DNA of 39,098 nucleotides from an uncultured Lachnospiraceae bacterium (GTDB taxonomy: Bacteria > Bacillota > Clostridia > Lachnospirales > Lachnospiraceae). The notes beneath the pieces were generated by a model. The model worked only from the letters and a program-made list of their open reading frames with translations. It was not told the origin of the DNA and made no database searches. Shown piece after piece: positions 1-39,098 of this stretch. The stretch's first letter is position 1. Every line of letters begins with the position of its first letter. The stretch is taken from positions 1 through 39,098 of the forward strand of contig CAMAGI010000009.1 in assembly GCA_945833775.1 (NCBI GenBank). Reading direction: 5' to 3'. The position numbers and the translations under genes are program-made.

Positions 1-300
1 ACCAAGATCTGCGGCGGCGGCGCCAAGAGCCCTCTCTGGAAAAAGATGATCGCCAACATTCTGAATCTGAAGGTTGATGTGATTGAAAGCGAAGAGGGCC
101 CTGCAATGGGTGGTGCCATGCTGGCAGCGGTTGCCTGCGGCGAGTACAAGAGCGTGGAAGAGATTGCAGCCAGGATGGTAAAAATCGTGGACACGGTGGA
201 ACCGGATCCCGAGCTTGTGGAGAAGTATGAAAAGCGGTATCAACAGTTCAAGGAGATTTATCCTGCCTGCAAGCCGCTGTATGATATCATTACCCGGTAA
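1..300 (+). CDS. xylB: Xylulokinase, C-terminal part (partial, 5' end outside window)
   Basis: The reading frame is open from base 1 and ends with TAA at 298-300. It encodes the last 99 residues of a FGGY-family sugar kinase. The visible start, TKICGGGAKSPLWKKMIAN, is the conserved FGGY segment where a Gly-rich turn contacts ATP, followed by EEGPAMGGAMLAAVACGEY, typical of xylulokinase C-termini. The enzyme phosphorylates D-xylulose (some relatives L-ribulose) with ATP in the cytosol, feeding the pentose phosphate pathway. It sits 65 bases upstream of a DUF4867 gene and a FucI/AraA-like isomerase on the same strand, so it is probably the kinase of that operon. Substrate choice between xylulose and ribulose cannot be settled from this fragment. 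Confidence 0.85.
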   Translation, partial: TKICGGGAKSPLWKKMIANILNLKVDVIESEEGPAMGGAMLAAVACGEYKSVEEIAARMVKIVDTVEPDPELVEKYEKRYQQFKEIYPACKPLYDIITR

Positions 301-365
301 TAACATTGCACAGTCATGTTAAGATCCGATAGCCGGGTCACCAATCAATAGAGGAGGGCAATCCA

Positions 366-1001
366 ATGAAGATTTTACCCGTAACCGATCCGTCTTTTAA
401 GAAGTACGGAAGCATTGTTGACAATGTAGATTTTACGCAGCTGGTGGAAGCGCTTAAGAAGACACCCGTTCCGGAGGGTGTTGCTTACGAGCCCAGTGTA
501 GCTTCCCTGGAGGCAACCGATGCCATGCAGGCACTTACCGAGATCACTTACGGCGAGATGCCCATTCAGATCGGTTACTGCAACGGACACAACAACAAGT
601 TAAACGCCCTTGAGTATCACAGAGATTCCGAGATCAATGTGGCAGCGACGGATGCGATTCTGATGCTGGGTTTGCGTGCAGATGTAGAAGCGGATTTTAC
701 ATATGATACTTCCAAGGTGGAAGCATTCCTGCTTCCTGCAGGCTGTGCGGTTGAAGTGTATGCAACTACCCTGCATTACGCTCCCTGCAGTGTGGACGGA
801 GCGGCTTTCCAGGTAGGAATCGTTCTTCCCAGGGGAACCAACTATCCGCTGTCCAAGAAACACGGCGAGATCGTTGACGGCAAGGCATCCAGCGAAGACG
901 CTTTGATCACTGCCGTTAATAAGTGGCTGATCGGCCACGAAGAGGGTGGTCTTGACGAGGGAAGTTTCCTCGGACTCAAAGGAGAGAATTTGACGATTTA
1001 A
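366..1001 (+). CDS. DUF4867 family protein
   Basis: A 211-residue protein starting at ATG 366 after a GAGGAGGG ribosome binding site. I recognise it as DUF4867, a family of unknown function found in Firmicutes next to sugar isomerases. Residues about 85-160 (YHRDSEIN, then EAFLLPAGCAVEVYATTLHY) resemble a cupin-like or ureidoglycolate-lyase-like beta-barrel in which His and Glu residues could bind a metal or a sugar. No signal peptide or membrane segment is seen, so it should be cytosolic. It lies between a xylulokinase and a FucI-like isomerase with short gaps (65 and about 50 bases), which suggests a role in the same pentose or deoxysugar pathway, perhaps as an auxiliary isomerase or mutarotase. 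The family call is firm; the role is inference. Confidence 0.8.
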   Translation: MKILPVTDPSFKKYGSIVDNVDFTQLVEALKKTPVPEGVAYEPSVASLEATDAMQALTEITYGEMPIQIGYCNGHNNKLNALEYHRDSEINVAATDAILMLGLRADVEADFTYDTSKVEAFLLPAGCAVEVYATTLHYAPCSVDGAAFQVGIVLPRGTNYPLSKKHGEIVDGKASSEDALITAVNKWLIGHEEGGLDEGSFLGLKGENLTI

Positions 1002-1050
1002 TATGCGTCATTCAACAAAAAACAAACATCATTTTAAGGAGGAATATCCA

Positions 1051-2535
1051 ATGAACAATTTACCCCAGGTAAAAATCGGTATTGTCGGTGTAAGCCGTGA
1101 CTGTTTCCCTGCTTCTCTGACAATCAACAGAAGAAAAGCATTGGTAGATGCTTACACAAAGAAGTACGGCGCAGCAGATATTTATGAGTGTCCCGTTACC
1201 ATCATCGAGAGCGAAATCCATATGGTAGAGGCTCTTGAGGATATCAAGAAAGCCGGATGTAACGCACTTTGTGTATATCTTGGAAACTTCGGTCCCGAAA
1301 TCTCCGAGACTCTGCTTGCAAAGCACTTTGATGGTCCTTCCATCTTCGTTGCAGCAGCTGAGGAGAGCCAGAACGACCTGATGGACGGACGTGGAGATGC
1401 TTACTGCGGAATGCTTAATGCAAGCTACAACTTAAAGCTTCGCAACATCAAAGCATACATCCCCGAGTACCCTGTAGGTACCGCTGAGGAGTGCGCTGAC
1501 ATGATCAACGAGTTCGTTCCCATTGCGAGAGCAATCATCGGACTTTCCGATCTGAAGATTATTTCCTTCGGCCCCAGACCGTTAAACTTCCTTGCTTGTA
1601 ATGCTCCCATCAAGCAGCTTTACAACCTTGGCGTTGAGATCGAGGAGAACTCCGAGCTGGATCTGTTCGAGGCATTCAACAAGCATGCCAAAGATGCGAG
1701 AATTCCCGCAAAGGTAAAAGAGATGGAAGAAGAGCTTGGCGCAGGCAACAAGAAGCCCGAAGTTCTCGAGAAGCTCGCTCAGTATGAATTGACCCTTCTT
1801 GACTGGGTTGAGGAGCACAGAGGCTACAGAAAGTATGTTGCCATTGCCGGTAAGTGCTGGCCCGCATTCCAGACTCAGTTTGGATTTGTTCCCTGCTATG
1901 TAAACAGCCGTCTCACCGGAATGGGAATTCCCGTATCCTGTGAAGTTGATATTTACGGATGTCTGTCCGAGTTCATCGGTACCTGCGTAAGCCAGGATGC
2001 TGTTACCCTGCTTGACATCAACAACTCTGTTCCTGCAGATATGTACAAGGAAGCAATCGAAGGCAAGTTCCCTTATACACATAAGGATACCTTCATGGGA
2101 TTCCATTGCGGAAATACCTGCTCCAAGAAGCTGGCATTCTGCGAGATGAAATATCAGAAGATCATGGCAAGAGCACTTCCGATCGAAGTTACCAACGGCA
2201 CTCTGGAAGGTGATATCGCACCCGGTAAGATCACATTCTACCGTCTGCAGTCCACTGCTGATTGCAAGCTCCGTGCTTATATTGCTGAGGGTGAAGTATT
2301 GGATGTCCGTACCAAATCCTTCGGTGCAATCGGCGTATTCGCGATTCCTGAGATGGGACGTTTCTATCGCCACGTTCTGATCGAGAAGAATTATCCTCAT
2401 CACGGTGCGGTTGCGTTCGGCCATTACGGAAAGGCTCTGTTTGAAGTATTCAAATTCATCGGCGTGCCGGTTGAGGATCTCAACTACAACCAGCCCAAGA
2501 GCCTGCCTTATCCGACAGAGAATCCGTTTGCATAA
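1051..2535 (+). CDS. L-fucose/L-arabinose isomerase family protein
   Basis: A 494-residue protein. Start at ATG 1051 is chosen because AAGGAGG lies just upstream (about 1036-1042); the frame is open back to 1003 but without a site there. It belongs to the FucI/AraA aldose-ketose isomerase fold. Candidate metal ligands are E298 (in SCEVDIYG) and D322 (in TLLDINNS); their spacing of 24 equals that of the E337/D361 pair in E. coli FucI. A His-rich segment NYPHHGAVAFGHYG near 448-461 would supply the third ligand. The enzyme should interconvert an aldose and a ketose with Mn2+. It is shorter than FucI (591 residues), and together with the neighbouring kinase and the arabinofuranosidase at 7115 an L-arabinose or related pentose substrate is plausible but unproven. 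It is the last gene of the operon, followed by a strong terminator. Confidence 0.8.
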   Translation: MNNLPQVKIGIVGVSRDCFPASLTINRRKALVDAYTKKYGAADIYECPVTIIESEIHMVEALEDIKKAGCNALCVYLGNFGPEISETLLAKHFDGPSIFVAAAEESQNDLMDGRGDAYCGMLNASYNLKLRNIKAYIPEYPVGTAEECADMINEFVPIARAIIGLSDLKIISFGPRPLNFLACNAPIKQLYNLGVEIEENSELDLFEAFNKHAKDARIPAKVKEMEEELGAGNKKPEVLEKLAQYELTLLDWVEEHRGYRKYVAIAGKCWPAFQTQFGFVPCYVNSRLTGMGIPVSCEVDIYGCLSEFIGTCVSQDAVTLLDINNSVPADMYKEAIEGKFPYTHKDTFMGFHCGNTCSKKLAFCEMKYQKIMARALPIEVTNGTLEGDIAPGKITFYRLQSTADCKLRAYIAEGEVLDVRTKSFGAIGVFAIPEMGRFYRHVLIEKNYPHHGAVAFGHYGKALFEVFKFIGVPVEDLNYNQPKSLPYPTENPFA

Positions 2536-2567
2536 GATTCAATCTCCCATATAGAGTGAATGTTTAT

Positions 2568-2607
2568 AAAACAGAGAGGGCACCCCGAGGGGTGTCCTCT
2601 CTGTTTT
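2568..2607 (+). terminator. Rho-independent terminator of the sugar operon
   Basis: The arms AAAACAGAGAGG (2568-2579) and CCTCTCTGTTTT (2596-2607) pair perfectly. They continue as GCACCCC against GGGGTGT with one G-T wobble around a GA loop, giving a stem of about 19 bp. A-rich and T-rich ends on both sides could let it work in both directions. It separates the isomerase from the MATE gene. Confidence 0.85.
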
Positions 2608-2612
2608 GCCTC

Positions 2613-2641
2613 TTGCTATTCTCATAGAACTCTGCTATACT
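2613..2641 (+). promoter_or_regulatory. Promoter of the MATE gene
   Basis: TTGCTA (2613-2618), a 17-base spacer, then TATACT (2636-2641). It starts immediately after the terminator and ends 27 bases before the chosen MATE start. Confidence 0.7.
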
Positions 2642-2668
2642 GTGCCTGCATTTAAGGGAGATAGAAAG

Positions 2669-4015
2669 ATGACAAAGGATATGACGAAGGGAAACCCCAT
2701 GAAACTGATCCTGAGTTTTGCGGTTCCGCTTCTTTTTGGCTTTTATTTTCAGCAATTTTATAATCTGGTGGATTCGATTATTGTGGGACGATTCCTGGGA
2801 ACGCAGGATCTGGCAGCGGTTGGAGCAACCGGCTCCGTCAACTTCCTAATCATTGGTTTCTGTATGGGGATCTGCAACGGATTTGCGATTCCCGTGGCAC
2901 ATAAATTCGGTGCCGGGGACTATTCCGGGATGCGCCGCTATGTGGCAAACTGTGCGTGGCTCGGCATCGGATTTTCTGTAGTGATGACTCTTGTGACGAC
3001 TTTGGCATGCCGACAGATACTGGAGTGGATGAGAACTCCGGCCAACATTATCGACGGATCTTACCGCTATATTCTGGTGATCTTCATCGGCATACCGTTT
3101 ACGTTCCTCTACAATATTGTATCCGGCGTGATCCGTGCGCTGGGAGACAGTAAGACACCGGTGTTTTTTCTGGTGATGTCCTCCTTCATCAATATCGGAC
3201 TGGACCTGTTCTTTATTGTGAATCTTAAGACGGGTGTTGTGGGGGCTGCCTGGGCCACCGTGATAGCGCAGGCGCTCTCGGGAGTGGGCTGTCTGTTGTT
3301 TATGATAAAGAAATATGAGATTCTCCATATTCGTGGAGAAGAATGGATGCCGGATGGGCATAAGATGAGTGTACTCTGTGGAATGGGAGTCCCTATGGGA
3401 CTGCAGTATTCCATTACGGCAATCGGAAGTGTTATTCTTCAGAGCGCCACAAACACATTGGGGTCAGACGCGGTGGCATCGGTGACCGCAGCCGGGCGAA
3501 TCAGTGGTTTTTTGGCGTGTCCCTTTGACGCCATGGGATCCACAATGGCGACCTACGGCGGACAGAATGTGGGCGCTGGCAAGCTGGAGCGACTGGGTCA
3601 GGGACTGAAAAGCTGTGTTCTTCTCGGAGCCGGGTATTCCGTGATAGCGCTGATGGTTGCTCTGTTTGCCGGGGCACCCCTTGCAACGCTTTTCGTAAGT
3701 GCCTCGGAGACGACGATTATCGGCAATGTAAGAATGTTCCTGATTTTCAATACGGTGTTCTATTTCCCGCTGGCTCTGGTAAACATCATCCGGTTCCTGA
3801 TCCAGGGAATGGGATTTCCGACTTTCGCAATTCTGGCCGGCGTTTTCGAGATGCTTGCCAGAACTCTGGCTGGACTTGTGCTGGTTCCGCTGTTCGGGTT
3901 TACCGGTGTTTGTATGGGCAATCCGATTGCGTGGATTTTTGCTGACGCATTTCTGATTCCTGCCTACATTCACGTGCGCAAGGTGTTGCAGAGGCGGTTG
4001 GAAGCGGGAGTTTGA
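2669..4015 (+). CDS. MATE family efflux transporter
   Basis: A 448-residue polytopic membrane protein. The start at ATG 2669 follows AAGGGAG (2654-2660); the frame is open further upstream but would begin inside the promoter. The N-terminus GNPMKLILSFAVPLLFGFYF and the following YNLVDSIIVGRFLGTQDLAAVGA are the MATE signature (first two helices); about 12 hydrophobic segments run to the end. The family exports drugs and metabolites across the cytoplasmic membrane using Na+ or H+ gradients; the substrate here is unknown. It has its own promoter. Its 3' end overlaps the coding sequence of the convergent GH2 gene by 116 bases, with no terminator between them. Confidence 0.88.
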   Translation: MTKDMTKGNPMKLILSFAVPLLFGFYFQQFYNLVDSIIVGRFLGTQDLAAVGATGSVNFLIIGFCMGICNGFAIPVAHKFGAGDYSGMRRYVANCAWLGIGFSVVMTLVTTLACRQILEWMRTPANIIDGSYRYILVIFIGIPFTFLYNIVSGVIRALGDSKTPVFFLVMSSFINIGLDLFFIVNLKTGVVGAAWATVIAQALSGVGCLLFMIKKYEILHIRGEEWMPDGHKMSVLCGMGVPMGLQYSITAIGSVILQSATNTLGSDAVASVTAAGRISGFLACPFDAMGSTMATYGGQNVGAGKLERLGQGLKSCVLLGAGYSVIALMVALFAGAPLATLFVSASETTIIGNVRMFLIFNTVFYFPLALVNIIRFLIQGMGFPTFAILAGVFEMLARTLAGLVLVPLFGFTGVCMGNPIAWIFADAFLIPAYIHVRKVLQRRLEAGV

Positions 4016-5891
4016 CGACTTTTCGGTCGTAGGTGACAAGGCCGTTTACTTCTTCTTCCACATCGGAGAGCTGCGTGTAGACAGCGCCGCTTAACCCCTT
4101 TCGCTCCAGGGGTTTCAGTTTCTTATCCATCAGTTCCTGAAAGGCCAATGACATCTCCTCGGGGGTGTCATATTTTTTGTATCCGTAAATGCGTTCCACG
4201 GAGGAGTGACCGGGGATACGGCAGGCATAACCGCCGTATTCGCTGATTACGAAAGCGCGCTTTTTGTCGGGCTTTGCGCTCAGCCTGCGGAAGTAGTTGT
4301 GGATGCTCCGAAAATCGCCGCCCCGCTGATCAAACCATCCGCTGGCGTGATCGACAGGACGCGTGGGATCGGCTTCCTTGACCATCTGTGCGATTCTGAG
4401 TGCATCGAACTGACCCCATCCCTCATTGAACGGAACCCATACGGCAATAGAAGGCACACTGTAAAGATGCTTTATGGTTTCCCGACATTCCTCTTCAAAG
4501 TTTCTGCGACCGGCTTCGTCTGCGCGGGAGAAGAGCTTGTAATGGTGATCCTTTGTGTGGATGAGCATGTGCGGAAAGAGGGTGGGCATGTAGCAGACCA
4601 GAGGCATGCGGTATTTGGTGCCGCCGCTGACCATGTCCTGCCACACGATCATTCCCAGACGATCACAGTGGTAATACCAGCGGAGGGGCTCAATTTTTAT
4701 GTGCTTGCGAAGCATATTGAAGCCGGCTCTTTTTGCCAGCGTGATATCGAAGAGAAAGGCATCGTCGCAGGGAGCGGTCATGAGGCCGTCGGACCAATAC
4801 CCCTGATCCAACAGGCCGTGCAGAAAATAGGGCTTGTGGTTCAGACAAAACCGCTTCACTCCCATATCGTCCGACTCAACCGTGAAGGTGCGCAGGGCAA
4901 AATAGCTGTGAATCAGATCTTCATCCGCCCGGATGGTGAATTCGTAGAGAAAGGGATCCTCGGGAGACCACAGGGAAAGGGAGTCTTCGGGAAGAACCAG
5001 ACGTAAGACCTCCAATTTGTCGGATTTTCGAATGGTCGCCACACCGATCAAAGGCCGACGGGAATGTGCCGGATCATCCTCGGTAGAGGGTGTTCCCTCC
5101 CCGGACAGGGTGAAATCCTGCTTTGAGGGCTCATAGACGGTGCAGGACAGGGAGGAAAAAGGTTTGGGAGAAGTGCACTCCACAAGTACCTGATGATGGT
5201 CGGGATCCGGAGTAATTTTGAGACTTTGTACATAATTGGCCGGAACCCACTCATACCATACGGTTTGCCAAAGCCCGCTCTGAGCCGTGTAGAACATCCC
5301 GCCCCGCGCCAGTGTCTGTTTGCCGCGGGTAAGAAAGGTTTCGTCGCTTTCGTCGCGAACGCGCACCTGAAGAAGGAGAGAATCCGCGCCGACAAAGGGA
5401 GTGATGTCCGTCTCGAAGGGGAGATATCCGCCCACATGAGAGAATACGGGTGTTCCGTTTGCATAGACATCCGCCCTCTGGTCTGCAGCGTCGAAGTGAA
5501 GAATGCAACGCATTCCCGCATCCTTTCGGGCAAGCTCCCGGTCGGAGAAGGAAAGGCGGCGCTCGTACCACAAATATTCATCCGGCTGCAACTGCCTGTT
5601 GACGCCGGAGAGCAATGCTTCGGGGGAGAAGGGGACAAGAATCTGTCCGTCCGCAGAGATAGGACGACCGGGCGTGACACTTGAGTCGGCAAGGGGAAGA
5701 ATGCAATAATCCCATAAGCCGTTTAGGATGGTATAGTTGTCGCGGCGAAGCTGGGGTCTTGGATATTCCGTCCGGACCCTCCTATCTTCGGCCTGCTGTA
5801 TGGCTTCTCCCCAGGGTGTGGAAAGGGGGATCAGCCGATCCTCAGGATGCGCGTGCTGTAAGCTGTTAATGCCCTCTTTGATATTCATCAT
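3900..5891 (-). CDS. Glycoside hydrolase family 2 protein
   Basis: A 663-residue cytosolic GH2 enzyme (no signal peptide). The start is the MM pair at 5891/5888, preceded on this strand by GGAGG (5900-5896). Domain order: sugar-binding jelly roll about 40-180, immunoglobulin-like linker about 200-340, TIM barrel about 345-625. The acid/base is E490 in PFNEGWGQFD and the nucleophile E551 in VISEYGGYA; both are present. Family members cleave terminal beta-galactosides, glucuronides or related sugars; near the arabinofuranosidase a plant hemicellulose or pectin side chain is likely, but the exact sugar cannot be read. The recognisable GH2 sequence stops at about VTYDRKVV, where the reading frame reaches the stop of the MATE gene; the last 37 or so residues are antisense to MATE and look non-native. 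Confidence 0.85.
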   Translation of the reverse strand: MMNIKEGINSLQHAHPEDRLIPLSTPWGEAIQQAEDRRVRTEYPRPQLRRDNYTILNGLWDYCILPLADSSVTPGRPISADGQILVPFSPEALLSGVNRQLQPDEYLWYERRLSFSDRELARKDAGMRCILHFDAADQRADVYANGTPVFSHVGGYLPFETDITPFVGADSLLLQVRVRDESDETFLTRGKQTLARGGMFYTAQSGLWQTVWYEWVPANYVQSLKITPDPDHHQVLVECTSPKPFSSLSCTVYEPSKQDFTLSGEGTPSTEDDPAHSRRPLIGVATIRKSDKLEVLRLVLPEDSLSLWSPEDPFLYEFTIRADEDLIHSYFALRTFTVESDDMGVKRFCLNHKPYFLHGLLDQGYWSDGLMTAPCDDAFLFDITLAKRAGFNMLRKHIKIEPLRWYYHCDRLGMIVWQDMVSGGTKYRMPLVCYMPTLFPHMLIHTKDHHYKLFSRADEAGRRNFEEECRETIKHLYSVPSIAVWVPFNEGWGQFDALRIAQMVKEADPTRPVDHASGWFDQRGGDFRSIHNYFRRLSAKPDKKRAFVISEYGGYACRIPGHSSVERIYGYKKYDTPEEMSLAFQELMDKKLKPLERKGLSGAVYTQLSDVEEEVNGLVTYDRKVVKLPLPTASATPCARECRQESEMRQQKSTQSDCPYKHR

Positions 5892-6004
5892 TCTGCCTCC
5901 GATTTTCGCCTCTGAGAAAGAAAAGAAACTCAGGGTCGCTCTGGAATCAGTATAGCACAAGTCCAAAAGAGAGAGAACAATCCGAATAAAAAAGGACAGA
6001 AAAT

Positions 6005-6916
6005 TTAAGCGTAGAATGCCTTCACCATAATGGCCTGATCGTAATCACCGAAGTGTTCCCCAAACAGGGTGCAGCCTCCGCAGTTGGGCGTATCCTCGGG
6101 AACGGCTATGCGGAAGATCAGGCGACTGTTGTAATTCAGCTGCAGTGCCTCGATGGTGACATCGGAGAGCTTGTGTGTACCGTCCATAAAGGTGCCCTCA
6201 GAATTGATAATCAGAGTTTTCAGGAGTCCGTACTGGTTCAGACTTTCCGGCCACCATGCGGGAGAGATGTAGCCGCGGCGGTCGCCGTAATCCCCGGGGC
6301 TGACCCATACGCCGAGCGGAGTCTCATTGAGAGAAAAATGGATATCGGAGGGGTAATCCTTGTTGAATCCGGGATATTCCGAGGAGATCTCAAAGGATAT
6401 GCGCAGGGAGGTCAGGTGCTGACCGGGCTGCAGTCGGTTGGGAAGGGTGTACTCCACATAGCCGCTTGTGAACCACAGAATTCCGGCATCAAAGTGCTCC
6501 GGAAAGGTGAAAACCTTGACATCATCCATGGAACCGATCAGATGCTCGGGTGTGGAGAGCCCACAGGTGGGAGCCACATCGCAGGCGCTGTAACAGCCGA
6601 TCCGGATCTCATCCTGATAGAACGTTTCCTCCCGGGAGGCGGGAGCCAGATCAATGACCAGACGCTCGTGGACGGGGTAGATTTTCTTCTGCGTTCCGCG
6701 TTTTGCGGAGGCCGTTTCAATTTGCACCAGTCCCGCATCCGCCAGCTTCCCGATGTGCATGGAGATCGCACTGTTGGTCAATTTAAGAGCATGGGCAAGT
6801 TCATTCATACTCAGTCCCGGGGTGGCATAGATCAGCTTCAAAAGCTCCATGCGCATGTCGGCGCTGAGTGCCTTGATCACTTTTTGGGCTTCTTCCATAG
6901 AAGACAGATGTAACAT
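6005..6916 (-). CDS. ArsR-type winged-helix transcriptional regulator with C-terminal ligand domain
   Basis: A 303-residue protein; start ATG 6916 is chosen for the AGGAG at 6926-6922. Residues about 8-65 form a winged helix of ArsR type (KALSADMRMELLKLIYATPG, then TNSAISMHIGKLADAGLV as recognition helix and wing). The remaining 230 residues are not a domain I can name; they contain a CTLFG-like C-terminus and several Cys (CYSACDVAPTCG, NCGGC) and may sense a sugar. It is divergent from the GH51 gene at 7115 across a 198-base gap that holds palindromes, and 114 bases upstream of the GH2 gene on the same strand, so it most likely controls GH51, GH2 and itself. Repressor or activator is not decided by the sequence. 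Confidence 0.8.
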   Translation of the reverse strand: MLHLSSMEEAQKVIKALSADMRMELLKLIYATPGLSMNELAHALKLTNSAISMHIGKLADAGLVQIETASAKRGTQKKIYPVHERLVIDLAPASREETFYQDEIRIGCYSACDVAPTCGLSTPEHLIGSMDDVKVFTFPEHFDAGILWFTSGYVEYTLPNRLQPGQHLTSLRISFEISSEYPGFNKDYPSDIHFSLNETPLGVWVSPGDYGDRRGYISPAWWPESLNQYGLLKTLIINSEGTFMDGTHKLSDVTIEALQLNYNSRLIFRIAVPEDTPNCGGCTLFGEHFGDYDQAIMVKAFYA

Positions 6917-6960
6917 AGAGACTCCTTTGTGCCTGCTTCGCACTTGTTCATTCTGTCAGT

Positions 6961-7019
6961 ATCGCACGCAGAAAAATAAATATCTGCTTCGCAGGCGCTT
7001 ATTTTTCCGGGCGTGCGAT
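6961..7019. repeat. Long interrupted inverted repeat between regulator and GH51
   Basis: ATCGCACGC (6961-6969) pairs with GCGTGCGAT (7011-7019), then GAAAAATAA (6971-6979) with TTATTTTTC (6999-7007), and a small inner hairpin CTGC-TTC-GCAG closes the centre. The total is about 22 bp of pairing in 59 bases. It lies upstream of both divergent genes and just outside the -35 box of GH51. It could be a regulator site or an RNA hairpin in the regulator leader. Confidence 0.6.
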
Positions 7020-7026
7020 AAATCGT

Positions 7027-7055
7027 TTGACATTTTAATAATAAAGTAATACACT
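7027..7055 (+). promoter_or_regulatory. Promoter of the GH51 gene
   Basis: TTGACA (7027-7032), a 17-base spacer, and TACACT (7050-7055). The perfect -35 box and ideal spacing place the transcript start near 7062, upstream of the palindrome at 7079-7100. Confidence 0.8.
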
Positions 7056-7078
7056 CTAAATGTAAATAGAAACTTAAA

Positions 7079-7100
7079 TATTTCACTAAAAAGTGAAATA
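7079..7100. promoter_or_regulatory. Candidate operator palindrome for GH51
   Basis: TATTTCACT (7079-7087), four A bases, then AGTGAAATA (7092-7100): a perfect 9-bp inverted repeat. It lies between the predicted transcript start and the ribosome binding site (GGAGGG, 7104-7109), the usual place for a repressor roadblock. The adjacent ArsR-type regulator is the obvious candidate to bind it; that link is inference. Confidence 0.65.
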
Positions 7101-7114
7101 AATGGAGGGCAAGG

Positions 7115-8611
7115 ATGGCAAAATTATATGTAAATCCGAATGTGAAAAAGGGACATCTCAATCCCGAGCTGCAGGGGCATTTTTCGGAGCACCTGGGGCG
7201 CTGTATCTACGAAGGCCTCTATGTGGGCGAGAACTCTGACATTCCCAATGTGAACGGTATGCGTACCGATGTGGTGGAGGCACTGCGGGAGATCAAGGTT
7301 CCCGTGCTCAGATGGCCCGGCGGATGCTTTGCGGACGAATACCACTGGAAGGACGGTATCGGTCCCAAGGAAAGTCGTAAAAAGATGATTAACACTCACT
7401 GGGGCGGCGTAGTCGAGGATAACAGCTTTGGCACCAACGAGTTCATGGAATTGTGCCGCCAGATCGGCTGTAAGACTTACATCAATGGCAACGTGGGAAG
7501 CGGAACCGTTCAGGAGATGAGCGAGTGGGTGGAATATATGACCTTTAGCGGCGTATCACCCATGGCGGATCTGCGTGCAAAGAACGGTCATGCAGAGCCC
7601 TGGAAGGTAGATTATTTCGGTGTCGGCAACGAGAACTGGGGCTGCGGCGGTAACATGAGAGCGCAGTACTACGGCGATCTCTATCGCAGATATCAGACAT
7701 ATGTGAGAAATTATGATCCCAAGAATCCGATTAAGAAGATTGCATGTGGCCCGAATGCAGGCGATTTCCACTGGACAGATAAGGTACTGGAGACGATTTT
7801 TGACCACGGCGGAAGAACTCTGGACGGATTGTCCCTGCACTACTATACTTTGCCCACCGGCGATTGGAGCAAGAAAGGTTCCGCCACCGAATTTGACGCA
7901 AAGGACTGGTACAGAACGCTGAACAAAACGCTGTATATGAAACGCCTCCTTGAGGGACACAGCGCGATTATGGACAAATACGATCCCGAAAAGCAGATCG
8001 GTCTGATTGTCGATGAGTGGGGTACCTGGTATGACGTGGAACCCGGCACCAATCCCGGATTCCTCTATCAGCAGAACACGATGCGTGACGCGCTGGTTGC
8101 AGGTATCAACCTGAATCTGTTCAACAAGCACTGTGATCGTGTGAAGATGGCAAATATTGCGCAGATGGTAAATGTTTTGCAGTCCGTTATCCTTACAGAC
8201 GGCGCGAGAATGGTGAAGACTCCTACCTGGCATGTCTTCAATATGTACAAAGCACATCAGGATGCAGAACTGGTTGAGTCCACCATCGAGACTACACAGG
8301 TCGGTCTGGAGGACGAATATATGGTTCCCAATTTAACCGAGTCCGTATCTCTGGGCACAGACGGAAAACTCCACATGACACTGACCAATCTGTCATTGGA
8401 GGAGAATGCCGATGTTGAGGCGGTATTGATGCAGACTCCTGTCAAAGCGGTGAAGGGAACGATCCTGCGCGGTGCTATGAATGCACACAACACATTTGAT
8501 GCGCCCGATACCGTACAGACAACCTCCTTCGACGATGCGAAGGCAGAGGGCTGCACAATCCGGTTCACCGTGCCTGCCTGCAGCGTGCTTCATCTGGAAG
8601 TGGAGATCTGA
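7115..8611 (+). CDS. abfA: Alpha-L-arabinofuranosidase, GH51
   Basis: A 498-residue intracellular GH51 enzyme with the usual family length and no signal peptide. The TIM barrel spans about 20-370, followed by a beta-sandwich to the end. The acid/base is E173 in [11 protein letters not shown] and the nucleophile is E301 in [21 protein letters not shown] near 66-78 is the family's substrate-pocket motif. It removes terminal L-arabinofuranosyl residues from arabinan and arabinoxylan oligosaccharides taken up by the cell. It has its own strong promoter with a palindrome downstream, and is divergent from an ArsR-type regulator, so induction by arabinose-containing sugars is likely. Free arabinose could then enter the isomerase/kinase operon at the left end of the window. 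Confidence 0.95.
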
Positions 8612-8616
8612 CCGGG

Positions 8617-8733
8617 TCAGTCTTCATTCTCATCCTGATCGGCTGCAACGGCGGATACAACAGAGGATACAACGGCGATTATCACTGCAATGATAATAAT
8701 GAGCAGTCCGCCGCCCAACAGTAACAGTTCCAT
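8617..8733 (-). CDS. Small single-span membrane protein (38 aa)
   Basis: A 38-codon frame on the minus strand, ATG at 8733-8731 and stop at 8619-8617. The peptide starts MELLLLGGGLLIIIIAVII, a strong transmembrane helix, continues with small and beta-branched residues, and ends with the acidic tail ADQDENED. A GTG three codons upstream (8742), with AAAGG just before it, is an alternative start giving 41 residues. A good promoter lies upstream on this strand (8769-8797). I know no family for it. Support is the helix-plus-acidic-tail architecture and the promoter; it could still be a chance frame. Confidence 0.55.
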   Translation of the reverse strand: MELLLLGGGLLIIIIAVIIAVVSSVVSAVAADQDENED

Positions 8734-8768
8734 AATGATCACCAGACCTTTCCGAATAGAATGGTCTT

Positions 8769-8797
8769 AGTATAGCACGGAAAAGAGAAAAATACAA
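8769..8797 (-). promoter_or_regulatory. Promoter reading toward the small membrane protein
   Basis: On the minus strand TTGTAT (8797-8792), 17 bases, then TATACT (8774-8769). The -10 box is near consensus. Its position 36 bases before the ATG at 8733 supports expression of the small gene. Confidence 0.6.
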
Positions 8798-8800
8798 CCG

Positions 8801-8828
8801 AAAGACCGGGGATATCCTCGGTCTTTTT
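8801..8828 (+). terminator. Rho-independent terminator for abfA transcript
   Basis: AAAGACCGGG (8801-8810) pairs with the region CCTCGGTCTTT (8816-8826) with one G-T wobble, followed by a run of five T (8824-8828). It lies about 190 bases after abfA, so the abfA transcript would run antisense through the small membrane protein gene. Confidence 0.7.
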
Positions 8829-8840
8829 GGCATCCTGCGA

Positions 8841-8869
8841 TTGATTTTTACGCCTGGAAATGTTATGTT
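8841..8869 (+). promoter_or_regulatory. Possible promoter of the polysaccharide deacetylase gene
   Basis: TTGATT (8841-8846), 17 bases, then TATGTT (8864-8869), directly after the terminator and 67 bases before the chosen start. Each box matches consensus in 4 of 6 positions. Confidence 0.5.
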
Positions 8870-8936
8870 TATCAGGAATTCAGTTGTGAGGAGCCAGATG
8901 GTTTCGGTTCCCGGAAAAAAGGAGAGGAGAGGAATC

Positions 8937-9581
8937 ATGATGCCCGATAAAAAGTTCGTAGCACTAACCTTCGATGATGGTCCGACCGTCGGAATTACCG
9001 ATCAGGTTCTGGATATTTTACAGGAAAACGAGGTCGTTGCAAGTTTTTTTGTCATCGGTCAGCAGATCACCGATGAGACAGGATATTTGGTAAAGCGTGC
9101 CCACGACATGGGATGTTCGGTTGAGAATCATTCCAGAACCCATCGGTCCATGCCAAAGCTGAGCAGGGAGGAGATTGTCTCAGAGATTCAGTATACCTCG
9201 GACCGCATTGAAGAGATCACCGGGGAGAAGCCGGAATTTTTCAGACCGCCGTTTATTGATTACGACCGGAAAATGTATGATCTCATTGACCTGGGCTTTA
9301 TCTGCGGATACGGTTGCGAGGACTGGGTACCCTCGGTCACGGCACAGGAGAGAATTGACCGTGTGCTGCAGGTTGCCAATTCCGGTTTCATCGTTTTGCT
9401 CCACGACATGAAGGACAATTACAATACCGTGGAAGCAATCAAGACGATTATTCCGGAACTGAAAAAGCAGGGGTATGAATTTGTCACCGTCCGGGAACTT
9501 TTCCGAAGAAGCGGTGTCAAACCGCAGAGAAATGTAACCTACATGGGAGCAAACGAAGTCCGGGAGGATTCAACTGTTTAA
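8937..9581 (+). CDS. Polysaccharide deacetylase family protein (NodB domain)
   Basis: A 214-residue NodB-type deacetylase. The start at ATG 8937 follows GGAGAGGAGAGG; an in-frame ATG at 8898 with GAGGAG is possible. The motif-1 aspartates are D13 and D14 in TFDDGPT, the zinc His pair is H65 and H69 in ENHSRTH, motif 3 is RPPFIDYD, and LLHDM near 155 is the catalytic His motif, so the active site looks complete. Family members remove acetyl groups from N-acetylated sugars in chitin, peptidoglycan or other glycans. Unlike most peptidoglycan deacetylases it has no signal peptide or membrane anchor, so it is probably cytosolic. It is followed after 27 bases by a GT2 glycosyltransferase. Confidence 0.88.
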   Translation: MMPDKKFVALTFDDGPTVGITDQVLDILQENEVVASFFVIGQQITDETGYLVKRAHDMGCSVENHSRTHRSMPKLSREEIVSEIQYTSDRIEEITGEKPEFFRPPFIDYDRKMYDLIDLGFICGYGCEDWVPSVTAQERIDRVLQVANSGFIVLLHDMKDNYNTVEAIKTIIPELKKQGYEFVTVRELFRRSGVKPQRNVTYMGANEVREDSTV

Positions 9582-9608
9582 CGAAAGCAACGACGCAAGG
9601 AGGACCTT

Positions 9609-10625
9609 ATGATCACGATCAGTCTCTGTATGATTGTAAAAAATGAAGAACGGGTACTGGCAAGGTGTCTGAACAGTCTGGCGGGACTCATGGATGAGAT
9701 CATCATCGTTGACACGGGTTCCACCGATGCCACACGGCAGATCGCGGCCCGTTACACGGATCGGATCTATGATTTTGAATGGATTGATGATTTCAGTGCG
9801 GCACGAAATTTTGCCTTCTCGAAGGCGACCCGGGAATATATCTATACGGCGGATGCGGATGAGGTTCTCTCGGAGGAAAATCGGGAACGCTTTCGACAGC
9901 TGAAAGCTACTCTCCTGCCGCAGATTGAGATTGTGCAGATGAAATACGGGAATCAGCTGCAGTTTGGCAGCGTATACAATTACGATGAAGAACTGCGCCC
10001 GAAGCTGTTCAAGCGGTGCCGCATTTTTGTGTGGGAGGAGCCGATCCACGAGACGGTGCGGCTTGCCCCGGTGGTCTATGACAGCGATATCGTAATCACC
10101 CATATGCCCGGGGAAAGCCACGCTTTGCGCGATCTCAACAATTTTAGAAGACAGACGGCTGAGGGGAAAAAGCTTTCCGCCAGACTCCACGGCATGTACG
10201 CACGGGAATTGTTTCTCGCCGGGACCGAGGAGGATTTTCTGACCGCAGCGGATTACTTTGAGGCGGCTGCGAAGGATGTGACTCTGGGAAATGATGCCGC
10301 AGTCGAATCTTTCTGTGTGGCGGCAAGAGCCGCACATATCCGTGGAGATATGGCAGCCTTCCTGAAATATACCGCGAAGCTTTTGGCCGGTGAAAGCTGT
10401 TCCGAAATCTGCTGCGAGCTGGGACATTTCTATGAGGAACAACAGGACTATGAGGAAGCGGTCATCTGGTATTATAACGCCGTGTATGAGACTGCTCCCG
10501 TGATCTGCGCGGCATGCGGTGACAGGGTGGGCCTGGAGGGGCTGATCCGGTGCTACGAAAGGCTGGGAATGCCCGAACAAGCCCTCGTCTATCAAACGGA
10601 ACTGGACGAAAAGAGCAAGACATGA
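9609..10625 (+). CDS. Glycosyltransferase family 2 protein with helical C-terminal region
   Basis: A 338-residue cytosolic protein beginning ATG 9609 after AAGGAGG. Residues 1-200 are a GT-A fold of the SPT-like GT2 type: ISLCMIVKNEERVLARCLNS at the start, DTGSTDATRQI, and the metal-binding TADADEV near residue 80. The C-terminal part (about 190-338) is alpha-helical with Ala- and Glu-rich repeats (AADYFEAAAK, GHFYEEQQDYEEAVIWYYNA, LIRCYERLGMPEQALVYQ) that resemble tetratricopeptide repeats. Proteins of this layout glycosylate proteins or small glycans; the acceptor is unknown. It may be cotranscribed with the deacetylase upstream. Confidence 0.85.
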   Translation: MITISLCMIVKNEERVLARCLNSLAGLMDEIIIVDTGSTDATRQIAARYTDRIYDFEWIDDFSAARNFAFSKATREYIYTADADEVLSEENRERFRQLKATLLPQIEIVQMKYGNQLQFGSVYNYDEELRPKLFKRCRIFVWEEPIHETVRLAPVVYDSDIVITHMPGESHALRDLNNFRRQTAEGKKLSARLHGMYARELFLAGTEEDFLTAADYFEAAAKDVTLGNDAAVESFCVAARAAHIRGDMAAFLKYTAKLLAGESCSEICCELGHFYEEQQDYEEAVIWYYNAVYETAPVICAACGDRVGLEGLIRCYERLGMPEQALVYQTELDEKSKT

Positions 10626-10675
10626 TATGCTTAAAGGTGTTGCGTGAATTACGATAGAAACGGAGATTTTGATTG

Positions 10676-11728
10676 ATGAGTTGGGAAGAGAACGTTCGAA
10701 AGGTTGTACCTTATGTTGCGGGAGAACAGCCAAAGAAGGAAAAAATGATTAAACTCAATACCAATGAGTGCCCTTATCCGCCTGCCCCCGGCGTTGCACG
10801 ATTGGCGGCACAGATGGATTGCGGGTCGCTTCGCCTGTACCCGGATTCCAACACCACACCACTGGTACATGCTCTGGCGGAGTACTATCATGTGGATGAG
10901 GATCAGGTGTTTGTGGGAGTCGGCTCAGATGATGTACTCTCCATGGCGTTTCTCACGTTCTTTAACAGTGATAAACCCATCCTGTTTCCGGACGTCACTT
11001 ACTCTTTTTACGATGTATGGGCGGATCTCTACCGGATTCCATACCGGACCTGTGCGCTGGATGCGGACTGGAGAATTCGCACGGAAGATTATCTGCAGGA
11101 AAACGGCGGCATTATCTTCCCCAATCCCAACGCACCCACCGGTTTGCTGGAGGGACTCGACAAGGTGGAGGAAATCGTAGCAGCCAACCCTGATGTGGTC
11201 GTCATCGTGGATGAGGCTTATGTGGATTTCGGCGGCGAGAGCGCACTTCCTCTGGTGGAAAAGTACGAGAACCTTCTGGTGGTACAGACCTTTTCCAAAT
11301 CCCGTGCGATGGCCGGTCTTCGTATCGGCTTCTGCATCGGCAACCGGAAGCTTATCAAATATTTAAATGATGCTAAGTTTTCTTTCAACTCCTATACCAT
11401 GAATTACCCTTCCCAGGTTCTCGGTGTGGAGGCGGTTCGCGACGATGCCTATTTCCATGAGACCACGGACAAAATTGTGGCAACCAGAGAGCGTATGAAG
11501 AAGGAACTTGCCCGGCTGGGATTCTCGTTCCCGGATTCGAAGACGAACTTCCTCTTTGCAACACACGAAAGCGTTCCGGCTGAGGAAATTTTCCGGGCGC
11601 TTCGGGAGGCGGATATTTACGTTCGTCACTTTGACCGCCCCAGGATTTCGAACTATCTGCGTATCACCATCGGAACGGATGAGCAGATGGATACGCTGGT
11701 GGCGTTTTTGAAAGACTATTTAAAATAA
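10676..11728 (+). CDS. hisC: Histidinol-phosphate aminotransferase
   Basis: A 350-residue class I/II PLP aminotransferase of HisC type. Start ATG 10676 is preferred over TTG 10673; GGAG lies 10 bases upstream. HisC hallmarks are IKLNTNECPYPP near residue 25, FPNPNAPTG near 143, VDEAYVDFGG near 180, TFSKSRAMAGLRIG with the PLP lysine near 203, and the C-terminal YLRITIGT. It converts imidazole acetol phosphate and glutamate to histidinol phosphate in histidine synthesis. No other his gene is in the window, so it is separate from any his operon here; a broader aromatic aminotransferase role is possible. It is 50 bases downstream of the GT2 gene and 15 bases upstream of the next gene. Confidence 0.88.
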   Translation: MSWEENVRKVVPYVAGEQPKKEKMIKLNTNECPYPPAPGVARLAAQMDCGSLRLYPDSNTTPLVHALAEYYHVDEDQVFVGVGSDDVLSMAFLTFFNSDKPILFPDVTYSFYDVWADLYRIPYRTCALDADWRIRTEDYLQENGGIIFPNPNAPTGLLEGLDKVEEIVAANPDVVVIVDEAYVDFGGESALPLVEKYENLLVVQTFSKSRAMAGLRIGFCIGNRKLIKYLNDAKFSFNSYTMNYPSQVLGVEAVRDDAYFHETTDKIVATRERMKKELARLGFSFPDSKTNFLFATHESVPAEEIFRALREADIYVRHFDRPRISNYLRITIGTDEQMDTLVAFLKDYLK

Positions 11729-11743
11729 AAAAGGAGATTTGCG

Positions 11744-12220
11744 ATGCTGATTCACTATTTGATTATTTTCTTTGTTTCCATGGTACCCCTGATTGAGCTT
11801 AGAGGTGCGATTCCCTACGCTGTGGGATTCGGGCTGCCCCTTGTCCCCAGCTATATTATCTGTATTATCGGAAATATGCTGCCTGTGCCGATTATCTTTC
11901 TGTTTGCGAGAAAGGTGCTCGAGTGGGGCGCGGATAAGCCGGTGATCGGGAAATTTTTCACCTTCTGTCTGGAGAAGGGACACAAGGGCGGACAGAAACT
12001 GCAGGAAAAGGCAGGAAGAGGATTGTTCGTGGCGCTTCTTCTCTTTGTGGGCATCCCGGTGCCCGGAACCGGTGCATGGACGGGAACTTTAGCGGCAAGT
12101 CTTCTGGATATGGATTTTAAATCCAGTGTGATTGCGGTACTTCTCGGAGTGATTCTGGCAGGTGTTATCATGGGCCTGGTGAGTGCGGGCCTGTTTGGAG
12201 CGATTGGGGCGGTTGTGTAA
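11744..12220 (+). CDS. Small multidrug export family membrane protein (COG2426)
   Basis: A 158-residue membrane protein starting at ATG 11744 after AAGGAG. It matches the Sm_multidrug_ex (COG2426) pattern: VPLIELRGAIPYAVGFGLP at residues 12-30, GNMLPVPIIFLFAR near 44-57, and VGIPVPGTGAWTGTLAASLL near 103-122 before a last long hydrophobic segment. Three to four helices and two short re-entrant-like Pro/Gly segments are seen, giving a distant likeness to the DedA fold. The transport role in the family name is weakly supported; substrate unknown. Its stop overlaps the next start by one base (TAATG at 12218-12222), indicating translational coupling to the methyltransferase. Confidence 0.82.
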   Translation: MLIHYLIIFFVSMVPLIELRGAIPYAVGFGLPLVPSYIICIIGNMLPVPIIFLFARKVLEWGADKPVIGKFFTFCLEKGHKGGQKLQEKAGRGLFVALLLFVGIPVPGTGAWTGTLAASLLDMDFKSSVIAVLLGVILAGVIMGLVSAGLFGAIGAVV

Positions 12221-13068
12221 TGGCAGAGGCCTATACGGATTTTGCAAGGGTTTATGATGAACTGATGGATGCCACGCCCTATGGGGAGTGGTGCGAGCGG
12301 ATTGATCGTCTGATCGGCACCTTCGGTGTCACCGAGCCGGTAAACGCCGTCCGGGACAGTGCCGGGTGGAAAGAGGATGAAAACAGCCCTGAGGGACGGG
12401 ATGCGTTGCTTGCCTCGGAGCGTAACCTGGTGGTGGACCTGGGGTGCGGCACCGGGACGCTTACGGAAATGTTGTATCAAAAGGGATATGACATGATCGG
12501 CGTGGACTGTTCCGAAGCGATGCTGGGAATTGCCGAGGAGAAACGCAGCGAGAGCGGTTCCCAGATTTTGTATCTGAATCAGGATATGCGGGAACTGGAG
12601 CTTTACAGCACCGTCGGATGTGTGATCAGTGTGTGTGATTCCCTGAATTATCTTCTCGAGGAAGAGGAACTGGCGCAAGTGTTTGCGGGAGTCGAGAATT
12701 ATCTCTATCCCGGCGGAATCTTTATTTTTGATTTTAATACCGATTACAAATACCGCGAGGTGATCGGAGATACAATTATTGCGGAGAATCGAGATAATTG
12801 CAGCTTTATTTGGGAAAATACTTACTATGCGGAAGAACAGATAAACGAATACGATCTTACGATCTTTGTGCGCAAAGAGGGAGAACTCTACGAGCGCTTT
12901 GACGAGACCCATCTGCAGCGGGGCTATACGCCGGAATGCATCAAACGCCTGTTGGAAGAGTCTCATCTTCAGGAGGTTTTGATGCTGGATGCGGATACGA
13001 ACGGGGAAGTGACCGGGACCAGCGAACGGATTCTGGTTGTGGCCAAGGAGTATCGTAAGACGGAGTGA
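12220..13068 (+). CDS. Class I SAM-dependent methyltransferase
   Basis: A 282-residue cytosolic protein whose ATG shares a base with the previous stop. The N-terminal AYTDFARVYDELMDATPYGEW is the typical opening of this methyltransferase subfamily. The SAM-binding motif VVDLGCGTGTLTEML is at 71-85, GVDCSEAML near 95-103, and QDMRELEL near 123-130. Between residues 37 and 68 lies a charged insertion (EDENSPEGRDAL region) that separates the N-terminal helix from the Rossmann core and is not typical for the family. The substrate is unknown. It is followed after 9 bases by hslO, so it may belong to a housekeeping operon with hslO and nadE. Confidence 0.85.
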   Translation: MAEAYTDFARVYDELMDATPYGEWCERIDRLIGTFGVTEPVNAVRDSAGWKEDENSPEGRDALLASERNLVVDLGCGTGTLTEMLYQKGYDMIGVDCSEAMLGIAEEKRSESGSQILYLNQDMRELELYSTVGCVISVCDSLNYLLEEEELAQVFAGVENYLYPGGIFIFDFNTDYKYREVIGDTIIAENRDNCSFIWENTYYAEEQINEYDLTIFVRKEGELYERFDETHLQRGYTPECIKRLLEESHLQEVLMLDADTNGEVTGTSERILVVAKEYRKTE

Positions 13069-13077
13069 GGATAAGAC

Positions 13078-13959
13078 ATGACAGATTATTTGGTGCGTGC
13101 CACAGCGGCAAATGCTCAGATCAGAGCATTTGCCTGTACCACGAGAGAACTGGTGGACCACGCAAGGCAGATACACAATACCAGTCCCGTCGTCACGGCA
13201 GCTCTGGGCAGGCTTTTGAGTGCCGGGCTGATGATGGGCAGTATGCTGAAGGGGGACCGGGATCTTCTCACCGTGCAGGTGAAGGGGGATGGTCCCATGC
13301 AGGGAATGATGATTACCGCGGACAGCCGGGGGAGCGTCAAGGGCTATGCGAACGTGCCCGACGTGGTTCTTCCGGCCAATGCGGTTGGAAAACTGGATGT
13401 GGGCGGCGCTGTCGGCAATGGTACTCTCAGTGTCATCAAGGATATGGGGCTAAAGGACCCCTATGTGGGACAGGTACAGCTACAGACCGGCGAGATTGCC
13501 GAGGATCTCACCTATTACTTTGCCACCTCTGAACAGGTTCCCTCATCCGTGGGCCTGGGGGTACTCATGGAACGTGACAATACCGTGAAGCAAGCGGGCG
13601 GATTCATCGTCCAGCTGATGCCCTTTGCCGAGGAAGAGGTGATTGCAAGGCTGGAGGAGAATCTCTCCGGGATCTCCTCGGTTACAAAGATGCTGGACGA
13701 GGGGATGACGCCGGAACAGATTCTGGAACGCTTGCTGGCGGGTTTAAACCCGGAGATAACGGACAGTAGATCGGTTGCTTTTTCGTGTGACTGCAGCCGT
13801 GAACGTGTGGAAAAAGCCCTGGTCAGTGTGGGGCGGGCGGAGCTTACGGATATGATCAATGACGGTAAACCGATCGAGCTGAACTGTCATTTTTGCAATC
13901 GAAATTACACCTTCAGCGTGGAGGAACTAAAGAGTCTTTTGAACAGATGCAGTAAATAG
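13078..13959 (+). CDS. hslO: Redox-regulated chaperone Hsp33
   Basis: A 293-residue Hsp33. The N-terminal core holds TAALGRLLSAGLMMGSMLKG and VKGDGPMQGMMITADSRG, both diagnostic. The C-terminal zinc switch has all four cysteines, C237 and C239 (CDC) and C270 and C273 (CHFC), so redox activation should work. Under oxidative unfolding stress the cysteines form disulfides, zinc is released and the protein becomes a holdase for unfolding proteins in the cytosol. ATG 13078 follows GAGTGAGGATAAG. It lies 9 bases after a methyltransferase and 53 bases before nadE. Confidence 0.95.
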   Translation: MTDYLVRATAANAQIRAFACTTRELVDHARQIHNTSPVVTAALGRLLSAGLMMGSMLKGDRDLLTVQVKGDGPMQGMMITADSRGSVKGYANVPDVVLPANAVGKLDVGGAVGNGTLSVIKDMGLKDPYVGQVQLQTGEIAEDLTYYFATSEQVPSSVGLGVLMERDNTVKQAGGFIVQLMPFAEEEVIARLEENLSGISSVTKMLDEGMTPEQILERLLAGLNPEITDSRSVAFSCDCSRERVEKALVSVGRAELTDMINDGKPIELNCHFCNRNYTFSVEELKSLLNRCSK

Positions 13960-14012
13960 ATGCAACAAAGAACAGACAGACACGCAGATTGCGCGTGTGG
14001 AGGAGACGTGGG

Positions 14013-15926
14013 ATGGAACAGGGATTTATCAAAGTTGCAGCCGTCACGCCGAAGATCAAAGTGGCGGATCCCCGATACAATGCAAAACAGATTTGTGCAA
14101 AGCTCACAGAGAGTTGCGCGCAGGGAGCAAAGGTGATTGTTTTTCCCGAATTGTGCATTACCGGCTATACCTGTAATGATCTGTTTTTGCAGACCCTTCT
14201 GTTAAAACAGGCACTGGAGGCGCTGCGAAGGATTGCGCAGGAGACAGCGGGGAAGGATGCCCTGGTCTTCGTAGGACTGCCGGTGGAACGAGGCGGGAAT
14301 CTTTACAACGTGGCGGCGGTTCTTCAAAATGGCAAGGTGCTGGGTATGATTCCCAAGGCCAACATCCCTGCCTATGCGGAGTTCTATGAGGGACGTCACT
14401 TTTCCGCCGGAAACGGAACCTGTGTGGATTATGTGTGGGACGGACAGCGGATTCCCTTTGGAACGGATCAGCTTTTCGTGTGTGAGAATATTCCGGAACT
14501 CGTGGTGGGTGCTGAAATCTGCGAGGACCTCTGGGTTGCGGAACCGCCCGCCACAAAACATGCGCTTGCGGGGGCGACCGTGATCGTCAATTTGTCGGCC
14601 TCCAATGAGACGGTGGGCAAAGATGAATACCGGGAACTTCTGGTGAAATCCTCCAGCGCCCGTCTGTTGTGCGGCTATGTCTATTGTTCCGCGGGGGAGG
14701 GAGAATCCACCCAGGATCTGGTCTTCGGCGGACACAATCTGATTGCGGAAAACGGCACGGTTCTGGCACAGACCAAGCGCTTTGCCTGTGCGTCCGTGGC
14801 CAGTGAAATCGATGTGCAGAGACTTTGTGCGGAGCGCCGCAGAATGGGAACCTTTGCATCCTGTGACAACGCTTCGTATCGCAAAATCCCGTTTTCCCTG
14901 GATATGGCACAGACAACCCTTACCCGCAAGTTTGACAGCATGCCCTTTGTGCCCGGCAAGGAGGAGCTTCGCACAAAGAGATGCGAGGAGATTTTGTCGA
15001 TTCAGTCCTATGGCCTGAAAAAGCGCTATGAACACATTGGCACGAAAAGCGCCGTAATCGGCATTTCCGGCGGTCTGGATTCCACCCTCGCTCTGCTTGT
15101 CACGGTTCGTACCTTTGATCTGCTTGGCCTGGACAGAAAGGGAATCACAGCGGTGACGATGCCCTGCTTTGGCACCACGGACCGCACCTACGAGAACGCC
15201 TGTGAACTGACGAAAACTCTGGGGGTAACGCTGCGCGAGATTGACATACGCAAAGCGGTTGCACAGCATTTTGAGGATATCGGGCAGGACATGGACAAGC
15301 ACGATGTGACCTACGAGAACGGACAGGCAAGGGAGAGAACACAGATTCTCATGGATATTGCCAATCAGACGGGCGGACTGGTGATCGGTACCGGCGATAT
15401 GTCAGAGCTGGCACTGGGCTGGGCAACCTACAACGGCGATCATATGTCCATGTACGGTGTCAATGCCGGTGTTCCCAAGACCCTGGTTCGTCACTTGGTA
15501 AAATACTATGCGGACACCTGCGGCAATGAGACCCTGGCGAAGGTGCTCTACGATGTGTTGGATACGCCGGTGAGCCCGGAACTGCTCCCTCCCGTGGAGG
15601 GAACGATCTCCCAGAAAACCGAGGATCTGGTGGGCCCCTACGAACTGCATGACTTTTTCCTGTATTATATGCTGCGCTGCGGGTTTGCTCCCGCAAAGGT
15701 CTACCGGCTTGCGCTTTCTGCGTTTGCGGGACAGTATGACCGGGAGACGATCTTAAAGTGGCTGAAAACCTTTTACCGAAGATTTTTTGCCCAGCAGTTT
15801 AAACGTTCCTGTCTGCCGGACGGCCCGAAGGTGGGAAGCGTTGCGGTTTCTCCCAGAGGGGATCTGCGAATGCCTTCGGATGCCAGCGCTGCAATCTGGC
15901 TGGCTCAGCTGGAAGAATTGGAATAA
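14013..15926 (+). CDS. nadE: Glutamine-dependent NAD+ synthase
   Basis: A 637-residue two-domain enzyme. Start ATG 14013 is chosen for GGAGGAG seven bases upstream; the frame is open to a TTG at 13989. The N-terminal nitrilase-type glutaminase domain (1-290) has the catalytic triad E46 (FPELCITGY), K115 (IPKANIP) and C170 (AEICEDLW). The C-terminal synthetase (about 330-637) has the PP-loop GISGGLDSTLALL and GTGDMSELALGW. It converts nicotinic acid adenine dinucleotide, ATP and glutamine to NAD+ in the cytosol, moving ammonia between domains. Length matches the bacterial glutamine-dependent type. It is the last gene of the co-directional run that starts at 8937. Confidence 0.95.
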   Translation: MEQGFIKVAAVTPKIKVADPRYNAKQICAKLTESCAQGAKVIVFPELCITGYTCNDLFLQTLLLKQALEALRRIAQETAGKDALVFVGLPVERGGNLYNVAAVLQNGKVLGMIPKANIPAYAEFYEGRHFSAGNGTCVDYVWDGQRIPFGTDQLFVCENIPELVVGAEICEDLWVAEPPATKHALAGATVIVNLSASNETVGKDEYRELLVKSSSARLLCGYVYCSAGEGESTQDLVFGGHNLIAENGTVLAQTKRFACASVASEIDVQRLCAERRRMGTFASCDNASYRKIPFSLDMAQTTLTRKFDSMPFVPGKEELRTKRCEEILSIQSYGLKKRYEHIGTKSAVIGISGGLDSTLALLVTVRTFDLLGLDRKGITAVTMPCFGTTDRTYENACELTKTLGVTLREIDIRKAVAQHFEDIGQDMDKHDVTYENGQARERTQILMDIANQTGGLVIGTGDMSELALGWATYNGDHMSMYGVNAGVPKTLVRHLVKYYADTCGNETLAKVLYDVLDTPVSPELLPPVEGTISQKTEDLVGPYELHDFFLYYMLRCGFAPAKVYRLALSAFAGQYDRETILKWLKTFYRRFFAQQFKRSCLPDGPKVGSVAVSPRGDLRMPSDASAAIWLAQLEELE

Positions 15927-15959
15927 AAGACTCCTGCCCGGGACTGCGGGACAGGAGTC
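15922..15959 (-). terminator. Terminator of the FMN-binding-like gene, shared with nadE end
   Basis: GACTCCTG-CCC (15929-15939) pairs with GGGACAGGAGTC (15948-15959) with one bulged base. On the minus strand the stem is followed by TTTTATT (15928-15922), so it works best for the gene at 15967-16422; it also sits right after nadE. Confidence 0.75.
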
Positions 15960-15966
15960 GGTAAAA

Positions 15967-16422
15967 TCATTCGGCGGTATTCTCCGCTTTTTCAAGTGCT
16001 CCGGAGATGGCTTCCAGAAGCACCATGGAAGTATATTTGCTTTCCGTGGTATAGGTGATGGATTCCAGAGACTGGGTTTCATAGATCTGTGTACAGATCG
16101 AATCCAATGTGGGCTCCAGCAGGGGATACAGTGTGGTTACCGATTCACTCAGGTTCTGCAGCCGGATGGAAGTGATGCTGTCCTTATCGACAATGACCTC
16201 CACATTGACGGTCTGACCGCCCAGGACCAGTTCCGTGGTGTAGACGCCGGGTATGTAAAGAGATGTCGGGGCGGTGGCGGATGTGGAGGCAGCATCGTCC
16301 TTTTTTGCAGAGTTCAGCATCACAGCAAGAAGTATGACCAGGAGAAGTCCGAGTGCTGCAAAGAGAACGGCATAGATTAGTTCCTTCATACGAAGTACCA
16401 CAATTTTTGTCTTTGCACTCAT
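15967..16422 (-). CDS. Membrane-anchored protein with degenerate FMN-binding-like domain
   Basis: A 151-residue protein; ATG 16422 is preceded by AGGAG with a 7-base spacer. Residues about 12-36 form one transmembrane helix (ELIYAVLFAALGLLLVILLAV), then a Ser/Thr/Ala linker, then an exported domain from about 55. That domain (GVYTTELVLGGQTVNVEVIV, then ITSIRLQNLSE, and ITYTTESKYTSMVLLEAI near the end) resembles the FMN_bind fold used by flavin-carrying redox proteins. The SGAT-type motif to which ApbE attaches FMN is missing: the matching place reads TESKYTS. It may therefore be a non-flavinylated relative. The family assignment is by pattern only. It is divergent from glnA and ends in its own terminator. 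Confidence 0.55.
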   Translation of the reverse strand: MSAKTKIVVLRMKELIYAVLFAALGLLLVILLAVMLNSAKKDDAASTSATAPTSLYIPGVYTTELVLGGQTVNVEVIVDKDSITSIRLQNLSESVTTLYPLLEPTLDSICTQIYETQSLESITYTTESKYTSMVLLEAISGALEKAENTAE

Positions 16423-16467
16423 AATATAGCTCCTTTGGATGGATTCCGAACATTTTCTTATCTATAG

Positions 16468-16496
16468 GATATGCAATCAGTGAAGTCGATATGCAA
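16468..16496. repeat. Direct repeat GATATGCAA in the glnA upstream region
   Basis: GATATGCAA occurs at 16468-16476 and again at 16488-16496, 20 bases apart, i.e. about two turns of B-DNA and on the same face. It lies between the divergent starts at 16422 and 16533, so it could be a protein-binding site for control of glnA or the divergent gene. Confidence 0.45.
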
Positions 16497-16532
16497 ACAA
16501 ACGCCGCGCAAAAGCGCAGAAAGAGGGTAAGC

Positions 16533-17867
16533 ATGAGAAACAATTACACGAAGGAAGATATCATCAGAATGGTGGAAGAGGAGGATGTGGAATTCATCCG
16601 ACTGCAGTTTACCGATATGTTCGGCAATTTGAAAAACATAGCGATCACTGCCAGTCAGTTAGACCGTGCTCTGAATAATAAATGTATGTTTGACGGTTCT
16701 GCCATCGACGGTTTTGTGCGGATTGAAGAGTCCGATATGTGCCTGTATCCGGATCTGTCGACCTTTAATATTCTCCCCTGGAGACCGCAGCAGTCCCGGG
16801 TGGCAAGAATGATCTGTGATGTGCGAAGACCCGGAGGCGAACCCTTTGAGGGAGATCCCCGCTATGTGTTGAAGCAGGCGATCGCACAGGCAGAAGCAAT
16901 GGGTTATACCTTCGAGGTGGGACCGGAGTGTGAGTTTTTCCTGTTTAACACCGACGAAAACACGATTCCCACCACCGTGACCCACGAGCAGGCCGGCTAC
17001 TTTGACATCGGCCCCATGGATTTTGGTGAGAATGCCAGAAGAGACATGGTGATGACACTGGAGGAACTGGGATTTACCATTGAGGCATCCCACCACGAGA
17101 TGGCACCCGCCCAGCACGAGATCGACTTCAAATACGATGAAGTATTGGCTACAGCCGATAATATAATGACCTTCAAATTTGCGGTCAGAACCATTGCAAA
17201 GCGGCATGGACTTCACGCGACCTTTATGCCCAAGCCCAAGGCCGGTGTAAACGGTTCCGGAATGCATATCAACATGTCGCTACATAAGGATGGCAAAAAT
17301 ATTTTTGAGGATGCGAATGACGAGTTTGGTCTCAGCAAAGAGGCGTACTGGTTTATCGGCGGTCTGATGAAGCACATCAAGGGGATGGCAGCGATCACCA
17401 ACCCGCTGGTGAATTCCTATAAGCGCCTGGTGCCCGGCTTTGAGGCTCCTGAATACATCGCATGGAGTGCAACCAACAGAAGTCCGCTGATCCGAATCCC
17501 CGCGATGAACGGCGAGGGGACGCGGATTGAACTGCGCAGCCCGGATTCAGCGGCGAATCCCTACCTGACGCTGGCATTATGTCTGCGTGCGGGCCTGCAG
17601 GGAATTGCCGAGAAGATCGAGCCGCCCAAGGCCGTCAATGCCAACATTTTCAAGATGACGGAGAGTGAGAGGACGGCAGCAGGCATCGACAACCTGCCCA
17701 CCTCCCTGAGGGACGCCATCGATGAACTGAAAAAGGACAAATTTATCTGTGAGGTGCTGGGAGAGCATATCACGGAGAAATATATAGATGCCAAGACAAA
17801 GGAATGGGAACAGTACCGTTCCCAGATTTCCGAGTGGGAGATTCAGGAATATCTCTACAAATACTAA
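16533..17867 (+). CDS. glnA: Glutamine synthetase, type I
   Basis: A 444-residue GSI, the short Firmicutes GSI-alpha length. ATG 16533 follows AGAGGG at the right spacing; the frame extends to 16491 without a site. Seen motifs: FIRLQFTDMFGNLKNI in the N-terminal beta-grasp domain, FDGSAIDGFVRIEESDM, the metal-ligand segment VGPECEFFLF, NGSGMHINMSL, and NRSPLIRIP with the ATP-binding arginines. It makes glutamine from glutamate, ammonia and ATP. The E. coli-type adenylylation loop tyrosine is not expected in GSI-alpha, which is feedback-inhibited instead. It is followed after 42 bases by an ANTAR gene, a pairing that suggests control through RNA antitermination. Confidence 0.95.
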   Translation: MRNNYTKEDIIRMVEEEDVEFIRLQFTDMFGNLKNIAITASQLDRALNNKCMFDGSAIDGFVRIEESDMCLYPDLSTFNILPWRPQQSRVARMICDVRRPGGEPFEGDPRYVLKQAIAQAEAMGYTFEVGPECEFFLFNTDENTIPTTVTHEQAGYFDIGPMDFGENARRDMVMTLEELGFTIEASHHEMAPAQHEIDFKYDEVLATADNIMTFKFAVRTIAKRHGLHATFMPKPKAGVNGSGMHINMSLHKDGKNIFEDANDEFGLSKEAYWFIGGLMKHIKGMAAITNPLVNSYKRLVPGFEAPEYIAWSATNRSPLIRIPAMNGEGTRIELRSPDSAANPYLTLALCLRAGLQGIAEKIEPPKAVNANIFKMTESERTAAGIDNLPTSLRDAIDELKKDKFICEVLGEHITEKYIDAKTKEWEQYRSQISEWEIQEYLYKY

Positions 17868-17909
17868 GGTGTTCTCTTATCGAGATTATGAGACATAGGA
17901 GGAGGACAC

Positions 17910-18458
17910 TTGATCAATATAATTGTAGCGTTACCGAAGGCGGATGATGCCAGAAATATGAAGAATATTCTGGTGAAAAGCGGTTTTCAGGTATCCGGTA
18001 TCTGTACCACGGGCGCACAGGCGATCAGTCAGGCGGACGGGCTGCACGGCGGAATTGTGGTCTGCAGCTACAAACTGGCAGACATGCTGTATTCCGAATT
18101 GCAGGAGCTTTTGCCCGATGGATTTGAAATGCTTTTGATGGCATCACAGCGTTTGCTCAGTGAGTGTTACGGTAACAATATTGTATGCTTAAGCATGCCG
18201 CTTAAGGTCAATGATTTAGTGGACACCGTCAATATGATGATGGAAAATATGGAGCGCCGCAGACGCAAAGCGCGACTTCAGCCGAAGGTGAGGAGTGTCG
18301 AGGACGAGGCAACCATACGGGAGGCTAAGGAGGTGCTCATGGAACGCAATCATATGACGGAGGATGAAGCACACAAATATCTGCAGAAATGCAGTATGGA
18401 CAGCGGAACCAATATTGTTGAGACGGCGCAGATGGTGCTGTCCATGATGCGGGAGTAA
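17910..18458 (+). CDS. ANTAR-domain RNA-binding regulator with receiver-like domain
   Basis: A 182-residue protein, start TTG 17910 after AGGAGGAGG (17897-17905). Residues 1-115 fold like a response-regulator receiver, but the phosphoacceptor position reads GGIVVCSYKLADM, with no Asp at the end of strand 3, so it is a pseudo-receiver. Residues 128-182 are an ANTAR domain (REAKEVLMERNHMTEDEAHKYLQ, then TNIVETAQMVL) which binds paired RNA hairpins and blocks termination. A basic linker RRRRKARLQPK joins them. With glnA directly upstream it is probably a nitrogen-responsive antiterminator. Without phosphorylation, the signal may be a ligand or a protein partner. Confidence 0.88.
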   Translation: MINIIVALPKADDARNMKNILVKSGFQVSGICTTGAQAISQADGLHGGIVVCSYKLADMLYSELQELLPDGFEMLLMASQRLLSECYGNNIVCLSMPLKVNDLVDTVNMMMENMERRRRKARLQPKVRSVEDEATIREAKEVLMERNHMTEDEAHKYLQKCSMDSGTNIVETAQMVLSMMRE

Positions 18459-18466
18459 ACGGGCGG

Positions 18467-20032
18467 ATGGAGAAGCTTGGGAAAACGGGACTACGAATAA
18501 TAATGGTGATCGGCGGCACCGTCATGCTTTTGCTGACGGTCTTTTCCGCGCGCTATTCGGTGGAAAAGCCGGCCTGGGGGTCGGCGCAGATTGCGTGGGA
18601 CACACCGCTTTTTCATGTCATGTTTGCCGCCCTTTCACTGGGATTTGCATACCTTCTCGGGCAGTATCCGGGCCGAAAGGACAGGCGGTTTATGCGTCGT
18701 CTGACAGGAATCCTCGCGGTTGGTGTCACGGCGTTGCTTTTTTGGTTGATCACCTGTGCCAATGCGGTTCCCCAGGCGGATCAGGAGCAGGTTTATTGGG
18801 CCACAAGACATCTGTTAGAGGGGAATTATTCCGCGATCTCGAATAACGAGTACTATCAAATTTATCCCTTTCAGCTCCCTCTGGCGCAGCTGCAGGCGTG
18901 GCTGTTTTCTCTGCCCGGTACGGATGTCGTAAGCGGGTATCGGCTGACGCAGTACCTGAATGCGCTTCTTTCCGGGGCCACCTTTTATCTGGGCGGGTGT
19001 ATCACGGACGAACTGTTTGCGAATTCGAGGGTACAGGTGTGTTATCTTTTGACAGCGCTTCCCTTCCTGCCCCTGTATATTTATGCGCTGTTCCAATATG
19101 GGGATGCCCCCGGTGTCTTTTTCTGTGTGCTCTCCGTGTATCTATACTTGCGTGCGGAGCGAGAGAGGGGCGTTAAACGGGCGGCATGCTGGATTGGAAA
19201 CGGGCTGGCTTTGACATTGGTGTATCTGATTCGATCTGCCCTATTGACTGTTTGGATTGCAATGTTTATGATCATAGTAATCAATGCCCTTCGTACGCGG
19301 AGAGTAGTTCCCATTGCCTGGTTTGCCGGAATACTGGCAATCTGTGTCCTGGGGCAGGGACTCGTATGGAGTTCCATTACACAAAAAACCGGAATTGATA
19401 AAAACGAAGGCGAGCCTTTGATTTTATGCGTGGCTATGGGGATGCAGGGATCCGCAGAGATCTCCGAAAATCCCGGAAGTTACAACGGTTACAACTGGGA
19501 TACCTTCCGGGCTCTGGGGAAGGACCGTGAGATGGCGACACGACAGGCCTATACGGACATGCGCGAGAAGTTTTCGGAGTGGGAGGAGAATCCCGGTGCC
19601 ATGGCACAGTTTTACAAAAGCAAGCTGTTTTGCCAGTGGCTGGAGCCCTCCTGCAGTGCTTTTTCATCCACCAATAAGATGGATCACGAGGCGGACTGGG
19701 TGACACAGCTTTGGTTCGGGAAAGCCCAGGAGCGGGTGTACGGTTTTCTCAATCTATACCAGACCTTTGTTTATCTGCTGCTTGCCGTGTATTTCCTGGC
19801 TTTTCTGAAAAACCCGAGGACGAACGCCTTATTGCCCGGGCTGATCCTGGTGGGAGGGTTTCTTTTGAGCATTGTGTGGGAATCCCAGAGCCGGTATACC
19901 TATCCGTATCTTTCCTTTGCACTTCCCGGCGCGGCTTGCGGAATGAACGTATGTCTTAAGGGAATCGGGCAGATGATTCAAAAAGCGCGTAACCACGCCG
20001 TGAGGCGTGTGCAAAATAGAAAAGCAGAATAG
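18467..20032 (+). CDS. GT-C-like polytopic membrane glycosyltransferase
   Basis: A 521-residue membrane protein starting 8 bases after the ANTAR gene. About 11-12 hydrophobic segments are seen (for example 10-25, 45-65, 78-98, 165-185, 195-230, 240-275, 285-300, 425-445, 455-470). Between the third and fourth, an exterior loop has QADQEQVYWATRHLLEGNYS, an acidic pair plus aromatic residues like the catalytic loop of GT-C enzymes (dolichol-phosphate-mannose mannosyltransferase type). A second large exterior loop lies at about 305-420. Such enzymes transfer sugars from a lipid carrier outside the membrane. Sequence identity to a named family is not clear, so a different membrane function is possible. 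Confidence 0.65.
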   Translation: MEKLGKTGLRIIMVIGGTVMLLLTVFSARYSVEKPAWGSAQIAWDTPLFHVMFAALSLGFAYLLGQYPGRKDRRFMRRLTGILAVGVTALLFWLITCANAVPQADQEQVYWATRHLLEGNYSAISNNEYYQIYPFQLPLAQLQAWLFSLPGTDVVSGYRLTQYLNALLSGATFYLGGCITDELFANSRVQVCYLLTALPFLPLYIYALFQYGDAPGVFFCVLSVYLYLRAERERGVKRAACWIGNGLALTLVYLIRSALLTVWIAMFMIIVINALRTRRVVPIAWFAGILAICVLGQGLVWSSITQKTGIDKNEGEPLILCVAMGMQGSAEISENPGSYNGYNWDTFRALGKDREMATRQAYTDMREKFSEWEENPGAMAQFYKSKLFCQWLEPSCSAFSSTNKMDHEADWVTQLWFGKAQERVYGFLNLYQTFVYLLLAVYFLAFLKNPRTNALLPGLILVGGFLLSIVWESQSRYTYPYLSFALPGAACGMNVCLKGIGQMIQKARNHAVRRVQNRKAE

Positions 20033-20057
20033 AGTGACAGCGAGAGAGGAGATTGTT

Positions 20058-21278
20058 ATGTTCAAAGTAAACGACAACTATTTAAAGCTTCCCGGAAGCT
20101 ATTTGTTTTCCACGGTTGCGAGAAAGCAGAGAGAGTATCAGGCCGCTCATCCGGACAAAAAAGTGATCCGTCTGAGTATCGGAGATGTAACCCAGCCCCT
20201 GGCACCCGCGATTCTGGATGCCATGCATGCGGCAGTGGATGAGATGGGACATGCGGAGACCTTCCGCGGCTACGCTCCCGATCTGGGGTACGAGTTTTTG
20301 CGGAATGCGATAGCCGAGAACGACTACAAGGCACGGGGCTGTGATATCAGCGCGGACGAGATCTTTGTGTCGGACGGTGCAAAATGTGATTCCAGCAACA
20401 TTCAGGAAATTTTCAGCCTGGACAACAAGATTGCAGTATGTGATCCCGTTTATCCGGTCTATGTGGATTCCAACGTAATGGCGGGAAGAACCGGCGTGTA
20501 CGACAGCACTACCGAGACCTGGAGTGATGTAATCTACATGCCTTGTACCGCAGAGAACGGTTTTGCCCCGGAGCTTCCCAAGCAGACTCCGGACATCATC
20601 TATCTGTGCTTCCCCAACAACCCTACCGGTGCTACGATCACCAAAAGCAGACTGCAGGAGTGGGTGGATTATGCCAACAAGGTGGGCGCAGTGATTATCT
20701 ATGATGCCGCGTATGAGGCCTATATCTCCGAGCCCGATGTACCGCATACAATCTATGAGTGTGAGGGTGCCAGAACCTGTGCAATCGAACTTCGTTCCTT
20801 CTCCAAGAATGCGGGATTTACCGGTGTGCGTCTGGGCTTTACCGTGATTCCCAAGGAGCTTAAGTCGGGGGATGTGAGTCTCCACGCTCTGTGGGCGAGA
20901 CGCCACGGAACCAAGTACAACGGTGCGCCTTATATCATCCAGCGCGCCGGTGAAGCGGTGTACTCTGAGGCGGGTAAGGAGCAGTTAAAGAAACAGGTGG
21001 CCTACTATATGAACAACGCGCACTATATCAGCGCAGAACTGAAGAAAGCAGGCTACAGCGTATCCGGCGGTGTCAATGCCCCTTATATCTGGCTGAAAGC
21101 ACCCAATGGCATGACCAGCTGGGAATTCTTTGATTATGTTTTGGCGAACGCCAACGTTGTGGGTACTCCCGGTTCCGGCTTCGGTCCCAGCGGAGAGACC
21201 TATTTCCGCCTGACTGCCTTCGGCAGCTATGAGAGTACCGTGGAAGCCGTTGACCGCATCAAGAACATGAAAATATAG
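20058..21278 (+). CDS. dapL: LL-diaminopimelate aminotransferase
   Basis: A 406-residue PLP enzyme. Start ATG 20058 follows AGAGGAG; the upstream extension overlaps the previous gene and has no site. DapL hallmarks are LPGSYLFSTVARKQREY at the N-terminus, IRLSIGDVTQPLAP, VSDGAKCDSSNIQEIF near 112-127, CFPNNPTGA near 187, YDAAYEAY, and the PLP lysine in LRSFSKNAGFTGVRLG near 250. It converts tetrahydrodipicolinate directly to LL-diaminopimelate with glutamate as amino donor, for lysine and peptidoglycan synthesis, bypassing the succinylase and dehydrogenase routes. Length is as expected for the family. Confidence 0.95.
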   Translation: MFKVNDNYLKLPGSYLFSTVARKQREYQAAHPDKKVIRLSIGDVTQPLAPAILDAMHAAVDEMGHAETFRGYAPDLGYEFLRNAIAENDYKARGCDISADEIFVSDGAKCDSSNIQEIFSLDNKIAVCDPVYPVYVDSNVMAGRTGVYDSTTETWSDVIYMPCTAENGFAPELPKQTPDIIYLCFPNNPTGATITKSRLQEWVDYANKVGAVIIYDAAYEAYISEPDVPHTIYECEGARTCAIELRSFSKNAGFTGVRLGFTVIPKELKSGDVSLHALWARRHGTKYNGAPYIIQRAGEAVYSEAGKEQLKKQVAYYMNNAHYISAELKKAGYSVSGGVNAPYIWLKAPNGMTSWEFFDYVLANANVVGTPGSGFGPSGETYFRLTAFGSYESTVEAVDRIKNMKI

Positions 21279-21303
21279 TCCGTGGGATAGAAGGAGCTGT
21301 CGT

Positions 21304-22368
21304 ATGGGGGAAACCGCCGTTAAAAACAGAATGATACATTTCGATCTGCTGCGGATACTGGCATGTTTCAGCGTCGTTGTGCTGCATTGCGGCGGAGTGT
21401 TCTGGTATGACTGGCCGGTGGACAGCAATGTCTGGCTTGCGGCGAATTCCTACGATGCGCTGTTTCGATTCGGTGTTCCGATCTTTGTGATGATCAGCGG
21501 GGCTTTGTTTCTTGCACCGGATAAAACGCTGGATTGGAAAAGACTGTACCGACACAATATTCTGAAACTGCTGATTCTTTTTGCCCTCTGGTCCTCTGTC
21601 TATGGACTCCTGGATATCTACAAGATGTCGGCATTTGGTAAGCTGAGTACAAAACAGATGATTCTGGAACTGCTCTACGGCAGATACCATCTGTGGTTTT
21701 TACCCATGCTGGTGGGCATCTATATGCTTCTTCCGGTCCTAAAGATCTGGATCGGGCATGCCGATAAGAGGAATCTGCAGTACTTTTTACTGTTGTTTCT
21801 GGTGATGCAGATTCTGCGCTCCACGGTGTCGGCACTGTTCCCGGCCAGGGGGGAAGTTGCCTACCTGATGAGCATTGTGAATGTGGACTTGGCATGCGGA
21901 TACGTGGGATACTTTGTGCTCGGGTATTACATTGCCCATATTGGAATTGAGCCGGGCAAACGAAAATGGATTTATGTCGGCGGTGTATTCGGGGAGATCA
22001 TGGATCTTGTCTTAAGCAACCTGCTCTCACGCAAAATGGGAGAACCCTGCCCCGACATTTACGACAGCTATTCTCTGTTTACCTTCCTGGCTGCAACGGC
22101 GCTTTTTGTATTCTTCACGGATCGTGTCGCAAAGCATCCCTTCCGGGAGAGGACCGGCAGAATCATCCGCGAAGTGTCGGCTTCGACGCTGGGGATCTAT
22201 GTCATGCATGTGGGTGCTTTGGAATTGGCTCAGCCCTTATTGTTTCGCATCCTGCCCGACCGGATGATCATCGGAATGCCTCTTTTGGCGTTTGTGTGCT
22301 TCGGTGTCTGTCTCGCGGTGACCCTGGTTCTCCGTAAGATTCCGGTTCTCGGAAAATATCTGGTGTAA
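21304..22368 (+). CDS. Acyltransferase family 3 membrane protein
   Basis: A 354-residue polytopic protein 25 bases after dapL; GAAGGAG precedes ATG 21304. The family signature is at the N-terminus: RMIHFDLLRILACFSVVVLH with the conserved H-F-D-L-L-R and the active-site His in VVVLHCGG. FRFGVPIFVMISGALFL near 60-76 and YHLWFLPMLVGIYMLLPVL near 130-148 are typical. About ten helices are seen. Such proteins O-acetylate surface polysaccharides, peptidoglycan or lipids using acyl-CoA. The target is unknown. Downstream is repetitive non-coding DNA. Confidence 0.88.
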   Translation: MGETAVKNRMIHFDLLRILACFSVVVLHCGGVFWYDWPVDSNVWLAANSYDALFRFGVPIFVMISGALFLAPDKTLDWKRLYRHNILKLLILFALWSSVYGLLDIYKMSAFGKLSTKQMILELLYGRYHLWFLPMLVGIYMLLPVLKIWIGHADKRNLQYFLLLFLVMQILRSTVSALFPARGEVAYLMSIVNVDLACGYVGYFVLGYYIAHIGIEPGKRKWIYVGGVFGEIMDLVLSNLLSRKMGEPCPDIYDSYSLFTFLAATALFVFFTDRVAKHPFRERTGRIIREVSASTLGIYVMHVGALELAQPLLFRILPDRMIIGMPLLAFVCFGVCLAVTLVLRKIPVLGKYLV

Positions 22369-22382
22369 CGAAGCCCATGCGG

Positions 22383-22457
22383 CGGTTACCCAGATGCTGA
22401 TTGCCCGGGTGGTGGTTGTTCGGATCGTGATTGCCCGTGCAATGATTGTCCGGGTAG
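22383..22457. repeat. 15-bp tandem repeat after the acyltransferase
   Basis: Five diverged units of 15 bases, phased at 22383, 22398, 22413, 22428 and 22443; units are close to TGATTGCCCGGGTGG. It begins 14 bases after the acyltransferase stop. No convincing gene lies in 22369-22502. Confidence 0.6.
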
Positions 22458-22502
22458 TATGTTCCAGTTAAATAACAGTATATCGTTATCCAATATATGA
22501 GA

Positions 22503-22802
22503 ATACCCCGTCCGCGGTAGCAGACGGGGTATTGTAGGTGCAAGCAAGAAGCATATACCCCGTCCGCGGCAACAGGCGGGGTATGGCAGGTGCAGGCGAG
22601 AAGCATATACCCCGCCCGCAGCAACATGCGGGGTATGGCAGGTGCAAGCGAGAAGCGAATACCCCGGGGAGAAGGCAGAGCGGGGTATGGCAGGTGCAAG
22701 CAAGAAGCATATACCCCGTCCACGGCAACAGGCGGGGTATGAGATATACAACCGGGAAGCGAATACCCCGCGGAGAGCAGTTGACAGGGGGAAAACGGGT
22801 AT
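22503..22802. repeat. Tandem hairpin array 1, exact 52-bp period
   Basis: Five full units start at 22503, 22555, 22607, 22659 and 22711, and a decayed sixth at 22763. Every unit opens with ATACCCCG, and in the five full units CGGGGTAT closes a 30-base hairpin. Arms extend to 10 bp in unit 1 (ATACCCCGTC/GACGGGGTAT). Loops of about 10-14 bases vary between units, while the roughly 22-base linker (GGCAGGTGCAAGCGAGAAGC type) is well kept in units 1-4 and diverges in unit 5. No gene is supported here: 52 is not a multiple of 3, so open frames across the array are by-products of the repeat. Confidence 0.85.
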
Positions 22803-22902
22803 GTACTCCAAAGCAAATAGGCAGCAGGCACACTCTTCTAAAAAAAGATGAAAACGAGAAAAAAGAAATGGCTAAAATGGACGACAATGGAAGGGACAAA
22901 AA

Positions 22903-23322
22903 ATGGAATATACAGTGAAAGAAAACCAACTGGATTATGATACCTATTTTGCACTGAGAGAATCGGTTGGATGGAATAACTTCAGCAAAGAACAGGCGCA
23001 GAAAGCGATCAGCAACTCTTTTTACTCGGTTACAATCGAGCATGCTTCCGAAATCATCGGAATGGGAAGAGTTGTCGGAGATGGCATGTATTTTACAGTG
23101 GTAGATATTGTTGTTGCACCGGAATTTCAGGGAAAGGGCATTGGAACAACAATTATTCAGACAGTTCTTCAAGCAATCGAAAACAGTATGTGCGAGAATA
23201 GCAGGGTAAGTGTACAGCTTCTTTCGGAACCCGGGAAAGAGGAATTCTATATTAAGCAGGGTTTCAAGCTTGTCCCTCATGAGTATTGCGGCCCTGCATT
23301 AAGAAAGATCATTCGCAGGTAA
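22903..23322 (+). CDS. GNAT family N-acetyltransferase
   Basis: A 139-residue protein with ATG 22903 after GGAAGGGA. It has the GNAT core: GMGRVVGDGMYFTVVDIVV (strands 3-4) and motif A VAPEFQGKGIGTTIIQTVL, whose Q-x-x-G-x-G loop binds the CoA pyrophosphate; FYIKQGFKLVPHEYCG is the usual C-terminal motif B region. It should transfer an acetyl group from acetyl-CoA to an amine on a small molecule or protein. Substrate unknown. It is the first of three unrelated-looking small GNAT genes on the same strand, and lies 100 bases after hairpin array 1. Confidence 0.88.
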   Translation: MEYTVKENQLDYDTYFALRESVGWNNFSKEQAQKAISNSFYSVTIEHASEIIGMGRVVGDGMYFTVVDIVVAPEFQGKGIGTTIIQTVLQAIENSMCENSRVSVQLLSEPGKEEFYIKQGFKLVPHEYCGPALRKIIRR

Positions 23323-23426
23323 CAATCCGCGATGCCGACAAAACTGGGAGTGCGAAGCACAGATTTGTGAGGCGGCGGATTGAGAGACCGCTGCCGTGAT
23401 CCGTAAAATATTTTGGGAGTTATGGG

Positions 23427-23978
23427 ATGGAAAAAGAATTTGCAAAGGTGTTCGATGAGATTCATCCGGGCTTTTTTGAGCAGGAATATATCAAGGAACG
23501 TCCGGCTGATATTTATAGTGATGAGATGCTGTTGGAGTTGTCGGAGTTTCATAAGGACAAGTTTTCCCCGGAAGTGCCGGAGAAGGTTACATTTGGATTC
23601 TACGAGGGGGATATTGACAAGCTGAAAGAGGCTGTCGCCCGGGTGGAGGAAAATTGGGTGCAGTTCTTCCGGGAGAATTCCAGAGTTTACTGCGCCATGG
23701 CAGGAGATGAGATTGCAAGCTTCTGCCTGATTGAGAATTTTGGTGCTCATACCTACGCCAACAGGACTACGCGGTTTGGCGGACCGGGATGTGTCGGAAC
23801 AGTGCCGAAATTCAGAAGACAGGGTATTGGTCTCAAGATGGTCCTGGAGGTGACACAGATCCTCAAGGAGGAGGGGTATGACATCAGCTATATCCATTAC
23901 ACGGGTGTTGCACCGTGGTATGCGAAGCTGGGATATCGCACTGTTCTGAAGTGGAACTGCAACGGATTTAAACGGTGA
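23427..23978 (+). CDS. GNAT family N-acetyltransferase
   Basis: A 183-residue GNAT, ATG 23427 after GGGAG. The first 75 residues are an acidic helical extension (EFAKVFDEIHPGFFEQEY onward), then the GNAT core with CAMAGDEIASFCLIENFG, motif A GTVPKFRRQGIGLKMVLEV (R-x-x-G-x-G) and the C-terminal HYTGVAPWYAKLGYRTVLKW. Substrate unknown. Its stop overlaps the next frame's GTG start (GTGA at 23975-23978), so the third GNAT is probably translated by coupling. Upstream, CAATCCGC (23323-23330) and GCGGATTG (23375-23382) form an 8-bp inverted repeat between the first two GNAT genes. Confidence 0.85.
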   Translation: MEKEFAKVFDEIHPGFFEQEYIKERPADIYSDEMLLELSEFHKDKFSPEVPEKVTFGFYEGDIDKLKEAVARVEENWVQFFRENSRVYCAMAGDEIASFCLIENFGAHTYANRTTRFGGPGCVGTVPKFRRQGIGLKMVLEVTQILKEEGYDISYIHYTGVAPWYAKLGYRTVLKWNCNGFKR

Positions 23979-24415
23979 CGAACGGCGGATCCTGTGAAAG
24001 AGTGCAGATCCCGGATTTGTATCAACTGTTTCTTGCGGTAGGGTGGACAGGAGGAGATGAAATAACGCAGGAAATGATGGACAACTTTAACATTGGCTTC
24101 CGGAATTCAACTTTTGTGTTTTCCGCATGGCATGAGAGCAAACTAGTGGGTTGTGTCCGGGTGTTGAGTGATTTGCATTTCCGTTCTATTATTTATGATC
24201 TGGCTGTTCTGCCGGAGTATCAACGCTGCGGAATCGGAACAGAGCTTGTGCGAAGATGTCAAAATGAATATAAAAGTTCAGAGTGGCTGGTGCAGACCGA
24301 TCAAGCAAAAGGGTTTTATGAAAAACTGGGATTTACGCTGAAAGATGATTATTTCCTCACAATTCCATGCAAATGGTTTACGGAATACAGGCCTGCTGTT
24401 GGAGCGCCCAAATAG
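23975..24415 (+). CDS. GNAT family N-acetyltransferase with repeat-derived C-terminus
   Basis: A 146-residue GNAT beginning GTG 23975 in overlap with the previous stop; a GTG at 24002 is an alternative. The core is clear: YQLFLAVGWTGGDEI, LVGCVRVLSDLHFRSIIYDL, motif A LPEYQRCGIGTELVRRCQ and QAKGFYEKLGFTLKDDYF. The last ten or so codons (EYRPAVGAPK) are encoded by DNA homologous to the second half of the units of hairpin array 2, so the array has run into, or replaced, the native 3' end. Function as an acetyltransferase is likely; substrate unknown. Confidence 0.85.
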   Translation: MTNGGSCERVQIPDLYQLFLAVGWTGGDEITQEMMDNFNIGFRNSTFVFSAWHESKLVGCVRVLSDLHFRSIIYDLAVLPEYQRCGIGTELVRRCQNEYKSSEWLVQTDQAKGFYEKLGFTLKDDYFLTIPCKWFTEYRPAVGAPK

Positions 24416-24671
24416 GCCCGAGTTACAGTATCGGGGATACAGACCTGCTTTTGGAGCGATCAAATAAGCCTGAGTGGCGGTATTGAGGATATAGGCCTAC
24501 TTTTTCAGCGATCAGATAAGCCCGAGTTGCAAGATTTGGAAAACAGGCTTATTTTCCAGATTCAAACGTAAGCCCAGATTACAACTTTGCAGTTGTAGGC
24601 TTATTTAGCATACAAAATCATAGGCCCAGATTGCAACATTGAGGTATTGGGCCTATTTTCAAAGATCAGGC
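24382..24671. repeat. Tandem hairpin array 2, exact 52-bp period
   Basis: Five units start at 24412, 24464, 24516, 24568 and 24620; a half unit (24382-24411) lies inside the end of the third GNAT gene. Each unit begins ATA(A/G)GCC or GTAAGCC; in units 2-5 it is matched near base 30 by a complementary arm. Arms covary: ATAAGCC/GGCTTAT in unit 3, ATAGGCCCA/TGGGCCTAT in unit 5. Unit 4 also has TACAACT-TTGC-AGTTGTA inside. The right arm is usually followed by TTTT, like a terminator. Unit 1 is decayed in its right arm. Confidence 0.85.
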
Positions 24672-24815
24672 GCAGACCCGCAGCGCAGGGTTTTGGATCG
24701 CGGGCCGACATATTCGGTTCAGATATAGGCTTGGAGTATCGTTTCGGTGAGATCCCGGAGTATCATTTGGGTGAGCGGAGTCAGGGAATTTGTTTGAAAC
24801 CCGTGCAAATTTTTC
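24672..24815. other. Gene-free stretch with a 24-bp direct repeat
   Basis: I see no supported gene here. GGAGTATCGTTTCGGTGAG (24733-24751) recurs at 24757-24775 with two changes, a period of 24 bases, which is 8 codons in one frame. It may be a remnant of a repeat-bearing coding sequence. Confidence 0.4.
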
Positions 24816-24844
24816 TTGCAAATGAATGGAGAGTGTGCTAATAT
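24816..24844 (+). promoter_or_regulatory. Promoter of the aspS-gatCAB operon
   Basis: TTGCAA (24816-24821), 17 bases, TAATAT (24839-24844). It places the transcript start near 24851, at the 5' end of the T-box leader. Confidence 0.75.
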
Positions 24845-24850
24845 TTCTAA

Positions 24851-25134
24851 CAAATAAAAAATGCAATGAAGGAGACTCTTGTCAGGGAACACGACAGGAA
24901 GGCAGCGTCACCGACTGAGAGCGCAGCCAGTGGGAAGCGATAAAGGGAACACTCCGGAGCAGGTTGCCTGAATGCGTAAGTACTAGGGCAGCACGTTACA
25001 CGCGTTAAGTGAAAGAGTGGATAGGGCGAGTGATATCCTTGATGGAGGATACGGCCTATCAATGCGGGTGGTACCGCGGATTCAAAGATGATCCGTCCCG
25101 GAATACAGTTGGTGTATTCCGGGACTTTTCTTTT
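24851..25134 (+). promoter_or_regulatory. T-box leader, probably tRNA-Asn specific
   Basis: A T-box riboswitch of usual layout. The T-box sequence TGCGGGTGGTACCGCGG is at 25063-25079. Stem I holds CTGAGAGCGCAGCC and AGTGGGAAGCG (distal loop region). The specifier, set by its position right before ACTCCGGAG (24951-24959, like the ATTCTTGAG after the Gly codon in B. subtilis glyQS), reads AAC at 24948-24950, an Asn codon. The variable T-box base is T (TGGT), which would pair with a discriminator A or wobble with G. Uncharged tRNA should stabilise the antiterminator and turn on aspS, gatC, gatA and gatB. The class is certain; the Asn reading is inferred by alignment from memory. Confidence 0.85.
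25095..25134 (+). terminator. T-box intrinsic terminator
   Basis: GTCCCGGAATAC (25095-25106) pairs with GTATTCCGGGAC (25114-25125), a perfect 12-bp stem with an 8-base loop, followed by TTTTCTTTT. It lies 16 bases after the T-box sequence and 111 bases before aspS. Confidence 0.9.
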
Positions 25135-25245
25135 GCTGTTTTTCGTCGATTCAGAGAACGGGGAGGCAAAAGAAGGTTCCGGACACAGCTGTACAATCCC
25201 GGAAGCGCAAAAGATGCATTCCGGGCAGAAAAAAGGAGGAACAGT

Positions 25246-26982
25246 ATGTACAGAGACATCACATTGAAAGAAATCGGAGAACAGCATATCGGTCAGACCC
25301 TTCAGGTTGCGGGATGGGTGGAAAACATTCGTGACCATGGCGGCGTATCCTTTATCGACCTTCGCGATATGTACGGCGTTTTACAGGTGGTAATGCGCAA
25401 CACAGATTTGCTGAAGGGAATCACCAGAGAAATGTGTATTTCCGTCACCGGACCTGTAGAAAAGCGGGATGAAGAAACCTATAATCCCAAGATTCCCACC
25501 GGTACCATTGAGCTGGAGGCACGCAAAATCGATGTTCTCGGCAAAGTATACCGTCAGCTGCCCTTTGAAATCCAGACATCCAAAGAGACCAGAGAAGAAG
25601 TCCGTCTGGTGTATCGTTATCTGGATCTGCGAAACAGCAAAGTGCGCGACAACATCATCTTTCGATCCAAGGTCATTGCATTCCTGCGCGAGAAGATGAC
25701 GGAAATGGGCTTTTTGGAGATTCAGACCCCGATTCTGTGCGCATCTTCCCCGGAGGGGGCAAGAGACTATATCGTTCCTTCCAGAAAGTACAAGGGCAAA
25801 TTTTATGCGCTTCCCCAGGCACCGCAGCAGTACAAACAGCTGTTGATGGTATCCGGTTTTGACCGGTATTTCCAGATTGCACCCTGCTTTCGCGATGAGG
25901 ACGCGAGAGCGGACAGATCCCCCGGCGAGTTTTACCAGCTGGATTTCGAGATGAGCTTTGCGACTCAGGAGGATGTTTTCCGGGTGGGAGAGGAGGTTCT
26001 CTCCGCCACATTTGAAAAGTTCGCACCCGAAGGATATGAGGTGACCAGGGCACCCTACCCGATCATCAGCTACAGGCAGGCAATGCTGGAGTTTGGAACC
26101 GACAAGCCGGATCTGCGCAATCCCTTACGCATCATGGACCTGACGGAATTTTTCCAGAGGTGTACCTTTAAACCCTTTATCGGCCGCACGGTAAGAGCGA
26201 TCAAGGTCCATGAGGAAATGTCCAAGGGCTTCCATGAAAAGCTTCTGAAATTTGCCACGGATATGGGGATGGGCGGTCTCGGTTATCTGGAAGTGGCTGA
26301 AGATCTGAGCTACAAAGGACCCATCGACAAATTTATTCCTGACGAGATGAAAACGGAACTGAGAGAATTGGCAGGACTTGTCTGTGGTGATACGATTTTC
26401 TTTGTCGCCGACAAGGAGGAACGTGCAAACTATTATGCGGGACGGTTGCGTATTGAACTGGGTGATAAGCTGGGTCTTACCGAGCAGAAGGCATTCCGTT
26501 TCTGCTATGTAAATGATTTCCCTATGTATGAACTGGACCCTGACACCAAGCAGATCGGCTTTACACACAACCCGTTTTCCATGCCCCAGGGGGGACTGGA
26601 GGCGCTGGAGAAGCAGGATCCCCTGGACGTGCTGGCATACCAGTATGATATCGTGTGCAACGGAATTGAGTTGTCCTCCGGAGCAGTCAGAAACCACGAT
26701 ATGGCGATCATGGAGAAGGCATTTGAGATTGCCGGTTACGATAAGCAGACCCTGAAGACCAAATTCGGTGCGCTGTATCAGGCCTTCCAGTTTGGAGCAC
26801 CGCCTCATGCAGGAATGGCACCCGGTGTGGACAGAATGCTGATGCTTTTGCGCGGAGAGGAAAACATCCGTGAGGTGATTGCCTTCCCCATGAGCGGTTC
26901 GGCTCAGGATCTGATGTGCGGAGCTCCCGGTGATGTGACCGAGCAGCAACTGCGGGAGGTTCATATCAAGGTGCGGGATTAA
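25246..26982 (+). CDS. aspS: Aspartyl-tRNA synthetase (probably non-discriminating)
   Basis: A 578-residue class IIb synthetase. Start ATG 25246 follows AGGAGG (25234-25239); the frame is open through the leader but has no site there. The OB-fold anticodon domain is 1-105, the catalytic core runs from 120 with [15 protein letters not shown] (flipping loop, 166-180), motif 2 [16 protein letters not shown], the bacterial GAD insertion about 290-400, and motif 3 [20 protein letters not shown]. The anticodon-binding loop reads RDHGG with H31; His here is reported in bacterial AspRS that also charge tRNA-Asn, where discriminating enzymes such as E. coli have Leu. With gatCAB in the same operon, this enzyme likely makes both Asp-tRNA(Asp) and Asp-tRNA(Asn). 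Confidence 0.95.
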
Positions 26983-27032
26983 GCGGATCGGGAAAAAGGG
27001 AGAAAAGGAATGCAGGTATATGGAAAGCGGGG

Positions 27033-27335
27033 ATGAAAATGGCGAATATCATTGATGATGCAACAATCGAGTATGTGGGAATTCTTGCGAAGCTGGAGCT
27101 GACCGACGAGGAGAAGGAGCAGGCAAAAAAGGATATGGGCAGCATGCTGGACTATATCGATAAGCTGGGCGAGCTGGATACGACGGGCGTGGAACCGATG
27201 TCCCATGTTTTCCCGGTTCAGAATGTGTTCCGTGAAGATGTGGTCACAAACGGGGATGCCAGGGAACAGATTCTTGCCAATGCGCCGGAGGAGAAGGACG
27301 GCATGTTTGTGGTGCCCCAGACGTTCCCCGGATAA
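27033..27335 (+). CDS. gatC: Asp-tRNA(Asn)/Glu-tRNA(Gln) amidotransferase subunit C
   Basis: A 100-residue GatC. The second in-frame ATG (27039, 98 residues) has better spacing from GCGGGG and may be the true start. The family pattern is clear: [20 protein letters not shown] at the N-terminus, then [20 protein letters not shown] and the C-terminal [15 protein letters not shown]. GatC wraps around GatA and GatB and helps assembly of the heterotrimer that amidates mischarged Asp-tRNA(Asn) or Glu-tRNA(Gln). It is 50 bases downstream of aspS and 57 upstream of gatA. Confidence 0.93.
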
Positions 27336-27392
27336 TCCCGGGAAACTGGTTTCGGGTGGATACGGGACGAAATAATTTGAGGAGAAAGAAGC

Positions 27393-28838
27393 ATGAAGAT
27401 TGCAGATTATACGGCAGTGGAGCTTTCCGAACAGATCAAGCAGGGCAGGGTAACGGTCAAAGAGGCACTGGATGCTGTGTTTGAGCAGATTGATTGCACG
27501 GAGGAAGCCATTCACTGTTATGTGACAATCGATCGGGAGAGAGCCTACCGACAGGCACAGGAGGTTCAGAAGAAGATTGACGCGGGGGAATTGACAGGCC
27601 CCCTGGCAGGGGTACCCTTTGCCATCAAAGATAATCTTTGTACGGAGGGGATGTTAACTACCTGCAGCTCGAAGATTTTGGAGAATTTTGTGCCCACTTA
27701 CAGTGCGGAGGCAGTAAAGCGACTGGAGGCTGCGGGCGCGGTGGTCATCGGCAAGACCAATATGGATGAGTTTGCGATGGGAAGTACAACGGAGACATCC
27801 TACTTTGGAATTACCAGAAATCCGAGAAACACGGAGCATGTTCCCGGCGGCTCTTCCGGCGGCTCTGCGGCTGCGGTGGCTGCGGGAGAATGCTTTGCGG
27901 CGCTGGGAAGCGATACCGGCGGATCCATCCGACAGCCGGCTTCCTACTGCGGGGTTGTGGGAATGAAGCCGACCTACGGAACGGTTTCCCGGTATGGGCT
28001 GATCGCATATGGATCCTCCCTGGATCAGATCGGCCCCCTGACAAAGGATGTGCGTGACTGCGCAGCGATTCTGGAAGTCATCGCAGGCGAGGACAAGAAG
28101 GATTCCACCTCCATGAAGCGGGAGGATACAAACTTTACGGAAGCCCTGGTGGATGATGTGAAGGGCATGCGGATCGGTATTCCCAGAGATTATTTCGGTG
28201 AGGGACTGGATCCCGAGGTAAAACAGGCGGTGCTGGCGGCGGCAAAGGTTTTGGAAGAGCGGGGAGCCCTGGTGGAGGAGTTTGACCTAAGTCTGGTGGA
28301 GTATGCGATCCCCACCTATTACACCATTGCGGCAGCGGAGGCAAGTTCCAATCTGGAGCGCTTCGACGGCGTAAAGTATGGGTACCGCGCCCCCGTTGAT
28401 GATCTCCATCCGATGTACAAGAAAACCCGTTCGGAGGGCTTTGGCGCGGAGGTGAAACGCAGAATCATGCTGGGATCCTTTGTCCTCAGTTCCGGTTATT
28501 ATGATGCTTATTATCTCAAAGCGCTGCGTGTGAAAGCATTGATCAAGAAGGCCTTCGATGAAGCGTTTGCCAAATATGACGTAATCCTCGGACCGGTAGC
28601 GCCCACCACGGCGCCGCGGTTGGGGGAGAGCCTTGCGGATCCCATCAAAATGTACCTCGGGGATATCTATACCATTTCCGTCAATCTGGCAGGGCTTCCC
28701 GGAATTAGTATTCCCTGCGGAACGGATTCTAAGGGACTGCCCATCGGTCTCCAGCTGATCGGAGACTGTTTCCGTGAAAAAAACCTGATCCGGGCTGCTT
28801 TCACGGCGGAAAAAGCATTGCAGGAGGAGAGGAGGTAA
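27393..28838 (+). CDS. gatA: Asp-tRNA(Asn)/Glu-tRNA(Gln) amidotransferase subunit A
   Basis: A 481-residue amidase-signature protein, ATG 27393 after GAGGAGAAAG. The Ser-cisSer-Lys triad is complete: K79 (FAIKDN), S154 (PGGSSGGSAA) and S178 (DTGGSIRQPAS), at the same residue numbers I know for S. aureus GatA. It releases ammonia from glutamine (or asparagine), which travels to GatB. It lies 3 bases before gatB and belongs to the T-box-controlled operon. Confidence 0.96.
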   Translation: MKIADYTAVELSEQIKQGRVTVKEALDAVFEQIDCTEEAIHCYVTIDRERAYRQAQEVQKKIDAGELTGPLAGVPFAIKDNLCTEGMLTTCSSKILENFVPTYSAEAVKRLEAAGAVVIGKTNMDEFAMGSTTETSYFGITRNPRNTEHVPGGSSGGSAAAVAAGECFAALGSDTGGSIRQPASYCGVVGMKPTYGTVSRYGLIAYGSSLDQIGPLTKDVRDCAAILEVIAGEDKKDSTSMKREDTNFTEALVDDVKGMRIGIPRDYFGEGLDPEVKQAVLAAAKVLEERGALVEEFDLSLVEYAIPTYYTIAAAEASSNLERFDGVKYGYRAPVDDLHPMYKKTRSEGFGAEVKRRIMLGSFVLSSGYYDAYYLKALRVKALIKKAFDEAFAKYDVILGPVAPTTAPRLGESLADPIKMYLGDIYTISVNLAGLPGISIPCGTDSKGLPIGLQLIGDCFREKNLIRAAFTAEKALQEERR

Positions 28839-28841
28839 GCT

Positions 28842-30287
28842 ATGGCTAAGGAATATGAAACCGTCATCGGTCTGGAAGTCCATGTGGAACTTGCAACCAA
28901 GACCAAGATCTTCTGCGGATGCTCCACACAGTTCGGCGGGGCACCCAACAGCCACACCTGTCCGGTGTGTACGGGGATGCCGGGCTCTCTTCCGGTCTTG
29001 AACAAACAGGTGGTGGAGTACGCTGTGGCAGTGGGATTGGCGGCAAACTGTAAGATTACCCAGTATTGCAAATTTGACCGCAAGAACTATTTCTATCCCG
29101 ACAATCCGCAAAATTATCAGATCTCCCAGCTTTATCTGCCCATCTGCCGGGACGGATACGTGGAGATTGAAACCACCGACGAATCGGGGGAAGCTTGCAG
29201 CAAGAAGATCGGTATCCATGAGATTCATATGGAGGAGGATGCCGGAAAACTGATTCATGATGACTGGGAGGGCTGTGCGCTGGTGGACTACAACCGCTCC
29301 GGTGTTCCCCTCATTGAGATTGTCTCCGAGCCTGACATGCGAAGTGCGGACGAGGTCATTGCATATCTGGAGAAGCTGCGCCTTCTGATTCAGTATCTGG
29401 GAGCCTCCGACTGCAAACTTCAGGAGGGTTCCATGCGCGCCGATGTCAATCTCTCGGTGCGTGAACGCGGCGCGCGTGAATTTGGTACCAGAACGGAGAT
29501 GAAGAACCTCAATTCCTTCCGTTCCATCGCACGTGCTATCGAAGGAGAGAGGCAGCGCCAGATCGATCTGCTGGAGTCCGGCGAGGCGGTGATTCAGGAG
29601 ACCAGACGCTGGGACGATGCCAGGGAAACCTCTTATGCGATGCGCTCCAAGGAGGATGCCCAGGATTACCGGTATTTTCCGGATCCGGATCTGGTTCCCG
29701 TCTACATTGACGATGCCTGGATCGAGCGGATCCGAAACAGTCAGCCGGAGTTCCGTGAGGCGAAGCGCAAGCGTTATCGGGAAGAATATGATATCCCGGA
29801 TTACGATATTGAGATTATCACCGGCTCCAAGCACATGGCGGATATTTTTGAGGCCACCATTGCATGCGGAGCAGCACCGAAGAAGGTTTCCAACTGGTTG
29901 ATGGTGGAGACACTTCGTCTGCTCAAGGAGCGGGAGGAGGATCCGGAGGATATCGCCTTTTCTCCGGAGCATCTGGCGAAACTGATCCGGCTTACGGAGG
30001 AAAAGGTAATCAATTCCACGGTGGCGAAGGAAGTCTTTGAGGAAATGTTCCGTGCGGATATTGATCCCGAGGAATATGTTACGGAAAAGGGACTGAAAAT
30101 GGTGAGCGATGACGGTGCCCTGCGCAGTGTGGTGGAGGAAGTGATTGCGGCAAACCCTCAGTCTGTGGAAGATTACCGAAACGGCAAGGAGAAAGCCATT
30201 GGTTTTTTGGTCGGACAGACCATGAAGGCGATGAAGGGAAAGGCAGATCCCGGAACCGTCAATGCACTGTTGAAGGAACTGCTGTAA
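28842..30287 (+). CDS. gatB: Asp-tRNA(Asn)/Glu-tRNA(Gln) amidotransferase subunit B
   Basis: A 481-residue GatB with the usual length. The N-terminus YETVIGLEVHVELATKTKIF and the zinc-binding CGCSTQFGG...CPVC pattern (cysteines in residues 24-43) mark the kinase-like cradle; HMEEDAGKLIHD and DYNRSGVPLIEIVSEPDM follow. The helical tail and YqeY-like domain (about 330-481, ending GQTMKAMKGKADPGTVNALL) grips the tRNA. GatB phosphorylates the misacylated side chain and amidates it with ammonia from GatA. It is the last gene of the operon. Confidence 0.96.
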   Translation: MAKEYETVIGLEVHVELATKTKIFCGCSTQFGGAPNSHTCPVCTGMPGSLPVLNKQVVEYAVAVGLAANCKITQYCKFDRKNYFYPDNPQNYQISQLYLPICRDGYVEIETTDESGEACSKKIGIHEIHMEEDAGKLIHDDWEGCALVDYNRSGVPLIEIVSEPDMRSADEVIAYLEKLRLLIQYLGASDCKLQEGSMRADVNLSVRERGAREFGTRTEMKNLNSFRSIARAIEGERQRQIDLLESGEAVIQETRRWDDARETSYAMRSKEDAQDYRYFPDPDLVPVYIDDAWIERIRNSQPEFREAKRKRYREEYDIPDYDIEIITGSKHMADIFEATIACGAAPKKVSNWLMVETLRLLKEREEDPEDIAFSPEHLAKLIRLTEEKVINSTVAKEVFEEMFRADIDPEEYVTEKGLKMVSDDGALRSVVEEVIAANPQSVEDYRNGKEKAIGFLVGQTMKAMKGKADPGTVNALLKELL

Positions 30288-30295
30288 AAAAAGAG

Positions 30296-30336
30296 GCCCG
30301 CTGCAGGTTTTGTGTTTCCTGCCGCGGGCTTTCCTT
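30296..30336 (+). terminator. Terminator of the aspS-gatCAB operon
   Basis: GCCCGC-T-GCAGG (30296-30307) pairs with CCTGC-C-GCGGGC (30318-30329), one mismatch, 10-base loop, followed by TTTCCTT. It begins 8 bases after the gatB stop. Confidence 0.82.
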
Positions 30337-30359
30337 ATAATTCCAATGAAAAAATCGCT

Positions 30360-31118
30360 TTACTGAAAGATATATTCGATAAACTTCAGGGTGTCCTCCA
30401 AATGACCGGCATTGCCGTAAATTCCCAGAATTGAGGGTTCCCCTTTCTCCATTCCGGACACATAGTAGGCGGACGTAAACTTTTCACAGCCGTCAATCCG
30501 GATGCCCACGGGGACGGGGCGGTTCATTTGATCGGGAGCAAAGGGATCCGGGTACTCAAGAACGGAGGTATCCTCCAGTTTGCTGGACATTTCATCCCGC
30601 AGCTCCACCATATCCCAATCCACATAGTAGATCAGATCTGCGTACTCGTCGAATTGATCCGGTGTGAAAATATCGCGCAGATCGTGGAACTGGTCATTGT
30701 TGGCATAGGAAGCGAAGGTGTCTGCGTTCGTAATCAGGACATCCAGGTCGCCTGCAGCGGTGTACACAGCCAGTTTCTGGACGGAGGACATGGTGCCTTC
30801 ATCCATGGAATTGTCATTGATCGTCATCGTATTGTCAAACATGGCCTCGAATTCGGAGGTGTCGGTTCCGGTAAACTCCAGATACCCGGCATTGAATTCT
30901 TCGGCGGTTTCCAGGGGAACCACATTGACCATCGCCGCATAGAACATGACATCCTTGCGGGTGACTATCTGATAGATAAAGGAGATCAGGATGGCAACCG
31001 CCGCCACGGTACCGATTACATGCCATTTGTAATAATCCCAAAAATATTGAAGCTTCTGTTTCGGTGTGCCGTTTTTTAGCGCCTCCCGCTCTTCCTTAAA
31101 TTCATCCATTACAGCCAT
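30360..31118 (-). CDS. Membrane-anchored protein of unknown function
   Basis: A 252-residue protein; ATG 31118 (MAVMDEF) is chosen because AAAGG lies ten bases upstream; ATG 31142 gives 260 residues but lacks a site. Layout: charged cytosolic N-terminus with QKLQYFWDYYKWHVIG, one transmembrane helix about 33-52 (TVAAVAILISFIYQI), then a soluble outside domain rich in Asp, Glu and Tyr. Part of it (DVLITNADTFASYAN, then FHDLRDIFTPDQFDEYADLI) recalls extracellular solute-binding folds, but no motif is decisive. I do not recognise a named family. It has its own strong promoter and faces the DUF6106-like gene. Confidence 0.75.
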   Translation of the reverse strand: MAVMDEFKEEREALKNGTPKQKLQYFWDYYKWHVIGTVAAVAILISFIYQIVTRKDVMFYAAMVNVVPLETAEEFNAGYLEFTGTDTSEFEAMFDNTMTINDNSMDEGTMSSVQKLAVYTAAGDLDVLITNADTFASYANNDQFHDLRDIFTPDQFDEYADLIYYVDWDMVELRDEMSSKLEDTSVLEYPDPFAPDQMNRPVPVGIRIDGCEKFTSAYYVSGMEKGEPSILGIYGNAGHLEDTLKFIEYIFQ

Positions 31119-31169
31119 TTGCGTATCGCCTTTCCCGATCATAATTTTCAAATTCGGACCGTCCACTTT

Positions 31170-31198
31170 ATCATAATGTTTCCCCTGAATAATGTCAA
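31170..31198 (-). promoter_or_regulatory. Promoter of the membrane-anchored protein gene
   Basis: On the minus strand TTGACA (31198-31193), 17 bases, TATGAT (31175-31170). Perfect -35 box and 5/6 -10 box, 52 bases before the chosen start at 31118. Confidence 0.8.
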
Positions 31199-31272
31199 TG
31201 AAACGTATCTTACGGGATTCTAAAAAAATCATAAAATGGGGGCGCTTGCAGGGAAACTCGTGCGAATCCTTC

Positions 31273-31301
31273 TTGCAACAGAGGACAAGTTGGTATATCA
31301 T
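31273..31301 (+). promoter_or_regulatory. Promoter of the DUF6106-like gene
   Basis: TTGCAA (31273-31278), 17 bases, TATCAT (31296-31301), 34 bases before the ATG at 31335. Confidence 0.65.
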
Positions 31302-31334
31302 AAATACAGAAAAAATATAAAGGTAGGATGTCAT

Positions 31335-31829
31335 ATGAGTGAAAGTTATGTAGAGTGCCTGGTGAAGGCAAAGCCCTCCTTCGTCGGCAAGGCGGGAAAG
31401 GTATTGTTGATTGTGCTGACGGTCATTCTGGGTCTGGGCGGTTTTGTCGCTTTTCCCCTGTATCTGGCAGCCATTGCAACCGGTGTCGGGGCATACTTTG
31501 TCAATATCTTTACGGATCTTGAATATGAGTACCTGTATCTGGATAAGGAAATTGTGATTGATAAGGTGATGGCCAAGAGCAGAAGAAAGCGTGTTGCAAC
31601 GTACTCCCTGGACCGGGTGGAGATTTTTGCTCCTGTCAGGTCGTATCGACTGGACAATTACAAAAACCGCCAGGTGAAGGTAAAGGATTACAGCATCGGT
31701 GAGGAATTGAAGCCGGATCTTCGTTATGTGATGTATTATGAGGGCGGCGAGAAGATTCTTTTGAGCCCTTCCGAGCAGATGGTTAAGATCATGAAAAATG
31801 CTGCACCGAGAAAAGTATTTTCCGATTGA
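31335..31829 (+). CDS. DUF6106-like small membrane protein
   Basis: A 164-residue protein starting ATG 31335 (MSESYVECLVKAKPS). Two hydrophobic stretches at about 20-55 (KVLLIVLTVILGLGGFVAF and LYLAAIATGVGAYFV) form a hairpin in the membrane; the rest is a cytosolic beta-rich domain with LEYEYLYLDKEIVIDKVMAK, KRVATYSLDRVEIFAP and the C-terminal MKNAAPRKVFSD. I recognise this as a conserved Lachnospiraceae protein, probably DUF6106; its pattern resembles PH-like membrane domains. Function unknown. It has its own promoter, and the guaB promoter overlaps its stop codon. Confidence 0.7.
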   Translation: MSESYVECLVKAKPSFVGKAGKVLLIVLTVILGLGGFVAFPLYLAAIATGVGAYFVNIFTDLEYEYLYLDKEIVIDKVMAKSRRKRVATYSLDRVEIFAPVRSYRLDNYKNRQVKVKDYSIGEELKPDLRYVMYYEGGEKILLSPSEQMVKIMKNAAPRKVFSD

Positions 31830-31854
31830 CATTGCCTGCAAATTCTGATACACT
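31826..31854 (+). promoter_or_regulatory. guaB promoter
   Basis: TTGACA (31826-31831), 17 bases, TACACT (31849-31854). The -35 box overlaps the stop codon of the upstream gene (TGA 31827-31829). Confidence 0.82.
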
Positions 31855-31859
31855 CGTAA

Positions 31860-33359
<1,500 letters not shown>

Positions 33360-33382
33360 TTCTGTGCATAATTATACAAGTA

Positions 33383-33415
33383 AACGCACACTTTGTTAAT
33401 AAGTGTGCGTTTTTT
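33383..33415 (+). terminator. guaB terminator
   Basis: AACGCACACTT (33383-33393) pairs perfectly with AAGTGTGCGTT (33401-33411), 7-base loop, followed by more T to 33415. Confidence 0.9.
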
Positions 33416-33521
33416 GTGTACAGAAAGTAAAAAATGTGTTAAAATTGTAGAAAGTACTTTGGAAAAATGTTCCGTGGAATCAACTTTTGGGAAAACAGGA
33501 ACAAAAAGCAGAGGAACGTTC

Positions 33522-36140
33522 ATGAGTTTAATGTCTTTACAGGAATTAATTGATCTGGGTGAACTGCAGAAGCTGCAGGATGAATTCTGCCGGGTGACGA
33601 AACTTGCTGCCTACTGTATGGGTGACAAACTTCAAAATATCACGGAGTTGTCGGGCAGTGCGGAGTACAGAGAACGTCTGGGGAAACTGTTTGACAGTGA
33701 TGCGGTTCGTCTGGCGCTGGATCGTGTGATGGAAGGGTCCCTTGAGGATCAGGCGATCGAGGAACTGCCCGGGGGTGTCGGCAGTGTTGCTGCCGTGGCA
33801 ATCCGCACGCGGGAGACGACGCCGCTCTACTGGGTGATCTTTTGGCTGACCGAACTGCAGCCCCAGGATACGGTCGAGTTCTATCAATCCCTCGACCTTG
33901 TGAGGGATACAAGCAATGCCATCTTTACCACGAAGCTGGATGCGTTCAGTGCGGAGGCGGAGAACCGGCGCAGTCGCAGTGCGCAGGAGGAAATGAGCAG
34001 ATCCATGCACACCATCGAGGCGACAACCGAGATTGTACAGCTCCTCGACAGTGACGAACCGATTGAACTTGTCATGAATAAATGGCTCAAAATATTGGGC
34101 CGGCACATAGGCGTCGACACCGCACAGCTGTTTCAGTTAAAGAATGAGGGACGCCTTATGGATGTGGTGGGCGAATGGCTGAATACGGGGATGGTATCCT
34201 TTTTTGATAAGAATGCGAATCTTCCCTCTTACTCCTTTCATGAGACGGACAAACCGCTTGTTTACAACCGGTCCGATGCTCCGGAGATTGTGAGACAGGA
34301 GCTTGAGGAAATCGGACTGCAGACGGTTATGATTTTCCCCATTATCAAACAGGAATCCGGCGGAGCGATGATTCTGTCCCTGAATCACAGACAGCATGTA
34401 CACACCTGGACGATGCAGGAGATCAAGTTCACTTCTGACGCGGTTAAGATTCTGCAGAGTATCCTCGCAAGGAGAATCCAGAAAAACTCTCTTGCGGGCT
34501 CCTACGCCGCATTGGAGGCGGTGCTTGACAATTCCGGCGGTTATGTCTATGTGACGGACAAAGAGACCGGCAACATGCTCTTTGCCAACAAAAGACTGCA
34601 GAATACCTTTTCCAAAGAACTGCACGAGAAGACGTTCCAAAACCTTCTGGAGCAAGGCATGCCGGAGGACCGAGAGGGCGGAAGCTACGAGATTTTCTAT
34701 GCCGAGCGCGAGCGCTGGTACGACTTGATCTACAAGGAGATTCTGTGGGTCAACGGCAGACCTGCCGTCATTTACTCCCTCTATGATATCACGGACAAAA
34801 AGCTTTATCAGCGCAAGATTGAGCAACAGGCCTATACGGATTTCCTGACGGGACTGTACAACCGCATGTGCTGCGAAAGAGATCTGGCAAGACAGATCGA
34901 TGAGGCGAAGCGCAGCGGACAAAAAGGCGCCATACTATACCTGGATCTGGATGATTTCAAGCATATCAACGACGGGCTGGGACATCAGTACGGAGACGTT
35001 CTGTTGAAGGCAATCTCCCATGCCCTGCAGCGTATCGAAGGAATTCAAAACACCTGTTATCGAATGGGGGGAGATGAGTTCGTCATCGTTGTACCGCCCG
35101 GATCCTATCATCGCTTTGAGAAGATCACGGAGGATATTCATGAAATTTTTGCCAAGCCCTGGTTTTTAAAGGATGCCGATTATTACTGTACCATGAGTAT
35201 GGGAATTGTGACCTATCCGGATGCCGGGGATTCCGTTCCCGATCTGATCAAAAAAGCGGATATTGCCATGTATGAGGCCAAGAAGACCGGCAAGAACAGA
35301 ACGGCTCAATACAACGACAGTCTGGATTCCGTCTCCGGAAGACGTCTTGATATGGAAAAGAACATGCGGGATGCAACGGCGGACGGATATCAGGAGTTCC
35401 AGGTATATTATCAGCCGATCATCGATGTGCAGGGAGATGACCCGGAGGGAGTCTGTGCCGGCGCGGAGGCGCTGATCCGGTGGAACAGCGAGAAACTGGG
35501 CTTTATCAAGCCGGATGAGTTTATTCCTCTGGCAGAGTATCTGGGTCTGATCAATCCTATCGGAAACTTTGTGCTCCAGCAGGCCTGCAATACCTGTAAG
35601 CACTGGAATGACAATGGTTATCCCGACTATAAGGTGAATGTCAACCTGTCTGTGGTACAGCTGTTGCAGACAGATATTGTGGAGATTGTGGAACGCACGA
35701 TTCGGGAATCCGGAATCAATCCCTCCAGACTGACGCTGGAGGTGACGGAAAGTCTTGCGATCAATGATATGGAGAGAATGAAAGAGATCCTCAACCGGAT
35801 TAAGGCGCTGGGAGTCAAGATCGCGCTGGATGATTTCGGAACCGGTTATTCCTCCCTGAACCATATTCGTGAGATTCCCTTTGACGTGATTAAAGTGGAT
35901 CAGAGCTTTGTCAAGGAATTGGCGGAGGATGCTTACTCCCAGTCCTTCATCAAGATGGTGGCCGAGCTTGCGGAGACCATCGGTGTGAGCATCTGTGTGG
36001 AAGGCATTGAGACCACAGCCCAGTACAAGGTTTTGCAGGGTATGAAGGTAAAGTACATACAGGGATATTATTTTGACAGACCCATGCCCCAGGAGGAGTT
36101 TGAGAAGAAGTATACACCCCTCCTTGCCTGCGCCCGGTGA
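33522..36140 (+). CDS. PocR/GAF/PAS-GGDEF-EAL signalling protein
   Basis: An 872-residue cyclic-di-GMP protein; ATG 33522 follows AGAGGA at good spacing (frame open to 33393 inside the guaB terminator). Domains: PocR-like sensor about 5-125 (LGELQKLQDEFCRVTKLAAY), linker helix, GAF about 165-315, PAS-like about 325-425 ending in YSLYDITDKK, GGDEF 433-598 with an intact GGDEF at 516-520 but no RxxD inhibitory site, EAL 620-865 with E649 of the EAL motif, E740, D770/D771 in ALDDFGTG, K791 and E827 all present. No transmembrane segment, so it is cytosolic. Both synthesis and hydrolysis of c-di-GMP are possible. PocR domains often bind small hydrocarbon-derived ligands; the ligand here is unknown. 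Confidence 0.9.
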   Translation: MSLMSLQELIDLGELQKLQDEFCRVTKLAAYCMGDKLQNITELSGSAEYRERLGKLFDSDAVRLALDRVMEGSLEDQAIEELPGGVGSVAAVAIRTRETTPLYWVIFWLTELQPQDTVEFYQSLDLVRDTSNAIFTTKLDAFSAEAENRRSRSAQEEMSRSMHTIEATTEIVQLLDSDEPIELVMNKWLKILGRHIGVDTAQLFQLKNEGRLMDVVGEWLNTGMVSFFDKNANLPSYSFHETDKPLVYNRSDAPEIVRQELEEIGLQTVMIFPIIKQESGGAMILSLNHRQHVHTWTMQEIKFTSDAVKILQSILARRIQKNSLAGSYAALEAVLDNSGGYVYVTDKETGNMLFANKRLQNTFSKELHEKTFQNLLEQGMPEDREGGSYEIFYAERERWYDLIYKEILWVNGRPAVIYSLYDITDKKLYQRKIEQQAYTDFLTGLYNRMCCERDLARQIDEAKRSGQKGAILYLDLDDFKHINDGLGHQYGDVLLKAISHALQRIEGIQNTCYRMGGDEFVIVVPPGSYHRFEKITEDIHEIFAKPWFLKDADYYCTMSMGIVTYPDAGDSVPDLIKKADIAMYEAKKTGKNRTAQYNDSLDSVSGRRLDMEKNMRDATADGYQEFQVYYQPIIDVQGDDPEGVCAGAEALIRWNSEKLGFIKPDEFIPLAEYLGLINPIGNFVLQQACNTCKHWNDNGYPDYKVNVNLSVVQLLQTDIVEIVERTIRESGINPSRLTLEVTESLAINDMERMKEILNRIKALGVKIALDDFGTGYSSLNHIREIPFDVIKVDQSFVKELAEDAYSQSFIKMVAELAETIGVSICVEGIETTAQYKVLQGMKVKYIQGYYFDRPMPQEEFEKKYTPLLACAR

Positions 36141-36175
36141 TCCTGGAGGGTCGGCATGGATCGACAAATACAGTC

Positions 36176-36204
36176 TTGCAAAAACAGGGAAAACCATGTA
36201 AGAT
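36176..36204 (+). promoter_or_regulatory. Promoter of the ZTP-controlled purine operon
   Basis: TTGCAA (36176-36181), 17 bases, TAAGAT (36199-36204). The transcript would start near 36211, just before riboswitch helix P1. Confidence 0.7.
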
Positions 36205-36218
36205 GTTAACAGAAACAA

Positions 36219-36307
36219 CTGCGCAACTGGCGGAAAGCGAGTGAATTCTCTCGTGGTGGGAGGACCCACAGGGAGCGCAGCATAATGAAACGGCCGACCG
36301 CCTGGGC
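36219..36307 (+). promoter_or_regulatory. ZTP/ZMP riboswitch (pfl motif)
   Basis: Helix P1 is CTGCGC (36219-36224) with GCGCAG (36275-36280). Within it come ACTGGCGGAAA and GGTGGGAGGACCC...GGGAGC; after it the conserved GCCGACCGCCTGGGCA. The pseudoknot pairs GGCGG (36229-36233) with CCGCC (36298-36302). These are the hallmarks of the pfl motif, which binds ZMP (AICAR ribotide) and ZTP. The next two genes use or follow ZMP, so ligand binding should switch them on when folate one-carbon units run short. Confidence 0.9.
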
Positions 36308-36358
36308 ACCACCGATTGTCAGAGACATTCTGTGTTCCCTCGGTGGTCGTTTTGTTTT
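36308..36358 (+). terminator. ZTP riboswitch expression-platform terminator
   Basis: ACCACCGA (36308-36315) pairs with TCGGTGGT (36340-36347), followed by CGTTTTGTTTT. The left arm directly abuts the conserved CCTGGGC of the aptamer, so ligand binding can compete with terminator formation. Confidence 0.82.
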
Positions 36359-36372
36359 AAGGAGGAGACGAT

Positions 36373-37080
36373 ATGATATCACTGGAACAGGAACTGAAAA
36401 ACAATGCGTATCCCGGAAGGGGAATCGTGATCGGCCGGTCTGCCGACGGCAAGAGTGCCGTGTGTGCGTATTTCATCATGGGCAGAAGCTCCAACAGCCG
36501 TAATCGCGTGTTTGTTACTGAAGGAGAAGGAATCCGCACCGAAGCCTTCGACCCCTCCAAACTGGAGGATCCCAGCCTGATCATCTATGCCCCTGTTCGC
36601 GTCCTTGGCCATGACACCATCGTGACAAACGGCGATCAGACGGATACGGTTTATGACGGCTTAAAAGCTGGACTTACCTTTGAACAGTCCCTGCGCAGCA
36701 GAGAATTCGAGCCTGATGGCCCCAATTATACGCCCAGAATTTCCGGCGTTATGCACGTGGAGGACGGACAGTACGATTTTGCCATGTCGATTTTAAAGAG
36801 CAATGAGGGAGATCCCTCCTGCTGCAATCGTTTTACCTATACCTATGATAATCCCAAAGCCGGCGAGGGACGCTTTATTCATACCTATATGCACGATGGA
36901 ACCCCCCTTCCCAGCTTTTGCGGTGAGCCGAAGGTGGTTGCAATCCCCGATGATTGTGATTCCTTTGCACAGATGCTCTGGAGCAGCTTAAACGAGGATA
37001 ACAAAGTATCACTCTTTGTCCGCTACATTGATATCGCAACCGGTGAATACCGCTCTGTGATTTTCAATAAAAATGAGTAA
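36373..37080 (+). CDS. IMP cyclohydrolase (PurO type)
   Basis: A 235-residue protein, ATG 36373 after AAGGAGGAG. It matches the stand-alone IMP cyclohydrolase family related to archaeal PurO: NNAYPGRGIVIGRSADGKSA at 10-29, YFIMGRSSNSRNRVF, IIYAPVRVLGHDTIVTNGDQTDTVYDGL and NYTPRISGVM. It closes FAICAR to IMP, the last step of purine synthesis. Bacteria usually use the N-terminal domain of bifunctional PurH; here a separate enzyme precedes a stand-alone formyltransferase. The operon is under a ZTP riboswitch. Its stop overlaps the open frame of the next gene, which starts 35 bases downstream. Confidence 0.9.
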   Translation: MISLEQELKNNAYPGRGIVIGRSADGKSAVCAYFIMGRSSNSRNRVFVTEGEGIRTEAFDPSKLEDPSLIIYAPVRVLGHDTIVTNGDQTDTVYDGLKAGLTFEQSLRSREFEPDGPNYTPRISGVMHVEDGQYDFAMSILKSNEGDPSCCNRFTYTYDNPKAGEGRFIHTYMHDGTPLPSFCGEPKVVAIPDDCDSFAQMLWSSLNEDNKVSLFVRYIDIATGEYRSVIFNKNE

Positions 37081-37114
37081 CCGCTGCAACTTTTTGGAAA
37101 AAGGAGATAGAATA

Positions 37115-38293
37115 ATGAAAGAGATCGAATTGAAATACGGCTGTAACCCCAATCAGAAGCCTTCCCGCATTTACATGGAAGATGGGACCAAACTCCCTGT
37201 TACTGTTTTAAACGGCAGACCCGGATACATCAATTTTCTGGATGCATTTAACGGCTGGCAGCTGGTGAAGGAGTTGAAGGAGGCGACCGGCCTTCCCGCA
37301 GCAACCTCCTTCAAGCACGTATCCCCCGCAGGAGCGGCAGTAGGCCTTCCGCTGGACGATACCCTTGCGAAGATCTACTGGGTGGATGATCTGGGAGAAC
37401 TCTCCCCTCTGGCCTGTGCTTATGCAAGAGCGAGAGGCGCGGACAGAATGTCTTCCTTCGGAGACTTTATTGCGCTGTCCGATGTGTGTGATGCGGATAC
37501 CGCCAGACTGATTAAGCGTGAGGTTTCCGACGGTGTTATTGCGCCCGGTTATACGGATGAGGCTCTGGAGATTTTAAAAGCCAAGAAGAAGGGTGCTTAC
37601 AATGTGATTCAAATCGATCCGAATTATGTTCCCGCTCCCATTGAGAAAAAGCAGGTGTATGGAATTACCTTCGAGCAGGGAAGAAACGAACTGGATGTAA
37701 ACGGCGATCTGCTCTCCAATATCGTTACAGCGGCTAAGGACATTCCCGAGAGTGCGTTGATCGATATGAAAATCGCACTGATCACCCTGAAATATACCCA
37801 GTCCAACTCGGTGTGCTATGTAAAGGGCGGACAGGCCATCGGTATCGGTGCCGGACAGCAGTCCCGTATTCACTGCACCCGACTTGCCGGACAGAAGGCA
37901 GACAACTGGTTTCTGCGTCAGTCTCCCCAGGTTATGGGGCTTCAGTTTGTAGACGGCCTGGGCAGAGCGGACAGAGACAATGCGATTGATGTCTATATGG
38001 GCGATGAGTATGAGGATGTCCTCGCAGAGGGCGTATGGCAGAGAACCTTTCAGGTGAAGCCTCCCGTATTTACCCGTGAGGAGAAGCGGGCATGGCTGGA
38101 TAAGATGCAGGACGTTACGCTGGGAAGTGATGCATTCTTCCCGTTCTCCGACAATATCGAGAGAGCGCACAAGAGCGGCGTAAAGTATATCGCCCAGCCC
38201 GGCGGTTCCGTTCGTGATGACGCCGTGATTGCCTGCTGCGACAAGTACGGTATGGTGATGAGCTTCACCGGAATTCGTCTGTTCCATCACTAA
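37115..38293 (+). CDS. AICAR formyltransferase (stand-alone)
   Basis: A 392-residue protein; ATG 37115 follows AAGGAG. It corresponds to the C-terminal formyltransferase half of PurH without the cyclohydrolase domain: LKYGCNPNQKPSRIY, FLDAFNGWQLVKEL, ATSFKHVSPAGAAVG with the catalytic Lys-His pair, LKYTQSNSVCYVKGGQAIGIGAGQQSR, and FPFSDNIERAHKSGVKYIAQPGGS. It transfers the formyl group of 10-formyl-THF to AICAR (ZMP), giving FAICAR for the IMP cyclohydrolase encoded just upstream. ZMP is the direct substrate, which explains the ZTP riboswitch ahead of the operon. Confidence 0.93.
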   Translation: MKEIELKYGCNPNQKPSRIYMEDGTKLPVTVLNGRPGYINFLDAFNGWQLVKELKEATGLPAATSFKHVSPAGAAVGLPLDDTLAKIYWVDDLGELSPLACAYARARGADRMSSFGDFIALSDVCDADTARLIKREVSDGVIAPGYTDEALEILKAKKKGAYNVIQIDPNYVPAPIEKKQVYGITFEQGRNELDVNGDLLSNIVTAAKDIPESALIDMKIALITLKYTQSNSVCYVKGGQAIGIGAGQQSRIHCTRLAGQKADNWFLRQSPQVMGLQFVDGLGRADRDNAIDVYMGDEYEDVLAEGVWQRTFQVKPPVFTREEKRAWLDKMQDVTLGSDAFFPFSDNIERAHKSGVKYIAQPGGSVRDDAVIACCDKYGMVMSFTGIRLFHH

Positions 38294-38331
38294 TGGAAAC
38301 GTCTTACAAAAGAAATTAATGAGGAAAAAGT

Positions 38332-39098
38332 ATGCGGCTTTCAGATTTGGAAAGATTTGACCCGATCACAATTCAGTGCCACGATAACCCGGATGCAGAT
38401 TCGCTTGCAGCCGGGTATGGGCTGTACTGTTATTTTCAGGAAAAGGGAAAACAGGTCCGGCTGATATACAGCGGACGCAATGAGATTCACAAGTCCAATC
38501 TGCGCCTGATGGTGGATAACCTTGCAATCCCGGTGGAATATGTCCCGGTAAGACCCGGAGACGACGCGAAGACCAAGGGCCTTCTCATTACGGTGGACTG
38601 TCAGTACGGCGCCGGAAACGTGACGCGGCTGAAGGCGGATCATGTGGCGATTATCGATCACCATCAACAGGAGATTGAAGGGGTGGAACTTGCGGAAATC
38701 AAACCCAATCTTGGAAGCTGTGCGACGCTGGTGTGGAAAATGCTCTCCGATGAAGGGTACGTTATCTCGGATGACAATCATCTCGGAACGGCACTCTACT
38801 ACGGTCTGTACACCGATACCAACCAGTTTTCCGAACTTTTCAATCCGTTGGACATGGATATGCGCGAGGCCGTTCCCTTCGATAAGAGTGCCATCACGTT
38901 GTTCCGCAATTCCAACATTTCCCTTTCGGAGTTGGAGATTGCCGGAGTTGCCATGATTAAGGCGAGCTACAATGACGATTATGAGTTTGCGGTGATTCAT
39001 GCAAAGCCGTGCGATTCCAATATTCTTGGACTCATCAGCGATTTTCTCTTACAGGTGGATGTCATCAAGACCTGTGTGGTATACAACCAGACACCGGA
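38332..39098 (+). CDS. DHH family phosphoesterase (partial, 3' end outside window)
   Basis: An open frame from ATG 38332 (GAGG about 8 bases upstream) to the window edge, 255 codons. DHH motifs are visible: CHDNPDADSLAAGYGL at 16-31 (motif I, metal-binding Asp), ITVDC near 86-90 (motif II) and AIIDHHQQ near 107-114 (the DHH triad). GSCATLVWKML and YYGLYTDTNQF follow as motif IV region. Members of this family (NrnA type) degrade nanoRNA or pAp, or cyclic dinucleotides with Mn2+. Which of these is unclear without the C-terminal DHHA1 domain. It is 38 bases after the AICAR formyltransferase and may be cotranscribed with it. Confidence 0.85.
   Translation, partial: MRLSDLERFDPITIQCHDNPDADSLAAGYGLYCYFQEKGKQVRLIYSGRNEIHKSNLRLMVDNLAIPVEYVPVRPGDDAKTKGLLITVDCQYGAGNVTRLKADHVAIIDHHQQEIEGVELAEIKPNLGSCATLVWKMLSDEGYVISDDNHLGTALYYGLYTDTNQFSELFNPLDMDMREAVPFDKSAITLFRNSNISLSELEIAGVAMIKASYNDDYEFAVIHAKPCDSNILGLISDFLLQVDVIKTCVVYNQTP

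Follow-up and report, generated by a model that had tools for sequence, protein, structure and literature searches.

Two 52-bp palindromic arrays around three acetyltransferase genes of a Lachnospiraceae bacterium, one of them in a putative transposase-less mobile element

Gene content of the aminotransferase-aspS interval

The window analysed here is a stretch of 39,098 nucleotides from an uncultured Lachnospiraceae bacterium (assembly GCA_945833775.1, contig CAMAGI010000009.1). According to the original prediction, it contains two 52-bp palindromic arrays of unlike sequence which flank three genes for GNAT acetyltransferases, and the coordinates, periods and Pfam matches agree with this description. 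The locus is composed as follows:

20007..21278, + strand: aminotransferase class I/II (PF00155), which borders the interval on the left in many relatives and has DNA matches throughout the genus
21304..22368, + strand: acyltransferase (Acyl_transf_3, PF01757), the last gene before the insertion
22445..22502, + strand: left end of element A, a worn TIR and a promoter-like segment
22503..22793, + strand: array A, five intact units and one decayed unit of 52 bp
22794..22846, + strand: right end of element A, from flank alignments; its TIR at about 22827-22845 differs from the core at 4 positions
22903..23322, + strand: GNAT1, 139 aa (PF13673, PF13508, PF00583)
23427..23978, + strand: GNAT2, 183 aa (PF13508, PF13527, PF00583)
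23975..24415, + strand: GNAT3, 146 aa (PF13508, PF00583), start codon uncertain
24385..24708, + strand: array B, 52-bp units with arms TARGCCYG / CRGGCYTA in an 8-19-8 layout plus a 17-bp linker
24857..25103, + strand: T-box leader of aspS, which borders the variable interval on the right (Rfam RF00230 at 82.6 bits and E 1.1e-17, under the gathering score of 93)
25249..26982, + strand: class II aminoacyl-tRNA synthetase of the aspS type (PF00152, PF01336, PF02938), with DNA matches across the genus; right neighbour

All three GNATs exceeded a Pfam cut-off, and GNAT1 is remotely homologous to GNAT3 (27.6% over 116 aa). Because homologues of GNAT3 align from residue 11-14, one partial match excepted, its start codon is regarded as uncertain. 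The only Rfam family of the window above its gathering score was a ZTP riboswitch at 36213-36314.

The distance from the acyltransferase to the T-box leader is 2489 bp in the window vs. 106 bp in relative G036, the arrays and GNATs occupying 2.4 kb where the relative has 0.1 kb. The acyltransferase was found by tblastn in the intervals of three of 20 relatives (G036, G102 and G105), and GNAT1-3 were absent from all 20 intervals examined with the same method. In our reading, the trio is cargo of the variable aminotransferase-aspS interval. The GNATs lie outside element A, and their link to it is only putative. The further suggestion of an accessory island is partly supported, by the added DNA and by the GNATs missing from relatives, but the arrays also occur at other loci and belong to two different families. 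Beyond the original prediction, we observed that both families are spread through the genome and that array A has ends of its own.

Architecture and variation of the arrays

The units of array A consist of inverted 8-bp arms (ATACCCCG / CGGGGTAT) around an inner part of 14 bp, followed by a linker of 22 bp. Units with exact arms (ATACCCCG-14-CGGGGTAT) start at 22503, 22555, 22607, 22659 and 22711 with a period of 52 bp, and the decayed sixth unit, starting at 22763, keeps the same spacing. The arrays are not due to chance: searching the genome for the pattern ATACCCCN{8,24}GGGGTAT yielded 51 sites vs. none for the reversed control, and the tandem-repeat scores (TRF) were 315 and 176. Array A is one member of a family spread over 12 contigs, in which 52 of 59 unit spacings were 52 bp in a search that permitted other lengths. 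Outside the window, the arrays of this family neighbour genes other than GNATs. In other genomes of the genus, ATACCCC...GGGGTAT was present, among the matches listed, as single matches on scattered contigs, mostly of 24-27 bp, with no 52-bp arrays.

Array B contains units (TARGCCYG-19-CRGGCYTA) starting at 24413, 24465, 24517, 24569 and 24621, which are 52 bp apart and carry 0-2 arm mismatches; the first of them overlaps the stop codon of GNAT3 (24415). In addition, there is a half unit at 24385 and a weak or worn sixth unit from 24673, again 52 bp further on, and the array extends to about 24708, slightly beyond the previously proposed end at 24671. Its family comprises six arrays on six contigs of the genome, with 32 of 35 spacings being 52 bp. 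Array B is interpreted as a second array of this kind and, unlike array A, has no recognised ends.

In family A, the arms showed entropies of 0.00 and 0.05 bits vs. 1.23 in the inner part and 1.09 in the linker, and 143 substitutions were inferred outside the arms; this constancy is partly built in, as the families were found and their units chosen by arm sequence, and an array with altered arms would be scored as a separate family. As has been proposed for BOX and BIME repeats, such palindromic units might be transcribed and function as RNA stem-loops that attenuate or terminate transcription or stabilise mRNA. A short T-rich stretch often follows the units of array B, and transcribed BOX repeats are predicted to fold and can alter expression, as described in PMC3049150. 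However, the variable arm positions of family B showed no covariation: 237 of 304 cells were Watson-Crick pairs vs. 236.1 +/- 5.3 with shuffled arms, and pairing across the linker was equally good (178 of 232). The few arm changes of family A (7 of 344 pair cells, from 43 distinct hairpins) were all one-sided. A terminator scan gave three sites vs. 2.4 in shuffles, of which one lay on the - strand at the border of array A and none on the + strand within either array, and no Rfam family reached its gathering score on the arrays. We therefore regard RNA hairpins as unlikely. Loops and linkers have diverged, whereas the arms are either conserved, in part by detection, or show variation that is not correlated between partners, and they therefore look more like DNA half-sites than like RNA hairpins.

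The arrays may also be neutral minisatellites, their 52-bp unit being spread by slippage and conversion, its length kept by descent and its arms explained by chance, amplification or detection. The ascertainment of the arms fits this, as do further minisatellites nearby and the higher similarity of units within arrays than between them (difference at non-arm positions of family A 0.23 vs. 0.51). Against this stand interior units that retain both arms and their length though half of the other positions differ, and families with different arms that still have near-integral helical periods, and we consider a purely neutral origin doubtful. A CRISPR-like or other guide array is suggested by the regular palindromic repeats of about 30 bp at 22-bp intervals, but is extremely improbable, since the intervals of an array are related to one another and it is the inside of the palindrome that varies, the reverse of CRISPR.

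The nine array families have periods of 52, 52, 52, 52, 53, 53, 54, 62 and 62.4 bp. These periods of 52-54 or 62-63 bp correspond to 5 or 6 helical turns, the two classes being about one turn apart. The clustering gave a P of 6e-4 with equal values collapsed, for nine periods that are not fully independent in so far as the families may share ancestry. Excluded from the period test were palindromic arrays with only two copies (51, 52 and 70 bp), an apparently coding array of 36 bp, and a repeat of 122 bp that is rich in hairpins and lies beyond the size window. The predicted constraint on unit length was supported, with the units of A and B holding 52 bp as loops and linkers diverge, but with two length classes among the nine families instead of one fixed value of 52 bp. 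Neither freely varying periods nor an invariant synteny of the GNATs in array-less relatives was found in the material examined. A unit length that jumps by one helical turn offers a cheap and direct test of whether an intergenic repeat serves as a protein scaffold or acts as RNA.

Ends of element A and related elements in the genus

Array A is enclosed by fixed ends in an element of about 400 bp (22445-22846), which holds the array only and no transposase. With a matrix built from 11 other left ends, the best match of the window on both strands was at 22445..22502 (score 15.9, next 2.0), and a matrix from four other right ends gave its best + strand match at 22817 (26.6, next 16.3); the window copy was thus recovered by matrices built without it. 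A left-end model with the window copy in its training set matched 22446-22501, and in a scan with the TIR core, two other sites of the window scored as high as the right end. The arrays of family A have a common left flank and vary in module number; the right inverted repeat is clear in five copies and was unrecognised by flank alignment in those on C6, C109 and C131. The same left end also precedes the arrays of families C and D, and the downstream gene is co-directional in all nine array elements with a Pfam-supported one. The ends of element A are worn, and no target duplication was recognisable on inspecting its flanks. Array A thus appears to sit in a worn, transposase-less mobile element, whose ends match a class present in the genus.

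The TIR of this class is TCCCTTTTCGGAATTGTGT(T/A)CC, its left end is promoter-like, and its target duplications are AT-rich and 8 bp long. Allowing up to two mismatches, the TIR was present in 53 of 138 genomes of the genus, with 0 in the control. Class members in relatives are either empty (about 175 bp) or contain one gene behind the promoter-like left end. Of 17 MITEs, 10 had an 8-bp target duplication without mismatches, always at the same offset, and among 17 gene-bearing elements the duplication was exact in eight, had one mismatch in five and three or more mismatches in four. A -10 box (up to one mismatch, spacing of 16-18 bp) was present in 12 of 17 cases, compared to 1.7% at random positions of the relatives. 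Four of the first set of 20 regions, with a left end but no right end in the stretch, were kept outside the 17, and scanning 20 extra regions for ends added none to them. Four of the extra regions were G000 stretches with end-like sites close to the edges of contigs, three had been picked blind with no known match, one yielded no end at the threshold used, and, apart from the three described below, the rest lacked a right end in the stretch. By eye and from ORF starts only, no transposase was recognised among the ORFs between or behind class ends. The extra regions also contained two empty elements of 182 and 183 bp, as well as a stretch of 787 bp (G150:C51) with a 216-aa ORF between ends and a duplication with four mismatches, which was kept outside the 17.

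Association of arrays and elements with GNAT genes

The locus was also proposed to collect genes, the two arrays serving as recombination borders that capture GNATs in the manner of integron attachment sites. This idea draws on the GNATs being extra relative to G036 and on two of the 17 gene-bearing elements (G099 and G118, the latter with a poor duplication of three mismatches), whose ends are those of element A and whose cargo is a GNAT. Moreover, 52-bp palindromic arrays adjoin GNATs in G011, G151 and G072, and the neighbours of family B arrays include GNAT3 in the window, a fusion of ASCH and GNAT (C54) and a weak GNAT that falls short of the Pfam cut-off (C8), against a background of 17 PF00583 genes in the genome. 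However, the bordering arrays belong to different families, which are found at many loci without GNATs, and other arrays of G011 and G151 adjoin genes for PGM, HD or nickel-insertion proteins or ORFs without a Pfam match. None of the 57 GNAT-homologue loci besides those of the window lies within a recognisable TIR cassette. We found 0 attC R-box pairs in arrays A and B, by which an integron cassette array was rejected as well. A gene-collecting island is therefore very unlikely; what remains of the proposal is that the ends of element A belong to a class that carries single genes. Because the window was the index case, the G011 and G151 arrays were found via a GNAT search, and the family A arrays outside the window and the other arrays of G011 and G151 have other neighbours, we regard the association of arrays with GNATs as unproven.

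Interpretation and comparison with known systems

With moderate confidence, we interpret the arrays as BOX-like modular elements containing helix-phased half-site arrays, array A being the variable core of a transposase-less mobile element with fixed ends, whose related members are empty or contain one gene. Such elements would be moved by a transposase acting in trans, their arrays may grow and homogenise via slippage or unequal recombination, and the left end could transcribe into the downstream gene. The arms would represent paired half-sites of a candidate DNA-binding protein, repeating on one face of the helix. A wider reading is only tentative: half-site arrays with 5 or 6 turns per unit, lining up proteins on one helix face, may occur genus-wide in Lachnospiraceae and exchange with single genes in promoter-end cassettes that are mobilised in trans and repeatedly pick up acetyltransferase genes. 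The TIR class would then represent a system that moves genes within a major gut family, with a promoter-like end, 8-bp duplications and a wide range of single genes, acetyltransferases among them, and could account for the spread of isolated small genes in these bacteria with no recombinase next to them. No account of these arrays or cassettes was found among the papers listed in searches of the open-licence PMC literature.

The BOX elements of Streptococcus pneumoniae and S. suis are described as dispersed composite repeats with two fixed ends, TIRs and a variable tandem internal module, several ends and modules being combined in S. suis (PMC3049150). Here, too, a varying number of copies of one tandem module lies between two unlike, conserved ends, which is a likeness in architecture. 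In contrast to BOX, the module is a putative inverted half-site pair of 52-54 or 62-63 bp, and the ends also enclose whole genes in relatives, in which a target duplication of 8 bp was measured. The arms gave no sign of selection for folding of the module as an RNA stem-loop, which lowers the RNA reading but not the modular architecture.

MIC231 of Bacillus cereus is reportedly a transposase-less mobile insertion cassette with inverted repeats and a passenger gene. The MICE of Aeromonas plasmid pAC3 are likewise described as transposase-less, with inverted repeats and a passenger gene, and as having empty MITE forms without one (PMC5444012). The class found here shares the TIRs, which are worn at the window copy, and the lack of an internal transposase gene, but differs in that many species of one genus carry a variety of single genes behind a promoter-like end and that some copies have phased arrays; no cognate IS was recognised among the ORFs checked by eye.

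A REP/RAYT system was also considered; REP systems are tied to Y1 transposases, and no match to PF01797 (Y1 transposase) was found in the assembly, which is 83% complete. The REP and BIME repeats of enterobacteria are intergenic palindromes, as are those studied here, and binding of gyrase and IHF has been reported for BIMEs (PMC2267715). The units described here differ from them in following one another head to tail at a constant helical period.

Arrays A and B belong to genome-wide families

The window is contig C9 of a 2.67 Mb assembly (227 contigs, 83% complete). As the original prediction had it, two 52-bp palindromic arrays bracket three GNAT acetyltransferase genes (GNAT1-3), and the arms of the two arrays differ:

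22503-22793, array A: arms ATACCCCG and CGGGGTAT, 14-bp inner part, 22-bp linker, period 52 bp
24385-24708, array B: arms TARGCCYG and CRGGCYTA, 19-bp inner part, 17-bp linker, period 52 bp

Both arrays are members of genome-wide families, which are set apart by arm sequence. The family A palindrome was found at 51 sites in the genome, compared to none for the control, and family A arrays lie on 12 contigs (C6, C9, C16, C21, C68, C84, C95, C109, C116, C131, C143 and C168), several of them being cut off by contig edges. Because identical units are shared by C16 and C21 and by C6 and C168, these may represent two arrays split by the assembly. Family B arrays are present on six contigs (C8, C9, C23, C54, C112 and C175), and the same genome contains family C (arms TTACCTACTG/CAGTAGGTAA, 62-63 bp period) and family D (AGGCCCAAA-type arms, 54 bp period). 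Other minisatellites with periods of about 10-54 bp occur near family A arrays (stretches L033, L034, L036, L040 and L041). The arm of array A also recurs in scattered single palindromes, e.g., ATACCCCGTCAGCTTGCTGCGGGGTAT, in genomes G020, G026, G019, G036 and G005 of the genus, with at least 11 matches of the palindrome pattern in the top genome, not all of them of the ATACCCCGTCAGCTTGCTGCGGGGTAT type.

Element A has the ends of a mobile class

Once the family A arrays were oriented, they proved to have a common left flank. The right flank is an inverted repeat of it in C9, C21, C68, C84 and C95, and was not recognised as such in the oriented flanks of C6, C109 and C131. A sequence model built from eight left ends was run on the window's genome and returned 16 strong copies, eight of them new. 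The new ones precede family C arrays (C33, C181 and C119), family D and C arrays (C35) or family D units (C10), or are followed by family A units (C44 and C168), and no array follows the copy in C86. Thus, one type of end goes with different arrays. In the window, position 22445 is the best match on both strands of a matrix of 11 other left ends (score 15.9, next 2.0), and 22817 is the best plus-strand match of a matrix of four other right ends (26.6, next 16.3); element A, the transposase-less element around array A, therefore spans about 22445-22846. GNAT1 starts 57 bp past it.

These ends belong to a mobile class with terminal inverted repeats (TIRs). Among named genomes, 35 stretches contain an exact 21-base TIR core, with one Agathobacter MAG accounting for 24 of them and Clostridium fessum and further organisms for others, and a 22-base TIR with at most two mismatches is present in 53 of 138 genus genomes (control, 0). 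Many copies are empty elements (MITEs) of about 175 bp, whose 8-bp AT-rich target duplication is exact at one fixed offset in 10 of 17 cases and has 1-7 mismatches in the other seven. A sample of 20 regions among the 22-base TIR matches listed yielded 13 gene-bearing elements, one element without a sense gene and two empty ones; the right end was absent from the stretch in four. Together with four found earlier, the resulting 17 gene-bearing elements are 441-1438 bp long, with longest sense ORFs of 107-331 codons (starts not fixed). Of these, eight have an exact duplication (G138 only with the outer of its two right ends), five a duplication with one mismatch and four a duplication with at least three. 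In 12 of the 17, the left end has TTGTGT and, at 16-18 bp, a -10 motif with no more than one mismatch, compared to 1.7% of random positions. Among the single enclosed genes, or passengers, are GNATs in G099 (duplication exact) and G118 (three mismatches) as well as genes for a DMP19-like protein, a nitroreductase-like protein and a flavin reductase; another matches cytidine deaminase below threshold, and several lack any Pfam match. A Bacillota MAG contains a truncated GNAT after the same left end. One TIR element of G071 (L170, 1288-2725) combines a 190-codon ORF with a 59-bp tandem repeat; on the right, it also contains a 157-bp MITE, which has an exact 8-bp duplication of its own.

Origin of the GNAT genes

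In relative G036, an aminotransferase and an acyltransferase gene are followed after 106 bp by the T-box leader of aspS; in the window's genome, this interval measures 2489 bp. The leader at 24857-25103 scores as clearly homologous to T-box leaders (82.6 bits, E 1.1e-17), although it stays below the Rfam gathering score of 93. In 20 relatives whose two border genes share a contig, chosen among the matches listed, the intervals differ in length and gene content, and none contains GNAT1-3 (tblastn, E 1e-4). Counting the window's genome, homologues occur in 36 of 138 genomes for GNAT1 (E 1e-15), 15 of 101 for GNAT2 (1e-10) and 14 of 138 for GNAT3 (1e-15). Some matches gave no locus; in the 58 loci examined, the window's own among them, the nearest TIR has at least five mismatches. 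Among these loci, only the window's combines all three genes; in G100, a GNAT2 homologue lies beside a GNAT3-like gene. Element A adjoins the GNAT block and could conceivably have been its carrier.

GNAT genes were also seen beside other arrays. In G072, a 52-bp palindromic array that shares the left TIR end is followed after about 50 bp by a GNAT gene (L161, 917-1351, minus strand), whose match to the NCBIfam equivalog for AAC(6') group E scores 202 bits against a cut-off of 140. A 52-bp array with other arms sits between two GNAT genes in G011 (L363, 706-1890), and in both G011 (L363) and G151 (L361), such an array lies immediately upstream of a homologue of GNAT1.

Conservation of unit length and arms

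The length claim for family A rests on a search admitting hairpins of 26-34 bp at any spacing, because the units used for entropy had fixed geometry and at most three arm mismatches. In this search, 52 of 59 spacings equal 52; the seven deviants are one of 51 between good units and six involving worn edge units. Consensuses of 11 arrays give arm entropies of 0.00 and 0.05 bits, compared to 1.23 for the inner part and 1.09 for the linker, and 143 substitutions were inferred elsewhere than in the arms; as the arrays were located by arm sequence, arm constancy is partly built in. For family B, 32 of 35 spacings equal 52, and the hairpins are 35 long except in two worn edge units. Its arms vary at the R/Y positions, with no link between paired positions: pairs form in 237 of 304 cells, compared to 236.1 +/- 5.3 with arms shuffled, and pairing across the linker is equally good (178 of 232). 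If selection is involved, it seems to be on the individual arms as DNA sites rather than on pairing.

A 365-kb sample from G011 and G151, with follow-up of the matches, gave families E-I:

Periods of families E-I
Family E (G072): 52
Family F (G011/G151): 52
Families G and H: 53 (TRF gave 106 and 159, resolved to 53-bp units; H also as 53)
Family I: 62

The nine family periods are 52, 52, 52, 52, 53, 53, 54, 62 and 62.4. In 200,000 draws from a uniform 45-70 null, phasing to a 10.5-bp turn was never as good; using the five distinct values, P = 6e-4. A de-duplicated scan of all sequence examined (units of 30-80 bp, arms of at least 7 bp) gave 22 arrays, 12 of 52 bp, six of 62-63 bp and one each of 51, 54, 70 and 36 bp. 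The period test excluded the 36-bp array, which lies inside a histidine-rich coding stretch, and arrays of just two copies (51, 52 and 70 bp). With the 30-80 bp unit scan, no palindromic array was found in 202 kb of relatives' loci or in 443 kb of samples from G072, G009, G121 and G013 plus interval loci; therefore, these arrays are concentrated in some species. A 122-bp hairpin-rich unit in about 2.3 copies (L114, 472-757, G000:C15), just beyond which an ORF resembles gyrB by eye, exceeds the size range of the scan.

Known systems and neighbouring genes

The arrays and elements may be filed with known systems by architecture. BOX elements (PMC3049150) have the closest architecture to element A, mobile insertion cassettes (PMC5444012, PMC3129680, PMC2266710) are the closest mobile kind, and BIME (PMC2267715) were set beside the arrays.

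The Pfam-supported downstream gene follows the direction of the left end in nine array elements (C6, C9, C10, C21, C44, C68, C84, C109 and C181), a count that leaves out C131 (ambiguous) and elements at or near contig edges; upstream genes are of mixed orientation. The co-directional downstream genes agree with a promoter or leader role of the left end, as well as with an insertion bias. Elsewhere in the window, a ZMP/ZTP riboswitch at 36213-36314 exceeds its gathering score.
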